A stretch of 64,000 nt of DNA from Helicobacteraceae bacterium (GCA_031288475.1 JAITRJ010000034.1:34208-98207); one strand, 5' to 3'. Positions 1-64,000 are shown, counted from the stretch's first letter. Notes: generated from the sequence alone by a model not told the origin. Numbers and translations are program-made.

Positions 1-785
1 TGATCACACGTGGCTATTTTGATTTCACGCTGATTGCGCAGGACAGCAGTAGTTTCGGGCGCGATCACGGCGAAAAAGACGAATTGATCAAACTAATTAT
101 GGAAATTGACATGATCGACGGAGTAAAACGCGCGAGACTCTGTTATCTATATCCATCAACCACCAGCAGAAAACTTATCGACACAATCGCCTTTTCCAAA
201 CGTTTCGCTCCGTATTTCGATATGCCGATTCAGCACGCCTCCGATCGTATGCTGAAGGTAATGCGGCGCGGAGTCGGCATTAAAAAGACTCTCGATCTGA
301 TCGACTATATGCGCGCCGTACCCAACAGTTACGTCCGAACTGCCTTTATTGTGGGGCATCCCCAAGAGAAAGAAGAGGATTTTAACGCGATGCGTGATCT
401 GATCGACAGCGGAATATTTGATCGCGCCTCCCTTTTCGCCTTCAGCGACGAGAAGGGAAGCGTGGCAAATAAAATGAAACGTAAAGTGGACTCAAGAACT
501 ATAAATATTCGTCTGCAAAAAGGTAAGAGCATATTAAAAAGAATGCATAAAAAAAGATTGGAAAATCAGATTGGAAATGTTTTTAACGCAGTGATAGAAA
601 AAAAAGATAATAGCGGGTTTTTTATTGAGGCAAAAGTGTTGAATTTCGCGCCGGAGATCGATCCCAAAATACTGATAAATGAGAGTGAAAAAACGTTAAG
701 GACAGGAGATATAGTTTCTGTTAAAATAGTTGACGCTTCGGATGATCTGCTTATCGCGCGGGCGCTGAAGGACAACAATGGATAG
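1..785 (+). CDS. rimO: Ribosomal protein S12 methylthiotransferase RimO, 3' part
   Basis: The 5' end lies outside the window; the reading frame is open from base 3 (ITRGYFDFTLIAQDSSSFGR...) with no stop. RimO is a radical-SAM enzyme that adds a methylthio group to an aspartate of ribosomal protein S12. What is visible is the second half of the radical-SAM barrel, with an LIAQD segment, a FDMPIQHASD stretch and the GHPQEKEEDF region, followed by a C-terminal TRAM-like domain over the last ~65 residues. The N-terminal MTTase domain and the CxxxCxxC cluster motif lie upstream and cannot be checked. The stop overlaps the start of the next gene by 8 bp, suggesting one operon with the Fur-family regulator and ligA. 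Confidence 0.88.
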   Translation, partial: ITRGYFDFTLIAQDSSSFGRDHGEKDELIKLIMEIDMIDGVKRARLCYLYPSTTSRKLIDTIAFSKRFAPYFDMPIQHASDRMLKVMRRGVGIKKTLDLIDYMRAVPNSYVRTAFIVGHPQEKEEDFNAMRDLIDSGIFDRASLFAFSDEKGSVANKMKRKVDSRTINIRLQKGKSILKRMHKKRLENQIGNVFNAVIEKKDNSGFFIEAKVLNFAPEIDPKILINESEKTLRTGDIVSVKIVDASDDLLIARALKDNNG

Positions 786-1191
786 CAAAATGATTTTAAA
801 TAACGGTAATCTCAAGGCGACTCCGCAGCGTATAAAAATACTCTCGCTTCTTGGCGACTACGGTCATTTGACGATCGAGCGGATATACAGCGAGCTTAAA
901 AAGGATACGCCTACGATTTCTCTGTCAACTGTTTACAGCAATATTGAATCGCTCTCCGAGAAAAACATTGTCAAAGAAGTGCCGATCTCGCGTCAAAAGG
1001 AAGCTTATGAACTAAACTCCGGCGCACACGCGCATCACGTGTGCAGACAGTGCGGTAAAATAACCGATATAGAGATTGACTCTGCCAAGTTAGGAGAATC
1101 GGTAAAATTCCGCGAAGAGGCAAAAATCGATAGCGTTGATATCATATTCAACGGAGTTTGTAATAACTGCCACAAAAGAGTGAAAAAGTGA
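778..1191 (+). CDS. Fur/PerR-family metal-dependent transcriptional regulator
   Basis: This 137-residue protein is a normal-length Fur-family repressor. The N-terminal winged helix holds LKATPQRIKIL and TISLSTVYSNIESL, the usual recognition-helix pattern. The C-terminal part has a His-rich segment (HAHHVCRQCG) and two CxxC pairs (CRQC and CNNC), fitting a structural zinc site. A second Fur-family gene, at 21339-21782, is in the canonical fur position next to lysS, so this copy is more likely a PerR-type peroxide regulator; that is inference. It overlaps rimO by 8 bp and ligA by 4 bp (GTGA), so translation is probably coupled. Confidence 0.85.
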   Translation: MDSKMILNNGNLKATPQRIKILSLLGDYGHLTIERIYSELKKDTPTISLSTVYSNIESLSEKNIVKEVPISRQKEAYELNSGAHAHHVCRQCGKITDIEIDSAKLGESVKFREEAKIDSVDIIFNGVCNNCHKRVKK

Positions 1192-3146
1192 ACGATCAAG
1201 AGTACATACAATCTGTGGAAACCTTAAATCGCTGGGCGTACTCTTACTACGTTTTGGACAAACCGGAGGCGACGGACGAAGACTACGACAGGCTTTACAA
1301 AGAGGTAAAAGAGTACGAGGACACGAACGCAGCAAAAATTCTTCACTCCTCTCCCACGCGGAGAGTGGGAGATGCGTTGTTAAGCGGCTTTGAAAAGGCG
1401 AAGCATATTGAGCGGATGTGGTCGCTGGAAGATATTTTTTCATACGAAGAGCTTTCCGTCTGGATCGCAAAGGTAAAAAAACTTGCCGGACAGGAGATAG
1501 AATTTATATGCGAACCGAAATACGACGGAGCGAGCCTTAGCTTAGTGTACGAAAGCGGCGTTTTGGCGCGCGCGGTTACGCGCGGCAACGGCATAGAAGG
1601 GGAAAACGTAACATCAAACGCCCGCACAATCCGCACCATACCGCTTGCAATAAATCACAAAGATAAGATCGAAATCCGCGGTGAAACGGTAATATATAAG
1701 AGCGAATTTGAAGCGATCAATAAAGAGCGTATAAAAAATGGCGAAACGCCGTTCGCAAATCCCAGAAACAGCGCTTCGGGAAGTTTAAGACAGCTCGATC
1801 CCGCTGTGTGTGCAAAGCGCAAGCTTATCTTTCTGCCATGGGGGGTTGGCACAGGCAGTCTTTCCGCGACAAGCGGTTTTGAAGAGATGAGTGCGATAGA
1901 AACAATGGGGTTTAAGAAAAACGCGCTGCGCGCTCTCTGCCGTAATACGGATGAGATAGAAGAAACCTATTTGTCGCTGATGAAAGCGAGATCACATATC
2001 AAGATGCAACTTGATGGAATGGTAATTAAAATAAATGATTTGAATCTTAGGGGTAAATTGGGCTGGACAATCAAAGCGCCGCGCTGGGCAAGTGCTTATA
2101 AATTTCCAGCGATTGAAAAAAAAACAAAGCTGATAAGCGTCGATTGGCAGGTAGGACGCAGTGGTGCGCTTACGCCTGTAGGAAACGTCGAGACGGTAAA
2201 CATAGACGGCGCGGAAATATCGAGGGTTACTCTTCATAATTTTGACGAAATTCTACGGCTTGATCTAAAGATCGGAGACCACGTTGCGCTGATTAGGAGC
2301 GGGGATGTGATTCCAAAGGTTGTTCAGGTTTTAACGACGATGAGAAATCAGACGCAAAAGAGTATAAAAAAACCAGATTTCTGCCCTAGCTGCGGTGGCG
2401 AACTTTTCGTTGATGGCGCTCTAATAAAATGCCAAAATACGAAGTGTAAAGATCGCGTTATAAGCACTTTGACCCATTTCGCGTCAAAAAGAGCGCTTAA
2501 TATCGAGGGTTTGGGTGAAAGAATTATCACACAGTTGTACGAAAACGGTATTATCAGGCAGATAGAGGATATTTTTATACTAAGCGGCGAAAGTTTTAAA
2601 AATCTTGAAGGTTTCAAGGACAAAAAAAACACGAATTTGTTAAGCGCAATAGAAAGCGCTAAACATTGCGAACTGTGGCGTTTTATTAATGCGTTTGGGA
2701 TAGAGCATATCGGCGAAGGCGCGTCAAAAACGGTTGCTGACGCCTTCAAGTTCGAGTGGTACGCCAAAGAAATTGAGGATTATGTGCGGCTGGAGGGTTT
2801 TGGAACGGAGATGAGCACGTCGCTACGCGAATTCGCGCAAGCCAATAGGGATCGAATTGAATATCTTACGAAAATTATCGCTCCAGTGTGTAATGAAAAA
2901 AAAACGACCGGCAATTCGATATTTAACGCCAAAACAGTTGTTATCACGGGCAGTTTCCCAACCAGCAGAGAAGAAATACGGGTAAAGCTTGAAGCGTTGG
3001 GCGCGAAAACGAGCGAGAGCGTCTCCAAAAAAACCGATTTTGTTTTCGCCGGAGAAAATGCCGGAAGCAAGCTTGAAAAAGCAAAGACGCTTGGAATCAA
3101 AATCTTCTACAATGACGAAGTGCTGAAGGAGCTTGAAAATGCTTAG
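1188..3146 (+). CDS. ligA: NAD-dependent DNA ligase LigA
   Basis: LigA seals nicks in duplex DNA using NAD+ during replication and repair. The 652-residue product has the full architecture. There is an N-terminal Ia domain, then the adenylation motif EPKYDGAS with nucleophile Lys111. An OB-fold region follows, then a four-Cys zinc finger (CPSCGG...CQNTKC), helix-hairpin-helix repeats and a C-terminal BRCT domain (TVVITGSFPTSREE...). The GTG start overlaps the upstream TGA as GTGA. Length and domain order are typical and I see no defect. The 3' end overlaps the next start by 8 bp. Confidence 0.96.
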   Translation: MNDQEYIQSVETLNRWAYSYYVLDKPEATDEDYDRLYKEVKEYEDTNAAKILHSSPTRRVGDALLSGFEKAKHIERMWSLEDIFSYEELSVWIAKVKKLAGQEIEFICEPKYDGASLSLVYESGVLARAVTRGNGIEGENVTSNARTIRTIPLAINHKDKIEIRGETVIYKSEFEAINKERIKNGETPFANPRNSASGSLRQLDPAVCAKRKLIFLPWGVGTGSLSATSGFEEMSAIETMGFKKNALRALCRNTDEIEETYLSLMKARSHIKMQLDGMVIKINDLNLRGKLGWTIKAPRWASAYKFPAIEKKTKLISVDWQVGRSGALTPVGNVETVNIDGAEISRVTLHNFDEILRLDLKIGDHVALIRSGDVIPKVVQVLTTMRNQTQKSIKKPDFCPSCGGELFVDGALIKCQNTKCKDRVISTLTHFASKRALNIEGLGERIITQLYENGIIRQIEDIFILSGESFKNLEGFKDKKNTNLLSAIESAKHCELWRFINAFGIEHIGEGASKTVADAFKFEWYAKEIEDYVRLEGFGTEMSTSLREFAQANRDRIEYLTKIIAPVCNEKKTTGNSIFNAKTVVITGSFPTSREEIRVKLEALGAKTSESVSKKTDFVFAGENAGSKLEKAKTLGIKIFYNDEVLKELENA

Positions 3147-4632
3147 AATCGTCTTCACGCTGACGCTTTTTGCCGTCTCTCTCTTATGCGAAACACTTCA
3201 AGATGTAAAAATGGATTATCTCAGCAACAGCAATATCTGGATAAAAACATATAAAAATCAAAAGAATATCAACGAATTGAAAAACAAAATATCTATTTTG
3301 ACAGAAGAAGTAAACGCGCTTACAAAAAGGGGACGGGACGCGCGAATAAAGAATGAGGAGCTTACGCTGTTAAAAGCGCAGATGGAAAGCTTAACAAGCG
3401 TAGCCAGAAGCTTTTCAGATATTCTGGATGTTACCTCTATAAATGCGCAGACGATCGAAATTAATCTTATCAGTTTCCTCACGAACAGCAAAGTCAAGGA
3501 GCTTGAACGCGCCCGCGCCCAGATCGAATCGCTGAAAAAAGATTATGAAAGAGCAATAGCATATATAGAGGAGACAGCGAAAAAAACTGAAAATATCATT
3601 GATATGGAATACTCGAATGAGGCAAAGGAGTTTCTGAAATTGGTAGAGGAGGATTTGCATATTTTTTTGGTGGCAAAAGGCATTATCGATCAAAAAGAGG
3701 AATCAATTGAAACTCTTTTTGGGCTAATCGCTTCAAAAACGCGTCACTATAAAGATAACGAGTTCGCGCAGCTGATCGCGAATATATTGATCGCGATTGG
3801 TATTCTGACGTCTCTCTACATAGTACGGTTTTTGTTTGCCCGGTTCAGTGGGAACGAAGAGAGATCTGCGTTCTGGATACGCCTCTCTAACCTGCTGGCG
3901 GCTCTTTTTATCGCTCTTTTCTTTCTCTTTAATTATATAGACAACCTAATCTACGCGCTTACCTTCGTAGGCTTTATGGCGGCAGGTTTGACAATTGTAC
4001 ATAAAGAGCTGCTGTTAAACATCGCCGCATGGCTTCAAATGGCGTTCAGCAGTTCGATACAAGTGGGAGATCGTATTCTTTTATACTTTGAGGCAACGCC
4101 CATCATCGGCGATGTGATCGCGATCTCACCAATGAAAATAACGCTCTACGAAGAGATCACGCACAATAATGCGGCGGAGCTTAAACGGGCGGGACGTATT
4201 TTGTTTATTCCAACAAATTTCATATTTTCAAAAGTAATTTATAATTACACACATGAATCAATGAAGACCATATATGATCTTATTGAAATCCCTCTGAACA
4301 TAAACAGCGACTTTGATCGTGTAAAAAAGATTACGGAAGAAGTAGTGTCCAAAACTACGGCGCGTTATATTGAAATGGCACGATATCAATATAAGAAACT
4401 CCAAGATAAATATATTCTGCGAGGCAAAGATATGTCACCAAGAATACAGTTTATGATGCCATCGGACAAAAAAGGCATTGTTATGTATCTTTGGTACGTA
4501 GCTCCATACAGAGAGATATTAAACTGCCGGAGCGATCTGACGCTTGAATTGATCAGGCGTTTCAAAAAAGAGGCAAATATATTTTTAATAGACGAGGAGA
4601 AGAAAAAGAGCGAACAACCATCCGTTACTTAA
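3139..4632 (+). CDS. MscS-family mechanosensitive ion channel with periplasmic coiled-coil region
   Basis: The protein (~497 aa) begins with a signal-peptide-like segment (LRIVFTLTLFAVSLLCE). A long charged, coiled-coil-like periplasmic region follows to about residue 210. Several membrane segments come next, including a TM3-like helix rich in Gly and Ala (TFVGFMAAGLTIV), then a beta-rich MscS cytoplasmic domain (SSSIQVGDRILLYF). Such channels open under membrane tension and release solutes on osmotic downshock. I prefer the ATG at 3139 to the TTG at 3133 because GAAGGAG lies 7 nt before it. It overlaps ligA by 8 bp and converges on the next gene with an 8-bp overlap. Confidence 0.85.
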   Translation: MLRIVFTLTLFAVSLLCETLQDVKMDYLSNSNIWIKTYKNQKNINELKNKISILTEEVNALTKRGRDARIKNEELTLLKAQMESLTSVARSFSDILDVTSINAQTIEINLISFLTNSKVKELERARAQIESLKKDYERAIAYIEETAKKTENIIDMEYSNEAKEFLKLVEEDLHIFLVAKGIIDQKEESIETLFGLIASKTRHYKDNEFAQLIANILIAIGILTSLYIVRFLFARFSGNEERSAFWIRLSNLLAALFIALFFLFNYIDNLIYALTFVGFMAAGLTIVHKELLLNIAAWLQMAFSSSIQVGDRILLYFEATPIIGDVIAISPMKITLYEEITHNNAAELKRAGRILFIPTNFIFSKVIYNYTHESMKTIYDLIEIPLNINSDFDRVKKITEEVVSKTTARYIEMARYQYKKLQDKYILRGKDMSPRIQFMMPSDKKGIVMYLWYVAPYREILNCRSDLTLELIRRFKKEANIFLIDEEKKKSEQPSVT

Positions 4633-5617
4633 TCCTGAACTTAAAAAGAGCGTCTCTTGAGGTGTTGTACGCGGAGGTGTTGTACGCGAATGAAAAAAGA
4701 GAAGCATTAGCGCCGCGCTGATAGCGCATAGTGCATTCCAATACGGGGTTATGCCCAAAATCAATTGCGAAATCGCTGATCACAAGCAGCCGCGGATCAA
4801 TAAGTTGCTCAGTATCTCTCTCTTTACCGAGAAGCTCGCACACCGATGCGTCGTCAAAAAAGATCATCTCGCAGCTCTCTTTGTTGAGATGCCGGAAGCT
4901 GATTTTGCCGCGCAGAGATTCGAAGGCAAATATCCTTCCCCATGGAACTTTTTTCGCCGCCTCGTCGCGCGTAAGCATTGTATAGTCGTCAACGATAAGC
5001 ATCAGATTGCGCAAACTGCCGATTCTGCCGCGCTCAAAGCGCGGACTGGAGACATTCAGCCGCTTGTCGTTTCTGAGATGAGGATATTGCTCGCCCGTCG
5101 TCGTGTCAAACACAAAACCCAGCAGCTCAATAAACTGCCATGCCGCGTAAACGCCATGCTTCTGGGTGAGATAGCGTTCAAGCAGCTCAATACGCCTGAA
5201 GATCGGATCGTTGGCATGCCCGCCGCCGATCAGCGCGTCGGTGGGCAGCTTCAACAGGTTGATGTCAAACGCTCTTTGCGCCGCCTGGCAGTTCAGAGTG
5301 ATAACTGCGCCGCCCGCCTCCAGCGATATTGGCATCTGGTACAGTATGTTAAACGCCTCGATCAAAAAATCCTCTCTGCACTCAGCCTTATCCTCGTAAA
5401 TGGCGCATATACTTTCGGCGTTCTTATACAGCGCCGCTGTCAGCGGTTTAAGCATTTCGTTTGAAACCTGAAAGAGCATCTGATTGGCAGAGATCGCCGT
5501 CTCTTGAGCGTTTTCCCGCGCAAGCGATCTGCCTGAGCGGGCAAAAAAGAGCGCTGCAAAGCCAAACATCGCGATCAGAAACAGCAGCGTGATCAGAAGG
5601 GCAACGCCTCGTTTCAA
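4625..5617 (-). CDS. GspK-like type II secretion minor pseudopilin
   Basis: The N-terminus MKRGVALLITLLFLIAMFGF is a short basic leader followed by a hydrophobic helix, as in type IV prepilin-like proteins. The rest is a large soluble domain, giving 330 aa, close to the length of GspK, the tip pseudopilin of type II secretion. Assignment rests on this layout, not on a strong motif. It is the last gene of a minus-strand run with the S8 protease and its propeptide-like partner, overlapping by 4 bp. The C-terminus carries a 15-bp tandem duplication encoding AYNTS twice. No other type II secretion gene is in the window. Confidence 0.55.
   Translation of the reverse strand: MKRGVALLITLLFLIAMFGFAALFFARSGRSLARENAQETAISANQMLFQVSNEMLKPLTAALYKNAESICAIYEDKAECREDFLIEAFNILYQMPISLEAGGAVITLNCQAAQRAFDINLLKLPTDALIGGGHANDPIFRRIELLERYLTQKHGVYAAWQFIELLGFVFDTTTGEQYPHLRNDKRLNVSSPRFERGRIGSLRNLMLIVDDYTMLTRDEAAKKVPWGRIFAFESLRGKISFRHLNKESCEMIFFDDASVCELLGKERDTEQLIDPRLLVISDFAIDFGHNPVLECTMRYQRGANASLFSFAYNTSAYNTSRDALFKFRIK
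4661..4690 (-). repeat. 15-bp tandem duplication inside the pseudopilin gene
   Basis: The unit GGTGTTGTACGCGGA on the plus strand is followed at once by GGTGTTGTACGCGAA. On the coding strand the pair adds a second AYNTS pentapeptide near the protein C-terminus. It is in frame and probably a recent slippage duplication. Confidence 0.7.
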
Positions 5618-6045
5618 TAAAGCGTGCCTCTGATGATAAAGTCAGGTTTTGCATAGCGGAGGATCGCGCCCTCGTTTGCGGCTATTTCCGCGCACAGCGC
5701 AAGGTCGTCCAGATCGCTTCCGTTCTTAAACGCCCAGATGTGAAACATACGGCTGATCTGGCGGGGATTTGAGAGACGATACCGCGTCGCAAATGCCATT
5801 ATATCGATCTCCTCCGAAAAGCTGGCAATGACAAAACCCGCCGACTCCACAATATCTGACGGATCGCCGTAGCGCATATACTTAAATGTTCTTCCCTTTT
5901 GCGCTTGCGCCCCCGCGCTTAAAAGCGTTTCCGCCGCCGCATCTTCAACCCTGCTGTATGGAGTGTGGTGATCGGGCGAATCAATAATGGTAATCATCTC
6001 TGCGCCAAGCAGCAACGGAAAAATGAAAAAGAGCGACGCCTTCAT
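5614..6045 (-). CDS. Secreted protein resembling a free-standing S8 protease propeptide
   Basis: The 143-residue product begins with a signal peptide (MKASLFFIFPLLLGA). Its C-terminal half reads FVIASFSEEIDIMAFATRY..., then W-AFKNGSDLDDLALCAEIA..., and ends ILRYAKPDFIIRG. This matches the pattern of the inhibitory N-terminal domain of subtilisin/kexin proteases, which usually ends V-YAEPDF just before the catalytic domain. It overlaps the stop of the S8 protease by 4 bp and is translated after it. The protease itself has no such domain before its catalytic Asp. I infer an intramolecular chaperone/inhibitor supplied in trans. Alternative: an unrelated periplasmic protein. Confidence 0.5.
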   Translation of the reverse strand: MKASLFFIFPLLLGAEMITIIDSPDHHTPYSRVEDAAAETLLSAGAQAQKGRTFKYMRYGDPSDIVESAGFVIASFSEEIDIMAFATRYRLSNPRQISRMFHIWAFKNGSDLDDLALCAEIAANEGAILRYAKPDFIIRGTLY

Positions 6046-7688
6046 TGCTTACAACTCCCCACGTAATTCCTCCCGTAAAATGTAAGCGTAAAATTAGCGT
6101 CCGTTAAATTGTAGCTCGCGCCCGATTTATTCTCAATTTTTACCTTCCACTCGCCATTGCTCAGCTCGTCCAGATAACGAACCGATCCAAACGTCCTTCC
6201 ATCCGAATAAAAGCTCGCGTTAGTGGTATAGCGACCATCTGCAAGCGTGGAAACAGTACCATCTGGAGAAATAAGAGAAATGTTGTTTTTTCTACCGCCG
6301 CCTATATTCATTGCGATTGTAAAATCAACAAACTCTATGCATAAATTTTCGCCTTCATTAACATTGATTGGCATTGTGAGGTTGGCGTCGTTGGCGATAG
6401 CGCCGTTAATATTTTGAATCGTTTTCGATTTCTTTTTAAGTGTCCCAAGCGAAGTAAATGTTCTCGCCTTTTGAACCGCCGCTTTTACGTCCAGCGCGCC
6501 GAAGCCGTAGTTATGGTTTATATACCAGCCCGCGCCGTTTGTCCGCCAATCGTCATCGGACGGATCGTTTCTTCTGGCTGTCGTCGCCAATATGTAGCGA
6601 ACGTTGCGCCACGTCAGATCCGGCTTTGCCTCCAGTATAAGCGCGATCGCGCCAGAAACCATAGGCGTCGCCGCGCTGGTGCCGCTCATATGATGCGTAT
6701 ATTCCCCGTACCTGTTTAACGTATGTTGCATTATGGGATTATTAGTCGTTGACATGCCCTTGTCGCAGCCGCTTATATCGGTGGTAACGATGCCTGGCGA
6801 ACCGTAGCCGTCAAATCCCCCGTAGGCACTAATCAGTATATTGGAACCGGGATTGGAGTAAGAGGAGTATCTGTCATCGGAGTTAAGCGCCGCAACGCTG
6901 ATCGTATATATGCTGTTCTGTTCGCCGAAATAGTTCGCGTTATGCCCTTTTGCCCTGCCGTTTCCAGCCGCGAAAACATAGATCGCCCCCCTATTGTCTC
7001 TACCAGACTCGGCGCCTTCCTGAATAGCCTCAAGTAAAGGAATAAGATCGGCTCGGCTTCGCGGGAGTTCGGCACCCCACGAGTTAGAAAAGATATCGAT
7101 CGTAGCGTGACGATCAGGGCGTGCGCTTAGCGCGTCGGGATATATGTACAGCGCGCATCCTCCGCTCGCATTTTTATCCGCTATGTTAAGCCCCGCCCAG
7201 TACGCATTTGGCGCGACTCCGCGGACGCCCTGATAGTTATAGCCGACCGCCGCCGCGATACCGGCAACCATCGTGCCGTGCGCACATTCGTCGTCCGTGA
7301 CGTTGGGGTATGGAGAAGCGGAATTTTTCTGATAATTCCAGCTTTCATATCTGTTATGATTGACGCTGAGATCGGGGTGGGTTTCGTCAACGCCCGTATC
7401 GACAATGGCAATCGTAACTCCCCTGCCTTGCGGCTGCGCAGGCATATTAATATCTCCGCCCGCGATGGAAGCCTCATAGTTACCCACCCGCTGACCGAAA
7501 TTGTTCAGGTGCCACTGATAGACCATCAGCGGATCGCGCGGATCGGACTCGAACGGGTACGAGGGGAACAGCGATTCGTCGGTGCCTTGAATCTGGGCGC
7601 ACGAAACGCGGGCGCTTTCCCCATCATCACCGCTGCGTCCGCCGCAGCCTATGAAAAACAACACCAAAAATACCGCGCCGATACGCAT
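6042..7688 (-). CDS. Kexin-like S8 serine protease lipoprotein with P domain
   Basis: A 548-residue subtilisin-fold protease. The start at 7688 is chosen because GGAG lies 7 nt upstream and a lipoprotein signal follows (VLFFIGC, lipid-bearing Cys15). The catalytic triad is visible: Asp97 in VDTGVD, His137 in AHGTMVAG and Ser338 in GTSAATP. The oxyanion Asn is in AAGNG. The entry segment DPLMVYQWHLNN and a C-terminal P/Homo-B domain (SNGEWKVKIENKSG) are typical of kexin-type enzymes. Only about 80 residues separate the lipidated Cys from the catalytic Asp, and no propeptide is present. The protein is probably anchored in the outer membrane or periplasm. It forms a run with the propeptide-like gene and the pseudopilin. 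Confidence 0.9.
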   Translation of the reverse strand: MRIGAVFLVLFFIGCGGRSGDDGESARVSCAQIQGTDESLFPSYPFESDPRDPLMVYQWHLNNFGQRVGNYEASIAGGDINMPAQPQGRGVTIAIVDTGVDETHPDLSVNHNRYESWNYQKNSASPYPNVTDDECAHGTMVAGIAAAVGYNYQGVRGVAPNAYWAGLNIADKNASGGCALYIYPDALSARPDRHATIDIFSNSWGAELPRSRADLIPLLEAIQEGAESGRDNRGAIYVFAAGNGRAKGHNANYFGEQNSIYTISVAALNSDDRYSSYSNPGSNILISAYGGFDGYGSPGIVTTDISGCDKGMSTTNNPIMQHTLNRYGEYTHHMSGTSAATPMVSGAIALILEAKPDLTWRNVRYILATTARRNDPSDDDWRTNGAGWYINHNYGFGALDVKAAVQKARTFTSLGTLKKKSKTIQNINGAIANDANLTMPINVNEGENLCIEFVDFTIAMNIGGGRKNNISLISPDGTVSTLADGRYTTNASFYSDGRTFGSVRYLDELSNGEWKVKIENKSGASYNLTDANFTLTFYGRNYVGSCKQ

Positions 7689-7743
7689 AAAGAAACTCCG
7701 AATTTGCGCAATTGTAGCTAAAATATCGCCAGAGAGGTTGATC

Positions 7744-8580
7744 GTGAACGGAATTGAAGAGTTTGCGCGAAAGGCGCTGGAAGAGGATATTGGCAGAGGC
7801 GATCTCTTTGAGCGGTGCGAAGAGTTGGACGCTGGAAAAGTAAAAAAAGCGCTGATACGCGCCAAGAGCGGTTGCGTGTTTGCGGGAACACCGTACGCCG
7901 AGTCGATTGCCAAAGAGATGGGAATAACGATCTCGTTTGACATAAAAGATGGAGAGGAGATTGAAAAAAACCGCGTGATCGCTGTCCTTTCCGGCGCTGG
8001 TACGGCGCTTTTGAAGGCTGAGCGGACGTTGCTGAATGTTTTACAGCACGCAAGCGGCGTGGCGACGCAGACACGCCGTTACGCGAAGCTGATTGAGGGA
8101 TACGGAACACTTTTATTGGACACGCGCAAGACGCGACCGCTGCTGCGCGATCTGGAAAAATACGCCGCACGGACGGGAGGCGCGGTAAATCACCGCTTCG
8201 GGCTGGACGACTGCCTGATGATCAAGGATACGCATTTGTCAGTGCTCGGCGATCTCAAGGAGTTTATCGGCAAAGCAAGGAAACATATTCCATGGACAGC
8301 GGCGATCGAGGTAGAGTGCGAAAATCTAGCCGCGGCGCGCGTGGCGCTTGAGGCGGGAGCAGAGATTGTAATGTGCGACAATATGGATCGCGAGACGATC
8401 AGAGAGGTGTTGCGATTGCGGGACGAGATTGCGCCGCAGACAAAAATCGAAGCAAGCGGCAATGTCACGGCGGAGACGATTGTCTCTTACGCCGCGCTCG
8501 GAGTGGATGCTATAAGCTGCGGAAGCCTGATCCATCAGGCGGTGTGGCCTGATTTCTCAATGAGAATAATCAATGGCTGA
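7744..8580 (+). CDS. nadC: Nicotinate-nucleotide pyrophosphorylase (quinolinate phosphoribosyltransferase)
   Basis: NadC converts quinolinate and PRPP into nicotinate mononucleotide in de novo NAD synthesis. The 278-residue length is standard. Visible family motifs are EEDIGRGD near the N-terminus, LLNVLQHASGVATQTRR, LLDTRKTRPLLRDLEK, GGAVNHRFGLDD, IEVECEN and EASGNVT. The start is the GTG at 7744, preceded by AGAGAGG at 6-nt spacing; longer readings run into the divergent protease gene. It is divergent from the S8 protease, with 55 bp between starts, and overlaps flhB by 8 bp. Confidence 0.93.
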   Translation: MNGIEEFARKALEEDIGRGDLFERCEELDAGKVKKALIRAKSGCVFAGTPYAESIAKEMGITISFDIKDGEEIEKNRVIAVLSGAGTALLKAERTLLNVLQHASGVATQTRRYAKLIEGYGTLLLDTRKTRPLLRDLEKYAARTGGAVNHRFGLDDCLMIKDTHLSVLGDLKEFIGKARKHIPWTAAIEVECENLAAARVALEAGAEIVMCDNMDRETIREVLRLRDEIAPQTKIEASGNVTAETIVSYAALGVDAISCGSLIHQAVWPDFSMRIING

Positions 8581-9646
8581 AGGCAGCGCCGAAAAAACCG
8601 AAGAGGCGACACCCAAACGGATCGAAGACGCGCGCAAAGAGGGAAATGTTCCAAAAAGCGTTGATATGGCGGGCTTTGCCGCTCTGATGGCGGCGGTGAT
8701 CGCCTTTGCCGCGCTTTTTGGGTATATCGCCGAATATGTAATGCGCTTTTTCCGTTACTGCGCTTCATTTGCCGCGCATCCGCTGGAGACGAATCAAATT
8801 GCTGCGCTGGGGCTAAACGGAGTGCTCGCGGTGCTGAAAACCGCCGTTCCTCTGGCGGCGCTGGTGGCTCTGTTCGGGGCGATCGGCTACATAGCGCAGT
8901 TCGGGTTTCTTTTTACCACGAAGCCGCTTGTCCCCGATTTGAAAAAGATCAATCCAATCAAGGGGTTTGGCAATCTTTTCTCTATGCAGAGGCTGATCGA
9001 TGGCGTGAAGATAACGCTCAAGGTGTTTATTGCGCTGGGCGTGGCTGGCTACTTTCTATGGAAGTACATCAAGCAGCTGCCGACGGTGGGACTTTTCAGC
9101 ATAGGCGATCAGATAGCGTGGCTTGCGGAAAAGTCGCTTGTGATCGCCGTTGTAATGCTGCTGGTGTTTTTCAGCTTCGCGCTGATCGATATTTCAATTA
9201 CGCGCTACTATCACTTCAAGCGGCTTAGAATGAGCAAGCAGGAGGTGTTAGACGAGTATAAAAACATTGAAGGGAGTCCTGAGGTCAAGGCAAGGATCAG
9301 GCGGATTCAAACGCAGATGAGCCGCAGGCGCATGATGAAGGATTTGGAACACGCGGACGTGGTGGTAACAAATCCGACGCATTTTGCCGTCGCGCTGCGC
9401 TATAAGCCGAATAAGCCGTTTAACGATAGAGCGCCGGTGGTTGTCGCAAAGGGGGCGGACAATCTGGCAATTACGATCAAAGCGTTCGCAAGAGAGTATA
9501 ATATAGCGATTATAGAAGATCCGCCGCTTGCCAGAGAGCTTTATCGTCTGGTCGATATAGGAAGGGCTATACCACAATCGCTCTTTGACGCGGTGATTGA
9601 ACTGTTTAAGTATGTCGCTGAAACGACAGGGAAGAGGTTTATATAA
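8573..9646 (+). CDS. flhB: Flagellar export apparatus switch protein FlhB
   Basis: FlhB sits in the flagellar type III export gate and switches substrate specificity after self-cleavage. The 357-residue protein opens with EKTEEATPKRIEDARKEG, typical for the family, and has four membrane segments. It carries the autocleavage motif NPTH (Asn267-Pro268) in NPTHFAVALRY, and the FlhB-C end with RAPVVVAKGADNLA and IIEDPPLARELY. It overlaps nadC by 8 bp. No other flagellar gene is in the window, so flagellar genes are dispersed as in other Campylobacterota. Confidence 0.95.
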   Translation: MAEGSAEKTEEATPKRIEDARKEGNVPKSVDMAGFAALMAAVIAFAALFGYIAEYVMRFFRYCASFAAHPLETNQIAALGLNGVLAVLKTAVPLAALVALFGAIGYIAQFGFLFTTKPLVPDLKKINPIKGFGNLFSMQRLIDGVKITLKVFIALGVAGYFLWKYIKQLPTVGLFSIGDQIAWLAEKSLVIAVVMLLVFFSFALIDISITRYYHFKRLRMSKQEVLDEYKNIEGSPEVKARIRRIQTQMSRRRMMKDLEHADVVVTNPTHFAVALRYKPNKPFNDRAPVVVAKGADNLAITIKAFAREYNIAIIEDPPLARELYRLVDIGRAIPQSLFDAVIELFKYVAETTGKRFI

Positions 9647-9655
9647 GGAACGGAT

Positions 9656-10375
9656 GTGGCGGAGCAGATAATCGACGAAGACTTGGCGGCGCTCTATAAT
9701 ATCCCCGAAAAGATCGATCCGGTTGAGGCTATCTGGTACTTCAACCTTATTGAGAATAGACGTAGTGAGATATACGCATCGCACTTTGCCCCGCTTAAAA
9801 GTATGGAGGAGTGGCTGGAGATATATATCGCCGCTCCAAAGGGCAGCGCCGCTTGGGATATGGCTCTTTCTATGCTCACCGCTATGACGCTGCCATTAAA
9901 CGGCTGGATCGAACTTCACGAAGCGCGGCGCGGGGACGATTGCATCGGCAATCTGTGCATCTCAAGAATCGAACGGATTGCCAACGGGGACTTTGAAAAG
10001 TGGAGGGAGGCGTTTACGCTCGCTCCCCACGGATCGGCTGTCAGACAGCTTGGAATGGCAAATATGTTACGGTTTGCAAATACAATTGAAGATTGGTGGG
10101 AGATTTATGACAACTCCGAATTATGTTCACAAGAGCAGGAACAGGCGCTGGAACAGATACTTCTGGCAGGGCGCTTTGAGCATTTGATTCGCCGTATGGA
10201 GCAAAACGAGAACGATAAAAGTCTGCTGGAGCGGGCGAGAATGAAAGGACCAAAAGAGTGGCGAGATGAGTACGAAAAGCGCGATCGCTACGACGCTTCA
10301 GGCGAGGCGGCAGTGTGCAATATCTACATCTCCGCCGATCTTATAGAGAATGAAAAAACAGGAGAAATTAAATGA
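9656..10375 (+). CDS. Unknown protein with ~31-residue tryptophan repeats
   Basis: A 239-residue soluble protein of unknown function. It contains repeated units built on W-x-x-x-Y/F/H, at Trp53, Trp84, Trp116, Trp147 and Trp202, spaced 31, 32, 31 and 55 residues (a degenerate unit near residue 178 fills the long gap). Example units are EEWLEIYIAAPKGS and EKWREAFTLAPHGS. The pattern suggests a helical-repeat solenoid, possibly for protein binding. The GTG start at 9656 has AAGGA upstream. It lies 9 bp after flhB and overlaps the next gene by 4 bp. I do not recognise a named family. Confidence 0.7.
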   Translation: MAEQIIDEDLAALYNIPEKIDPVEAIWYFNLIENRRSEIYASHFAPLKSMEEWLEIYIAAPKGSAAWDMALSMLTAMTLPLNGWIELHEARRGDDCIGNLCISRIERIANGDFEKWREAFTLAPHGSAVRQLGMANMLRFANTIEDWWEIYDNSELCSQEQEQALEQILLAGRFEHLIRRMEQNENDKSLLERARMKGPKEWRDEYEKRDRYDASGEAAVCNIYISADLIENEKTGEIK

Positions 10376-11085
10376 TTTGGCGATCTATACTGCCTTTGCT
10401 GTTATCCGCGGTGGCGCTGAACGGCGGCTGGGCAATCAACGAGATCACGCGATACGCTGGCAGCGAAGAATTTAAAAGTGAGATATTTATTGACAAAGGG
10501 CGATATAAAAGTAAGAGCGGCGATGAAACGATGATTATTGACATGAATGGAAGAAAAATCTACTTTATGTACGAAAGCAAGAAACGTTACTGGGGCGGTA
10601 AAGCGGAAGCCGTGATCGGCGATATTTTCAAAAACTCCGTAACTGAAATGAGCGGCGACGCGGAAGTAGGGCATACGTCCATAAACGAAAAGAGCATAAT
10701 TGAAATCGTAAAGACAGGTGAAAATATAACGATCGACGGCTTTGAGGGGATCGGATATCAGGTGCTTGTGGACGGCGAGCTGAAGAAGGAAATATATATC
10801 GCGCCGAAACTTACGGCAAACGGCGAAATCGACCCGAAGGATCTCAGCACGATAATGCTGCTCTTAAGCGGCGTCGAAGTGGCGAGCGCTGGCGTAATAG
10901 CGGAGATAAGCGATGAATATATTAACCTGATGCGGCAGGGGTATCCGATCCGTACAATAGAGTACGATCCATCCGGCGATCCGATATTAACGGAGGTAGT
11001 AAAAGCAAGGCAGAGGAATTTTAGCCTTGATGAGTTTAGTCCTCCAAAAAATTTTATAAATACGAAAAAAGAGCTGGAAGAGTAG
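10372..11085 (+). CDS. Predicted periplasmic protein, unknown function (DUF4412-like pattern)
   Basis: The 237-residue protein starts with a signal peptide (ILPLLLSAVALNGGWA). A beta-rich region follows with GRYKSKSGDETMIIDMNGRKIYFMYESKKRYW. That pattern occurs in periplasmic proteins of the DUF4412 type, which read as one bound-state strand after another. I cannot name a ligand or partner. It overlaps the tryptophan-repeat gene by 4 bp, so the two may act together. Beyond its stop the sequence turns into decayed DNA. Confidence 0.6.
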   Translation: MIWRSILPLLLSAVALNGGWAINEITRYAGSEEFKSEIFIDKGRYKSKSGDETMIIDMNGRKIYFMYESKKRYWGGKAEAVIGDIFKNSVTEMSGDAEVGHTSINEKSIIEIVKTGENITIDGFEGIGYQVLVDGELKKEIYIAPKLTANGEIDPKDLSTIMLLLSGVEVASAGVIAEISDEYINLMRQGYPIRTIEYDPSGDPILTEVVKARQRNFSLDEFSPPKNFINTKKELEE

Positions 11086-11224
11086 CGTTTAACGGTTTCC
11101 CCGCGCCTGTTCTCCTGTCTTTTGACGCGTTGCCGTTGCCTTTCTTCGCGTTGAATGTAAGTTTTTTGTAATTACATATCAGCGATATATCGTATTATAG
11201 ATAAAAGGAAGTTCAATAACGGCA

Positions 11225-12382
11225 TTAAAAACTGGCGGCGTTCGGCGGCATAAACGCAAAGCAGATGGATGAACAGAGGGCGGGATCACGAAAGGCTTCT
11301 CTCTGTTTTTGGCGTACTTTTACGGTTCGGTGCTGAACGCAAAAGATCATAGATATTCTTAACGCGACGTACTCTCAATATGCGCAGACAACTCTGAGCG
11401 GACGCATCATCATCAGAGAGGATACGTAACGTATTGTCCTTGTTGAACGCCACGACGATTGCGCGTCTGCCGAGAGCGCAGGGATATTCGCTCCAATCAA
11501 CTGGGAGGCGTTGGCGCTCACCTCAGGTTGTCCCGAGCGTGACGCCCAGTTTGAATATATCAATTGCGTATCGCGCCAGTATATGGAGGCGGACTGCCAG
11601 TTGTCTCTATTGACGCGAAGAAGAAAAAACACTGGTAATTTCAAGAATGGCGAACGCGAACACACCCAAAAGGGGGAACCCGTCAAGGTGCTGGATCACG
11701 ATTTTCCAATCAAGTCGCTGGGCAAGGCGACGCTCTATCTATGGGATCTACGATCTGTTCAGGAACAACGGGTTCGTCAGCGTTGGCATCAGTCATGACA
11801 CAGCGGAGTTGCCGTGGATAATCTGCGAAGTGGTGGCACGAGATGGGCGCACAGCAATATTCCGTGCCAGCAGCCTCTGCGTCACTGCGGACTCTGGAGG
11901 AAGCAATGGGGGCGTGAGACTGTGGAAAGTCAGATTGCAAGCGTTGGCAAAGAGCTGGGGATGACGCTGAAGGTATCACACTTCCCGCCTGGAACCAGCA
12001 AATAGAACAGGATCGAACATCGATTGTTCCCATTCATTGGCAAAACCGGAGAGGTAAGCCGTTGCTGAGAATGGACGCGATCGTCAGGGAGGTACGCAAT
12101 AACATCTACAATCAATCTTTTGTGATTGAATGCATGCCCTCTTGATTGATACTCTGCCAGACTGCTGCGGCACTATGACTGTAAATTTTATTTCGACGCA
12201 ATTCCTTAATCTCATCGGCGCAGCCACAACCAAGACCGGACTGAAGTGGCAAACGTGTCATTGATTACAACGAATACAGAAAAAGACTTAAAGTCTCCGA
12301 TGACACGCTTGCCAAGGTGAATCTGATCTGCGATGCCTTCCACAGGGAACGGAATTACAAAATTCAATCATTCGTAGTCTAA
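11225..12382 (+). pseudogene. Broken ISAzo13-family transposase
   Basis: Several frames together reproduce an ISAzo13-type DDE transposase. The pieces in order are PERDAQFEYIN, GNFKNGEREHTQKGEPVKV, DHDFPIKSLGKAT, YDLFRNNGFVSVGISHDTAE, TADSGGSNG, LGMTLKVSHFPPGTSK, TTKTGLKW, IDYNEYRKRLKVSDDTLAKVN and DAFHRERNYKI. At least five frame changes are needed, and there is at least one internal stop, so no functional protein is possible. The N-terminal portion before about 11470 is weakly supported. The last codons run to TAA at 12380-12382. I saw no clear terminal inverted repeats. Confidence 0.8.
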
Positions 12383-12533
12383 AAACAAATTCCACCGTTC
12401 GTCGGTTGTTTTATATAAATAAGGATCTGAAAACAAGTCTCAAGCTTCGTCGCGAAGTTTTCTTTCCACGTTATTTTTTATAATTTCGTGCCTGCCGCTG
12501 TAATCCTTACTATATTGCGCAAAATCTTTATGA

Positions 12534-13010
12534 TTAGTTGGATGTTAAGTACAGGTCTGTCCGCGAAGCGATCTTCTCTCTCGTATACGTCGTTTTTTCG
12601 TTATTATGTCTATTAATGTGTTGAATAAGCATCACTTTCTGAAACACAGCCTCTCCTTGCGTCGTTCCGATTTTCACCGCGCCGTCCTCATTATACGTTC
12701 TTCCCTATTATCAGGCAACCGAAAGTGTCTTTCAGCGTTGTCCCAGTATGGATCGAATCAGTATGCCGCGGGCTGCTGGAACGTTTTGGCTACAGAGTTT
12801 CAACCTTCCGTCGTGTTTTGAGCTTGATTTGTAATGCCACGTTAAATTATATACTCCGGTAGGTATTCTGTTCATCCCGTTCTCTGTTGTAGAACGTCCC
12901 TTTTCCTCCAGAATATCCGCGTTGAAGTCAAACCTGTTTATGGTTGCTTCGGAAACGGTTCCTAAAGCCAGCGCTTCTTTATCCTTTTTTAGTCGAGTTT
13001 TCTATTGAAC
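12534..13010 (-). pseudogene. Broken DUF5675-family gene
   Basis: The minus strand reads KKDKEALALGTVSEATINRF, then ILEEKGRSTTENGMNRIPTGVYNLTWHY and VPAARGILIR. A frame change follows to IHTGTTLKDTFGCLIIGK, and another to YNEDGAVKIGTTQGEAVFQKV, ending at the TAA at 12534. The pieces IPTG-Y, IHTG and KDT-GCL-IG are the conserved landmarks of DUF5675, found in phage and secretion-effector contexts. Two frameshifts break the frame, and the N-terminus is also out of frame. It may belong with the two broken genes just upstream on the same strand. Confidence 0.65.
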
Positions 13011-13032
13011 TTAGATACCCGTCGTCGTAGCC

Positions 13033-13686
13033 CTACTTTCTGCGAACTCTATTATAAATCGGATTTAACTTCCGCCCGTTAATCAGCGCCTCGTCCATAG
13101 CCAACAGAATTTGCCTGACAGAATTTGCCTGTCGGCTGCCCCTTCGTCCGTTTCCCATTTCTCGCACTTTAGTTGTTGAAAAATATACTCCGCATATTAT
13201 TTTCTGATCTGTAGCGTCGTTTTCCCATAGATACGGCTCCGGTACTGTTACATAACATTCTTCATAAGAAACGTATTGTATACGAATATTTGGCGGACGC
13301 GTTTTATCGCTTATTGCGCCAATATTGGGATCGGACAATTCAAGATTAATCGCTCCCAGATCATCGGCTAATTCAAAGTGAAAACGCGATGATGTATCAC
13401 CAAGAAAGACTATTGGAACGCGAATAATTCTTGAAGTACAAAGTGTATAAAATATTCTTGGATATTTTGTAAATTTTTATAAGACGGCTTTAACATTTCA
13501 GAATTGCCAAAACTGCCGGCGCCGGACTTGAAAGCTTCGTCTCCTTTTCTACATTCCAAACCGCTAGACAATACATCAAGGAAAGGGGTTGTCTGAGCTA
13601 TACGGAAACTGTCGTTCATTCCATAAGCGTAAGCGTTCTGAACCGTAATCCAAAGCAGTAGCCCCGATTGAACGACGTTTTTTCAT
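13033..13686 (-). pseudogene. Broken secreted-protein gene, function unknown
   Basis: The ATG at 13686 overlaps the preceding TGA as ATGA. It is followed by A6; with A5 the frame would give a clean signal peptide (MKNVVQSGLLLWITVQNAYA) leading into MNDSFRIAQTTPFLDVL. A second shift near 13440 joins to IIRVPIVFLGDTSSRFHFELADD, and the frame then runs on to RRK and a stop at 13033. I recognise no family. A small secreted protein next to a hydrolase-like gene fits a periplasmic immunity protein, but that is only contextual inference. Confidence 0.45.
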
Positions 13687-14205
13687 TTCTTTCCCTCTTT
13701 AACCCAGATAAGTTTAACTCCGCGCGTTATGTTTTTTCTAGTACCTTTTAAGAATAATTTATTAAGCTTAGTTTTAACTTCTACGCTGCTACTAATGTTA
13801 TACCAATGGGCATTACAAAGTCGCTCATAAATGCTCCTCCGGTCCAGATTTCGATATGCCCAAGATCGTCCGTCGAATCGGCTGTACCATAAACTATAAC
13901 CGCGCTTATCTGGAAATCTCTTTGTCATCGATTTCGGATTTTCTCTTTCCCGCTTTGCCAAAGAGATCGTCCAGTTTCTAGGTCAATCCATTTTCCTCGA
14001 ATTGGTTTTTGTCCGCGTTTTCCTTAGGTGTATCCCGATCCTAACGTAGGCAGCGCATTTGCCGAGACAGCCGCTTCAGCAACGTTTCCGACCCTATATA
14101 TATTGGGCGTGCGGTTCCTAGCGCGAGATCATTCCGTTATTTACCTAACTTCCGCATTCTTCTTTGCGCTTTGCGCGGCAAATTCCCGTCCGCTTCCACA
14201 ATAAC
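13683..14205 (-). pseudogene. Broken gene with cell-wall-hydrolase-like C-terminus
   Basis: In one minus-strand frame, bases ~13800-13925 read DFQISAVIVYGTADSTDDLG, then HIEIWTGGAFMSDFV. A GHIEIW-G-W-SDF ending is typical of papain-like NlpC/P60 or CHAP amidases, including secretion-system effectors. After a frame change, the open frame runs VEVKTKLNKLFLKGT to KEGKK and the TGA at 13683-13685. Upstream (to ~14205) only scraps such as GNVAEAAVSANALP can be read, with stops in all frames. The 3' end is coupled by ATGA to the broken secreted-protein gene. Family assignment is tentative. Confidence 0.4.
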
Positions 14206-14214
14206 AAAGCTCAA

Positions 14215-15090
14215 TTAAACGCTGTCGTCTCTTGGATCGAGGTGAACGGTGATGAACCATTTTGACGATCGATCGAGACTTGCAATCTCCTCCTCTACGT
14301 AATCAGAAACGTCATGCGCGTCTCTAAGGGAGCTTTCTTCGTTAAAAACCAGATGTACATCAACCACATAAGTATGGGCGCTTTTCCTTGTACGCAGATA
14401 GTGATACCCGAGTATATTTGGAGCGTTTTTCAGCACGTTTTCTATTCGATCCAGCAAAGGCTTGTCAATTGCGCGATCGAGCAGCATAATAATCCCAACG
14501 CCAGCGACTTTCTTAGCGTTATAAATGATAAAAACAGCGATTACGATCGAAACAACGGAGTCAATTGCGCTAAACCCGCTTAAGGCAATCAATACCAGCG
14601 AAACGATAATACCGATATTTGTAAACAAATCGCTTTTATAATGCTGCAAATCGGAGTAAATAATCATTGATTGCGTTTTGTGCCAACAGGAGAATAGAAA
14701 CCATATTAGAAACGCCGTCACGACGGTTGAAAACAGCATCGCCCATATAGCGGCGTCGACCATTTCCAGCCTTTTGCCTCCGACAATATTCGACACACTC
14801 TGAACAATTATATATATGCCGGTAATACCAATTACGATCGCCTCCAGCAGCGCCGCTAATCCTTCAATCTTATCGCGCCCATAGTTAAACTGCCCGTCTT
14901 CGTCCATCTCGCTGATTTTGACGGCGTAAAGATTAAAGAGGCTGATCGCCATGTCCAAAAGAGAATCAATCGCGCTGCTCAACACCGCCATACTGCCGCT
15001 GGCGATGCCCGCCGCGAATTTTATCAGCGCCAGAAAAAAAGCAGTTACGCTGGCTAATATGGTGGCTTTCTTCGGAAGGCTTAACTCCAT
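14215..15090 (-). CDS. Cation diffusion facilitator (FieF/ZitB-like metal efflux)
   Basis: A 291-residue inner-membrane metal/proton antiporter of the CDF family, exporting Zn, Fe or related divalent ions. Six hydrophobic segments are visible. The metal-site pattern SAIDSLLDMAISL is in TM2 and SAIDSVVS in TM5. The cytoplasmic C-terminal domain includes HTYVVDVHLVF and RDAHDVSDYVEEE, the usual His/Asp pattern. It overlaps aroE by 10 bp. Which ion is carried cannot be read from the sequence. Confidence 0.88.
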   Translation of the reverse strand: MELSLPKKATILASVTAFFLALIKFAAGIASGSMAVLSSAIDSLLDMAISLFNLYAVKISEMDEDGQFNYGRDKIEGLAALLEAIVIGITGIYIIVQSVSNIVGGKRLEMVDAAIWAMLFSTVVTAFLIWFLFSCWHKTQSMIIYSDLQHYKSDLFTNIGIIVSLVLIALSGFSAIDSVVSIVIAVFIIYNAKKVAGVGIIMLLDRAIDKPLLDRIENVLKNAPNILGYHYLRTRKSAHTYVVDVHLVFNEESSLRDAHDVSDYVEEEIASLDRSSKWFITVHLDPRDDSV

Positions 15091-15881
15091 ATTATTTCTT
15101 TTGGCAGCCGCAGCGCCGTTCTCATAACAGATGAGATCTCGCCGTCTTGAACAGTGGGAGAGAAAAGTCTGAAGGAAATCGCTGCCTGACTGATCAGCAT
15201 TTCAAGCCCGTCCCGCGTCTTGAGATGACATTCTCTCGCCAGCGCCAAGAACGGTGTCTCTCTGCCATAAATTACGTCAAACGCCATTTCGGCGTTTGAG
15301 AAGTAACTTTTGAGCATTGTCTCATTCAAAGGCAAAAAATCGTCTTTCAAGCCAGCCGGAGTTGTATTTACGATCAGATCAAAATCGGTTTCTGGACTTT
15401 TTGTAGAACAAGCGATCTTTTCTCGCAAAAAGTACGCAAGTTTTGCCTCGCTTCGGTTAAGCACAAAAATATCAGCTCCGCTCTTGATCAGGGCGTGTGA
15501 GAGCGCTCGTGCCGTGCCCCCTGCGCCTAAAATCAATACTTTTTTTGGCGTGTAACCCAACGCTTCCATAAAGCCCGGCGCATCGCTGTTATAGCCGATG
15601 ATTTTGCCGTTTTCCACAACCCACGTGTTGACCGCGCCGATTTCTTTCGCTATGCCGCGCACTTCGTCGGCTTGATCAAAGGCAAATTCTTTAAACGGCA
15701 CGGTGATATTCGCGCCCGACAACCCGCAGCGCTCAAAAACGACTCGCAGAGTCTCGCCGCGATCGAGCAAAACGCGCGTATAGATCGCGTCCTTCTGATC
15801 AAACGCCGTAAACGCCGCGTTATGAATCAGCGGAGAAAGCGAGTGGGCAACCGGATTGCCAAAAACCGCAAAGAGTCTCAT
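15081..15881 (-). CDS. aroE: Shikimate dehydrogenase
   Basis: AroE reduces 3-dehydroshikimate to shikimate with NADPH in the chorismate pathway. The 266-residue protein shows the substrate-binding motif NPVAHSLSPLIHNAAF, the catalytic Lys in ANITVPFKEFAF, the NADP loop GAGGTARALSHAL and INTTPAG-like NTTPAG. It overlaps trpE by 4 bp. Together with trpE here and the DAHP synthase at 36124, it covers the entry to and first exit from the aromatic pathway. Confidence 0.95.
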   Translation of the reverse strand: MRLFAVFGNPVAHSLSPLIHNAAFTAFDQKDAIYTRVLLDRGETLRVVFERCGLSGANITVPFKEFAFDQADEVRGIAKEIGAVNTWVVENGKIIGYNSDAPGFMEALGYTPKKVLILGAGGTARALSHALIKSGADIFVLNRSEAKLAYFLREKIACSTKSPETDFDLIVNTTPAGLKDDFLPLNETMLKSYFSNAEMAFDVIYGRETPFLALARECHLKTRDGLEMLISQAAISFRLFSPTVQDGEISSVMRTALRLPKEIIWS

Positions 15882-17287
15882 ATCGCAAGCAGGTCTTCAA
15901 AGCTGGAAATCATTGCCGCCATTTTGTTTTGAACCTCTCGGTACTCGTTTTCGGGTTTGCTGTCAGCGACGATGCCAGCGCCCGCCTGAAAGATCACCCG
16001 ATCTTTCTCTATATGCGCGCTTCGAATCGTAATGGCGGTGTCCATATTTCCCGTAAAGCCGAAAAGCGCGATCGCGCCGCTATAGCAGCCGCGCTTTGTT
16101 CCTTCAAACTCAGCAATCAGCTCCATAGCGCGGATCTTCGGCGCACCTGTCATAGTGCCGGCGGTGAACGCGGAAGCAAAAAGATCGAACATATCCTTAT
16201 CGTCCGAAAGCTCGCCATGGATATCGCTTACTATGTGCATCACGTGACTGAAACGCTCAATATGCAGCAGATTGCGCGTGATTACGCTGCCAGCCTTCGC
16301 CACTCTGCCAACGTCGTTTCTGCCAAGATCGATCAGCATAATATGCTCCGCGCGCTCCTTTTCATCCATAAGCAACTCCTTCTCCATCTCCAGATCGCGC
16401 GCGGGATCGGCGCCGCGCGGACGCGTTCCGGCGATAGGCTTTAACAGAATCTGCGAATCGCGCAGTCCCACCAGCAGCTCCGGAGAACAACCGGCGATGG
16501 TGAAACGATCGTATGGAAGGAAGAACTGATAAGGCGAAGGGTTTTTACTGCGCAAAACGCGGTAAAAGCTGAACGGATCGATCGAGGCTGGCTGAATAAA
16601 GCGGGCGGAAAGAAGCAGTTGAAATATTTCGCCGTTTTCGATTTCCCTTTTTACATCCAGCACCTTCGCCATAAATTCCTTTTTGCCGAATGAAAGGCTG
16701 CCCTTCCCTAAATTTTCCGCCTTTACAAGCGGCAGATCGCCAAACGGTTCGCGGATCGCTTCCATAACCCGATCGAGCATAGCTTCGCTCCCCCGCCGCG
16801 GGCAGAGGACGGTAAGAGTGTGTTTTTTATGGTTGATCACGAAGGTGAATTTCGGGCGGATCAGATCGATATCCGGCGTATTGGTTACATCGATCAGATT
16901 TTCGGTCGCGCTTTTCAAAACAGGTTCAAAAAGGCTGATCGCGTCGTAGCCTACATATCCCACAAACCCATCGACAAAGCCAATTTCCAGCTTTACCGCC
17001 ATCTCCTTGTATAGGCGGCTGTCACGCTCTTTGAAGCGTTTTTTGAGAAAGGCGAGCGGACTTTCGCTCAGTTCCTTAGTGCGACTGCCGTTTTGGTAAA
17101 AACTTCTACAGTTCTCGTGCCATACCCTCTCCTCACAGCCAGCAAACATATAGCTGAAGTTGCCCTCAAGGTTGTTTACGCCGCTCTCAAAAAAGAGCAA
17201 CCGCTCCCCCGCGAAAAAGCCGCTTAACCTGCTGTAGAGCGCGATCGGCGTAATGGTGTCCAGCAGTACTCTACGGTGCGGAAACAC
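15878..17287 (-). CDS. trpE: Anthranilate synthase component I
   Basis: TrpE makes anthranilate from chorismate and ammonia for tryptophan. The 469-residue product has an N-terminal regulatory half (LLFFESG, equivalent to the LLES feedback site) and the chorismate-binding half (KPIAGTRPRGADPARD, IDLGRNDVGRV, FSHVMHIVSD, GTMTGAPKIRAMELI). PIAGT, not PIKGT, favours TrpE over PabB. The GTG start at 17287 is chosen because longer readings fall inside the upstream SPOR gene. No trpG is adjacent. It lies between the SPOR protein and aroE in a conserved campylobacterial neighbourhood. Confidence 0.88.
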   Translation of the reverse strand: MFPHRRVLLDTITPIALYSRLSGFFAGERLLFFESGVNNLEGNFSYMFAGCEERVWHENCRSFYQNGSRTKELSESPLAFLKKRFKERDSRLYKEMAVKLEIGFVDGFVGYVGYDAISLFEPVLKSATENLIDVTNTPDIDLIRPKFTFVINHKKHTLTVLCPRRGSEAMLDRVMEAIREPFGDLPLVKAENLGKGSLSFGKKEFMAKVLDVKREIENGEIFQLLLSARFIQPASIDPFSFYRVLRSKNPSPYQFFLPYDRFTIAGCSPELLVGLRDSQILLKPIAGTRPRGADPARDLEMEKELLMDEKERAEHIMLIDLGRNDVGRVAKAGSVITRNLLHIERFSHVMHIVSDIHGELSDDKDMFDLFASAFTAGTMTGAPKIRAMELIAEFEGTKRGCYSGAIALFGFTGNMDTAITIRSAHIEKDRVIFQAGAGIVADSKPENEYREVQNKMAAMISSFEDLLAI

Positions 17288-17288
17288 G

Positions 17289-18035
17289 CTACTCCCGCAC
17301 GATAAACGCGGCGGCGTTGTAATCGCGTTTGATGTTAGGCAGCACGGCGGCGGCGGCATCCCGCGTCCGGTACGGACCAACGTACAGGCGATAAACCTTT
17401 TTGCCATTGACTTCTGTGGCTTTGACGGAGATGCTGTATCCGCCGCGATCACGCAGAATTTTCAGATACTCCTCTTTGGGCGCCGTCGTCAGCGACTCGA
17501 TCTGCACATAAAAAGCGCCGGCTAACGGAGCCACTGGCTTTACTTCTGTTGTACGCGGCGTAACGGGAGTTGCGCTTTCCGTTATGCGCGGCGGAGCGGC
17601 TGGGGTCGCGCTTCCGGTCGCCAGCGATTGTGGCGGTTCAGGCGTTGAAAGCGGTGGTTTGACAGCGGGAGGCGTCGGCGTCGTTTCAATCTTCGGTGCA
17701 ACGACGGTAATGTTTTGTTCGCTTCCTCCCTGCCGCTGCTCTCTGTGGCGCGCGATAATCTCGTCAAGAGCGCTGCGCGGCTGCTCGTCCCGCACAATCG
17801 GAGGCGTTGCCTGATCGATAAAGGAAGACTGCGTTGAAGCGGTGGGATCAGGCGTGGTTTGGAGATTTTCTCCCTGCGGGATAGTGCCATCAATGATCCT
17901 GTAAAGCAGTAAAGCGATTACAATGATCAGGAATAGCGCTGCCGAAAGCAGAAAGAGATTCTTAATGCGCGTTGTCGCGCCCTCGTCTTGTTTTATAAGG
18001 ATGTCGTTAAGCCTGTTTTGATCGTTGTCTGCCAT
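17289..18035 (-). CDS. SPOR-domain membrane protein
   Basis: A 248-residue bitopic inner-membrane protein. A short cytoplasmic tail precedes one membrane helix (LFLLSAALFLIIVIALLLY, residues ~27-46). A long Pro/Thr/Ala-rich periplasmic linker follows, then a C-terminal SPOR domain (FYVQIESL to VGPYRTRDAAAAVLPNIK). SPOR domains bind denuded peptidoglycan at division sites, so a role in septum or cell-wall maintenance is expected. It sits between DUF1882 and trpE, as in other Campylobacterota. Confidence 0.88.
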   Translation of the reverse strand: MADNDQNRLNDILIKQDEGATTRIKNLFLLSAALFLIIVIALLLYRIIDGTIPQGENLQTTPDPTASTQSSFIDQATPPIVRDEQPRSALDEIIARHREQRQGGSEQNITVVAPKIETTPTPPAVKPPLSTPEPPQSLATGSATPAAPPRITESATPVTPRTTEVKPVAPLAGAFYVQIESLTTAPKEEYLKILRDRGGYSISVKATEVNGKKVYRLYVGPYRTRDAAAAVLPNIKRDYNAAAFIVRE

Positions 18036-18047
18036 TTGCGTCCCCTT

Positions 18048-18590
18048 TCACATATATTTTGACCAGTTTGTCCCGCGCTCTTTCGCGTAAACTTTGTGCG
18101 GCAGCGCAAGAATGTTAAATTCCCGCGGCAGATCGGGGCTTGGAAAAACCCGCCATTGCAACGGCAATTTTTGAGAAAGCTTAGTCGATAGTGTCTTCGC
18201 TATGTTGTAACCCTCAAGAAGCGGCGTATGGCCCTTGTGAATATAAACATGCAGATGCCCGATCGTGGCGCTTTCAAACGCGGTGAAGTTCAAAAAGCCC
18301 TCTTCCCTCAGCATCAGCTGCGCGCGATGGTAAAAGCGCACGGTGTCGATGCCGTTGAAATCAAAAACGATGTTCTCCACAAAGTCGCCCTCAAGGATCA
18401 GATCGTGCGCGATTACGGCTTTATTAGAAAAGTGCTCGTTCATCACGGCAGAGCTTAACGTCTGATCGACGCGCTCAAAGCGATCAAACAGCGTCCTGCC
18501 GCGAAAACTTATCTGCCTCCCCTTGGAACTTTTCGTAAAGTAGTGCGAGGTCGCCATTTTAATAAGCTGCAGTTCCATTTGGGCGATCAC
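18048..18590 (-). CDS. DUF1882 protein, Campylobacterota-specific
   Basis: A 180-residue soluble protein beginning ELQLIKMATSHYF, a pattern I associate with DUF1882, a small family restricted to Campylobacterota and normally encoded right after glyA. No catalytic motif is evident. The GTG at 18590 has AAGGAG 8 nt upstream; an ATG four codons on is an alternative. Its fixed place between glyA and the SPOR gene is the best clue to identity. Function is unknown. Confidence 0.8.
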   Translation of the reverse strand: MIAQMELQLIKMATSHYFTKSSKGRQISFRGRTLFDRFERVDQTLSSAVMNEHFSNKAVIAHDLILEGDFVENIVFDFNGIDTVRFYHRAQLMLREEGFLNFTAFESATIGHLHVYIHKGHTPLLEGYNIAKTLSTKLSQKLPLQWRVFPSPDLPREFNILALPHKVYAKERGTNWSKYM

Positions 18591-18592
18591 GC

Positions 18593-19849
18593 TTACTGCT
18601 CCTTAAAAGTCGCTTCGCCATATGCAGGAAATCTGGCGGAAAGCGCTTTGATCTCTTCATGCACTGTCCTATGCTTGCCTGCACCGGCTATGTCGTCTAA
18701 CACGTCGGCGATTTTTTCACCAATAAATTTAAACTCTTCCTCCTTAAAACCTCTGCTTGTAAGAGCGGGTGATCCCAGTCTGATCCCGCTGGTGACAAAG
18801 GGACTTCTCACCTCGCCCGGCACAGTGTTTTTATTGACGCAGATGCCACTGTTTAAGAGCGCGTTCTCGGCGTCCCCACCGGAAAACTCCCTATCCAGAA
18901 AGCTCATCAGAATAAGATGGTTTTCCGTCTGACCGCCAACCACTTTATAGCCTCTTTCCCGCACCGCTTCGGCCAAAGCTCTGATGTTAGCTTTAATCTG
19001 TCTCGCGTATATCTTCCATTCCGGCTTGAGGTTGTAGCTGAAACCTACTGCCTTCGCCGCGATTATGTGCATAAGCGCCCCCCCCTGCACTCCAGGGAAG
19101 ACCGCCTTGTCGATCTTTTTCGCAAGATCCTCGTCATTGGTGAGAATCACGCCGCCGCGCGTACCTCGAAGGGTTTTATGCGTCGTGGTGGTAACGATGT
19201 GGGCGTAAGGAAATGGGTTTGGATACTCGTCCGCCACGATTAGCCCCGCCACATGCGCCACGTCGGCGAATAAAAACGCTTTTACCTCGTCGGCGATCTC
19301 CCTGAACTTTGCGAAATCAAGCCGCTTGGAATAGGCGCTGAACCCCGCGACGATTACCTTCGGTTTCACGATGCGCGCCGCTTTGGCAAGTTCTTCGTAA
19401 TCGATCTCGCCTTCGCTGTTTACGCCATAGGCAAAGCTGCGGTAGTTCTGACCAGTGAAGCTTGCCTTCGCCCCGTGGGTCAGATGCCCGCCGTGACTTA
19501 GTCCCATACCCAGAATCTTGTCGTACGGCTCGATCAGCGCGGCGTAAACAGCGGCGTTCGCAGAGCTGCCGGAATGCGGCTGGACGTTGGCAAAAGCGCA
19601 GCCAAAGAGCTTTTTAGCGCGATCGATCGCTATCTGCTCCACCTCATCAACATAGGCGCAACCGCCGTAGTAGCGCCTCTTTGGATAGCCTTCGGCGTAT
19701 TTGTTGGTAAGGACGCTGCCCGCCGCCTGCATCACCGCCGGAAAGGTATAGTTCTCACTCGCGATCAGCTCCAGATGCTCGTTCTGACGCGCCAGTTCCT
19801 TTTCAATCCAGCCGTATATCTCTCTATCTTCTGTTTCCAAATAATTCAA
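18593..19849 (-). CDS. glyA: Serine hydroxymethyltransferase
   Basis: GlyA interconverts serine and glycine with tetrahydrofolate using PLP. The 418-residue protein has [15 protein letters not shown] near the start, [13 protein letters not shown], the segment DVAHVAGLI, and the PLP-lysine motif [15 protein letters not shown]. Length is standard. A run of eight G on the coding strand (19078-19085) encodes part of VQGGALM. It overlaps lysS by 4 bp and is followed by the DUF1882 gene. Confidence 0.96.
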
Positions 19850-21342
19850 TTTTTATCTCCTTCCCCTGTTGGACGCATCGCAGGAAAGAGGAGTACGTCT
19901 CTGATCGTTTCGCTGCCGGTCAGGATCATAGCGAGCCGATCGATGCCGATCCCCTCCCCCGCCGCTGGCGGCATTCCGTAGCTAAGCGCCGTAATATAAT
20001 CCTCATCCATAAACATTCCCTCGTCGTTGCCTCCCTCTTTTTCTTTTACCTGTTCCTTAAAACGGTTGTACTGATCGATCGGATCGTTCAACTCACTGAA
20101 TCCGTTCGCTATCTCGTAGCCGCCGATAAAAAGTTCGAAACGATCGGCGAGAGCGGGATTGCGATCGTTTCTTCGCGCCAGAGGGGATATCTCGATCGGA
20201 AAGTCCGTAATAAATACGGGCGCTATGAGATTCTCCTCCACCAAACGATCGAACAGCCCGCCCTTGATCCTGCCGATCGTGTCGCTCTCCTTCACCGCTA
20301 TTCGCAGATCAAGCGCGATCCGTTTTAGCGCAACCGCATCGTTAAGATCACCCTCCGATATACCGCCAATCTCAATCAGAGCCCGATCATAACTATAACG
20401 CTTAAACGGGACGCTGAGATCAATATCTCTGCCTTTGAAACAGACGGTTTTTACCCCCAAATCCCTCGTCAGTTCGGCAAACAGTTTTTCAGTCAGCACA
20501 ATCAAATCGCTGCAAGTGTGATACGCCCAATAAAACTCGATCATCGTAAATTCGGGATTATGCGTTGAATCCATTCCCTCGTTTCTGAAACAGCGGTTTA
20601 TTTCATAGACTGCCTCAAATCCGCCCACGATCAATCTTTTTAAGTACAGCTCTGGCGCGATCCGCAGAAACCTGTCAACGTTCAGCGCGTTGTGATGCGT
20701 GATGAACGGCCTGGCGTTTGCGCCCCCTGGAATCGGGTGCAGCATAGGCGTTTCCACCTCAACAAAGCCGTTTTTCTCAAAAAAATTTCGTACGCTTGAT
20801 ATAAGCCTGCTGCGATAGATAAAGTTTTCCAGCACGCCTTCGTTCATTATAAGATCTAGATATCGCTGACGGCTTCGTGACTCAATATCCTGAATACCAT
20901 GAAATTTTTCCGGTAGCGGACGAATCGATTTGGTCAGCACTTTCAATGTTTTTATATGCAGCGTCAGTTCGCCCGTTTTGGTTAAGAAACCGTAACCCGC
21001 CGCTTCGATGATATCACCAACCTCTATGATCTTTTTCAGATCGTCGTAACGGCTTCCAAGTTCCGCCTGACTGATATAGAGCTGGAGCGAACCGCTCTGA
21101 TCGGATATCTGAGCGAAAGAAACCTTGCCCATCACGCGAAGCAGCTTCAGCCGTCCCACGATGCTCACAACGCGGTTCTCATTCCTCTCGGCGCCACTTA
21201 GCAAATCAGCGTGTGTTTCACGGAATTGCGCCAAACTCATATCGCGGCGCACATCGTTATCAAACGGATTTTCGCCCAGTTCTCTCAGCTTGTTGAGCTT
21301 GCCTATTCTACCTTCTACATAGCTGTTTAAATCTGGTATCAA
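19846..21342 (-). CDS. lysS: Lysyl-tRNA synthetase (class II)
   Basis: LysS charges tRNA-Lys. The 498-residue protein has an N-terminal OB-fold anticodon-binding domain ([21 protein letters not shown]). The class II catalytic core shows motif 2 ([20 protein letters not shown]) and motif 3 ([13 protein letters not shown]). I place the start at the TTG (TTGA overlap with the fur stop), preceded by AAGG. An ATG at 21354 would add four residues, and longer readings lie inside fur. Gene order cvpA-fur-lysS-glyA is characteristic of Campylobacterales. Confidence 0.93.
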
Positions 21343-21782
21343 CTCGCAACCTTGTTGCATTCTTCGCATACACCGTGAATTTGAAGTATATGCCATTTTA
21401 TAATGAAATTGTGATTATTTGCGATAACAGACTGCCGTTCTTCGATTTTATCATCAGTAAATTCGATCATCTTGCGGCATTTATCGCATATCATATGATC
21501 GTGATGCTCTTTGATGCCAAATTCATACTTCTTGCCGTCTACGCCGAAACTGATACTTGTAATGATTTTTTCGATCTCCAAAAGAGCAAGCGTTCTGTAT
21601 ATAGTGGCGATACCGATTTTCGGTTCTTTAATCTTGTTGCGGAGGTCTTCCGGCGTGAAATGTCCTTTGCTGTTGTAGCAAAATCGCAGAATAGCCTCTC
21701 TTTGCGTTGTGAATTTAAGCGAGTTGCTTTTCAATATTTCTTTGAATCGAGACAAAAGCTTGGGATATGAAACAGTTTTCAT
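21339..21782 (-). CDS. fur: Ferric uptake regulator Fur
   Basis: A 147-residue iron-responsive repressor. The winged helix includes LKFTTQREAILRFCYNSKGHFTPEDL and IGIATIYRTLALLE. The regulatory half has the metal-site run EHHDHMICDKC and a second CxxC (CEEC) at the C-terminus. Its position before lysS is the canonical fur locus of Campylobacter. It is coupled to cvpA (4-bp overlap) and to lysS. Confidence 0.93.
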   Translation of the reverse strand: MKTVSYPKLLSRFKEILKSNSLKFTTQREAILRFCYNSKGHFTPEDLRNKIKEPKIGIATIYRTLALLEIEKIITSISFGVDGKKYEFGIKEHHDHMICDKCRKMIEFTDDKIEERQSVIANNHNFIIKWHILQIHGVCEECNKVAS

Positions 21783-22438
21783 CCTGAACTCTCCTCGCTG
21801 GTGTTTTCTTCAAGCTCTTCAAGAATTTCCTGCACCTTCGCGGCGCTTTCCTCTACCTTCTCTTTAATCTCCTGCGTCTTTTCGATTACCCTAACGGTTC
21901 CCTCTTCCACTTTCTGTTCAAGCTTTTGAAGCGTTTTTTGCGCGTCATACTTAAAGAGAAGCGAACCTACCTTTTTAAGCGCCGGATACATAAAGCTGCT
22001 GTCGAACTTCCTATCCATCCAGCCGCCGACGCTGTTATTGAGGCTAAAAGCGTAAAAGATGACGGAAAAGATGAAAAACACCTTGAATGTTCCAATAAAA
22101 AATCCGCACAGACGATCGATGATGAGCGCTTTTTTGCGTATTTCACCGCTTTGTCTGGCGCGTATGAAATGCGCTATCAGATAGCCCAGCAGAAAACAAA
22201 CGCCCCAGCAAACCGCAAAAAGCAGGACAAAGCCGGTAAGCTGCATAACCCCCGCGGAGAAAGAGAGGTTAAAGTATTCCACCGCCCATCTGCCAACGGA
22301 CATTCCGAGTCTTGAACCTAAAACGATGCCCAGTACAACGCCTACGAGAGAAAAAGCCTCCCTGATCGCACCCCGTAAAAAGCCCCGTACCCCTAAAACT
22401 GCGATCAGAATAAGAACGATTATGTCCAGCGCGCTCAA
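21779..22438 (-). CDS. cvpA: CvpA-family membrane protein
   Basis: The 219-residue protein starts with a hydrophobic helix and the CvpA hallmark LGVRGFLRGAIREAFSLVGVVLG, followed by three further membrane segments to about residue 135. A Glu/Lys-rich C-terminal tail looks coiled-coil. CvpA proteins are inner-membrane proteins tied to envelope homeostasis; the exact role is not settled. It stands directly upstream of fur, overlapping by 4 bp. Confidence 0.85.
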   Translation of the reverse strand: MSALDIIVLILIAVLGVRGFLRGAIREAFSLVGVVLGIVLGSRLGMSVGRWAVEYFNLSFSAGVMQLTGFVLLFAVCWGVCFLLGYLIAHFIRARQSGEIRKKALIIDRLCGFFIGTFKVFFIFSVIFYAFSLNNSVGGWMDRKFDSSFMYPALKKVGSLLFKYDAQKTLQKLEQKVEEGTVRVIEKTQEIKEKVEESAAKVQEILEELEENTSEESSG

Positions 22439-22441
22439 CCG

Positions 22442-23401
22442 TCAATCCTCAATCACGTGAATCGCGTTTGTGCCGAGTTTCGGCAGCAGATCGAGCGTGT
22501 TCTCAGCTCTTCTGCAGAGCAAATCGACCGTGTCGGCGGCGCGGTGCGGGACGATAGCGGCGCTGATCGTTACGTTGACTACCTGATCGGCATAAACAAG
22601 CTTGCTTGCCTCTACGCGACTTCTGACTCTACCCGAAGCCACGTAAGCGCCCTGCTTGTCCATCCGATTGAACACTACGCAGAAGATCGATTCATAGCCC
22701 TGCTTTTTTTCGTCGTAACGATAAATGCGGTTGTCGCTTCTAATCGTCGCCTGAAGGCTTTTTGCCATAAAGAGCAGGACCTTCTCCATAACGACATATC
22801 CAAAATGATCCTTAAGCTGTTCATAGTTATCTATCGTAAACATAGCGATCCACAGATCGAGATTGCGATTGTGTCCCGCTTCCAGAATCTGCTCCAGATG
22901 CCGCCTCAGAAACGTCGAGGTGCGTAATCTCGTAAGAGGATCGACAAAACTGTTCATCTCGATCTTTTCAAGATCGTTCTCCAGCTTCAAAATTGTGCTT
23001 TCGGCCTTTTTAATCTCGCTCGTAAGCCCTATGTACTGCGCTCGAAGCTCATCGACGATCGAAACCGGCACGAGCTGATCCGATTCAAGCGTCGCGAGAT
23101 CCAACGTGGCGCCTTGACTGCTCATAATCTCCCTTAGTTTTATTGTTGTTTCGGAGTACTCACGCAGCGAGCTGTGAGCGAAGTATATGGACTCTTCCAG
23201 ACTTTTGTTGACAGTTAAAATTTCCAATTGCTCCGCCCGCTTGCTAATCTCTTCCGCAATCTCCTTATCGCACTTCTTCACCAGATCGGCAAAAGCCTTC
23301 GAGTAGTAACACGGCAGCGCTGGAGTGTTGGTTTTTTCCAGAAGCTCAAGCGTCTCCCTTGATATCCTTTTGACGTTTTCCTCAAGATCGCTTAGCACCA
23401 T
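22442..23401 (-). CDS. Degenerate GGDEF-domain protein lacking the catalytic motif
   Basis: The 319-residue protein has an N-terminal helical, coiled-coil-rich region (to ~165) and a C-terminal domain with the GGDEF fold pattern: DPLTRLRTSTFLRRHLE, IAMFTIDNYEQLKDHFGYVVMEKVLLFMA and VTISAAIV. Where RYGGDEF should stand it reads RYDEKKQGYESIF, so it should not make cyclic di-GMP and may bind nucleotide or act as a scaffold. The ATG at 23401 has GAGG upstream. It is the first gene of the run leading into cvpA-fur. Confidence 0.75.
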   Translation of the reverse strand: MVLSDLEENVKRISRETLELLEKTNTPALPCYYSKAFADLVKKCDKEIAEEISKRAEQLEILTVNKSLEESIYFAHSSLREYSETTIKLREIMSSQGATLDLATLESDQLVPVSIVDELRAQYIGLTSEIKKAESTILKLENDLEKIEMNSFVDPLTRLRTSTFLRRHLEQILEAGHNRNLDLWIAMFTIDNYEQLKDHFGYVVMEKVLLFMAKSLQATIRSDNRIYRYDEKKQGYESIFCVVFNRMDKQGAYVASGRVRSRVEASKLVYADQVVNVTISAAIVPHRAADTVDLLCRRAENTLDLLPKLGTNAIHVIED

Positions 23402-23435
23402 TTGTCGCCTCAATTATTTGGATATAGTTAAGGCA

Positions 23436-23468
23436 ATTATACTCTCCAAAGCCCTTAGCCTCTATAAT
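23436..23468. promoter_or_regulatory. Divergent promoter pair
   Basis: TATAAT occurs on the plus strand at 23463-23468, only 6 nt before the mqnC start at 23475. It also occurs on the minus strand at 23436-23441, about 35 nt before the GGDEF-like gene. Neither has an obvious -35 box. If the plus-strand box is used, the mqnC transcript would start close to its start codon and be nearly leaderless. Confidence 0.4.
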
Positions 23469-23474
23469 TGATCG

Positions 23475-24527
23475 ATGAGTAAACGGATTGGCAATCAAGA
23501 GGCGCTGGAACTTTTAGAGGGCGGCTCGCTTCTGGAGATAGGCTCCATAGCGCTGGAGAAGAAGCGTGAAAAGCACGGCGGGCGCGAAACGACTTTCGTG
23601 ATTGACCGCAATATCAACTACACCAATATATGTCATATCGGCTGTAAATTCTGCGCTTTTCACAAAAGCATTAACGAAGATGGCGGCTATATCCTGCCCT
23701 ATGAGACGATCGATCAAAAGATCAAGGAACTGCTCGCGATCGGCGGAACGCAGATACTTTTTCAAGGCGGCGTTCATCCAAATCTGGATATTAATTACTA
23801 CGCCGATCTGGTAAGCCATATACGGGGAGAATTCCCCGCGATCGACATTCACGGCTTCTCAGCGGTGGAAATCGCCTACATCGCCAAAAAAAGCGGTGTC
23901 GCCACAATTGAGGTGTTAAGACAGCTCAATGAGCGCGGAATGGAGTCTATGCCTGGCGCGGGGGCGGAGATTTTAAGCGATCGGGTGCGCTCTTTTGTCA
24001 GTCCAAGAAAGGTGAGCAAAGAGGAGTGGCTGAGAATCCACAAAGAGGCGCACTCGCTCGAAATGACCACGAGCGCTACGATGGTATTCGGGCTTGGAGA
24101 GAGCAATCGGGAGATTATTGAGCATTTGGAATGCCTGCGCGTTTTGCAGGACGAAACGGGAGGATTCACCGCCTTTATACTCTGGAGCTATCAGCCAGAC
24201 TTCACGCCGCTGCAAAAGATCCGTCCTGATCTGATCAGGCAAAGTTCCAATCGTTATCTGCGCCTCCTGGCGCTTTCACGCGTCTACCTGGATAACTTTC
24301 AGAACATCCAGTCAAGCTGGGTTACGCAGGGCAGTTACATCGGACAGCTTGCGCTCCGCTTCGGCGCGAACGATCTTGGCAGTACAATGATGGAAGAGAA
24401 TGTTGTGGCGGCGACGGGCTGCTCGCACTCAATGGCAACGGACGAAATGGTCGCGCTGATCAAAGGGGTGGGTGAGATACCCGTTCAGCGAAATACCCGC
24501 TATAAACATATAAGGAGATTTGCGTGA
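23475..24527 (+). CDS. mqnC: Cyclic dehypoxanthinyl futalosine synthase (radical SAM)
   Basis: MqnC cyclises dehypoxanthine futalosine in the futalosine route to menaquinone. The 350-residue protein has the radical-SAM cluster motif CHIGCKFC (Cys53, Cys57, Cys60) after DRNINYTN, the SAM-binding segment LFQGGVHPNLDI, and the C-terminal LDNFQNIQSSWVTQG and FGANDLGSTMMEENVV, which are specific to MqnC among its relatives. The stop overlaps the next gene by 4 bp. The UbiD-type decarboxylase at 31757 may act later in the same pathway. Confidence 0.93.
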   Translation: MSKRIGNQEALELLEGGSLLEIGSIALEKKREKHGGRETTFVIDRNINYTNICHIGCKFCAFHKSINEDGGYILPYETIDQKIKELLAIGGTQILFQGGVHPNLDINYYADLVSHIRGEFPAIDIHGFSAVEIAYIAKKSGVATIEVLRQLNERGMESMPGAGAEILSDRVRSFVSPRKVSKEEWLRIHKEAHSLEMTTSATMVFGLGESNREIIEHLECLRVLQDETGGFTAFILWSYQPDFTPLQKIRPDLIRQSSNRYLRLLALSRVYLDNFQNIQSSWVTQGSYIGQLALRFGANDLGSTMMEENVVAATGCSHSMATDEMVALIKGVGEIPVQRNTRYKHIRRFA

Positions 24528-25810
24528 TACGCGCTCTTTTCGCGGTACTTTTACTTCAAGGAATATTAATGGCAATCATAATCGACTCTGCCCAGGACAG
24601 GCCGCTTCTTCTTGAAAGCGATCATAAGCTGCCAATCGTCTATATGCAGATTGTTTTCCTCGGCAGCGGCTCTATAAGCGATGGTAATCTCGCCGGACTC
24701 GCCTCCCTGAGCGCCGATCTGCTGGAGGAGGGAACGAAAAAACTCGGCGTCATCGCCTTTGCCGAAAAGCTGGAAGAGCGGGCGATCCGCTTTGGCGTCA
24801 ACGTCGGGCGGGAGACGCTAAGTATCGATCTAAGCTCGCTGAAAGCGCAGTTTGGCGAGGGTTTCGATCTGCTCAAAAGCCTCTTAGCCGATCCTAACCT
24901 CACCGAAAAGACCCTCGTCAAAATAAAAGAACAGGCGATCGGCGAACTTAGCCGTAAACAAAGCGATTTTGACTATGTGGCAGAGGAGGGGCTGAGAGAA
25001 CTTCTGTTTGAGGGAAGCGCTCTGGCGTTGCCAACGACGGGGACAGCAGAGAGTATAGCCCAAATCAAGCTGGAAAACATCAGGCGGTTTTTGAAAACGG
25101 CGATCGCGCGCGATCGCGCCGTTGTGCTTTTTGGCGGCGACATCACTCTGGAAGAGGCAAAGCAATATGCCAATTCCGTACTTACAACGCTTCCACATGG
25201 CAGCGTTAAAGAGATCAAGTTTATCGCCGCGGGCAACGCGGGCAGAGTGAAAACCGCTGTCAAAAACAGCGAACAGGCATATATTTATTTCGGCGCGCCC
25301 TTTGATATGCCCTTCGACAGCGAAGAATCCTACAAAGCTACGGTCGCTTCGTTTATTCTGGGCGGAAGCGGCTTCGGATCGCGGCTGATGGAGGAGATCA
25401 GGGTTAAGAGAGGGCTTGCCTACAGCGCCTATTCGTACACCTCGCTTGGGCAGACGAGCAGTACGTTCAAAGGGCATTTACAAACCAAGCTGGAGTCACA
25501 GGAAGAGGCAAAGAAGATCGTTTTGGCGGTGGTCAAAGAGTTTGTGCAAAAGGGCGCGACGCAAAAGGAGCTGGACGAGGCGAAACGGTTTCTGCTCGGT
25601 TCCGAGCCGTTGCGCAACGAAACAATGAACGGCCGGCTAAACCGCGCCTTTGGAGACTTTTACCGCAAAAAACCGATGGGCTGGAGCTCGGATCAGCTTC
25701 AAAAGATCGGGGAGCTTACGCTGAAAGAGCTTAACGACTTTATCGCGGCGCACTCAGAAATCCTGAATCTAAGTTTCTTTATCGTTACAAACAGGGCAAC
25801 CAGCCAATAG
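24524..25810 (+). CDS. M16-fold peptidase homologue without the HxxEH zinc motif
   Basis: The 428-residue protein has a signal peptide (RALFAVLLLQGILMA) and the two M16B domains. The N-terminal domain reads LAGLASLSADLLEEGT where active enzymes have HxxEH, so the zinc site is absent. The C-terminal domain keeps the RGLAYSAYSY signature. Related proteins pair with an active M16 subunit or act as chaperone-like partners. No active M16 partner is in the window. It is translationally coupled to mqnC and followed 1 bp later by recG. Confidence 0.82.
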   Translation: MIRALFAVLLLQGILMAIIIDSAQDRPLLLESDHKLPIVYMQIVFLGSGSISDGNLAGLASLSADLLEEGTKKLGVIAFAEKLEERAIRFGVNVGRETLSIDLSSLKAQFGEGFDLLKSLLADPNLTEKTLVKIKEQAIGELSRKQSDFDYVAEEGLRELLFEGSALALPTTGTAESIAQIKLENIRRFLKTAIARDRAVVLFGGDITLEEAKQYANSVLTTLPHGSVKEIKFIAAGNAGRVKTAVKNSEQAYIYFGAPFDMPFDSEESYKATVASFILGGSGFGSRLMEEIRVKRGLAYSAYSYTSLGQTSSTFKGHLQTKLESQEEAKKIVLAVVKEFVQKGATQKELDEAKRFLLGSEPLRNETMNGRLNRAFGDFYRKKPMGWSSDQLQKIGELTLKELNDFIAAHSEILNLSFFIVTNRATSQ

Positions 25811-25811
25811 A

Positions 25812-27581
25812 ATGTCAAACGCGATCGCCGCCGCACTCCTGATTCCCCGCGCGTGGCGCGATCTGCGGCTCAAACCATCTCCGGAGATTGACGCTTCATG
25901 CGCGACAAAAGCGCGGGTGATTCAGTGCAGAGAGTCGCCGAAAACCTTTATCGTACATCTCTTCTCGCTTACGTGGGGCGTTTATGTGAGCGCCGTTTAT
26001 TTTCACGCGAAAGGGTGGCAGAAGACGCAGTTTTCCACAGGCAGGGAGCTGATTCTTTTCGGCCTGACACGGCGCGGTATAGGCGGACTGGAAATGATTC
26101 AACCAATCGTTGTCTCTCAAACAGGCGCGATCTCCCCTGTGTATAAACGCAAAATGGCAAAGGAAGCGCTCTCTCTGATCTCCGTCGCCGCGCTTGAAAA
26201 GGAAGGACTGCCGCGCGATGTCGCTGAAACGCTCTGCAATCTGCACTTTCCCCAGACCATGCCGAATTTAAGCAGCCGTTCGGTCTCATACGCACTGAAA
26301 TTCGCCGAAATATTCAACTTTTTAAGGCAGCTTAACGCCAAAAAGCGCGATTTGCCGTCGCTGGCCCGGATAGAAGCCGATCCCGCGCCGTTTATCAGAA
26401 ACCTGCCGTTTTCCCTGACAGATGATCAGCTTGGCGCGATCGAGGATTGCAGGAACGATCTCGCAAAGCCGGTACAGGCGCGGCGGCTGATTGTGGGCGA
26501 CGTAGGCTGCGGCAAAACGGCGGTGATGCTCGCGGTGGCGTTTATGGCAAAAAAGGCGGTCATAATGGTGCCCACTACGCTGCTTGCCGCGCAGATATAC
26601 GAGGAGGCGGGAAAGCTGCTTAAAGACCTCCTCTCGATCTCGTTGGTAACGGCAGGCGCTGGAAGCAAAAGCGAGGGATTAAGCGCCGCCGATCTGCTGA
26701 TCGGAACGCACGCGCTCCTGCACCAAGTTCTGCCGCGGGTTCCATGCGTGATGATCGACGAACAGCACCGTTTTGGCACGAATCAGCGCAAGCTGCTTGG
26801 CGAGCTGACAAGCGGCAGGGGGGGGAAACCGCATATTTTTCAGTTCTCCGCAACGCCGATTCCGCGCACGCTAGCGATGATCGAAAGCGCGCTTCTTGAC
26901 ATCTCGACGATCAAAACGGCGCCATTTGTAAAACGGACGACGACAAAGGTGATCGATAAAGCGAGTTTCAAAGAGCTGATCGGGGCGATCAGGGACGAGA
27001 TCGCGGCGAATAACCAGGTGCTGATTGTATATCCGCTGATCGAAGCAAGCGGGGCAAACGAATATCAGAGTCTGGAAGAGGCACAGGGTTTCTGGTTTAA
27101 AAACTTTGAAAACGTCTATGTAACGCACGGGAAAGACAGAGAAAAAGAACGGATAATCCTCTCTTTCCGCGACAACGGAAGCATACTGCTTGCCACGACG
27201 GTGGTCGAAGTTGGGATCAATCTGCCGCGCCTTACGACCGTCGTAGTGGTGGGCGCGGAAAGGCTCGGTCTTGCCACACTGCACCAGCTTCGCGGCAGGG
27301 TCGGGCGCATGGGGCAGAACAGCCGCTGTTTTTTCTACACGAACCATATTCAAAACGAACGCCTGCGCGCCCTTGCTGAAACAATGGACGGCTTTGAGGT
27401 AGCAGAACTGGACCTGAAAAACAGAATGTGCGGCGATCTTTTAAGCGGCGAGTTTCAAAGCGGCGCGGCGTTTAACTATTTCGATCTGGCTGATGACGAG
27501 GAAATTTTGGCAGCGGCGAAAAAGAGAATCAGCCTTTGCCATACGCCTGAGCGTATGGCGGGCGCGGCTATTTCACATTGA
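25812..27581 (+). CDS. recG: ATP-dependent DNA helicase RecG (short form)
   Basis: RecG remodels stalled forks and Holliday junctions. Helicase motifs are clear: GDVGCGKTAVML (Walker A), DEQHRFGTNQR (motif II), FSATPIPRTLA, TTVVEVGINLP and HQLRGRVGRMGQ. At 589 residues it is about 100 shorter than the E. coli enzyme, with a reduced N-terminal wedge domain, as I would expect for Campylobacterota. A G8 run occurs at 26818-26825 inside the helicase core. It converges on hsp20 with a 14-bp overlap. Confidence 0.92.
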   Translation: MSNAIAAALLIPRAWRDLRLKPSPEIDASCATKARVIQCRESPKTFIVHLFSLTWGVYVSAVYFHAKGWQKTQFSTGRELILFGLTRRGIGGLEMIQPIVVSQTGAISPVYKRKMAKEALSLISVAALEKEGLPRDVAETLCNLHFPQTMPNLSSRSVSYALKFAEIFNFLRQLNAKKRDLPSLARIEADPAPFIRNLPFSLTDDQLGAIEDCRNDLAKPVQARRLIVGDVGCGKTAVMLAVAFMAKKAVIMVPTTLLAAQIYEEAGKLLKDLLSISLVTAGAGSKSEGLSAADLLIGTHALLHQVLPRVPCVMIDEQHRFGTNQRKLLGELTSGRGGKPHIFQFSATPIPRTLAMIESALLDISTIKTAPFVKRTTTKVIDKASFKELIGAIRDEIAANNQVLIVYPLIEASGANEYQSLEEAQGFWFKNFENVYVTHGKDREKERIILSFRDNGSILLATTVVEVGINLPRLTTVVVVGAERLGLATLHQLRGRVGRMGQNSRCFFYTNHIQNERLRALAETMDGFEVAELDLKNRMCGDLLSGEFQSGAAFNYFDLADDEEILAAAKKRISLCHTPERMAGAAISH

Positions 27582-27981
27582 TTTGTTTTGCGCCTTTTGG
27601 CTGAATCTTCGGCAGCGTCAGCGTTAAAACGCCGTTTTTATAGGCGGCTTCGATCTTTTCGGGATCGGTGTTGTCGGGCAGGCTGAAGCGCCGCTCAAAC
27701 CGTCCATAGCGGCTTTCAAGGCGGTAAAAGTCTTCCTCCTTCACCTCTTCTTCAAATTTCCTCTCACCGCTTATGGAAAGGATTTTCTCCTTCAGATCTA
27801 CGGTGATCGCGTCCTTATCCACCCCAGGCAGATCGATTTGAATCAGGTACGCGTCGCTGTTTTCACGGGTATTTACCGCGGGACTGAACGACGAGAGATT
27901 GGGAGCGGAATCGCTCCTTTCGCTGAGCGCCTCAATTTGGCGGCGCAGTTCCAAAAACGGATCGAATCTTTGCAGTGTCAT
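27568..27981 (-). CDS. Small heat-shock protein Hsp20/IbpA family
   Basis: A 137-residue alpha-crystallin chaperone that binds unfolding proteins. The ACD begins around AVNTRENSDAYLIQIDLPGV and ends with the strand NGVLTLTLPK, followed by a short C-terminal tail. An I-x-I/V tail motif is suggested by INV. The ATG at 27981 is preceded by AAGGAG at 6-nt spacing. The gene is monocistronic, with a strong sigma70 promoter and a CIRCE operator directly upstream, so HrcA repression and heat induction are expected. Confidence 0.93.
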   Translation of the reverse strand: MTLQRFDPFLELRRQIEALSERSDSAPNLSSFSPAVNTRENSDAYLIQIDLPGVDKDAITVDLKEKILSISGERKFEEEVKEEDFYRLESRYGRFERRFSLPDNTDPEKIEAAYKNGVLTLTLPKIQPKGAKQINVK

Positions 27982-28003
27982 CTGTAACTCCTTATGTCTG
28001 TAT

Positions 28004-28030
28004 TTAGCACTAGATGACTTCAAGTGCTAA
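28004..28030 (-). promoter_or_regulatory. CIRCE operator (HrcA-binding site) of hsp20
   Basis: The inverted repeat TTAGCACTA-N9-AAGTGCTAA differs from the consensus TTAGCACTC-N9-GAGTGCTAA only at the innermost arm base on each side. It lies just downstream of the -10 box and covers the expected transcription start, the classical position for HrcA repression. Confidence 0.9.
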
Positions 28031-28034
28031 ATGA

Positions 28035-28064
28035 AGTATATAACATTGAGCCTATCACTGTCAA
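28035..28064 (-). promoter_or_regulatory. Sigma70 promoter of hsp20
   Basis: Read on the minus strand, TTGACA (28059-28064) and TATACT (28035-28040) are separated by 18 bp. The -35 box is a perfect consensus, unusual among the promoters of this window, and the CIRCE element starts 5 bp downstream. Confidence 0.75.
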
Positions 28065-28104
28065 GTCTTTTGCAAAAAAATTTTCATAGTCTGTCTAAAT
28101 TGCC

Positions 28105-28190
28105 CCTCTCCTCCCCAACAACGTAAGGCGTTAAGCAATTACGCAGGGGGAGTCGGATTGCCACGCACGCCCCCGCAATGACAGCAGGAA
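28105..28190. repeat. Possible dispersed palindromic intergenic element
   Basis: The stretch contains GGGGGAGTCGGATTGCCACGCACGCCCCCGCAATGACAG. Its minus strand begins CTGTCATTGCGGGGGCGTGCG and runs on to GGCAATCC. This TCATTGCG...GGCAATCC arrangement resembles short interspersed palindromes found between genes in many bacteria. No second copy is in the window, so the dispersed nature is unproven. Confidence 0.3.
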
Positions 28191-29000
28191 GCGGCGGCGG
28201 CAAGCTAACGCTGTAAGGTTAGCGTCTGACAAACCGATCAATATGGTCGCGCTCCCGTCGCTCCATTCCAATATAGCCTCCTAATACTCTTTGCCGCCGA
28301 CGACTTTCAGATAAAGAGCGCCAACATTGTCGTGGGAAACCGGCGTTTCAAGCGCCGTTTTATATGAAGTTACCGCGGTTGTAGCTGCAGCGTTTTTGGT
28401 CAGCGTAATTGAGTGCTTGACATAATATTGCGTTCCGAATAAGAACCGAATACGTCGGTAAAATCGGAGTCCGTAGGTGAGCGTGAACCTTCACCGTTTA
28501 TCAACCTAATATCAATATCATAACCTTGGGTAAAACCCTTGCTGCCCGTTAGCGAGACTCAAATGCGCTCCAGACCGAACAGGACAAAGTATTGTCCGCA
28601 AGGAGAAGCAAGATGCTAGTGCATAGCCGCCCCCCCATACCGCTCAATCTGTGTAGGTAAAAGCAGGAACAATCTTGCGCTATCGTGGCATCCGCGCAAT
28701 CCTTGTAATTCGCGTCAAACCATAGTGCCGCGATCAGCGTGGGCAAATTGGGGACACCGAATTGAAACGCGGTTTCCCCCGCGGTTTCCTCACTACGAAA
28801 CATTTTTAATCGCGGGCGGCTACGGGTTTGACGCGGTTCAATGTGAAATACGGGGGTGCATTTTCGATCGGCAAATCGGTATGGATCGCGCTTGGGAAGA
28901 CGGTTGTGCGGTTAGCGCACAAAAAACAGATTTCAAAGATTTTTAAGGTTTTTATCAAGTTCGATCGATCCCTCTTGCACACTCGTCGTCAGATGCATAA
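28191..29000 (-). pseudogene. Decayed coding DNA, unidentified
   Basis: No intact gene covers this stretch. The minus strand carries protein-like pieces in different frames: FGVPNLPTLIAALWFDANYKDC (28680-28780 region), GYDIDIRLINGEGSRSPTDSDF (near 28460-28530), then ALYLKVVGGKEY, a stop, and EAILEWSDGSATILIGLSDANLTA (28210-28310). Stops and frame changes separate them. The plus strand at 28790-28960 also has a protein-like run (HYETFLIAGGYGFDAVQ). I cannot assign a family. It looks like one or more pseudogenes with beta-rich products. Confidence 0.35.
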
Positions 29001-29019
29001 AGCCTCATGGACTAGTTAT

Positions 29020-29511
29020 CTCGCCGCGGCTGACGAAGCAAATTGTGCAACTCGGTATGCATTTTGTTGCGCATTTTCGCAAGCTTACGCGTATTCGGAA
29101 AAACTAAATCCGGCTTTCATACGCAAGGTTGATATTGAAGTTGTCGAGATAGACGACGCCGACGGTTCTGCCGTAGCGGTCGGTTTCGATTGTAACGACG
29201 CGGATATACTCGCCAGCTATTGTCGCGCTCAAAACGCGCCGCGCCGATTCGCCGTATGGCTGCTTCTTTTCGGGCGCGTCAATGCAGTTCAAGCGCGTTC
29301 GTATCGTTTCGCCGCTGTCGGTTTTGAAGTCGATGGTGTCGCCGTCGATAACGCGGCTGGCGACGCCGTATATCAAATCGTCTTGCTTTGGAACGCAGGC
29401 GGCGAGCAGGAACGCGGCGGCGAGAGAGACGGCAAAGGCGAGCACTCTTTTCGATGGTGTCGCCGGCGAAGTCAAACAATATATAAGAGACGAACGCGCA
29501 ACGCTTCGCAT
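29020..29511 (-). pseudogene. Frameshifted thermonuclease (SNase) lipoprotein
   Basis: A staphylococcal-nuclease-like protein with a lipoprotein signal (VSLAAAFLLAAC). The catalytic core has RVIDGDTIDF, RTRLNCIDAPE, SARRVLSATIAG and TDRYGRTVGVVYLDN. After NFNINLAYE the frame runs into a stop at 29104. The expected C-terminus appears in the next frame as MKAGFSFSEYA, a stop, and then ACENAQQNAYRVAQ. One frameshift and one nonsense codon therefore remove the last helix region. The core residues Asp, Arg and Glu are still present, so the loss is probably recent. The start at 29511 is uncertain; a GTG at 29445 is an alternative. Confidence 0.65.
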
Positions 29512-29583
29512 TACTGGCTTGACGCGTAAAGGGGATATTGCGCGTAAAAACGACGCAAGGGGCGCGGAATCGCCGCGTTTTGA

Positions 29584-29613
29584 TTGATGATACGACGGCA
29601 AAACCGATATAAT
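29584..29613 (+). promoter_or_regulatory. Sigma70-type promoter
   Basis: TTGATG at 29584-29589 and TATAAT at 29608-29613 are 18 bp apart. Transcription would start near 29620, ahead of the unknown gene at 29653. Confidence 0.55.
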
Positions 29614-29652
29614 ACGACTTGGCTGGTCTTGCGCAGGCAGAGTAAAAACGGT

Positions 29653-30150
29653 ATGAGGATTGACCGTTTGGATTTACAGAACCGCTATCTTAAAAGAGCG
29701 CGAGCGACGACTAGGTTAAATAAGGAGACAGATGAGCGTGGCCGAACGGTGTTTCAATTTCTAAAAAAATTTTTCGGCAGCGATGAACAGATCGATTTCT
29801 TCGCCAAAGTATACGCGGCGCTGATCGTTTCGGGAGGCATACCGCGCGACGAAATAGATGTAAGAACGCTGAAATTCTGTACCGCTCTCTTTATGGAGAA
29901 GGAAGATCGTGGTTTCTTTTTGGAACGAGCCGTCTATTACGTAGAATTAAACGACAAAAACGAGTTACACATCAATCAGCTGATCAAACGCATTGACGTT
30001 TTAAACCGCCAGAACCCCGAATGGATCAAAAAACTTACCGACGAAGCGATTGAAATATGCCGCTACGAGGATCCAGACGCCTTGCAACTTAGGGTAATCG
30101 ACTATCTCCGGAGCCTTATCGCCGCCGCGAATCAGACATCAGGCGGCTGA
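29653..30150 (+). CDS. Unknown helical protein; start uncertain
   Basis: A 165-residue reading from the ATG at 29653. The well-formed part starts at about VFQFLKKFFGSDEQIDFFAKVYAAL and continues as amphipathic helices to the C-terminus (a loosely TerB-like helical pattern, not enough to name it). The best ribosome site, AAGGAG at 29722-29727, precedes an ATG at 29732 in a different frame. That frame reads MSVAERCFNF and then stops, while the real frame continues LKKFFGSD. An indel at the CTAAAAAAATTTTT tract may therefore have broken the true start. It converges on the Cache gene with a 12-bp overlap. Confidence 0.5.
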   Translation: MRIDRLDLQNRYLKRARATTRLNKETDERGRTVFQFLKKFFGSDEQIDFFAKVYAALIVSGGIPRDEIDVRTLKFCTALFMEKEDRGFFLERAVYYVELNDKNELHINQLIKRIDVLNRQNPEWIKKLTDEAIEICRYEDPDALQLRVIDYLRSLIAAANQTSGG

Positions 30151-31077
30151 ATTTTTCCCGCGCTTTCTTGCTGCTTTTGCCATCAGATGAATAATCACGA
30201 AAGCAATAAACATCCCCAATCCAGCGAGCGCCATCGCCGCGCCGTAAACATAGTAGGTTTTCGCAAAGCCGCCATAAGGCGCGGAGATGCCAAGAATCCA
30301 GCCTAAGCTGTTTGGTACCGGGGTAAAAAAAGCCACCATCTTCACCCCATCCGGGTCGTAATACACCACATTGCCGGCACGGTGCTCAACAATCCAATCG
30401 GCGTTTTCTCGAAGCCCCTTATAATTGTACTCGTCGCTCTGCCGCAAGGTAAGCCTCATGAGATGTTTGGTATCGTGCGAGTGGGCGAACATTCTGCCCG
30501 TCCGATCAAGCAGCCACATTCTGCTGCCTTCGGAGAAATGGAACTTCCTTATATTTTCGCCCAGCGAAGCGGTGCTTATTGAAACATATAGCGCGCCCTT
30601 GACGTCGTTATTCATATCTTTAACGGCGCGGACAATCCCTATCACCAGATTGTCGGAGAATTGCGGCGTATAGGGGTTCGTAATCATCTGCTCAACAATC
30701 TGATCTGCAACGATCACCTTGTAATAAATACGATCGGCAAGCGGCTGGACGGATCCGTCATGATAGTATCCGATGCCCTTGCTGTTTACGAAAATCAGCC
30801 GTTCTATATCGGGCAGGTTGATTCTGTCGTAAATTTGCAGAAATTCTGCGATCTCCGTATCGTTACCCTTTCGCATAATGGGGAAATCGGCGATGGAAGA
30901 GAGCAGCATCTGATAACTATCCAGCCAGTGGCGCATCTCGTCTCCTTTTGCCTCTAAAGCGTACTGCGCATACTCAAACTGCCTTTCAATAGAGTAAAAC
31001 GCCATGGCAAACGCGGCGGCGAGCAGAACAAGAAGCGTGGCAAACACACGGAAAAGAAACGTCGAAGAGTCGATCAT
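30139..31077 (-). CDS. Cache-domain membrane protein without output domain
   Basis: The 312-residue protein has two membrane helices (RVFATLLVLLAAAFAMAFY near residue 10 and YVYGAAMALAGLGMFIAFVIIHLM near 280). Between them is a ~230-residue periplasmic dCache-like domain (IERLIFVNSKGIGYYHDGS, ADRIYYKVIV, GALYVSISTASLG, WLLDRTGRMFAHS). Cache domains bind small ligands in chemoreceptors and kinases, but no signalling domain follows the second helix. It may work with a separate kinase or be a truncated receptor. It is coupled to the amidotransferase gene by a 4-bp overlap. Confidence 0.75.
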   Translation of the reverse strand: MIDSSTFLFRVFATLLVLLAAAFAMAFYSIERQFEYAQYALEAKGDEMRHWLDSYQMLLSSIADFPIMRKGNDTEIAEFLQIYDRINLPDIERLIFVNSKGIGYYHDGSVQPLADRIYYKVIVADQIVEQMITNPYTPQFSDNLVIGIVRAVKDMNNDVKGALYVSISTASLGENIRKFHFSEGSRMWLLDRTGRMFAHSHDTKHLMRLTLRQSDEYNYKGLRENADWIVEHRAGNVVYYDPDGVKMVAFFTPVPNSLGWILGISAPYGGFAKTYYVYGAAMALAGLGMFIAFVIIHLMAKAARKRGKNSAA

Positions 31078-31760
31078 TCTAACCTTTCAATCAAGGCGTT
31101 TATGACGCGGAGCATTATCGATCGTAACCGCTGATAGTAGCGACTGGGCGCGTTTTGAATTTGCTTTCTTGTGAAAATGAATTGCCCGCCGGTCAGTTCG
31201 TCCCCGCAGTTTTCTGACAGCAAATTCGCGGTTTTTTCGGTGGTTTCAAGATGAAACTGTAAGGCAAGCACGCGGTTGCCGTAGAGGAACGCCTGATGTT
31301 GACAGGCGGCGCTTGAGGCAAGCAACAGCGCGCCTTCCGGCAGATCAAAAGTTTCGCCGTGCCAGTGAAAAGCGAGGAACTTTTGTGGAATAAACTTGTT
31401 TCTGGTCGCGCTTGTTACCTCGTGCCAGCCGATTTCTTTGTCTTTGTTTTTATAGATCTTCGCGCCGAGAATATTGGCGATAAGCTGTGCTCCAAGGCAA
31501 ATGCCCAGTATGATCTTGCCGCGATCAATCATCATTTTAATAAACCGTTTCTCCTCTTTAAGCCACACGAATTCGTCTTCGTCGTTTACGCTCATAAAGC
31601 CGCCCATTATAATTAGAAAGTCAATCGATTCGTAATCGTCAGGCAGTCTTTCGTTAAGATCGAAGCTGGTAGAGGTAATCGCAAATCCTTTCCTGCGGAG
31701 TATCTGCGAGATCGTACCAGAATCTTCAAACCAGATGTGCCGCAAAATGTGCGCCCTCAC
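31074..31760 (-). CDS. Class I glutamine amidotransferase-like protein
   Basis: A 228-residue stand-alone GATase of the GMP-synthase-like type. The nucleophile motif is ILGICLGAQLIANILGA, with the Cys in GICLG, and the His/Glu pair is in LALQFHLETT. The segment AFHWHGETFDLPEGA is usual for this group. Its acceptor is unknown; similar proteins act on glutamate derivatives or as detoxifying hydrolases. It overlaps ubiD by 4 bp and the Cache gene by 4 bp, so it is part of the ribF-ubiD run. Confidence 0.85.
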   Translation of the reverse strand: MRAHILRHIWFEDSGTISQILRRKGFAITSTSFDLNERLPDDYESIDFLIIMGGFMSVNDEDEFVWLKEEKRFIKMMIDRGKIILGICLGAQLIANILGAKIYKNKDKEIGWHEVTSATRNKFIPQKFLAFHWHGETFDLPEGALLLASSAACQHQAFLYGNRVLALQFHLETTEKTANLLSENCGDELTGGQFIFTRKQIQNAPSRYYQRLRSIMLRVINALIERLE

Positions 31761-33565
31761 ATCTGATACCTTTTTATAAATTCATCGTCAAACTCCCAAA
31801 GCCCTTTCTGTTTGAGAGTCGCTATGACTCCTGTAGTACAGTTTGTGTCTTCTGGCCATTTGCGGTTGTAGCCGTCAATCGAGGATTTCGCAGTCGCATC
31901 CAATAACGTAAAGGCGGAGACGTACAAATCGCGGAGAACATCGATATTATTGCATATTCGCCACAGCGACATATATGGATTATTAACATCGTTATAAAGC
32001 GTGTCTAACACGCAGACTATGGCCAGATATTCTGCGACCGGCTGCAACTTTTCAAAGAGAGTTTTTACACCCTCTTTTTTCTCTATCTGCAGGATGGTTA
32101 TTGGATTTGCCGTGTCGGTCATGTACTGTTTCAGCGCCACCGCTTCCGGCGCGATGCTTTTAATTTTGGTAAACAGTTCGCCATCATCTATGGACACGCA
32201 TCTTTTTTCGCGCTTTCCGGCGGTGAGATCAACTCCCAGCTTGCCCCCCTGAAGCGGTCGGTCGGAGGAGTGATCGAGCGCGTCAAGAATCCCTTGCGAA
32301 ATCAGGCAGCAATCGATCGAAAAGCGGTCGCAGCAGTAACGCGCAATCGCTTCGTCGTCATTCAGATCGGGAGCATCGGAGGATAGAAAAAACGCATGCT
32401 TGACAAAGCTCATCTGCCCTATTCCCCAGAAGGCGTGCATAGCCTGGAGCGCCTCCGCGGGAAAGCGGACGCCGATCTTCGCCAGAAGCAAGTTGTGAAA
32501 CACGCCGTTTTCGGGCATTCTGTAGTCGATCAAACTTGGAACAGTGCTTTGCAAAAGCGGCAAAAAGACGCGTTCCGTCGCCAGCCCAAGGTACTTATCC
32601 TCAATTGGCGGCTTTCCTACGACGGTTGCGGAAAAAATCGGCTCCCTGCTAGTTGTGATCGCCGTAACGGTCATAAAAGGATAGGGTTCTTTAGGCGTAT
32701 AGCAACCAGTGTGATCGCCAAATTTCCCTTCCTCCTTCCGCTCCTTTGGATTTTCGACCCAGCCCTCTATTACAATGTCTGCGTCGTCCGGAACAAAAAT
32801 ATCGTTTGTTCTGCACCGGATCAGATCCGTTCGCTTTCTGCGGATGAAACCGTATAGAAGCAACTCGAAAATTCCTTTAGGGAGCGGCGCAGTGGCGCAC
32901 CATGAGTAGAGCGGATCGCCGCCTATCGCCACGCTGACTGGCATAGGTATTCCTCTCTTTTCGTACTCGTCGAAAAAAGAGCTCGAATCCTTATGTATCT
33001 GCCAGTGCAGCCCAAGTTTATTTTTGTCGTATACCTGAAGTCTGTACATGCCAACGTTGTGTTTTGTTCCATCTAGGCTTTGAGTATATACCTGACCCAT
33101 CGTTATGAACTTGCCGCCATCGTTTTCCCACGTTTTTAATACAGGGAGCATACCGAGATCGACATCGCCGCCGCTGTATACCTTCGCCTGACACAATCCG
33201 CGCTTATAAAACCTTCTCGGAAAGATATATCTGAGTTTTAACAGCTTGAACAGTTTCAGCATTCTGCCAAAGACCGTTTTAGGAATTTCCGGCCTTACGA
33301 TAGCGCTCACCTCTTTTGCGATCTTATTGATATCTGCCCCAAATATCATTTCCATCCGTTTTTTTGAACCGAACAGATTCATCAGGACAGGCATATCAAA
33401 AAGTTTGCTGTTTTCCATCGGAGAGGTAAACAGAAGCGCCTGAGAGCTGTCGCATTTTTTTGCTTCTGCATAAGCAATATGAGCCATCTCCAGATTAACA
33501 TCTACGCATTGTTCGATCACTCTCAGCTCACCCGCTCTCTTGAGTCTTTCAATCCAAATATTCAT
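31757..33565 (-). CDS. UbiD-family decarboxylase (menaquinone-type)
   Basis: UbiD enzymes decarboxylate aromatic or unsaturated acids using prenylated FMN. The 602-residue protein begins WIERLKRAGELRVIEQCVD and carries GKFGDHTGCYTP, EDKYLGLATERVFLPLLQ and LLAKIGVRFPAEALQAM, typical of the long menaquinone-biosynthesis branch found in futalosine-pathway bacteria. The start is the second of two adjacent ATGs, because AAGGAGG is better spaced to it. It overlaps ribF by 17 bp. Adjacency to the flavin gene ribF fits its need for a modified flavin. UbiX is not in the window. Confidence 0.85.
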   Translation of the reverse strand: MNIWIERLKRAGELRVIEQCVDVNLEMAHIAYAEAKKCDSSQALLFTSPMENSKLFDMPVLMNLFGSKKRMEMIFGADINKIAKEVSAIVRPEIPKTVFGRMLKLFKLLKLRYIFPRRFYKRGLCQAKVYSGGDVDLGMLPVLKTWENDGGKFITMGQVYTQSLDGTKHNVGMYRLQVYDKNKLGLHWQIHKDSSSFFDEYEKRGIPMPVSVAIGGDPLYSWCATAPLPKGIFELLLYGFIRRKRTDLIRCRTNDIFVPDDADIVIEGWVENPKERKEEGKFGDHTGCYTPKEPYPFMTVTAITTSREPIFSATVVGKPPIEDKYLGLATERVFLPLLQSTVPSLIDYRMPENGVFHNLLLAKIGVRFPAEALQAMHAFWGIGQMSFVKHAFFLSSDAPDLNDDEAIARYCCDRFSIDCCLISQGILDALDHSSDRPLQGGKLGVDLTAGKREKRCVSIDDGELFTKIKSIAPEAVALKQYMTDTANPITILQIEKKEGVKTLFEKLQPVAEYLAIVCVLDTLYNDVNNPYMSLWRICNNIDVLRDLYVSAFTLLDATAKSSIDGYNRKWPEDTNCTTGVIATLKQKGLWEFDDEFIKRYQM

Positions 33566-34391
33566 CATACCTCCTTAAAATGCGCTCGGCGTCTTCTATA
33601 TCGCGAGCGATTCGATATTTGAGTAGCGAAAGATCGTTGAACTTCCTATTGTTTCTTACACGATCTATAAACCATATAATCGCCTTTTTGCAATCCGCGA
33701 AATCAACGTTGCTTTTTTTATCTATTATATGCGTTTCGATCGAAAACGCGCCGTCCGTACTTAACCGTTCGCCGATAAACGAAACTGACGGATACATAGT
33801 GCCGCCGATCTCTGTTTTTGTGGCGTAAACTCCATCTTTTGGCACCACGAACTGTCTTACGTTAAGGTTGATCGTTGGGAAAAGCTCGCGAGCGCCCACT
33901 CCCTGCCCCCTTACAATATTGCCTTCAATCAAGTGCGCCCTGCCCAGAAGCCGCGCCGCGCGCGCGACATCGCCCTCTATAATAAGGCTTCTGATCCACG
34001 TTGCGTGAATGGCGGTTTTTTCAAAGCTCACCTCCGGGATAATTACCGTCTCCCCTTTAAAAAGCTTTCGCAAATCTTCTGCCCCCGCCGCACGATCTTT
34101 ACCAAATTTAAAATCGTAGCCGACCACGACGTTCCTGAGGTTAGGAAACTCCCTTTGAAGGCGATCGATAAACTGTTCTGGAGAATCTCCCCTAACCAAT
34201 TCAAGAGAGCAGATAAAGATCGGGTGTTTGCTGAAGCGCTCTCTGAAGCAGCCTGGCGTAAGGCAGACGCGGTTGTGCTCTATCACCAGAAGCGCGCCTT
34301 TTTTGCCAAGTCGATCCATCAGGGCGCGGTGCCCAAGGTGCAACCCGTCGAAACCGCCCAATGCAAGCGCCTCAATGTTACTTTTTTCCAT
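33549..34391 (-). CDS. ribF: Bifunctional riboflavin kinase / FAD synthetase
   Basis: RibF phosphorylates riboflavin to FMN and adenylates it to FAD. The 280-residue product shows the nucleotidyltransferase HxGH motif in GGFDGLHLGHRALMDRL. The mid-region has VVVGYDFKFGKDRAG-like VGYDFKFGKDRAAG and ATWIRSLIIEGDV. The kinase half has GVGARELFPTINL, GVYATKTEIGG and FIIDKK-type strands. The ATG at 34391 begins EKSNIEALALGGFDG, the expected N-terminus. It heads the run ribF-ubiD-amidotransferase-Cache. Confidence 0.9.
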   Translation of the reverse strand: MEKSNIEALALGGFDGLHLGHRALMDRLGKKGALLVIEHNRVCLTPGCFRERFSKHPIFICSLELVRGDSPEQFIDRLQREFPNLRNVVVGYDFKFGKDRAAGAEDLRKLFKGETVIIPEVSFEKTAIHATWIRSLIIEGDVARAARLLGRAHLIEGNIVRGQGVGARELFPTINLNVRQFVVPKDGVYATKTEIGGTMYPSVSFIGERLSTDGAFSIETHIIDKKSNVDFADCKKAIIWFIDRVRNNRKFNDLSLLKYRIARDIEDAERILRRYDEYLD

Positions 34392-34509
34392 AAGAGAGCA
34401 GTTGTTCAAAATTTCCTCATTCGCGGGTTTAATCTTACATTTCCGCCACAAAAAAGCCTTTGGTTTGCTATTATTACGAAAGGTAGCTACAGATAAGGAA
34501 AGAGCGCAG

Positions 34510-35100
34510 ATGAAAAATATGATAATTTTAGTCGTTGCGCTGATCAGCCTTGCTCGTGGCGCAACGGACGCGGAAGAAATGAACAAAGCCTGCGACACCG
34601 GAAATTACAAGGCATGCGTGGAACTGGGACAGATGTACCGAACTGGCAAGGGCGTTATGATGAACTACGCGAAGGCGGCGGATCTGCTGCTCAAGGCGTG
34701 CGGCGGAAATCACCCCGAAGGGTGCGCGCGGCTGGGCGAGATGTACGCGCTGGGACAGGGTGTACGAACTGAACACGCGACAACGGAGCAGCTTTTTTTA
34801 CAGAGCTGCGAGGGCGGCTTTTTTGAAGGGTGCACCAAACTTGCCGAAATATATATGCTTGGACGCGGCGTACCGCAGGATATCCCAAAAGCACTGGAAC
34901 TTTATGAAAAAGCGTGCGATGGCAAAGACCCCGCCGGTTGCGGAAAGCTCGCCGGGATGTATCACTACGGGCGCGGCGTGGATCAGGATACCGCGAAGGC
35001 GCTGGAACTTTATGAAAAAGCCTGTACTCTGAAAGACTCGCAATCCTGTTTCAACTTTAAACGCCTTAAACCAAAAGATGAGAACGAAACTAGCGAGTGA
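34510..35100 (+). CDS. Cysteine-rich Sel1-repeat (Hcp-like) secreted protein
   Basis: The 196-residue protein has a signal peptide (MKNMIILVVALISLARG) and five Sel1-like repeats of 36 residues. Each carries a C-x7-C pair (for example CDTGNYKAC and CGGNHPEGC), the disulfide-linked arrangement of Helicobacter cysteine-rich proteins. Each repeat also has the G-x-Y/GVxxDxxKA core. Such proteins are periplasmic or secreted and probably bind partner proteins. The start at 34510 is chosen over a longer reading that has no signal peptide and overlaps ribF. It overlaps the next gene by 23 bp. Confidence 0.85.
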   Translation: MKNMIILVVALISLARGATDAEEMNKACDTGNYKACVELGQMYRTGKGVMMNYAKAADLLLKACGGNHPEGCARLGEMYALGQGVRTEHATTEQLFLQSCEGGFFEGCTKLAEIYMLGRGVPQDIPKALELYEKACDGKDPAGCGKLAGMYHYGRGVDQDTAKALELYEKACTLKDSQSCFNFKRLKPKDENETSE

Positions 35101-35707
35101 TTCACTGCCGGGCGGAATCGCTCTCATATTTTCCAGCCGTGCAAAAAGACTTAAAATTACGGTTGATTTGATGATGGAAGTTACCCTTACGGTTCCAAGC
35201 CGTTGCCCGCGCGAAAAGGCGGCGGCGTTTGCCGCGGAACATTCAACATGGATCGAATCTCGCCGCGAAAAACAGCGGGAGAGGCTAAGGCAGATCGAGG
35301 ATCAATACAAGGCGCACGATAAAAAATCGCCGTTTCTCGGCGAATGGATTGCCATAGAGGGGGCGAGCGAGCCGTTTTACCGCACAAGGGCGAAGGACTT
35401 TTTCACCGCCGAATGCGCGGCGCTGGCAAAGAGATTCGACAGGGTGTTTAGAACCATCTCAATCCGCGATCAAATCAGCCGCTACGGAAGCTGTTCGGCA
35501 AAAGGGGCGCTGAGCTTCAGTTTCCGCATTATGAAAGCGCCTCTTTTCGCGGCGCGCTACCTTGCCGCGCACGAGTGCGCCCATCTGGTTCACCTCAACC
35601 ACTCCGCCGCGTTCTGGAGCTGCGTGGAAAGCGTCTGCGCGGAATATCGATCTGCCGATCGCTGGATCAGGCAGAATTCTGCCTTTCTTCGATTTGATCC
35701 TCAATGA
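35078..35707 (+). CDS. YgjP-like (M48-type) metal-dependent hydrolase
   Basis: A 209-residue protein of the YgjP/DUF45 group. The metal site is visible as AAHECAHLVHLNHSAAFW (HExxH-like HECAH with the downstream His in NHS). The usual preceding landmarks SRYGSCSAKGALSFSFRIMKAP are present. These are soluble zinc-peptidase-fold proteins, of which several are linked to type I restriction or other defence islands, but no such context is seen here. It overlaps the Sel1 gene and the next gene. Confidence 0.82.
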   Translation: MRTKLASDSLPGGIALIFSSRAKRLKITVDLMMEVTLTVPSRCPREKAAAFAAEHSTWIESRREKQRERLRQIEDQYKAHDKKSPFLGEWIAIEGASEPFYRTRAKDFFTAECAALAKRFDRVFRTISIRDQISRYGSCSAKGALSFSFRIMKAPLFAARYLAAHECAHLVHLNHSAAFWSCVESVCAEYRSADRWIRQNSAFLRFDPQ

Positions 35708-36072
35708 TCGAAATTCATTTCTTTGCCACGATTTTTTTCGGAGGCTTTATTTTCACGGATCGCGCTTTTCTGCGCCGGTCTTTTGGTAAAGAGAAACTAG
35801 AACCGCTTTACAATCGCGCGCTTATACCGCTTGCCTTTGCCGCCGCCCTATTGCTTTTCAGCGGCGCTATGATGATGAGGAACGAGTTATCTTACTACGT
35901 AAAAGCCGCGCTTGGAAGCGCCACAATCGCAATGTTTTTTCTCTGCGGTCTGTTAAAGGATCGCCTGCCTAAAAAAGTTCGTTTTTTTTATCGACTGACG
36001 GTGCTTCTGCTGCTTCTTGCGACGATCATATACGGGCGCTTATTTAATCGCTTGTATAATCCGTTTTCCTAA
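35704..36072 (+). CDS. Small integral membrane protein, unknown
   Basis: A 122-residue hydrophobic protein with four likely membrane segments (FFATIFFGGFIF, IPLAFAAALLLFSGAMM, AALGSATIAMFFLCGLL and LTVLLLLLATIIYGRLF). This resembles small CopD/DUF-type membrane proteins of Campylobacterota, but no residue signature is decisive. It overlaps the YgjP-like gene by 4 bp, so the two are probably co-translated. Confidence 0.65.
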   Translation: MIEIHFFATIFFGGFIFTDRAFLRRSFGKEKLEPLYNRALIPLAFAAALLLFSGAMMMRNELSYYVKAALGSATIAMFFLCGLLKDRLPKKVRFFYRLTVLLLLLATIIYGRLFNRLYNPFS

Positions 36073-36123
36073 AAACGGGGGCGAAGATATCGCGCGTTTT
36101 GTTTTTTTACGAAAGGGCAGCGG

Positions 36124-37161
36124 ATGATCATTGTGATGAAAACAGGCGTTACAACCGAACAGATCGATGAAGTTGTAGGCTTTGTGAAGAGTCTGGGAGC
36201 GCAGGCGCATGTGGATTGCGGCGAGATACAGACCGTAGTCGGCATTATCGGCGAGAAGGCGGAGATTCTGCGCAAGCCGTGGGGGTCGTTTGCCGGCGTT
36301 GAGAAAGTGCTGGAAGTAAGCGATCCCTTTAAGCTCGCCAGCCGCAAATTCCATCCGACAGACACGGTTGTGGAGATCGAAGGCGTTAAAATCGGCGGCG
36401 GGAATAGATGCGTGATCGCCGGTCCTTGCTCGATCGACACAGAGGAGAATGCCATACTGATCGCAAAGACGGTCAAAGCGGCGGGCGCGCGGATGTTTCG
36501 AGGCGGGGCGTTCAAGCCAAGAACCAGCCCGTACACCTTTCAGGGCAGCGGCGAGACTGGGCTTAAAATCCTGGAAAGCGTCAAAAAGGAAACGGGACTG
36601 CCCATTGTAACGGAGGTGATGAGCATCGATCAGATCGATCTCATCAGCCGCTACGCCGATATGATTCAGGTGGGCGCGCGGAATATGCAGAATTTTAACC
36701 TGCTGAAAGAGCTTGGCAGGCGCAAAATTCCCGTCCTGCTGAAAAACGGGATCGCCTCCACCGCGAAAGAACATCTGATGAGCGCAGAGTATGTGATGAG
36801 CGAAGGGCTTAAAGATGTCGTTATCTGTCTGCGCGGCGTACGCAGCTACGAAACAGCGATGCGCAATTCGCTTGACGTGGCGCTGATCCCTTATCTTCAG
36901 CAGCTTTCCCACCTGCCGGTTGTTGTGGACAGCTCTCACTCGACGGGTTTGCGCCCATATGTCAGCCCCATGGCGTACGCCGGAATGGCGGCGGGCGCGG
37001 ATGGCTTGATTCTGGAGGTGCACCCAAACCCGAAAGAGGCGCTCAGCGATGGCGAGCAGGCTCTTCTGCCGCGCGACTTTGAGTATCTGATGGAGAAACT
37101 AAAAAACTTGATGGCATGGGATCAGAAAGAATGGAACAGAGTTGAAGAGTTGGGGAAATAG
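36124..37161 (+). CDS. aroF: 3-deoxy-7-phosphoheptulonate synthase (type I-beta DAHP synthase)
   Basis: DAHP synthase condenses PEP with erythrose 4-phosphate, the first step of the aromatic pathway. The 345-residue protein has an N-terminal ferredoxin-like regulatory domain (MIIVMKTGVTTEQIDEVVGF to ~70). The barrel shows VIAGPCSIDTEE, MFRGGAFKPRTSPYTFQG, QVGARNMQNF, PVLLKNGIAST and VVVDSSHSTG with the metal-binding Cys and His. The N-terminal domain is expected to mediate feedback by Tyr/Phe or prephenate. It precedes the nitroreductase by 17 bp. Symbol is by function; a genome may call it aroG or aroA(f). Confidence 0.9.
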   Translation: MIIVMKTGVTTEQIDEVVGFVKSLGAQAHVDCGEIQTVVGIIGEKAEILRKPWGSFAGVEKVLEVSDPFKLASRKFHPTDTVVEIEGVKIGGGNRCVIAGPCSIDTEENAILIAKTVKAAGARMFRGGAFKPRTSPYTFQGSGETGLKILESVKKETGLPIVTEVMSIDQIDLISRYADMIQVGARNMQNFNLLKELGRRKIPVLLKNGIASTAKEHLMSAEYVMSEGLKDVVICLRGVRSYETAMRNSLDVALIPYLQQLSHLPVVVDSSHSTGLRPYVSPMAYAGMAAGADGLILEVHPNPKEALSDGEQALLPRDFEYLMEKLKNLMAWDQKEWNRVEELGK

Positions 37162-37178
37162 GTAAGGAGAGAACAAAA

Positions 37179-37847
37179 ATGGACACGATAGAAACAATAT
37201 ACAACAGAAAGAGCATTCGCGAATACGCCAATGATGAGGTCTCGGACGAAACACTGCTCCGCATAGTGGAGGCAGCAGCAAGAGCGCCATCCAGCAAAAA
37301 CTCTCAACCGTGGAGGCTTTTTCTGCTGCGCGGCAGAGCGCTGGAGGCATTACGGAGCGATTACTTGAACGGCTTTGATCAAGGCAAAAAGCCAAGCTTT
37401 GAGTACGTTTACAATCCAGAGCGCGTACCGGAGAGCTACAAGGCAAGAGCGATCGCGCTTGGCAGAGCGATCTTCGCGCACAAGGGAATACGCCGCGACG
37501 ATACAGAGAAGCGCAGGCAGCACGATCGGGAAAACTTCTCCTTCTTCGGCGCGCCGTATCTCTTTATTCTGGCAATGGAGAAAAACGGCTATGCGTTCGG
37601 CACGTTCTTTGACTGTGGGCTGTTTTTTCAGAATCTGATGATCGCCATCGCCGCAGAAGGGCTGGGGAGCTGTCCGCAGTTCAGCGCGATGTCCTATCCG
37701 GATATTCTGCACAGCCATATTCCAGCAAGCAGCGATCTGACTTTTATCGCGGCTCTGCCATTTGGAAAGCCGTTTGCGGAGAGTAGCGTCAACAAATTTA
37801 CGACCGAGCGGGAACCGATCGAGAAATTTTTCAGAATCGTAGACTAG
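37179..37847 (+). CDS. Nitroreductase-family FMN oxidoreductase
   Basis: A 222-residue flavoprotein of the nitroreductase superfamily. It starts ETIYNRKSIREYANDEV, followed by AARAPSSKNSQPW, the usual FMN-phosphate contact. Later, FQNLMIAIAAEGLGSCPQ carries the family's glycine loop, and AALPFGKP the terminal one. The physiological substrate is unknown. It follows the DAHP synthase and is followed by a terminator-like hairpin at 37865-37905, so the two probably form a unit. Confidence 0.85.
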   Translation: MDTIETIYNRKSIREYANDEVSDETLLRIVEAAARAPSSKNSQPWRLFLLRGRALEALRSDYLNGFDQGKKPSFEYVYNPERVPESYKARAIALGRAIFAHKGIRRDDTEKRRQHDRENFSFFGAPYLFILAMEKNGYAFGTFFDCGLFFQNLMIAIAAEGLGSCPQFSAMSYPDILHSHIPASSDLTFIAALPFGKPFAESSVNKFTTEREPIEKFFRIVD

Positions 37848-37864
37848 CCGCCCATTGTAAAAGC

Positions 37865-37905
37865 CTTCCGCCGCCGTATTCATAGGCGGGAGTCTGGCGT
37901 TTTTT
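37865..37905 (+). terminator. Rho-independent-like terminator
   Basis: CTTCCGCC at 37865-37872 pairs with GGCGGGAG at 37885-37892 (one G-U pair). Six T follow at 37900-37905 after a short gap. It lies just past the nitroreductase stop. Confidence 0.5.
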
Positions 37906-37935
37906 GTTTTTCTGCTCCTCTGGAGCGTAATGCGA

Positions 37936-37941
37936 TATAAT
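37936..37941 (+). promoter_or_regulatory. -10 box upstream of leuC
   Basis: A perfect TATAAT lies 26 nt before the leuC start, with no convincing -35 box. AGCGAGG precedes the ATG as ribosome site. Confidence 0.45.
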
Positions 37942-37967
37942 AACTACCAATAGCAAGCGAGGGTGCG

Positions 37968-39227
37968 ATGACTATTACGGAGAAGATATTTGCCCACCGC
38001 GTAGGACGAGAGGTAAAGGCGGGAGAAATCGTCCGCGTAAAAGTTGATATGACAATAGGAAACGATATAACTACTCCTCTTTCAATCAGGGCTTTTGAGA
38101 GTATAGGGGCGACGAAGCTTGCCAATCCTGACGGATTTGCCATCTGTCTGGATCACTTTATCCCCGCCAAAGATATTGCGTCCGCCAATCAGGCGCGCGT
38201 AAGCAGGGATTTTGCTGCCAAACATAACCTAAGCCATTTTTTTGACGAAAAGGAGATGGGAATTGAGCATGCGATCCTGACCGAAAAAGGGCTGATCGTT
38301 CCTGGGGACGTGATCATCGGCGCGGATTCACACACTTGTACACACGGGGCGCTTGGGGCATTTGCTACCGGTATGGGATCAACCGATCTAGCGTACACGA
38401 TGGTTACGGGCAGTAATTGGTTTAAGGTGCCGGCGTCGATTAAAGTGGAGCTTAAAGGCGCTCCCGCCCCGCATGTTTATGGAAAAGACGTGATTTTAGA
38501 GGTTATTTCGCGGTTGGGTGTGGGCGGCGCGGCGTATAAAACGCTGGAATTCAGCGGAGAGGGAATTGAGAATCTGACGATGGACGATCGCTTCAGTATG
38601 TGCAATATGGCGGTTGAAGCGGGCGCGAAGAGCGGGATCGTGGCGTACGACCGCGTAACGGAGGAATTCTTCTCTGAAAATAAGCCCGTCCGCCGTCCGC
38701 TCTTTTTCCTCAGCGACAAAGACGCGGGGTACGAGAGCGTTATTTCGATCGATTTGGGCAATATGGAGCCGATTGTCGCCTTCCCGTTTCTGCCGGAGAA
38801 CAAGCAAACGATCAGCGACGCCGCATCGCAGCGCATCAAAATTGATCAGGTGTTCATAGGCAGTTGCACAAACGGCAGAATCGGCGATTTGAGAACGGCT
38901 GCTAAACTACTCAAAAACAACAAAGTGGCGAAGCACACCCGTCTTATCATCACCCCCGCAACGCAAAGAATAGCGCTGCAAGCACAGAAAGAAGGGCTGT
39001 ACGATACTTTCGCGGAGGCGGGCGCCGTTGTTTCCAACCCAACCTGCGGCGCGTGTTTAGGCGGATATATGGGCATATTGGGCGACAGGGAGCGCTGCGT
39101 TTCCACCTCCAACCGCAATTTTGTGGGCAGGATGGGCGCCGCGAGTAGCGAACTTTACCTTGCCAACGCCGCGGTGGCTGCGGCGAGCGCGATAGCCGGT
39201 GAAATAGCCGATCCGAGAAAGGCTTGA
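37968..39227 (+). CDS. leuC: 3-isopropylmalate dehydratase large subunit
   Basis: LeuC isomerises 2- to 3-isopropylmalate in leucine synthesis with a [4Fe-4S] cluster. The 419-residue length is that of the shorter LeuC/HacA branch. Landmarks are GADSHTCTHGALGAFATGMGSTD (first cluster Cys), IGSCTNGRIGDLR (second) and NPTCGACLGGYMGIL (third and a further Cys). The partner leuD is not next to it in this window; the downstream neighbour is a signalling protein, overlapping by the reading of a 5-bp spacer. Homoaconitase activity is an alternative for this branch. Confidence 0.9.
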   Translation: MTITEKIFAHRVGREVKAGEIVRVKVDMTIGNDITTPLSIRAFESIGATKLANPDGFAICLDHFIPAKDIASANQARVSRDFAAKHNLSHFFDEKEMGIEHAILTEKGLIVPGDVIIGADSHTCTHGALGAFATGMGSTDLAYTMVTGSNWFKVPASIKVELKGAPAPHVYGKDVILEVISRLGVGGAAYKTLEFSGEGIENLTMDDRFSMCNMAVEAGAKSGIVAYDRVTEEFFSENKPVRRPLFFLSDKDAGYESVISIDLGNMEPIVAFPFLPENKQTISDAASQRIKIDQVFIGSCTNGRIGDLRTAAKLLKNNKVAKHTRLIITPATQRIALQAQKEGLYDTFAEAGAVVSNPTCGACLGGYMGILGDRERCVSTSNRNFVGRMGAASSELYLANAAVAAASAIAGEIADPRKA

Positions 39228-39229
39228 TT

Positions 39230-41242
39230 ATGTCGCAGACAGAGACCAATGAGATTATGAAATCGTTAAGCGTTTTGTACGTGGAAGATGATCGCCATAT
39301 TTTAGACGCAATCCAAAAACCGCTGGGTCGGCATGTTAAAGAACTGTATGTAGCCACAAACGGCGTGGAAGGACTTCATATCTTCTCTCTCTACGCCCCC
39401 GACATCGTGATTACCGATATAAAAATGCCGGTGATGGATGGACTCAAGATGGCGCGGGAAATAAAAACGCAAAGCCCCGGCACTCCGATCATCATCGTTT
39501 CTGCGTTCAACGAAGCGGAATATTTCACGTCCGCGCTGGACATCGGGATCGATCAGTACCTTTTTAAACCCATCAATATGGACGCGCTGATCGAGACGGT
39601 GGAGCGCTGCGCGAGACATGTCGCGCTTGAGAACGAAGTAAAGCGGAAGAGCGCGGAACTCGCCGCGAACATCAAAATTTTAAACGGATACAAGTATGCG
39701 ATTGATGTTTCGTCGTTTGTCTGTAAACTGGACAAATCCGGCAATTACGCCGACGTAAATCAGGCGCGCCGCGATCTTTTGGGCTACACAAAGGAAGAGC
39801 TTTTGGGCAAACGCTACACGATTCTCTGCCATACGCTCTTAAAGCCGGAGGAGAAGCTGGTCATTGAGGATGCAATTGATAAAAACCTGCTCTACAGAGG
39901 CGTAGTACGAATGCAGACAAAAAGCGGTAAATCGCTCTACTGTGACACCACGCTTGTGCCCATTTTTGACGAAAACGGGAAATGCCGCGAGATAATCTCG
40001 ATCGAACGGGACGTAACGGAGATGATCGAGAAGGCTTACACCGACACGCTGACCAACTATCCCAACCGCAAAGCGCTGCGAAGAGATATGGAAAACGTGC
40101 CGCTGCCAATGCTGATCGTTATTGACATTGACGACTTTGGATTAGTCAACGACTTCTACGGCAACAAGATCGGCGACGCTACGCTACGCGCAATTATTGA
40201 TACGCTTAACGCTTACGTCAAGCGGACGCTGCCGGAAGCGTGCGTTTATAAGTTCTCCGGCGACGAGTTTGCCGTTTTGCTCCCTGATAGATCCTTGTGC
40301 GGCGGAATACGTGAGTTTGTGCAGGGGATTATGAACGAGTTGGGCAGCGTACATTACACGCCGGATGATGTCGATTTGCTCCTCTCGTTCAGCGCTGGCT
40401 ACACCACGCAGAAAGAGCATGCACTCAGCAAGGCGAACATTGCGCTGCGCCACGCGAAAAAAAGCAAAGTCCCCATCGCCTGCTACGAAAGTCTCAGCAA
40501 CTCGGAGCAGGATTACACGCGAAACATCATCTGGACGAAAGTGATTAGAATGGCGACGGAAAACAACCAGATCGTCCCATGGTTCCAGCCCATCATTGAT
40601 ATGAAAACCAAATCGGTTATTCAATACGAGTGCCTTATGAGGATCGTTAACCCCGACGGCACGATCTCTATGCCCGACGAATTCCTGCCTATAGCGTACA
40701 GAACGCGGATATACTACACGATGAGCAAGATGATGATCAAAAAATCGTGCGAATACTTTGCCGATAAACCCTTCGACTTCAGCGTCAATATGACGATGCG
40801 GGAGATCGCCAACCGCGAAATGGTCGATTTCCTCAAGCAAATCGTTACGAAAACCGGAACGGCGCGCCGTTTTGTGCTGGAACTGCTGGAAAGCGACAGG
40901 TATGAATTTGACATTGAGGAGCATGTGGCGGAGATCAGAAATCTTGGCTGTAAAGTGGCGATTGACGACTTCGGTATGGGATATTCAAACTTTGATCGCC
41001 TCCTCCGCCTAAACGTGGATTACCTGAAAATCGACGGTACGATCATCTCCAAAATAGACACAGATCGCAACTCCCTGATGATCGCCGAAACGATCGCCAC
41101 CTTTGCTAAAAAGCTTGGCGTCCGCACGATCGCGGAGTATGTCCACAGCGATACGGTGGGTAACGTTGTCAACCGCTTCTCAATTGATTTCGCGCAGGGG
41201 TTTTTATACGGAAAACCGAGGCCGGAGATAACCACAAAGTGA
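39230..41242 (+). CDS. Response regulator with PAS, GGDEF and EAL domains
   Basis: A 670-residue signalling protein. An N-terminal receiver (VLYVEDD, with phospho-acceptor Asp in DIVITDIKMPVMDG and Lys in YLFKP) is followed by a PAS domain (~150-260). Next is a GGDEF domain with SGDEF in place of GGDEF (KFSGDEFAVLLPD), and last an EAL domain reading YECLMR for EAL. EAL metal and catalytic residues look kept (ELLESD, AIDDFGMGYSN, LKIDGTII, AEYV). Both synthesis and hydrolysis of cyclic di-GMP are possible. The ATG at 39230 follows the leuC stop. It overlaps tsaD by 4 bp. Confidence 0.88.
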   Translation: MSQTETNEIMKSLSVLYVEDDRHILDAIQKPLGRHVKELYVATNGVEGLHIFSLYAPDIVITDIKMPVMDGLKMAREIKTQSPGTPIIIVSAFNEAEYFTSALDIGIDQYLFKPINMDALIETVERCARHVALENEVKRKSAELAANIKILNGYKYAIDVSSFVCKLDKSGNYADVNQARRDLLGYTKEELLGKRYTILCHTLLKPEEKLVIEDAIDKNLLYRGVVRMQTKSGKSLYCDTTLVPIFDENGKCREIISIERDVTEMIEKAYTDTLTNYPNRKALRRDMENVPLPMLIVIDIDDFGLVNDFYGNKIGDATLRAIIDTLNAYVKRTLPEACVYKFSGDEFAVLLPDRSLCGGIREFVQGIMNELGSVHYTPDDVDLLLSFSAGYTTQKEHALSKANIALRHAKKSKVPIACYESLSNSEQDYTRNIIWTKVIRMATENNQIVPWFQPIIDMKTKSVIQYECLMRIVNPDGTISMPDEFLPIAYRTRIYYTMSKMMIKKSCEYFADKPFDFSVNMTMREIANREMVDFLKQIVTKTGTARRFVLELLESDRYEFDIEEHVAEIRNLGCKVAIDDFGMGYSNFDRLLRLNVDYLKIDGTIISKIDTDRNSLMIAETIATFAKKLGVRTIAEYVHSDTVGNVVNRFSIDFAQGFLYGKPRPEITTK

Positions 41243-42240
41243 TTCTCGCTTTGGAATCAAGCTGCGACGACAGCGCGGCAAGCGTGATCGACATAGAAAG
41301 CGGCGCGATTCTCTTTGAACGGAAGATAGCGCAGAACGAGGCGCACGGCGAATTTGGCGGCGTGGTGCCGGAGCTGGCCGCGCGTCTGCACGCCGAAAAT
41401 CTGCCAAAGCTGATCGAAAGCGCCGCCTCCTATCTGCCGCGCCTGAAGGCGGTCGCGGTTACAAACGCGCCCGGACTTACGGTATCGCTTGCGGAGGGTG
41501 TGGCGGCAGCGCAGGCGATCTCACTGGCTATGAGAATTCCGCTGCTTGCGATCAACCATATTAAAGGACACGTGTATTCGCTCTTTATCGATCGCGCTGC
41601 GACCTTCCCGCTGCTTGCGCTTATGGTCAGCGGCGGACATACCGAACTTATCGCGGCGCGAAGTTATGATCGCATGAGCGAGGTCGCCGTCACGCTGGAC
41701 GATTCGATCGGAGAAGCGTTTGACAAAGCGGCGGTTATGTTAGGCCGCGGTTATCCGGGCGGCGCTGTCATTGAGAATCTGGCGCGGGACGGAGACGAGA
41801 ACCGTTTTGAGTTCCCTCTGCCGTTAAAAAACGACAAGAGGATCGCCTTCAGCTTTTCGGGGCTGAAAAACTCGCTGCGGCTACTGCTGGAACGGCTGGG
41901 GGAAACAGACGATCAAACGAAACGGGATGTTGCGGCAAGCTTTCAAAAGGCGCTTTTCCGCCATTTGCTGGAAAAGACGCGGCTCTTTTTAAGCCTGGGA
42001 TCGCATGATGCCGAATACTTCGGAGTCGTGGGCGGGGTGAGCGCCAATCGCTGCCTGCGCTCCGCTTTTGAGGCGCTTGCTATGGAGTTTGGCTTAAAGT
42101 CGCTCTTTGCCCCCTTGGAGTACTGTTCGGACAACGCGGCGATGATCGCGCGCGCCGCGCTGGAAGCGTACAGGGCGGGAGAGTTCTGCGATCCATCCAA
42201 TGTCGCCATAGTTTCAAGAATTTCACTGGAGAGACGATGA
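41239..42240 (+). CDS. tsaD: tRNA threonylcarbamoyladenosine synthesis protein TsaD
   Basis: TsaD transfers threonylcarbamoyl to A37 of ANN-decoding tRNAs. The 333-residue ASKHA-fold protein begins ILALESSCDDSAASV. It has HGEFGGVVPELAARLHAENL, the metal-binding INHIKGHVYS (two His), a Gly-rich MVSGGHTEL, the GEAFDKAAVML loop and GGVSANRCLR near the end. The start is the GTG in the GTGA overlap with the upstream stop. All landmarks of an active enzyme are present. Confidence 0.94.
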   Translation: MILALESSCDDSAASVIDIESGAILFERKIAQNEAHGEFGGVVPELAARLHAENLPKLIESAASYLPRLKAVAVTNAPGLTVSLAEGVAAAQAISLAMRIPLLAINHIKGHVYSLFIDRAATFPLLALMVSGGHTELIAARSYDRMSEVAVTLDDSIGEAFDKAAVMLGRGYPGGAVIENLARDGDENRFEFPLPLKNDKRIAFSFSGLKNSLRLLLERLGETDDQTKRDVAASFQKALFRHLLEKTRLFLSLGSHDAEYFGVVGGVSANRCLRSAFEALAMEFGLKSLFAPLEYCSDNAAMIARAALEAYRAGEFCDPSNVAIVSRISLERR

Positions 42241-43067
42241 AAATATTTTTAATTTGCCTGTATGCTGCCACCGCGCTTTGGGCGCAGACGATCAACGCCG
42301 TTTGCGCGGTGGTGATGGACAAGGCGATCACGCTTTACGAGGTAGAAAACGCCGCCAAAGCGGATAGGATCAGCAAAGAGGAAGCGCTTAACAGATTAAT
42401 TGATCTGCGATTGAGAGAAGCAAAGATTGACGAGTTGAGATTAAGCGTGGACGAGGACGAAATTGATTTGCGACTGGAACAGATCGCCAAGCGGAGCAAT
42501 ATGAACGCCAGAGGTCTGCGCGAAGCGCTTACCGCGCGCGGAATCAACTATCAGGAGTACCGCGAAAACGCCAGAAAGGCGATTCTTAGCGAAAAGCTTG
42601 CCGCCGCCGTACTGTCCAGCGAGTCGATTCCGATAGGAGAAGAGGATGTCGAGCGCTACTACAACCAAAACCGCGCGAAATTTACCGCTCCTTCCGAGAT
42701 CACGGTGATCCAGTACGCCTCCAGAAACGAACGCTCGCTCCGCGAGGTGATGCAGAATCCTATGCTGAATCTTCCCGATGTAACGCAGACGACGCAGACA
42801 CTCAGCGCCAAAGAACTAAATCCCGTTCTTTACGCGACGCTTTCGGCGACAGACACAGGCAGATTTACCGCCGTTTTCCCCGCCGGCGATCGGCTTGTAA
42901 CACTGTTAGTACGCGGCAAAAAAGGAAGCGTTCAGCGAAGTTTGCAGGATGCGCGGCTGGAGATATACGAGGAGTTAAGAAGGGAGTACGAGGATCGATC
43001 GATAGCCAACTACTTCGCAAAGGAGCGGGCAAGAACGGAAGTGGTGATTTTACGAGAGGTAAAGTAA
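42237..43067 (+). CDS. SurA-like periplasmic chaperone / peptidyl-prolyl isomerase
   Basis: The 276-residue protein has a signal peptide (MKIFLICLYAATALWAQ) and then INAVCAVVMDKAITLYEVE, the beginning of SurA-type N-terminal domains. A helical bundle follows, and then one parvulin-like region (~150-250). It resembles the Cj1289-type periplasmic chaperones of Campylobacter, which help outer-membrane protein folding. It is coupled to tsaD by a 4-bp overlap and followed by a second chaperone of the same superfamily. Confidence 0.8.
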   Translation: MKIFLICLYAATALWAQTINAVCAVVMDKAITLYEVENAAKADRISKEEALNRLIDLRLREAKIDELRLSVDEDEIDLRLEQIAKRSNMNARGLREALTARGINYQEYRENARKAILSEKLAAAVLSSESIPIGEEDVERYYNQNRAKFTAPSEITVIQYASRNERSLREVMQNPMLNLPDVTQTTQTLSAKELNPVLYATLSATDTGRFTAVFPAGDRLVTLLVRGKKGSVQRSLQDARLEIYEELRREYEDRSIANYFAKERARTEVVILREVK

Positions 43068-43120
43068 TCAGTCGCCACGCAGAAAAAGTAGGATAGAATC
43101 GCGCAGCAGAGAGGGAAACG

Positions 43121-44605
43121 ATGATCACATATCTTCAAAAACACAGAACTTTCTTAATTGTGGTGCTGAGCGTAACGGTATTCGCCTTCGTCGGCGCTGG
43201 CTTTGTAGGATGGGGCGACTACGGCTATGGTTCCAGAGCGGGCGCGGTTGCTGTCGTGGGAGATGAGAAGATTACGATTGAGCAATATGTACGTCATTAC
43301 GGCAATAGCCGTAGTTATTATGCGCAATCTCCCGATCAGCCGCTGAATAAAGATATATTGATTCAGGAAACGCTAGAAAGCCTGATTGCGGAAACTTTGC
43401 TGTTGAACTACGCGCGCGATATCGGGTTAATGGCGAACGACGATGAGATTTCAAGCGTCATTATGTCGGACCAGAGTTTTTACAAGGATGGCAGGTTCGA
43501 CAAAAAAGCGTACGTAGCCGCGCTGAACTCTATTGGCGAGGACGTGAAGAGCTTTGAGGCAAAAGTAGGACATCAGCTTACCATCAATAAGCTTGCTAAA
43601 TATCTTTGGCTTCCGGCGACCGCGTTAGAAAAGGAATCCGTCGCCGCCTCAAGGTCTCTTGCCGATCGCATTAGCTATAAAATCATTGAGGCTCCAAAAA
43701 AAATCGACGTTAGTGACAGAGAGAAGCTGGAGTATTACGAAGCGAACAGATTACGGTTTATGGATGAACCGAAATACGACGTCGAATACATCATAATCGC
43801 CGCGGGCGATCAGAATGCGAGCGAAGAGGAGGCGAAGAACTACTACGAAAAAAATCTCAGCGAGTTTTTCAGCGAAGACGGCGAAGTCGAAGCATTTGAA
43901 GCGGTTAAAGAAAAGGCGCTTGTTCGCGCGAGGTTTGGTAAGGCGCGAAACGAGGCGCGGCGTATGAGAATAACATGGCGTGATGGCGGCGTAACGCCGC
44001 TGATCGCGCAAAATATTCAGATACGCAACGAAACGTTGCCGTATGAAGTTATGCTGGAGGTGGAAAACGATCAGAGTATGGAGATCTCTAATCCGATCGA
44101 AACGGCGGAGGGCTACGCGCTGGCAAGAACAGTGCGGCGGATAAACAGCGAGCCTCTTCCCTTTGAGGCGGTAAAAGGCGAAATTACGGCGGCGATAAAG
44201 GCACGGAAGATAAAAGAATATCTTGAAAGCGAAGGCGAAAAACAGCACCGTACCTTTAAAGGCGCCACCACCAAATTCATCACGCGCTCGGATACTGATG
44301 CGCTCAAAGGCTTGAACGAAAGTGAGGCGGAAGCCGTGTTGTATGAGGTTTTCATCTCAAAAACAAAAGAGGGATACGTGGTGCTGGATGGCAGAGCCGT
44401 ACTTTTCCGCGTTTTGGAACAGAAGTTGTTTGATGAAAACAAGGCGAAAGAAATGGACGAAATGCTGGGCGAAAGCATCGCTATGTTCAAGCAGCGGCAG
44501 ATTCAATGGGGAGTTTTGACTATGTTGAAGTTGCAAAACCGCTACCCCATCACTCGCTACGATTCCGCAATAAAGGACGCGATTGCCGTATATTTTAGCG
44601 ATTGA
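43121..44605 (+). CDS. PpiD-like membrane-anchored chaperone / peptidyl-prolyl isomerase
   Basis: A 494-residue protein with one N-terminal membrane helix (FLIVVLSVTVFAFVGAGF, ~11-28) and a large periplasmic part. SurA_N-like helices (VAVVGDEKITIEQYVRHYG, LIQETLESLIAETLLLNYARDIG) come first, with degenerate parvulin-type regions after. This arrangement, and its place before ftsA-ftsZ, matches the PpiD homologue of Campylobacter (Cj0694). It should chaperone proteins emerging from Sec. The 3' end overlaps ftsA by 23 bp. Confidence 0.85.
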   Translation: MITYLQKHRTFLIVVLSVTVFAFVGAGFVGWGDYGYGSRAGAVAVVGDEKITIEQYVRHYGNSRSYYAQSPDQPLNKDILIQETLESLIAETLLLNYARDIGLMANDDEISSVIMSDQSFYKDGRFDKKAYVAALNSIGEDVKSFEAKVGHQLTINKLAKYLWLPATALEKESVAASRSLADRISYKIIEAPKKIDVSDREKLEYYEANRLRFMDEPKYDVEYIIIAAGDQNASEEEAKNYYEKNLSEFFSEDGEVEAFEAVKEKALVRARFGKARNEARRMRITWRDGGVTPLIAQNIQIRNETLPYEVMLEVENDQSMEISNPIETAEGYALARTVRRINSEPLPFEAVKGEITAAIKARKIKEYLESEGEKQHRTFKGATTKFITRSDTDALKGLNESEAEAVLYEVFISKTKEGYVVLDGRAVLFRVLEQKLFDENKAKEMDEMLGESIAMFKQRQIQWGVLTMLKLQNRYPITRYDSAIKDAIAVYFSD

Positions 44606-45983
44606 CATCGGCTCCAACAAAATCTGCGCTCTCGTGGCACGGATTGAAAATGGTTCGCCCGTCATCGTAGGCAGCGGCGTCGCAAAGTCGCAGGGGTTGA
44701 AAAAAGGAGCGATCGTCAACATTGAACTTGCGGCAAGCGCGATAAAAAACGCGGTTGATTACGCTTCAAAACAGGCGGGCGTGGAGACGCCACACGCAAT
44801 CGTCTCCGTAAGCGGCGCGTATATTACCAGCGTTGACTCGCAGGGCAAAGCGAGTTTGCCCACCAAGGAAATCGCGGTAAAGGATATCAACCGCGCTATG
44901 CAAACTGCCATATACCACGCGGTTGTCGCCAAAGATTGCGAGATTCTGCACGCCTTGCCGTATAACTTCAAGGTAGATGATCAGTGCGGCGTACAGGATC
45001 CGGTGGGTATGAGCGGTTCTATGCTGGAAATGAGCGTACATATCATTACGGCGCAAAAAAGCGCGATGGAGAATCTGCGTAAAACCATACGCGCGGCGGG
45101 CGTAGAGATAGAGAATCTGGTATTTTCCGGCTATGCCTCTGCAATCGCGGTGTTGAGCGACGACGAAAAAGAGCTTGGCGCCTGTGTGATCGACATTGGC
45201 GCTTCCACCTGCAACCTCGTTGTTTACGCCAACAACGCCCCGCGCGCCAACGGCTTCCTGCCTGTGGGTGGGGCGCATATTACCGCCGATCTATCAATGG
45301 CTCTGCACACGCCTCCATACGCAGCTGAGCGGGTAAAGCTGGAATACGGATCGTTTTATTCGCGCCCGTCCGTGGCTGGCGACAAGCCAAGGGCGGAACC
45401 GTCCGTTCAGAACATTGAGATTCCCAAAATAGGCAATGAAAATGAGACCCATCTGGTTTCGCTGGATATCGTTTCCACCGTGATCGGCGCGCGCGTTGAG
45501 GAAACGCTGATGATTCTGGCGGGGCAACTTGAGCGGAGCCGCCTCAAAGGAGTTCTGGGTGCTGGCGTAGTTCTGACTGGCGGCGCGTCCAAACACAGCG
45601 GGCTGGCCGATGTCGCCGCCTATAGTTTTGGCAGTATCCCCGTACGAATCGCAAGACCAAAGCCGTTAAGCGGTCTTGTCGAAAGCCTGCGCGATCCGGT
45701 TTACTCCGTCGCGCTGGGGCTGATACGCTACGCGGCGAACGAATCGGCGCTCTACGAGTTTGACTCGGCGGGAAACCTGCGCTATCGGCCGCACAAAGGC
45801 AGCGTAGAACAAGAAAATGTGCAAGCAATCGCCGAATCTCTAGGTAAGCTTGACAGCGGCGGAGAGGAGAGCGGGACGAAAAAAACTAATCTCGCCGATA
45901 TAATCACGACTCCGGACATTGCCAAACCCGGCATAAAGGGCAGACTCAAGCAGTGCTGGGAGTGGTTGACGACGATGTTTTAA
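44583..45983 (+). CDS. ftsA: Cell division protein FtsA
   Basis: FtsA is the actin-like membrane tether of the Z ring. The 466-residue protein begins YILAIDIGSNKICALVARI (phosphate 1). It contains the 1C-domain (AHAIVSVSGAYITSV-like HAIVSVSGAYI), CVIDIGASTCNLVVY (phosphate 2) and GVVLTGGASKHSGL (adenosine motif). The C-terminal amphipathic membrane helix is at LKQCWEWLTTMF. The start is TTG at 44583, inside the 3' end of the PpiD-like gene. A degenerate copy of its 3' end lies just downstream. Confidence 0.93.
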   Translation: MPYILAIDIGSNKICALVARIENGSPVIVGSGVAKSQGLKKGAIVNIELAASAIKNAVDYASKQAGVETPHAIVSVSGAYITSVDSQGKASLPTKEIAVKDINRAMQTAIYHAVVAKDCEILHALPYNFKVDDQCGVQDPVGMSGSMLEMSVHIITAQKSAMENLRKTIRAAGVEIENLVFSGYASAIAVLSDDEKELGACVIDIGASTCNLVVYANNAPRANGFLPVGGAHITADLSMALHTPPYAAERVKLEYGSFYSRPSVAGDKPRAEPSVQNIEIPKIGNENETHLVSLDIVSTVIGARVEETLMILAGQLERSRLKGVLGAGVVLTGGASKHSGLADVAAYSFGSIPVRIARPKPLSGLVESLRDPVYSVALGLIRYAANESALYEFDSAGNLRYRPHKGSVEQENVQAIAESLGKLDSGGEESGTKKTNLADIITTPDIAKPGIKGRLKQCWEWLTTMF

Positions 45984-46112
45984 CGCGGCGGAGCGGGGAA
46001 AGAGAGAAATGGCGCAACAAAAAAGAGACGAGTTTGCCGATATAACTATATGCGCTACGGCTGCAAAAGCTGATTTAAGCAGTGCGGGAGCGGCTGACAA
46101 CATTGTTTTAAG
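45880..46112 (+). repeat. Degenerate tandem copy of the ftsA 3' end
   Basis: Bases 45880-45983 (end of ftsA) and 46018-46112 align. They share GCCGATATAA, AAGCAGTGC, then GGGAG-GG-TGAC-AC, and end in GTTTTAA. The second copy has lost about 14 bp in the middle. A 42-codon reading (46009-46137) starting MAQQKRDEFADIT runs through it and ends inside ftsZ; it is probably a by-product. The copy fills the ftsA-ftsZ spacer. Confidence 0.6.
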
Positions 46113-46120
46113 GGCTGAAA

Positions 46121-47245
46121 ATGGAAAATTTATTTAACGTGGAAGAGAGCCGCAGGCAGAATGTTGTAACCATAAAAGTTGTGGGCGTCGGCGGCGGCGG
46201 CAATAATATGGTGGATCGTATGGTGCGCGAAGGTCTCAAAGGTGTGGAAATGATCGCCGCGAATACCGATTTACAACATCTCGCGACTTCGCTTGCCGCC
46301 TGCAAACTTCAGCTTGGTGAAAAGCTCACCAAAGGGCTTGGCGCGGGAATGAAACCGGAAGTGGGTAAAGAGGCGGCGGAGGAGAGTTATGAACACATTA
46401 AAGAGACGCTCAAAGGCGCGAACATTGTATTCGTAGCGACCGGACTCGGCGGCGGCACGGGCACCGGAGCCTCCAGCGTAGTGGCGCGCGCCGCCAGAGA
46501 GATGGGCGCTTTAACGATCGCCGTTTGCACGATGCCCTTCGCCAACGAAGGCAAAAAACGAATGAGCCTCGCGAGGCAAGGGCTTGAAGACCTGAAAAAA
46601 GAGTGTGATTCGATTGTACTGATCCAAAACCAAAAATTGCTGTCGGTGATCGATAAAAACGTCGGATATAACGAAAGCTTTGTCATTGTGGATTCCGTGC
46701 TTGCCCGCGCCGTTCGCGGTATGAGCTCAATCGTCCTGCCAAACGATATGCCCGGCATCAAGACTGACTTTGCCGATCTCTCGACCGTAATGGGACATAA
46801 GGGGACAGCGCTTTTAGGCATGGGCAGCGCCAAGGGGGGCGACGCTGCGTACAACGCGATTAAAGAGGCGATCGAATCGCCGCTTCTGGAAAATCTCTCG
46901 ATCAACGGAGCATGCGGCGTATTGGTGAACTTCCAGTTCAACCCAAATTACCCTTTTGCCGCGATCGATCGCGCTCTGGCTTTTATCAACGAGGCGGCGG
47001 ACGAAAACGCCGAAGTGATATTCGGAACAACGCAGGATGAAAACATGGATGCCGAAGAGGTAGCCGTAACGATTATAGCAACGGGTTTTGATATGTTGGC
47101 GGCGAACAATCCGCCGCATGCGGCAGAAAAAACGGCTCAGAAGCCGCCGATAATCAGGCCGATGTTTGACAGAAAAACGGGAACCGACGGGTACAACGGC
47201 ACCGACCTGGACATTCCGCCTTATATAAGAAACCAATTGGATTAA
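46121..47245 (+). CDS. ftsZ: Cell division protein FtsZ
   Basis: FtsZ is the tubulin-like GTPase of the division ring. The 374-residue protein has VVGVGGGGNNMVDRMV at the N-terminus, AANTDLQHL, the tubulin signature GLGGGTGTGASSVVARA and the T7 loop NDMPGIKTDFADL. It ends with a short linker and the conserved C-terminal peptide (DLDIPPYIRNQLD), which binds FtsA. It follows ftsA with a 137-bp spacer that holds a degenerate ftsA copy. A terminator-like hairpin follows. Confidence 0.96.
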   Translation: MENLFNVEESRRQNVVTIKVVGVGGGGNNMVDRMVREGLKGVEMIAANTDLQHLATSLAACKLQLGEKLTKGLGAGMKPEVGKEAAEESYEHIKETLKGANIVFVATGLGGGTGTGASSVVARAAREMGALTIAVCTMPFANEGKKRMSLARQGLEDLKKECDSIVLIQNQKLLSVIDKNVGYNESFVIVDSVLARAVRGMSSIVLPNDMPGIKTDFADLSTVMGHKGTALLGMGSAKGGDAAYNAIKEAIESPLLENLSINGACGVLVNFQFNPNYPFAAIDRALAFINEAADENAEVIFGTTQDENMDAEEVAVTIIATGFDMLAANNPPHAAEKTAQKPPIIRPMFDRKTGTDGYNGTDLDIPPYIRNQLD

Positions 47246-47285
47246 GCTCCGCCGCAATTCAGTTCCGGCAAAAAATAAGCGTGAG

Positions 47286-47328
47286 AAAAGGCCGGCAAGC
47301 GGCGGGGCTGTTGCGCCTTGGCCTTTTT
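47286..47328 (+). terminator. Terminator after ftsZ
   Basis: AAAAGGCC (47286-47293) pairs with GGCCTTTT (47320-47327), and the T run serves as tail. An inner GCAA/TTGC pairing further closes the loop. Confidence 0.65.
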
Positions 47329-47542
47329 GCGCGTTTTAATGTACAAACGCAACTTTTTGAGCGGATGATGGTGAATTCTCAATTTTCGGGACTTAAATGC
47401 CATTTCTAGTGTTCAAATGCCACGCCATCACTTATAGGGCAGCGCGCTAAACGCAAACTGCATATATCCAGAGGCAAAAATGGCTAAATCGCAACGCATA
47501 TTGTATTGTAAAGAACAGGCAATAAAACAATGGCGCTAGAAT

Positions 47543-48700
47543 TTGTCGACATATCCGCTGAGAACCAAAATGAAAAAATTAAAGCAGGACGCAGAAGAAT
47601 TGTTGCTGGCTCACTCGCAGGCAAAAATTGAATTTTATAGACGGTATTTATCGCGTTATCTAAAGATACTGCGTCAAGCTCAATCTATTAAACAGATAAA
47701 CATATACGAAATGTATTTTGCGGAATGGGAATATACGGCGGCGGGAAAGGAAGCCCTACAACCGCGTTTGAAACGATTAAAAAGGTTATTTCAAAATATA
47801 AAACAGGTACAAAATATCATTGATAATAAACGATAAAGAAGAAGAGCAGATTGAACGGGTAAAGAAATATTTTGAGAACACCAAAAAGAACTGCGCGGCA
47901 TCGTATATCACAATAAAGATATTGACGAAATGTTCAAGATTGTTAAAAACGACGTTTCAAAATCCACTTCTAATATTCGTAATCTGATATTTATCGATCC
48001 ATACGGATATAAGAATATCAAGAAAGAAATTACAGACGATTTAACAGACAATAAGAAAACCGAGATAATTTTATTTCTGCCAATTTCTCATATATATCGC
48101 TTCTCAAAAGCGGCGATCGCCTACGAAAATTCGGCACGGTTTCAAGCGTTGCAGATTTTATCAACGGCTTTATTCCGAGCAAGAACAGACAAAAATAGCA
48201 AGCGGCGGCATAATAGATTATATCCAAATATCACAGATGCGCCGAAACAACAAGGATGTTTTGCCGTGTCCTGCTATATTGAGAGAAACGCGGTAAATAA
48301 ATTCGCTTTGTCTTTATGACTTCCGATATTCTCGGATTTGAAAAAATCTTAGAGGTAGAATGGAGGCTTAACGAAGAAACGGGAGGAAATTCAATATGCC
48401 GAAAGAACCCAATTTATTCAGCGAAATCGGCACGGAAAAAATAATAGAAATGGCAGTCTCATTAAATTAAAACGATTATTAAGCGACAAATTAAAACATA
48501 CAGAGACAAACTGCGAAATTTATTACTTTACCATTATAAACTAGTTTTTGCCCAAGCACACAAACTAGATTTTTACAGAATGACAAAATAACAATCCTCA
48601 TTTCAAGATTTATGATTGCAAAAGAAAAAACGCATTTTATATTTCATACGAATATTATAAGGGTAATGGTGTCAAAATTAGATATAGAATAGTGAAATAA
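47543..48700 (+). pseudogene. Broken three-Cys-motif partner protein (TcmP-like)
   Basis: Pieces in successive frames give MKKLKQDAEELLLAHSQAKI, YLSRYLKILRQ, INIYEMYFAG, then (frame change) MGIYGGGKGSPTTAFETIKK and KVISKYKTGTK. These are followed by NLIFIDPYGYKNIKKEI, EIILFLPISHIYRFSKAA, SRARFQ-like pieces and KILEVEWRLNEETGG, ending IRYRIVK and TAA at 48698-48700. This follows the TcmP family, normally encoded beside a three-Cys-motif (Gp37/Gp68, DUF5131) gene, which is exactly what lies next. At least five frame changes make it inactive. AT content is higher than in its neighbours, suggesting transfer. Confidence 0.7.
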
Positions 48701-49452
48701 AAAACGACTAGGATTGAATGGATGGATAAGACTTGGAATCCCGTAACGGGTTGTTCTAAAATTTCGGCGGGCTGCCAAAACTGCTACGCTGGACGGATGA
48801 CGTATCGCCTTCAATCAATAGGACAGGAGCAATACAAAAACGGTTTTGATTTAAGCGCTTCGCCGCGACGCGCTTAAAAAACCGCTGAGCTGGAAAAGCC
48901 CTCACTCTATTTTCGTTTGTTCGATGGGCGATCTTTTTCATAAAAATACGCCGATCGGTTTCATTAACCAAGTAATGGAAATTGTTAAACAAACGCCGTG
49001 CCATCGCTATCAACCGCTTACAGAAAAAACGGACGTATGGCGGATTATTTCAGAGATCGCAGCATTCCAAAAAATGTCTGGCTGGGCGTTGCGGTGGAAA
49101 ATCAAGCCGCAAAATCTCGCATTGATTTTCTGCGAACTCCCGACTGCCCGTTCGTTTTATTTCGTGAGAGCCGTTATTAGAGGACTTAGACGCGTTAAAT
49201 TTGACAAATATAGATTGGGTGATTGTCGGCAGCGAGAACGGATAAACGGGCGACCAATGTTAAAAGAGTGAGTATTGTCGATCCAATAAGCAGTCGCCGC
49301 TGAAGCTGCTTTTCTCTTTAAGCAGTGGGGAATTTGCGGCGGCGATCAGGTTAAAATAGACAAACATCGCAATGAGAAGTTGATTGACGACGTAATTTAT
49401 CAAGCTACGCCGCAAGATCAAGCAGACTGTTTTTCTTTAAACGAACATTGAA
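48701..49452 (+). pseudogene. Broken three-Cys-motif protein (DUF5131, phage Gp37/Gp68 family)
   Basis: The opening reads [14 protein letters not shown] and then [15 protein letters not shown], with the three cysteines of the motif. It stops at 48878, and a shift gives [23 protein letters not shown] and VMEIVKQTPCHRYQ. Another shift gives YFRDRSIPKNVWLGVAVENQ and RIDFLRTPDCP, later IDWVIVGSENG and FFKQWG scraps, and an end QADCFSLNEH at 49452. These are the landmarks of DUF5131. Several frameshifts and stops make it inactive. Together with the preceding gene it forms a decayed TcmP/three-Cys pair. Confidence 0.72.
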
Positions 49453-49876
49453 GCGCCTTTTAATCAGAATTTAATTATGTAAGTGGATTTATTGACATAA
49501 GCTTTTACGGGAACAGAAAAAAGAAAGTTTTTGCATTGGTTTGAGAAAATTTGCATCAATAAAGAAGACAAAGACGTGAAAGATCGTAACACTACCTGTC
49601 ATTATACGACGCTGAAATCGGATATCGGAGATATAATAGTCGCTAAGCGCTTCCGGTATTTCCAATCAAAGAAGTTTCTTTATTACCGCCGCGACCGTAA
49701 CATTTTCTTATTAATGCTGCTGTACGAAAGAGCTTGAGGAATTATAAATAGTAAAATGACGGGCGCGGCTAATTTGTGCTTGCAGAGAGGCTCTTTCTGC
49801 GCTCCGCGACAATCGTGCGGCAGAGCACTATAAGCTGTCTGACACTTACGCGCTCTTTTATCGTTGCGCAAAAGCC
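49453..49876. other. Non-coding or decayed stretch
   Basis: No supported gene. Short protein-like scraps (LPVFPIKEVSLLPP around 49640-49700) appear on the plus strand between stops. Composition is AT-richer than the flanking housekeeping genes up to about 49740. I see no RNA gene or clear repeat in it. Confidence 0.4.
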
Positions 49877-50566
49877 CTACTCTTCGCTCACGGCAAACAG
49901 AACTTCATATTCCAGATAGAGGTTAGGATACGAATTAATTAACTCCCGCGCCTCTTTGAACGAGAACATTCTGATTCCTCCTCCAATGCCGCATTTTCTG
50001 ATATAGCCAAACAGTTCCCGCCGCGAATCGAACGAAATCGTAAACTCGCCGCGCCAAAACCTGGCATCAAATGCCCGCGAAATCGAATGTTTTGCTTCCT
50101 CAAAAGAGCGCAGCCTGCTTTTTTTCCCCTTGTGAAGCTCTCTAAATGTGCCGTCGGTGAAGATGGCAAAAGCTGCCCTTTCCCCAAACTGGCTGATCGT
50201 CTCAAGCGTCCCATCCAGATCGTCCGCCCATTGCAGCGCGGAAGACGAAATGATCAGGTCAAACGGCGCGTATCCGCCTAGTTTGAGCATCTGTCCGGGC
50301 AGATTAAAATCAATTTGCAAAACGGCTGTTTTTTCGTTTTTTGGGTGAAGTTCGCACATTTGGGGAGCAAAATCTGTAGCAACAAATAAATCGTACTCCC
50401 AATCGATCAAAGAATGTACAATTCCGTTCCCGCAGCCTATGTCCAGAATTCGTCTAGGCTTGGAAAGCAGGCGCGCAATCAGCTCCCGCGCCACACTTCT
50501 TTGCAAACCGTTCAGCTCGGCGTATCCCTGCGCGCGATCGTTGAAACGGCGAAAAACAGAGTTCAA
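49877..50566 (-). CDS. BioC-like SAM-dependent methyltransferase
   Basis: A 229-residue class I methyltransferase. The N-terminal FRRFNDRAQGYAELNGLQRSVA resembles the BioC start; motif I is ILDIGCGNGIVHSL. ATDFAPQMCELH, LIISSSALQWADD and a C-terminal half with REL and ISREL-like helices follow. BioC methylates malonyl-ACP to start biotin synthesis. The TTG at 50566 is favoured by AGAAGG at 6-nt spacing; longer readings approach the divergent secG start. No other biotin gene is near, so BioC function is inference. Confidence 0.7.
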   Translation of the reverse strand: MNSVFRRFNDRAQGYAELNGLQRSVARELIARLLSKPRRILDIGCGNGIVHSLIDWEYDLFVATDFAPQMCELHPKNEKTAVLQIDFNLPGQMLKLGGYAPFDLIISSSALQWADDLDGTLETISQFGERAAFAIFTDGTFRELHKGKKSRLRSFEEAKHSISRAFDARFWRGEFTISFDSRRELFGYIRKCGIGGGIRMFSFKEARELINSYPNLYLEYEVLFAVSEE

Positions 50567-50643
50567 AAACAGCCTTCTAAGAGAAAATGCGCTAAAAATC
50601 CACAAGTATTTTAATATTTTCCTGATGATCGGAGTCTGTCTCA

Positions 50644-50958
50644 ATGATCACACCACTCTTATTTGTTCAGTTTGGGCTGGCGATTTTGATCGTCATCGTC
50701 GTGTTGCTGCAAAAAAGCTCCAGCATTGGGCTGGGCGCGTACAGCGGAAGCAACGAGTCGTTTTTCGGCTCAAAGGGACCAAACGCCTTTCTCGCGAAAA
50801 CTACCGCCGTACTTGGAGTTTTGTTCGCGGTTAATACCATAGCGCTGACCTATCTCTACTACGCGGATCGCAACGCTTCTGTAGTTGACAGCGCCATCGC
50901 GCAAGAGGGTGATGGCGTTCCTCCCGTACCGGCGCTGCCGGAAGTTCCGCAGGAGTAG
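50644..50958 (+). CDS. secG: Protein-export membrane protein SecG
   Basis: SecG is the small accessory subunit of the SecYEG translocon. The 104-residue protein has two membrane helices (LLFVQFGLAILIVIVVLLQ and VLGVLFAVNTIALTYLYY). Between them is the typical cytoplasmic loop with SSSIGLGAYSGSNESFFGSKGPNAFLAK. A Pro/Ala-rich C-terminal tail follows. The order secG-frr-pyrE is conserved in Campylobacterales and supports the call. Confidence 0.92.
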   Translation: MITPLLFVQFGLAILIVIVVLLQKSSSIGLGAYSGSNESFFGSKGPNAFLAKTTAVLGVLFAVNTIALTYLYYADRNASVVDSAIAQEGDGVPPVPALPEVPQE

Positions 50959-50961
50959 CCG

Positions 50962-51519
50962 ATGCTTCAACCAATTTACGCCGACGCCAAAGAGCATATG
51001 CAAAAATGTATTGAGGCATTAAAGCATGATTTTTCCACTCTGCGCACCGGCAGGGTTTCTGCTAAAATCATTGAAAGCATTAAAATTGATTACTTTGGCA
51101 CACCCACGCAGATCAACGCGCTTGGTTCGCTCACTACGCCTGATGCCAATACGATCATCATCACGCCGTGGGATAAAAGCGCGCTTAAGGAGATCGAGAA
51201 AGCGATCAACCTCGCCAATATCGGAGTAAACCCGTCCAACAACGGAGCGGGGGTGATTCTGGCGTTTCCACCGATGACACAAGAACAACGCAAAGAGAGC
51301 GTTAAACACGCCAAAGCTATGGCGGAAAAGGCAAAAATTGCCGCCCGTAATATACGCCAGGACGCGAACAACAAGATCAAAAAGCTCGAAAAAGAGAAGC
51401 AGATCACCGAAGACGAGAGCAAAAAGGCGCACGAGACGGTGCAAAAACTCACCGACGAAACAATCGGGAGTATCGACAAGCATCTGGCGGATAAAGAAGC
51501 GGATATTCTTAAAATTTAG
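50962..51519 (+). CDS. frr: Ribosome recycling factor
   Basis: RRF releases ribosomes from mRNA after termination, together with EF-G. The 185-residue protein is full length. It has the triple-helix bundle with [51 protein letters not shown] and [21 protein letters not shown]. It begins 3 bp after the secG stop and ends 13 bp before pyrE. Confidence 0.96.
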
Positions 51520-51532
51520 CGGAGATTGCAGT

Positions 51533-52162
51533 ATGAATATAGAGGCGATCTACGAGAGTGCGGACGCATTGCTTAAAGGGCACTTTCTGCTTAGCAGCGG
51601 CAATCACAGCGGTTTTTATCTGCAATCAGCGAAAGTGCTGGAAAATCCCAAAAACTGCGAAAAACTATCCAAGGCGCTGGCGGATATGATTCGCGCCGCC
51701 AAAATAGAGGCGTCGCTGGTTTGCGCCCCCGCGCTGGGCGGCGTTATAGCGGGCTACGAGCTTGCGCGTGCGCTGGGCGTGCGCTCGATCTTCGCCGAGC
51801 GCGAAAACGGAGAAATGATATTGCGGCGCGGCTTCACGGTGGCAAAGGGGGAAAGGGCGATCATCTGCGAAGACATTGTCACCACAGGAGGATCGGCAAT
51901 GGAAACGGCTAAGCTGATAAAAGCGCAAGGAGGCGAGGTGACAGCGTTCGCGGCGCTGGCAAACCGCGGCTTCTGCCGCCGCGAAGGGGGAACTAACGGA
52001 GACAGTTCCTGCAAACTGAACAAGAATATTCCTCTCTTTGCCCTCGCCGATTTCGCGTTTCCTGTCTACTCCCCCGATCGGTGTCCGCTCTGCGCGACAC
52101 ATGGCAAACCTACTAAACCAGGAAGTCGTCCGCCCTCCGTTCCGCAACCGAAAGCTCAATAA
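51533..52162 (+). CDS. pyrE: Orotate phosphoribosyltransferase
   Basis: PyrE joins orotate and PRPP to give OMP in pyrimidine synthesis. The 209-residue protein begins NIEAIYESADALLKGHFLLSSGNHS. The PRPP loop is AIICEDIVTTGGSAMETAKLI, and CAPALGGVIAGYELARALG precedes it. The C-terminal segment [16 protein letters not shown] is characteristic of the epsilon-type enzyme. The last 50 bp overlap the convergent histidine kinase gene. Confidence 0.94.
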   Translation: MNIEAIYESADALLKGHFLLSSGNHSGFYLQSAKVLENPKNCEKLSKALADMIRAAKIEASLVCAPALGGVIAGYELARALGVRSIFAERENGEMILRRGFTVAKGERAIICEDIVTTGGSAMETAKLIKAQGGEVTAFAALANRGFCRREGGTNGDSSCKLNKNIPLFALADFAFPVYSPDRCPLCATHGKPTKPGSRPPSVPQPKAQ

Positions 52163-53852
52163 AAAAGCACACCCCATAGCGGACGTTATAAACGCCGATT
52201 TTGCCTCCCATATTATCTTCCACGATCATTTTGCTCATATAAAGCCCGATTCCCGTTCCCTTTGGAGGCTCTTTCGTAGTGAAGTATGGCTCGAAAACGC
52301 GGTTAAGAAGATCGTCGGGAATGCCGCCGCCGTTGTCTTCAACCTCCAGACGCGCCCCGCGTTCTGTCCGCGAAAGGCGGATGATGATGTATCGATCTTT
52401 TTTTCGATTCTCTGTCACCGCATCTTTAGCGTTGCCGATCAGATTCAAAATCGCCTGTCCAAGCTCATTCTCGTAACCATTGCAAAAGATAGGCTCGTCC
52501 GGCACCTCAAAGATAACGTCGATATCATGCTTTCTCATCTGCGCCGAAGCGATAGTGAGCGCGCTGCGCGTAATTTTTGAAATATCAAATACCGCCTTCT
52601 CCTTGTCGGGCTTGAAAAAGGAACTGAAATCATTGATCGTGGAACTCATAAACTTTAGCTGCATCACCGTATTTTCAACGGCGCTCTCCAGATACGCCAT
52701 ATCAAGCGTGCCGTAACGATAGGCGTCCAGAATATCCTGCACATATAACCCTATGGAGTTGAGCGGCTGTCGCCACTGGTGGGCGATCGCACCTATCATT
52801 TCGCCCATCGCAGCCATCTTTGACTGCTGGATCAAAAGCCTCTCGTGCTCATTTTTACTCTTCTCCGCCTCCAACTGCTTGCGCAACGCCTCCTCCGCCT
52901 TGTTCCACAGCGCGCGCTTCTCCGACACGGTATCTTTCTCTTTTATCAGCATAACCCGCGAAATACGCAGAATTGCTACGCTTACGATCAGCCATACGAT
53001 AAAAAAACATATATAAAACGGTCTGAGGCGATCATAGAGTTCGGAATATGGCGTGGTACAAACCACCATCATATCATAACTCTCAAGCGGCATAAAGGAG
53101 GCCATGCTCTTTTCGCCTTCCAGCGTAAAAACGGTCATCAGCGTATCAAAGTTTTCACCGCCTTTCAGAAAGGCATCGTACGCCATGGAAACTTTCCCGT
53201 AAACCGCCTCGTTTTCGGGCGCCCGCGCAATTACCGCGCCTCTTCTTCTTGACACAAGCGAAATCGTGTTTTTACCTACGCTTGTGAGTTTAGAAAACCG
53301 CTGCGAAATCACACCGACGTTAAACGTCGTGAGCGCGTAGCCAGCTACCGCGCCGTCCTTCTCATAAAAAACGCGGGTTAAAACGATAATCCACTCGTTA
53401 TGACTTCCGCATTTCAACGGCGGGGTGAGGTAAGCGCCCTTTGCCGAAGGAGGCATTGAAGTAATAAGATCGATTTTTTCCAAGTTGAGATCGACATCTT
53501 TTGTTTGAAAAAGTACTTTTTTATCGCGATCGAGCATCAGGGCGTTATGTATCAGCGAATCATCGTTCTGTCTGCCCTGCCATACTCTGTACAAAAATGT
53601 CGTGCTTGGTCCGCCCGCGCCAAAGTAGGAATCGGCGGCACGGTAGGTCATATCGTCAACGTCGGCAAACATCAGTTCGGCGTAAACCGTATAAACCGAG
53701 ATTAGCCGTTCCTGCGCGCCGCGTATTCTGTCGCGTTCCTGCAGATAGAGCAGGTAGGAAAAAAAGTAGAAGATCACGGCGACGATAAATGCTTCGCTCA
53801 GCCAGCGTATGCGATGCTTAAATTCCGGCGATAAAGATCGTTTTGCGTACAC
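52113..53852 (-). CDS. Sensor histidine kinase with dCache domain
   Basis: A 579-residue membrane kinase. One helix near residue 20 and another near 285 ([18 protein letters not shown]) flank a ~250-residue periplasmic dCache-like sensor. A coiled coil, a HisKA region with [15 protein letters not shown] (phospho-His in AHQWRQPL) and a HATPase domain ([36 protein letters not shown]) follow. This subtype is abundant in Campylobacterota. The start is GTG with GGAGG 8 nt upstream. No response regulator is adjacent. Its end overlaps pyrE. Confidence 0.9.
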
Positions 53853-54038
53853 GCTAAAACCTCCAACTTAAAAAACATTTTAACCAACTTATAAAACGGG
53901 CGCCAAAACTTCCCCCGCTTAGATCACCCGACTCATATCTCCGAACGCATCCGTCTCTGATTATAAACTCCCGCCAAAGCAACGCATTTTATGTACCTGC
54001 AAAACTTCGCTTCGCAAGTCGCCGTATGTAAAAGCGAT
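53853..54038. other. Intergenic spacer between kinase and pbpC
   Basis: 186 bp without a gene, containing AT-rich patches that could serve as the kinase promoter (TATAAGTTGG and TTAAAATG on the minus strand) but no strong boxes. I see no RNA gene or repeat. Confidence 0.4.
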
Positions 54039-56093
54039 CTACTCAATATCCTCAACCGCAAACTCCACCTTGCAGCTCTGTCCGCTTTCGTCCATTACAA
54101 CAAGCTGATAATCGCCATTTTTAGTAAAGCTGTAATTGAGGAATTCGTTCTCGCCGTTTTGGGCGATCAGATCACCGTTAAGGAACCACCAGCGCGTACC
54201 GCTGCCGCCCTGAGAACTGATCGTCGGAATTAAAAAAGTCTCCGATTTGTGCTTTGTGAAGACAGCTCCGTTCTTGATCTCTTTAATAAACAGCGGTCGA
54301 ACCAACTCGCTATCTTCCGATGGCGGGCATACCTTGCTTTTTTTCGGCAGACGGTGGCTGATCTGCTCGCCTGCGTCCAGCCACGGGCTTAAAGCGACAG
54401 GCCACAGCGCAAGCTGTTTTTTCACCGCGTTCTTGCAGTCAAACGCGACACGCTCGTGTCGATCGTCCTCATAGTAGGTGTACCAGCCGCCCATAAGAAA
54501 ATCCTGCGCGCTTGATAACAGCGTAGGCGGCGTAACGCCATTCACTGTCCACGCTCGTTTCTCCACGCGGCAGTTTGGATCGTTCTTTGGCAACGGCTGG
54601 CCGCCAGGCCAGCATATTGACGCGCTGCCAACAGAAGCAGGCATTTCGTCAAGAGCGTTGTTGACGATAAAGGAGCTGATCGCCCGCGACTGCAAATAGT
54701 TGTTTATACGAAGCAGAAAAGGAACGGCAACCGCGGCGCCAAACTGTTCCGCCACCGGAGTGCCATCTGGTCTTCCTACCCAGACGCCGATAATGTAGCG
54801 CGAACTTACTCCCACCGCCCACGCGTCGCGAAATCCGTAGCTCGTGCCCGTCTTGTACGCCATAGAAAGAAAACCGTACCGGTAAAACGCCGGATCGGCT
54901 TCGCCGGAGAGCATACGTCTCGTTACCCACGCCGCCCCTTCCCCCACAAAGTTATAAGAGATAAGTTCGTCGTTCTTCAAGTAACGCAGCGGCGATATAC
55001 TGCCTCCCCGCGCGAAAGCGCTGTAAGCGCTTACAAGCCGATCAAGACTGATTCCCGCGCCGCCTAGAATAATCGAAAGATTCGGCTCGCTGTATCTGGG
55101 GAGCATCAGCTTAATACCCGCGTTTGAGAGTTTGGCGGCAAATCTTTTTGATCCATACGCTTCCATAAGCTGTACGGCGGGCAGATTCAGCGATTTCTCC
55201 AATGCTTCGGAAGCGCTTACCGCACCGCTGAAGGCACTGCTGAAGTTCTCAGGCCGATAGCTGGAGACGCGCGGCGTATCAAGCAGCAACGATTCAGAGT
55301 GAATCAGCCCCTCATCAATGCCAAGGGCGTATATAAACGGCTTGAGCGTCGAACCAGGGGAACGGATGGCGCTTACCATATCGACATGCCCAAAGCGGCT
55401 TTCGTCGTTCATATCCGCCGATCCCACATACGCCCTGACCGCCATATCGGTGTGATCGACCACCAGAAAGGCGAGAGAAGTCGCGGGGCGAAGCGCCGAT
55501 TTGGCATTCCGCGCCATCTCCTCAAGACTCTCCTGCATAGACGCGTCAATATTGGATTCGATCACCCGATCGCCGGTCATCAAAAGCGCCCGCCGCGCGA
55601 AAAGCGGGGCAAGCTGCGGTACAAAACGGGGCGACAGATATATATCCTCCTCCTTAGCGTCTTTCACCTGTTCTTCGCTGAAAATGCCAAACTTCAAAAG
55701 CCGATTCAGAACTTTGTTGCGCGCGTTCTGCGCCTCTTTAGGGAAGCGATCGGGGCGCAACCTGCTTGGCGCCTGCGGCAGGGCGACCATCAACGCTGCC
55801 TCCGCGCGGCTCAGTTCAGACGGTTCCTTGCCTAAGTACGACCACGTAGCCGCTCGGATACCCTCAATTGTCCCGCCAAATGGCGCGCGGTTCAGATAGA
55901 TCGTCAATATCTCATCTTTGCTCAGATGCCATTCCAACTGCAAAGCGCGCCATATCTGACGTATCTTGCCAAAAATGGTTCTTCCGTGCGGCTCTATCAG
56001 CCGCGCTGTCTGCATAGTAAGCGTGCTGGCGCCGGAAACGATTCTTCCGCTGGAAAGATTTTGAAAAGAGGCACGGATGACAGAGACGGGATT
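54039..56093 (-). pseudogene. pbpC: Penicillin-binding protein 1C, 5' end cut off by prophage
   Basis: Remaining reading: NPVSVIRASFQNLSSGRIVS and GASTLTMQTARLI (glycosyltransferase domain), then a transpeptidase domain with SxxK (GSTLKPFIYALG), SLN (KSLNLPAV) and KTG (KTGTSYGFRD), and a BiPBP-C end with RWWFLNG. Before the Asn at 56093 the sequence becomes phage DNA with an in-frame stop. The first ~100 codons, including the membrane anchor and the catalytic Glu of the glycosyltransferase, are missing here and should lie beyond the other phage end. The gene is therefore interrupted, though a transpeptidase-only reading from the ATG at 56015 is possible. Confidence 0.88.
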
Positions 56094-56100
56094 TGTAAAT

Positions 56101-56250
56101 TACACTTTGAAATTGGACTATGATTCAACAGAAATTGGACTCCTCCCGGAAAACCACCCTCGAAAAAGTCCAATTCCTATTGAATTTTTGTTTCACGGGG
56201 CGTTTCACGCCCCCGCCGTCTCCGCGTAAATAGTCCAATTTCTGTTTAAT
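56101..56250. repeat. Four transposase-binding-like sites at the phage end
   Basis: Consensus ATTCAACAGAAATTGGACT. Copies lie at 56101-56119 and 56123-56141 on the plus strand, starting 22 bp apart (about two helical turns). Two more at 56167-56185 and 56232-56250 are inverted. All share AATTGGACT, and three share most of ATTCAACAGAAATTGGACT. The layout resembles the MuA-binding arrays at Mu ends. A GGGGCGT-TTC-ACGCCCC hairpin lies at 56197-56213 between the inverted copies. Confidence 0.7.
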
Positions 56251-56299
56251 TTCTCGTTTCCGGTGCGGTATAAACCGCCTTAGAATTGCTGTTAAACCG

Positions 56300-57040
56300 C
56301 TAATAATTGCTGATTACCAGTTCGCTATGGACGCCGCGCTTTTCGCCGAAGCTGTATCGCGCGGCGATTGTCTCCGCCCTGTACCCCTTGTACATCTCTC
56401 TTATCTCCGCGCAGTCGTTATAGCTGAGCAGCCACCTGCCGCTTACAGCCGCCAGACAATCCCTCAGCCGCTCGTGATCCGGACCGTTAAAGTGCCCGCC
56501 CTCGTAGTAATGCTCGTTGCGGTAGTATGGCGGATCGAGGTAGAAAAAGCTCTCCCTGCCGTCGTACTCCCTTAGTAATCGCCCAAAGTCCAGCCGCTCA
56601 ATGCATACGCCCTTAAGCCTCCTTGAGCAGACCGCAAAGTCTCTCCATAACGACTTAGGCCTCTTGCGCTTAGGCATTAAAAAAGTACACCCGAGAGCGC
56701 CGTAGCTGAGCGTTAGGCGGTATAGATACGCCGCCGCCCTCTCTATATCATTACTGACAGGATAACTCCCCTTTTTGATTGCGTAAAATATCTCGCGGCT
56801 CACGATCATCGATCTAAGGTAATTAGAGAGCGATTCCGGGCGCGTTTTGATTTGCAGATGAAGGTTAATAAGCTCGCCGTTAAGATCGTTAATAACCTCG
56901 ATTTTGCTTGGCTCTTTGGCGTATAACACGCTTAGCCCCCCCGCGAATACCTCGCAATACAGCGTATGCGGCGGTATCCTCTCTATAATCTGCGCGGCGA
57001 ACTTGCTCTTGCCGCCCACCCAGCCAAACGCCGCCTTCAT
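56300..57040 (-). CDS. Phage DNA adenine methylase (Dam type)
   Basis: A 246-residue N6-adenine methyltransferase of the D12/Dam class. Motif X/I is GWVGGKSKFA (residues 6-15), with CEVFAGGLSV and NDLNGELINL as SAM-pocket segments. The catalytic motif IV is LDPPY (168-172), followed by a C-terminal FGEKRGVHSELVI. GATC is the likely target by class, but the target cannot be read from sequence. It is the last gene of the phage late operon, overlapping the formyltransferase gene by 4 bp. It may protect phage DNA, prime the hypermodification, or control its expression. Confidence 0.9.
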   Translation of the reverse strand: MKAAFGWVGGKSKFAAQIIERIPPHTLYCEVFAGGLSVLYAKEPSKIEVINDLNGELINLHLQIKTRPESLSNYLRSMIVSREIFYAIKKGSYPVSNDIERAAAYLYRLTLSYGALGCTFLMPKRKRPKSLWRDFAVCSRRLKGVCIERLDFGRLLREYDGRESFFYLDPPYYRNEHYYEGGHFNGPDHERLRDCLAAVSGRWLLSYNDCAEIREMYKGYRAETIAARYSFGEKRGVHSELVISNY

Positions 57041-57642
57041 TTTGCGCCTCCGGCTAATCTGTTATTGGTAATCGCGGGCTCAAATGTCGCCGCCTCGCTC
57101 TCCTGCCTTATCCGCGTAACAACCCCATTATCCAGATCGCCTAAAACCTGTAAAAACAGCTTAACGCCAAGAGGCGCAAGCTCCCGCTCCCACAGCGATC
57201 TTGCCGTATCGCCCTCTCTGATAAATACAGCCTCCCTTGCCGCTATATCCCCTGTATCGGCTCCATCGTCGAGCCAATAGACCGATCCGCCCGTAATAGC
57301 CTCTCTCATGCGTAAAGCCCACGCTATAGCGTCTCTGCCCCTGTGCCTTGGCAGCAAAGAGGGGTGATAGCCCAGCGCCCCAAACCTTGCCTTTGCCCTA
57401 GCGCACGCCGCTATAAAGGCGTGGCAGTGAGCGGAGAGAATAACGTCCGCTCCCGCTGATATATCAGCCTCCCCGATAATCGAATTGTGTATAGATAAGG
57501 GTATATCAGCGCGTTTTGCCGCGAAAGCTAACCTGTCGCCGGTTGAGGGCGCCGAAACGCCCGTAACAATATGCCCAGCGCCTATAACCGCCCCAAACAC
57601 CCGCCCGCCGAAATACTTTTGCCCGCAGATATGAACTCTCAC
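57037..57642 (-). CDS. Formyltransferase-fold phage protein
   Basis: A 201-residue protein with the catalytic domain of methionyl-tRNA / GAR formyltransferases but no tRNA-binding C-terminal domain. The active-site loop reads ALGYHPSLLPRHRGRDAI (His93). The DTGD motif (WLDDGADTGDI) supplies the catalytic Asp. In folate-dependent formyltransferases the residue two before the His is Asn; here it is Gly, so the chemistry may differ. It starts with GTG in a GTGA overlap with the ABC-GNAT gene and overlaps dam. A role in modifying a base or an amino acid precursor is inference. Confidence 0.8.
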   Translation of the reverse strand: MRVHICGQKYFGGRVFGAVIGAGHIVTGVSAPSTGDRLAFAAKRADIPLSIHNSIIGEADISAGADVILSAHCHAFIAACARAKARFGALGYHPSLLPRHRGRDAIAWALRMREAITGGSVYWLDDGADTGDIAAREAVFIREGDTARSLWERELAPLGVKLFLQVLGDLDNGVVTRIRQESEAATFEPAITNNRLAGGAK

Positions 57643-58772
57643 GCCGCCGCCTCCGCTCCTATATACCGAAAGCCCTGCACTGCCCTGAAATGCCCGCCGT
57701 AACCTGTTGAGCCGCCCCGGGAGGCGCCGCGTCTTTGCATCGATTGGGTGATTGTCGCCGCGCTCTTGCTTTTGCTGCCGCCGTAAAGAGCGCCGCTTAC
57801 CTGCGTCCAGCGTTTATCGCGCCTGAGCGCCGCGCACAATCCGGGGTGCGAGGTGTGAAAGAGCGTGGGAAGCCTGAGGTTGTAGCGGTTGCTGCCCTTA
57901 AGCCACTCCCCGCAAACGAAATTAAGAAACCTTATACCGACACCAGCGCCCTGCCACTCTGGCATCACCACCAGACGGCAGGCTCTCGCCTCGATCATGC
58001 CCTGCCGCGTTGAGACGGCAAGATGAGCGACGGGATCGTTATCAATAAACCCCACATAATTTGTCGCCGCTATCATAATCGGCAGGTCTAAATAGTGATG
58101 CGGGCTAAAGTAACGCCATAGGCTCCAGTCGCCGCGCCTGATCTCAAGCTCAATCGGCGGTCTGCGAAGTAAATCCTTTGTGTGAGATAAACGCATACCG
58201 TCGGTATCCAGCACCCAATCGGGATTAAGCCACTCCAGTACATCATAATGGCAGGTGAGCAGGATGCACCTGCCGCCAGTCCGCCTCCACGCCTTAGCAA
58301 AGGCAAGAGCGCCTATTTTGGCGATCTGGCGATCAACAACCGATGTAAACTCGTCGATTACGATCTCGTTTGGGGCTTCGGCTACCGCTCTGGCTAAATC
58401 CGCCCTAAAACGCTCCCCAGTCGATAAGACCTTATAAGGTCTAAGCCACGCGGGAACGCTCCCAAGCCCTACGGCGGCAAGGGCGGCGGTCGCGGCGTTA
58501 AAGTCTCCCTCAGGCGCAATCTCATCAATGATTGGTTTATCGCCCCATACAGGGCGGTAGATTTTATCCTCCCCGAAAGCCATTGCGCCTAAAGAGGATT
58601 TGCCTGTGCCGGAGCGCCCCACAATCACGCCGATTTGCCAGCTTTGATCCTCAATCGGCAGATCAGCCTCAATGTTAAAGCTTGCCCCGCTATCTACGTT
58701 AAACAATGATTTAACCCTTGCCGCGCGGTAGGAGCTAAAATCCCCGCAGTGGTGGTTAACTGATACTCTCAT
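57639..58772 (-). CDS. ABC-type ATPase fused to a Mom-like GNAT domain
   Basis: A 377-residue two-domain protein. Residues ~45-190 are an ABC ATPase: Walker A GRSGTGKS (52-59), signature LSTGE (116-120), Walker B IVIDEFTSVVD, H-switch His175. No membrane partner exists, so it is not a transporter. Residues ~205-335 read as a GNAT domain with WRYFSPHHYLDLP, a strand pattern VGFIDNDPVAHLAVS and acyl-CoA loop RLVVMPEWQGAGVG (266-279), then HTSHPGL. This resembles phage Mu Mom, which carbamoylmethylates adenine. The position at the phage right end matches mom. Coupled by ATGA to the small protein before it. Confidence 0.78.
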   Translation of the reverse strand: MRVSVNHHCGDFSSYRAARVKSLFNVDSGASFNIEADLPIEDQSWQIGVIVGRSGTGKSSLGAMAFGEDKIYRPVWGDKPIIDEIAPEGDFNAATAALAAVGLGSVPAWLRPYKVLSTGERFRADLARAVAEAPNEIVIDEFTSVVDRQIAKIGALAFAKAWRRTGGRCILLTCHYDVLEWLNPDWVLDTDGMRLSHTKDLLRRPPIELEIRRGDWSLWRYFSPHHYLDLPIMIAATNYVGFIDNDPVAHLAVSTRQGMIEARACRLVVMPEWQGAGVGIRFLNFVCGEWLKGSNRYNLRLPTLFHTSHPGLCAALRRDKRWTQVSGALYGGSKSKSAATITQSMQRRGASRGGSTGYGGHFRAVQGFRYIGAEAAA

Positions 58773-58933
58773 ACCACCACCACCTTAAGCTTTAGCCCCT
58801 GCTTTAACAGCCGGTCATAGAGCTTTTTCTGTTCCTCCTCGCTCTCGCAGATTACCACCACGCCGTACTGCTGGCGGTACTTGTAACCATTGGCGCCGAG
58901 TTGTTTTTTAGGCGCTTTTGCCTCTTCACTCAT
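58769..58933 (-). CDS. Small phage protein upstream of the ABC-GNAT gene
   Basis: A 54-residue reading from ATG 58933, with AGGAGGG 5 nt upstream. It ends YGVVVICESEEEQKKLYDRL then LKLKVVVV, a pattern of small proteins that accompany phage ABC/Mom-type genes (V-V-C-dE--Q---Y--L---G---kVV). The same frame is open back to a GTG at 59194 that overlaps the tail gene (141 codons). That longer reading passes through the G17 tract and encodes a low-complexity segment. It overlaps the ABC-GNAT start by 4 bp. Function unknown. Confidence 0.6.
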   Translation of the reverse strand: MSEEAKAPKKQLGANGYKYRQQYGVVVICESEEEQKKLYDRLLKQGLKLKVVVV

Positions 58934-59123
58934 TTTTCCCTCCTTTTTTGGCGCAAAAACGGAATACGCCTTGCTTAGTAAATTGCGGCGGTTGGCTTTT
59001 AGTAGGGTTGGCTGTCCCTCGCGGCGGCGCAATCCGCCGCGCTGGTTTTTGATTGACGCGGCGCCGACCGGCTTGTTTGGCTTCCCGCCGCGAAACAGGA
59101 AAGAGCAGATAGCGGGTATTACA

Positions 59124-59140
59124 CCCCCCCCCCCCCCCCC
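59124..59140 (-). repeat. Homopolymer of 17 G (coding strand)
   Basis: Seventeen consecutive C on the plus strand, i.e. G17 in the transcript sense of the phage operon. It lies between the tail gene stop (59191) and the small cassette protein (58933). It is inside an open frame that starts at GTG 59194, where the present length keeps the frame open into the cassette. Tracts of this kind are phase-variation switches in Campylobacter and Helicobacter. Confidence 0.9.
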
Positions 59141-59190
59141 ATTTTGGAGCGGATAAAAAGAGACTTTTGAAAAAGGCGCTTGAGGGGTTA

Positions 59191-60114
59191 TCACGCTAAG
59201 CCCTCGACCTCGAAGCTTAAATCGCTGATCTCCTCGCGGCTGAGCTGGAGCGAAAAATCCCTATATACGCCATAGACCGATAACGAGTTAAAACGGGCGA
59301 GATCGTCGCCTATAAAGACGGTGGGGCGGGATCGTATCTGGCTCATAATATCGGCGACCTGATCGAAACGGGCGGTTTTGACAAACACCTCGAAACTCAC
59401 GCGCTTAGAGTAGGCTCTCTCCTTAATATAGATATTGCCGCTCTCGTCGGCTGCCTTGATTGAGTAATCTATAATGCTTACGGAGGGCGGGACGCGGGTC
59501 TCCCCTATATCAACCATAATCCCCGCTATGATCTTGCCGATGGAAAAGCCGCCTGTTAAAGCGGTTAATCTGATACGAACACCCGCTACCCTCGAGGGAA
59601 CCTCAAATAGTAAATCCTGCGCCGAGCCTGTTGAGACCAGCTCGCGAAAGAAGTAAGTTGTCCAGCTTACGGCCGGCTCATAAATGTTGCTTGACGCCCT
59701 TACCTCTTTGCTGAAAAACGGCGTGTCCCCAGCCGAATCGAATACCTCTAATGTAGCGGTGCCATTGAAACGCGCCAGGAATACGCCGCCCACTTTGAGC
59801 GCCCGAATCTCAAGGATCGATCCGGAGGCGTAAGAGCTTAACGTGCTTACAGAATCATCGAATACCTTATACGCCTCGCTCGCCCCTTTGTTAAGCCAGC
59901 TAAGCGATCCGTCCGCGGGATCGTCGCTGGTATTAACGCCAGCCTCAAATATATAATCAATCGACGCAACGTCAATCGCGGCTTTACTGGCGGCAACTGA
60001 GCGGATTACCTTATCCCCCGCGCTGTAGCTTCCCTCCTGCCACTCTGGTACAGTGCCGCTCCCGATCGCTTCGCTGGCGATTACGGTTAATGGTTTAGGG
60101 TATAACAGCATCAT
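59191..60114 (-). CDS. Phage tail/baseplate structural protein
   Basis: A 307-residue protein encoded directly after the tape measure gene (4-bp overlap). The N-terminal part has PEWQEGSYSAGDKVIRS, a carbohydrate-binding-like opening. The rest is beta-rich and ends QLSREEISDLSFEVEGLA. Position after tape measure suggests a distal tail or baseplate protein. I do not recognise a named family. Its stop overlaps a GTG that leads into the G17 tract. Confidence 0.6.
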   Translation of the reverse strand: MMLLYPKPLTVIASEAIGSGTVPEWQEGSYSAGDKVIRSVAASKAAIDVASIDYIFEAGVNTSDDPADGSLSWLNKGASEAYKVFDDSVSTLSSYASGSILEIRALKVGGVFLARFNGTATLEVFDSAGDTPFFSKEVRASSNIYEPAVSWTTYFFRELVSTGSAQDLLFEVPSRVAGVRIRLTALTGGFSIGKIIAGIMVDIGETRVPPSVSIIDYSIKAADESGNIYIKERAYSKRVSFEVFVKTARFDQVADIMSQIRSRPTVFIGDDLARFNSLSVYGVYRDFSLQLSREEISDLSFEVEGLA

Positions 60115-63100
60115 GTTAAGCCTCCGGCGGCGGCTTCGGCGGCAAGCTCCGCGCGGGCTTCGTAGCGCTCAATAGCCGCTAGCCTTTTGGCCGATTCGGC
60201 GTTAATCGCTTTCTGCTCTTTGAGTTCGTCGAGCATTTGTTGCAGGAGCTCCGCTGTCCGCGCGGCGCTCTCGTCATACTCGGCGAGCCTCGCGAGGTTA
60301 TCCAGATAGTCCGCGTCGCTGGCATCGCCGCCAAAGCGCAGGGTGGCAATCGCCTCAATTAGATTATTAAGCTCGTCCTGCGTCTTTGCTCCGCTTGCTA
60401 ACGCTAAGGCTCTCTTTGCGGTATCGGACGTGCCGCTGAAACCTATCTGATCAATGGAGAGCGAGGGGGTCAGAGCGGCTACCAGATCGCTAATCGTCTG
60501 GTTGGTGGCAAGGTCGATATTGTCGCCCACAATCCTCACGCTTAATATATCCGCGCTTAGATCGATAGCGCCCGCAATCTGCGCCAGCTCCCTTTCAAGC
60601 GCCGATTTGCCCGTAAAGTCATAATCGCCAAGCACCCCCTGAAACGCCCGCGCCGCCTCAATATAACCGCCCGTCACATCCTGTACGTACTGCTGGGTTA
60701 AACCGCCCCTGATTGCGCCTGTACCGTCGTATAGATTGGATAAGCCAATCCGCGCCGTTAAATACTGCCGTTGCAGAAACTCCTGATCGTCGCTGCGACC
60801 CTCTGTTATCAGATCGCGCGCTTGATCGGCAAACGAGCGCAACCCGTCGGCAAATGATCTGAGCGAGCTTGCCGCGCTCTCAACGGCGCTGTCGGTCTGG
60901 CTCAGCCACTCCGTAAACTCCGCCTCGCTGGATAACCGCTCAAGCTGGGCGTTGGCGTATGCCTTGATTGCCTCCACATTAGCCGTTATCGCCTGTTTAA
61001 GGCTTTCCAATGCGGCGGTCAGGTCATCAACGTTAACCGCCGCGCCGTATCTGCCGATTATCGCCTCAAGGTCAAGATTTTCAAATAGGGCGGCAGCGTC
61101 TCTGGCGCTTAAATCCTTAAGGTATTGGGCGCTCTCCCCCGCCTCGCCGATAATTGTTTCGGTAAGAGTAATCCCGGCGTTTTCCAGCGCGTCGTTATAG
61201 ACTGCGGCTATATACTCTGCCGCGCTGGAGAGATCAAGGTACGAGCGATCAAGATTATAGGTCAGGCTCTCACCTCTCAAGGCGGCGCTCAGCGCGTCGA
61301 TGCCTTCGGTTGCCGCCAGCAGAGCGCCCATCTTTTCGTTAAAGTTTTTCGCGCCCTCAAGCGTCAAACTGCCGTATTTATCCGTTCCGAACTGCTTTAA
61401 AAACGCCGCCAGATGCAACTGCGCCTCTGTTAGCTGGGCGTAGTAAATGGTAGTTTTTTTAGCCGTTCCCAGCAGGGTCTTTTTCTTTTTAACTTCGCGC
61501 CCGATTTCTACATTAAATTTGATGATGTTGTCGTAATAGCTATCAAACCATCCCAGCGCAAACTCCTGCGCCGCCTTGACGTACCGCTCGCCTGAGCTTT
61601 GGGCGCTGAGGAATTTAGCCGCCCCCAGCGAGCCGTCAAAGCCCTTGCGGGAGATTGTGTTATAGCCTAGGACGGAGCCGATCAGCTTTTCGAGCGAGCC
61701 CGAGCCAAAGATACCGCCTACGGCGCCAAACAGGGCGGCGGAGAGCCCGCCCGTAATGCCGGGCAGAAGGGCGGCTAAACCGCCCGCTAAAATTTTGCCC
61801 AGATCGCTTAGCCTATAGCCGCTCTCCCCTGACATATCGGCGTTTTGCGTCGACGCCCGCGCCGCGTTAAAAGTGGTATTGACGCCGCCGAAACGCTTAA
61901 CCAGCGTAAAGTAAGCCTTAAACGCCTCGGCGCTCTCACGGGTATTATCGGCGATCTCCCGCAGTAAGTCCCTTTGGCTCGTCATCTCCCATTGGGCGGT
62001 CATCTCGCCTATTACCAGCGCCGCCGCCGCGCCTACGCCCATTGCCGCGCCCGCTGAGGCTAAACCCCCCGCCATTGCGCTTATATTTCCCGCTGCCGCC
62101 TGCGCCTGTATTGAGGCGCTGATCTGAGCGGAGACGCTTGACGCCGCCGAGCTAAGCGCCGCGCTTAATATGTCCTTGCCGCTGATTGAGCCGCTTTTAA
62201 CGCCGGATACAACCGCGCCGCTTATATCGTCAGCGAGATTGCCGACAAGGTTGTCGGCGAAGGTTTTAGGCGTTTGTTTTTCGATAATGCCCTGCTGTTC
62301 TTTCAGCGCGTCAAGCTCTTTGTTGAGGAGATCGACGCGATCGCCGCCGGTAATCCCGCTCTTTTCCAGCGCGGCAATCTCTGCCGTTACACCGGCAATG
62401 GAGGTCTTAACCTGCAGTAGCCTCTTCTGGCGGTTAGCCTCCTCTTCGCTTATCGCGCCCGCCGCCGCCAGATTATCAAGAGACAGCTCCTCGATCTTTT
62501 GCTTTTCCTGCAGGAGGCGTATCGTGGTCTGCGCCGCCTTTTCCGCCTCGTCCTTGTAAAACTTAAGTATTTCGGCGCCCTGCCCCGCCCGTATCAGTTC
62601 CGTTATGCGCTTAAGCTCGTTTTCGTCGCTGGCGTAGAGCGCGTTTGCCTCCGCTTGGTAGGCGGCGTACCTGGCTTCTATAGCCTTAGCTTCGGCCTGC
62701 CCAAGCGAGGTTAGCTTCTCCTCCAGCTTCTGTCGATCCTGATCGGCTTTATCGTTAATTTTGTTAAGCTCAGCGGTATATATCTCTCCTATCAGTTTCA
62801 TCGCCCGTTTAAACTCGTTTGTGTTGGGGGCGACTTTGGCGGCAAGCTGATCGATCATCCCCTGCCGCTCTCTGTTCAGCTTTTCGAGGTCGGATAACAG
62901 GAGCTTGTCGCGCTCGGTCTGCAGTTCTTTAAGGATACCTGCCGCGTCTTCGGGGTTGTATGTTTTAAGAGGGATCTGCGCTTTTTTTGGATCGGTAAAC
63001 GCCTGTATCGCCCGTATCCGCTCCTCGTACTCGTTTGCCTTCCTCTCCGCCTGCTCCCACTGCGCCTCCTGCTCAAGGGATAGCTTCTTCTGCCTGCCGA

Positions 63101-64000
63101 GCATCATGTCAATAACAGAGACGTCGGCTGATTGGAGATCGGTTAATATCCTTAGCTGTTCGGCTTTTTTCTCCCGCAGCCCCTCTACCAGCATCTCGCG
63201 CTCCGCTTTGCCGTATTTACGCAGGCTTTCTACCGCCCCGTCCCAGCCGTCGGCGAGTTCTTCGGCAGCGCTTTTCGCAAACAAAAAGTGCGAGGCGATT
63301 GCGGTTAATCCCGCAATCACAATGCCCCAAGGGGCGGCTTTAAACGCCTTAGACAGGGCGCCCTTCGCGGCGCTCAGCGCGGCGGTGGCGCTGGCTGTGG
63401 AGAGCGTCGCCGCCCTCATCGCGGTCATCGCGCCCGTTACGGATTTTACGGCGGCGGCGATAAAGGCAAATACCGCCGCCTTGTTGCGGACTGCAAGCAA
63501 AGCCGCGCCGAATACCGCCGCGTCTTTGGCGAGCGAGGCAAAGGCCGATGGAAGCGCCTTAATAAGCTCTTTATTATTAACTAAAAGCTCGTTAAAGCTC
63601 CGCATTCCTTTGGTAATCGCTTCAAATAAAGGCTTGGTTAACTCCCCGCGAAGCTCTTCAATCGTCGTGTTCAGCGAGGCAAGCGAGGCGTTATAGCCCT
63701 TTGCCCCCTGCGCGGCTATATCGGGTATATCGGCGAGCTTAGACATTATAAGCTCGTAGGTTTTACCATTTTCAGCCGCTTCTTTAAGGGCTGTATTGGT
63801 TAAGCCCAGCCCTGAAAGAAACCGCCCGAAGTCGCTGTTGGCTAGTATTGTCCCTTTTGCTGCTCCGTCGATGCCCGCTATGAGGGCGTTAAACTCTACC
63901 CCCTGTATCTTTGCCGCCTGCGTTAATCTTGCGGAGGCTTTAGCCGCCTTGTCCATACTCATACCGACAGAAAGAGCGCCCGGCAGGAAGGTCTTAAACG
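60111..64000 (-). CDS. Phage tail tape measure protein (5' end outside the window)
   Basis: At least 1296 residues of a tape measure protein, which sets tail length and is threaded through the tube. The frame is open through 63999 (FKTFLPGALSVGMSMDKAAK), so the start lies beyond the window. The visible part has the N-terminal helical domain with VEFNALIAGIDGAAKG, hydrophobic stretches (FAFIAAAVKSVTGAMTAM; AALSAAKGALSKAF), long coiled-coil regions between ~230 and 540, a second hydrophobic stretch around 630-760 and a helical C-terminus. Base composition is like the host's. Confidence 0.88.
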   Translation of the reverse strand, partial: FKTFLPGALSVGMSMDKAAKASARLTQAAKIQGVEFNALIAGIDGAAKGTILANSDFGRFLSGLGLTNTALKEAAENGKTYELIMSKLADIPDIAAQGAKGYNASLASLNTTIEELRGELTKPLFEAITKGMRSFNELLVNNKELIKALPSAFASLAKDAAVFGAALLAVRNKAAVFAFIAAAVKSVTGAMTAMRAATLSTASATAALSAAKGALSKAFKAAPWGIVIAGLTAIASHFLFAKSAAEELADGWDGAVESLRKYGKAEREMLVEGLREKKAEQLRILTDLQSADVSVIDMMLGRQKKLSLEQEAQWEQAERKANEYEERIRAIQAFTDPKKAQIPLKTYNPEDAAGILKELQTERDKLLLSDLEKLNRERQGMIDQLAAKVAPNTNEFKRAMKLIGEIYTAELNKINDKADQDRQKLEEKLTSLGQAEAKAIEARYAAYQAEANALYASDENELKRITELIRAGQGAEILKFYKDEAEKAAQTTIRLLQEKQKIEELSLDNLAAAGAISEEEANRQKRLLQVKTSIAGVTAEIAALEKSGITGGDRVDLLNKELDALKEQQGIIEKQTPKTFADNLVGNLADDISGAVVSGVKSGSISGKDILSAALSSAASSVSAQISASIQAQAAAGNISAMAGGLASAGAAMGVGAAAALVIGEMTAQWEMTSQRDLLREIADNTRESAEAFKAYFTLVKRFGGVNTTFNAARASTQNADMSGESGYRLSDLGKILAGGLAALLPGITGGLSAALFGAVGGIFGSGSLEKLIGSVLGYNTISRKGFDGSLGAAKFLSAQSSGERYVKAAQEFALGWFDSYYDNIIKFNVEIGREVKKKKTLLGTAKKTTIYYAQLTEAQLHLAAFLKQFGTDKYGSLTLEGAKNFNEKMGALLAATEGIDALSAALRGESLTYNLDRSYLDLSSAAEYIAAVYNDALENAGITLTETIIGEAGESAQYLKDLSARDAAALFENLDLEAIIGRYGAAVNVDDLTAALESLKQAITANVEAIKAYANAQLERLSSEAEFTEWLSQTDSAVESAASSLRSFADGLRSFADQARDLITEGRSDDQEFLQRQYLTARIGLSNLYDGTGAIRGGLTQQYVQDVTGGYIEAARAFQGVLGDYDFTGKSALERELAQIAGAIDLSADILSVRIVGDNIDLATNQTISDLVAALTPSLSIDQIGFSGTSDTAKRALALASGAKTQDELNNLIEAIATLRFGGDASDADYLDNLARLAEYDESAARTAELLQQMLDELKEQKAINAESAKRLAAIERYEARAELAAEAAAGGLT

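Follow-up and report, generated by a model that had tools for sequence, protein, structure and literature searches.

At the right end of a prophage in the 64-kb stretch of DNA analysed here (the 'window', to whose full length all coordinates refer) lies a cassette with a core of three genes. These encode a small protein, an ABC ATPase fused to a GNAT acyltransferase ('ABC-GNAT') and a protein with a formyltransferase fold ('FT'), and they recur side by side in phages and in the genomes of several bacterial phyla. That the cassette modifies DNA, as such, we consider very probable on the analysis that follows; that it acylates a base of phage DNA, with the FT supplying a formyl donor, we rate at about an even chance. 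The cassette genes are all on the minus strand and are followed, in this phage, by a gene for a Dam-family adenine methylase. From upstream to downstream, the features are:

60111-63962, minus strand: tail tape-measure protein of the same phage (phrog_10093, 8.6e-18)
59191-60114, minus strand: phage protein of unknown function, the gene preceding the cassette (phrog_6278, 1.1e-39)
59124-59140, minus strand: 17-bp G tract (a C run on the plus strand), 190 bp ahead of the cassette's first gene
58769-58933, minus strand: small protein, 54 aa (phrog_28816, 6e-20)
57639-58772, minus strand: ABC-ATPase/GNAT fusion, 377 aa (phrog_11143, 5e-147)
57037-57642, minus strand: FT, 201 aa, GTG start (phrog_9240, 2.7e-54; Formyl_trans_N, 7e-19)
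56300-57040, minus strand: Dam-family adenine methylase, the terminal phage gene (PF02086, MethyltransfD12, 5e-27; phrog_56, 2.7e-67)

Each of the four ORFs overlaps the next by 4 bp, and all four, with every junction, were verified as the original prediction for this DNA had described them. The G tract is the sole G/C homopolymer of at least 9 bp within the window and sits in a frame that is open into the small protein; it is a possible phase-variation switch, by which slipped-strand events might turn the cassette on and off. In a PADLOC search for known anti-phage defence systems, Dam matched methylase-type models, and the FT and the ATPase gave nothing more than weak, partial matches.

The prophage splits a host gene, pbpC, encoding PBP1C. 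One part of this gene occupies 54039-56093 of the window and the other lies on a separate contig, C56. The junction is marked by three features:

56131-56140, again at 56109-56118, and inverted at 56233-56242: subterminal repeat GAAATTGGAC, found by pattern scan
56094-56119: right terminus of the phage, TGTAAATTACACTTTGAAATTGGACT on the plus strand, with 21/27 matches to TGTAAAGTTGAGTTTGAAGTTGGACTC and inverted with respect to the left terminus
56089-56093: target-site duplication of 5 bp (minus-strand sequence AATCC), with identical flanks TTCGGCGTCAATCC / AATCCCGTCTCTGT

The left terminus, TGTAAAGTTGAGTTTGAAGTTGGACT, is the inverted partner of the right and starts on C56 at the exit from the host gene. 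The phage thus ends in a TG..CA inverted repeat flanked by a 5-bp target duplication, as Mu-type transposable phages do, and when the phage and one AATCC are taken out in silico, a continuous PBP1C reading frame is regained. Terminus pair, duplication and restored frame are hallmarks of Mu-type transposition, and they bear out the earlier placement of the cassette at a phage end: the Dam gene stops 206 bp from the terminus. The subterminal repeats are, by their likeness to Mu ends, possible transposase-binding sites. We base the label 'Mu-like' on the termini and on relatives of the cassette, because the contig ends within the phage; the remainder of the phage was not found in the assembly, and neither MuA nor a Mu portal was found there, the search for MuA (PF02914) giving zero in its control as well. 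Among 59 related genomes the cassette occurs in none, the weak matches there resembling other ABC ATPases.

The ABC-GNAT protein comprises an ABC ATPase (residues ~1-195) and a GNAT acyltransferase (~208-377), and a single family of unknown function, phrog_11143, spans the entire fusion. Searched as a single sequence against Pfam, it matches ABC_tran at 3.7e-6 and GNAT weakly, at 1e-3; when the corresponding domains of 25 relatives were scanned, all 25 matched PF00583, the best at 5e-10. Its nucleotide-binding motifs are intact, and the residues of the Walker A, LSxGE signature, Walker B and H-loop motifs are invariant among 61 relatives. The same is true of P271, Q274, G275 and G277 in the GNAT loop RLVVMPEWQGAGVG, where alignment, PF00583 and the secondary structure of an AlphaFold2 (AF2) model (pLDDT 88) between them display motif A, Q/RxxGxG/A, and the expected order of strand and helix. 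The fusion is as originally described. The loop, termed 'Mom-like' at that stage, is instead the generic acyl-CoA motif of GNATs: homology to Mom was rejected after hhalign comparison with 5 Mom sequences and, in a second round, 12 (no match; probability 0.2% for the GNAT profile against the 12), and a PHROG search with the ABC-GNAT gave no match to the Mom family, phrog_1384. By these profile comparisons no relationship of the GNAT to Mom can be detected below the level of the superfamily, and 'GNAT in the mom slot' should be preferred to 'Mom-like' as its label. Among the matches listed, Foldseek with the whole ABC-GNAT model retrieved generic ABC ATPases only. The fusion has natural variants. 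In a subset of loci (within L067-L087) ABC and GNAT are separate, neighbouring ORFs, and one phage contig, L394, encodes two ABC-GNAT copies, the more downstream at 3035-4135 of that contig.

The small protein (QYGVVVICESEEEQKKLYDRLLKQGLKLKVVVV) is, as judged by profile matching, a free-standing form of the domain that makes up the C-terminal tail of ParB-like proteins in phages. Its family, phrog_28816, also matches ParB-like proteins encoded in homologous loci, at their C-termini (1.6e-8 and 4.3e-7), and the ParB region of these also matches a family of phage DNA methylases, phrog_498. Some loci encode two ParB-like proteins. In a Porphyromonas phage (L004), the small protein just upstream of the ABC-GNAT carries the annotation 'acr candidate', which is probably mistaken in view of the protein's position in the cassette; labels in current records for the cassette genes include, besides this one, PurN, tRNA-methyltransferase and ABC transporter.

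Conservation of the cassette was gauged from 170 ABC-GNAT loci in phages, viral contigs and bacterial genomes. In 165 of the 170, the gene directly upstream of the ABC-GNAT encodes the tail domain, either as the small protein or at the C-terminus of a ParB-like protein. An FT is found in 138/170, and adjoins the ABC-GNAT in 97 of the 113 distinct loci that have enough downstream sequence. When loci are anchored on the FT, the ABC-GNAT adjoins it in 75 of 78, two of the three exceptions being at contig edges. The two proteins form one polypeptide in one case (L161), and their distance matrices correlate (Mantel r 0.69, p 0.001, n=95). Small protein, ABC-GNAT and FT are the core of the cassette. 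Dam is not part of it: tried as a core member, it was rejected, being near 6/170 cassettes, and is an accessory. Of the co-occurrence originally anticipated among ABC-GNAT, FT and Dam, the FT's share is upheld and Dam's is not, and Dam as a step in a common pathway is not supported. A relative of the cassette, with an ABC-GNAT match and an annotated formyltransferase, lies on a conjugative plasmid, the IncP plasmid pKV29 of Delftia (L562), possibly within an inserted element.

What links the cassette to known DNA modification is its position. In 53 of the 170 loci, a small zinc-ribbon protein (neighbourhood cluster 7) is encoded upstream of the tail protein, and this is Com (PF10122; Pfam 9e-21 in the phage Komp_PAO1_1). 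Com was present in 10 of the 12 genomes with the cassette in which it was sought. In all 53 Com loci the tail protein is the short form and never the ParB fusion. In Mu, Com is the translational activator of mom (PMC6483171), and com-mom lies at the same end of the genome, after the tail-fibre genes and the invertase gene gin; Komp_PAO1_1, a cultured phage equipped with genes for a transposase, a transposition protein and Gam, has the cassette after the tail-fibre assembly gene. An independent scan anchored on Com, confined to the best 80 matches and so leaning to Mu-like Com, showed 72 of these to be directly followed by a DNA-modification gene: phrog_67 methylase (43), mom (17), phrog_56 Dam-type methylase (11) and ABC-GNAT (1). 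The original assignment of a DNA-modification cassette to the slot of Mu com-mom is supported by both sets of loci. The window has no Com, by Pfam search over the whole genome and by three-frame reading of the 257 bp upstream of the cassette, and in 369 randomly sampled genomes Com and Mom matches were too few for use. Across L237-L314, Com precedes DNA methylases more often than mom, and as a regulator it is broader than its name implies.

Two alternative readings bear on this slot. The first, the mechanism originally proposed, is carbamoylmethylation of adenine of the Mom type with Dam as partner. The cassette does occupy the same slot as mom, and Dam is adjacent in the window, but the GNAT has no profile similarity to Mom, Dam is scarce elsewhere, and Mu Mom works without an adjoining FT gene; we judge this reading very improbable. 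The second holds that the target is protein or RNA rather than DNA, as in host takeover or the acylation of tRNA or ribosomes. GNATs have many substrates, and Formyl_trans_N enzymes include Met-tRNA formyltransferase. Set against this are the Com slot, common to mom and methylases, the ParB tail, the match of the ParB region to a DNA methylase family, and the location in the late region, and we think a target other than DNA distinctly unlikely.

The FT has the Formyl_trans_N fold with the catalytic His and Asp, which are kept in 129/129 and 130/130 members of the family, respectively. Its active site has Gly91 at the position of the catalytic Asn, and retains His93, Ser95 and Asp129. The replacement of Asn by Gly, remarked upon at the outset, is real and is part of a wider pattern: the position is G in 96, I in 18, V in 6, A in 5 and S in 4 of the 129 aligned relatives, and the Asn two residues before His, typical of amine formyltransferases (Fmt, PurN and ArnA), occurs in 0/129. 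Searched against the PDB, a profile of 49 FTs finds first the hydrolase domain of 10-formyl-THF dehydrogenase, FDH (5e-41), followed by tRNA-Met formyltransferase (1e-27) and PurN (1.6e-15), and with an AF2 model of the FT (pLDDT 94.7), the top five Foldseek matches are all FDH hydrolase domains (TMq 0.83-0.86). FDH itself has Ile at the Asn position, where the substitution I104N leaves <10% activity and Ala ~50% (PMC4388273). Its acceptor is a thiol, that of 4'-phosphopantetheine or, for the isolated domain, mercaptoethanol (PMC4388273; PMC8748788). For the N-terminal domain of HypX, a formyl transfer has been proposed in which 10-formyl-THF is the donor and CoA the acceptor (PMC6802093). The residue pattern of the FT agrees with transfer of the FDH type, to a pantetheine thiol. 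A thiol-acceptor enzyme as nearest relative, and a GNAT that uses acyl-CoA as neighbour, suggest on analogy that the FT makes formyl-CoA, and that this is the GNAT's donor. The expectation of a different acceptor or chemistry stands in respect of the altered chemistry, the Asn being absent; the affinity to FDH points away from a new acceptor on DNA and towards supply of a donor.

Counted against a formyl-donor role is the fact that FDH-like domains can also merely hydrolyse 10-formyl-THF. The FT might accordingly be a hydrolase, serving folate recycling or providing formate for phage nucleotide synthesis, while the GNAT applies host acetyl-CoA to DNA; the isolated N-terminal domain of FDH does hydrolyse 10-formyl-THF, given a thiol (PMC4388273). 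The near-obligate adjacency of FT and ABC-GNAT, their co-divergence and their fusion argue instead for a direct, shared reaction, and a hydrolase is in our estimate improbable.

Further clues to the donor come from a sister clade of more distant ABC-GNATs (clade 2), in whose 80 loci no FT was found. In 11 of these loci and in phage Jace, the ABC-GNAT is followed by PanD and a short, CaiB-like, class-III CoA-transferase, always as a pair (L009, L393, L394, L396, L397, L405, L408, L411, L413, L420, L436 and L455). Several of the loci are closely related, and ~8 are independent. PanD produces beta-alanine, and CoA-transferases form thioesters with CoA. A donor carrying a beta-alanyl group is accordingly plausible, and the pair can plausibly be read as an acyl-CoA supply parallel to the FT. 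PanD and FT never occur together. Many clade-2 cassettes have neither, which implies that acyl-CoA from the host can suffice for the GNAT. As a general scheme, we offer tentatively, and as rather unlikely in its full extent, a system of two parts: a fixed writer (ParB-tail protein and ABC-GNAT), and an exchangeable acyl-CoA supply, in which an FDH-like formyl-CoA synthase would lead to N-formyl and PanD with CoA-transferase to beta-alanyl marks.

The PanD modules also hint at aminoacyl groups, and with them at hypermodification in two steps, in which the GNAT adds an acyl group bearing an amine (e.g. glycyl or beta-alanyl) to the base, leaving the FT to formylate the amine once it is on DNA. 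Amines are the acceptors of most Formyl_trans_N enzymes, and FT and GNAT are near-obligate partners, once fused, as such a sequence would have them be. Yet the FT family lacks the Asn of amine formyltransferases and its nearest relative has a thiol as acceptor (PMC4388273), and no gene for an amine-bearing donor is seen with the FT, PanD included. Two-step modification seems to us unlikely, if somewhat less so than hydrolysis or a non-DNA target.

Returning to the reading we prefer, base acylation with a formyl donor, the cassette might work as follows. The ParB-tail small protein would act as an adaptor or DNA-targeting subunit, and the ABC ATPase would grip or open the DNA at the expense of ATP. 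The FT would take formyl from 10-formyl-tetrahydrofolate and load it onto CoA at the thiol, forming formyl-CoA, and the GNAT would use this as its acyl-CoA donor to acylate an exocyclic amine on a DNA base, whichever of the amine-bearing bases that may be. The expected mark would be an N-formyl base; formyl as the final mark on DNA is a narrower claim, and to us a doubtful one, though somewhat better placed than the general two-part scheme. The cassette would then be a late-gene module, and the acylated phage genome would be hidden from restriction. If all this is true, there are new base modifications (N-formyl and possibly beta-alanyl), writers that come with a cofactor supply of their own, and an enzyme of a new type, the stand-alone formyl-CoA synthase. 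Com, which is not specific to mom and stands mostly ahead of phage DNA-modification genes, offers a simple genomic flag for undiscovered modifications. Cultured phages with the cassette exist, among them Komp_PAO1_1 (of P. aeruginosa PAO1), Gordonia phages such as Mariokart, and Jace.

The prediction that ABC ATPase-GNAT proteins modify DNA reportedly originated with Iyer, Zhang, Burroughs and Aravind, in NAR in 2013. It was applied, as acylation of a DNA base, to Tenacibaculum phage pT24 (PMC7824862, citing Iyer 2013), whose ABC-GNAT is a match of the one in the window and belongs to the same family. The term 'Formyl' is absent from the pT24 paper, and Com and donor-supply genes are absent from its passage on this protein. 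Our literature search, whose scope did not extend to the text of Iyer 2013, where the FT may be noted, returned no paper linking FT, PanD or formyl-CoA with phage DNA modification. The ABC-GNAT was thus already predicted to modify DNA; the Com link, the chemistry of the FT and the donor modules appear to be new.

With com-mom of Mu, the cassette shares the right-end slot of transposable phages, Com directly upstream in 53 relatives, and an enzyme of the GNAT superfamily. It differs in that its GNAT cannot be aligned with Mom, in the addition of ATPase, tail protein and FT, and, in the window, in being without Com. HypX has an N-terminal domain that is related to the FT and for which formyl transfer to CoA is proposed (PMC6802093); it decarbonylates formyl-CoA to CO for hydrogenase, and the PDB sequence matches listed for the FT do not include it. 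Closest to the FT is the N-terminal hydrolase domain of FDH (ALDH1L1), its best match in both sequence and structure, with an Asn-less site and a His/Ser/Asp triad (PMC4388273). Unlike FDH, the FT is a stand-alone phage protein that dispenses with the carrier and aldehyde dehydrogenase domains, and adjoins, instead, an acyltransferase.
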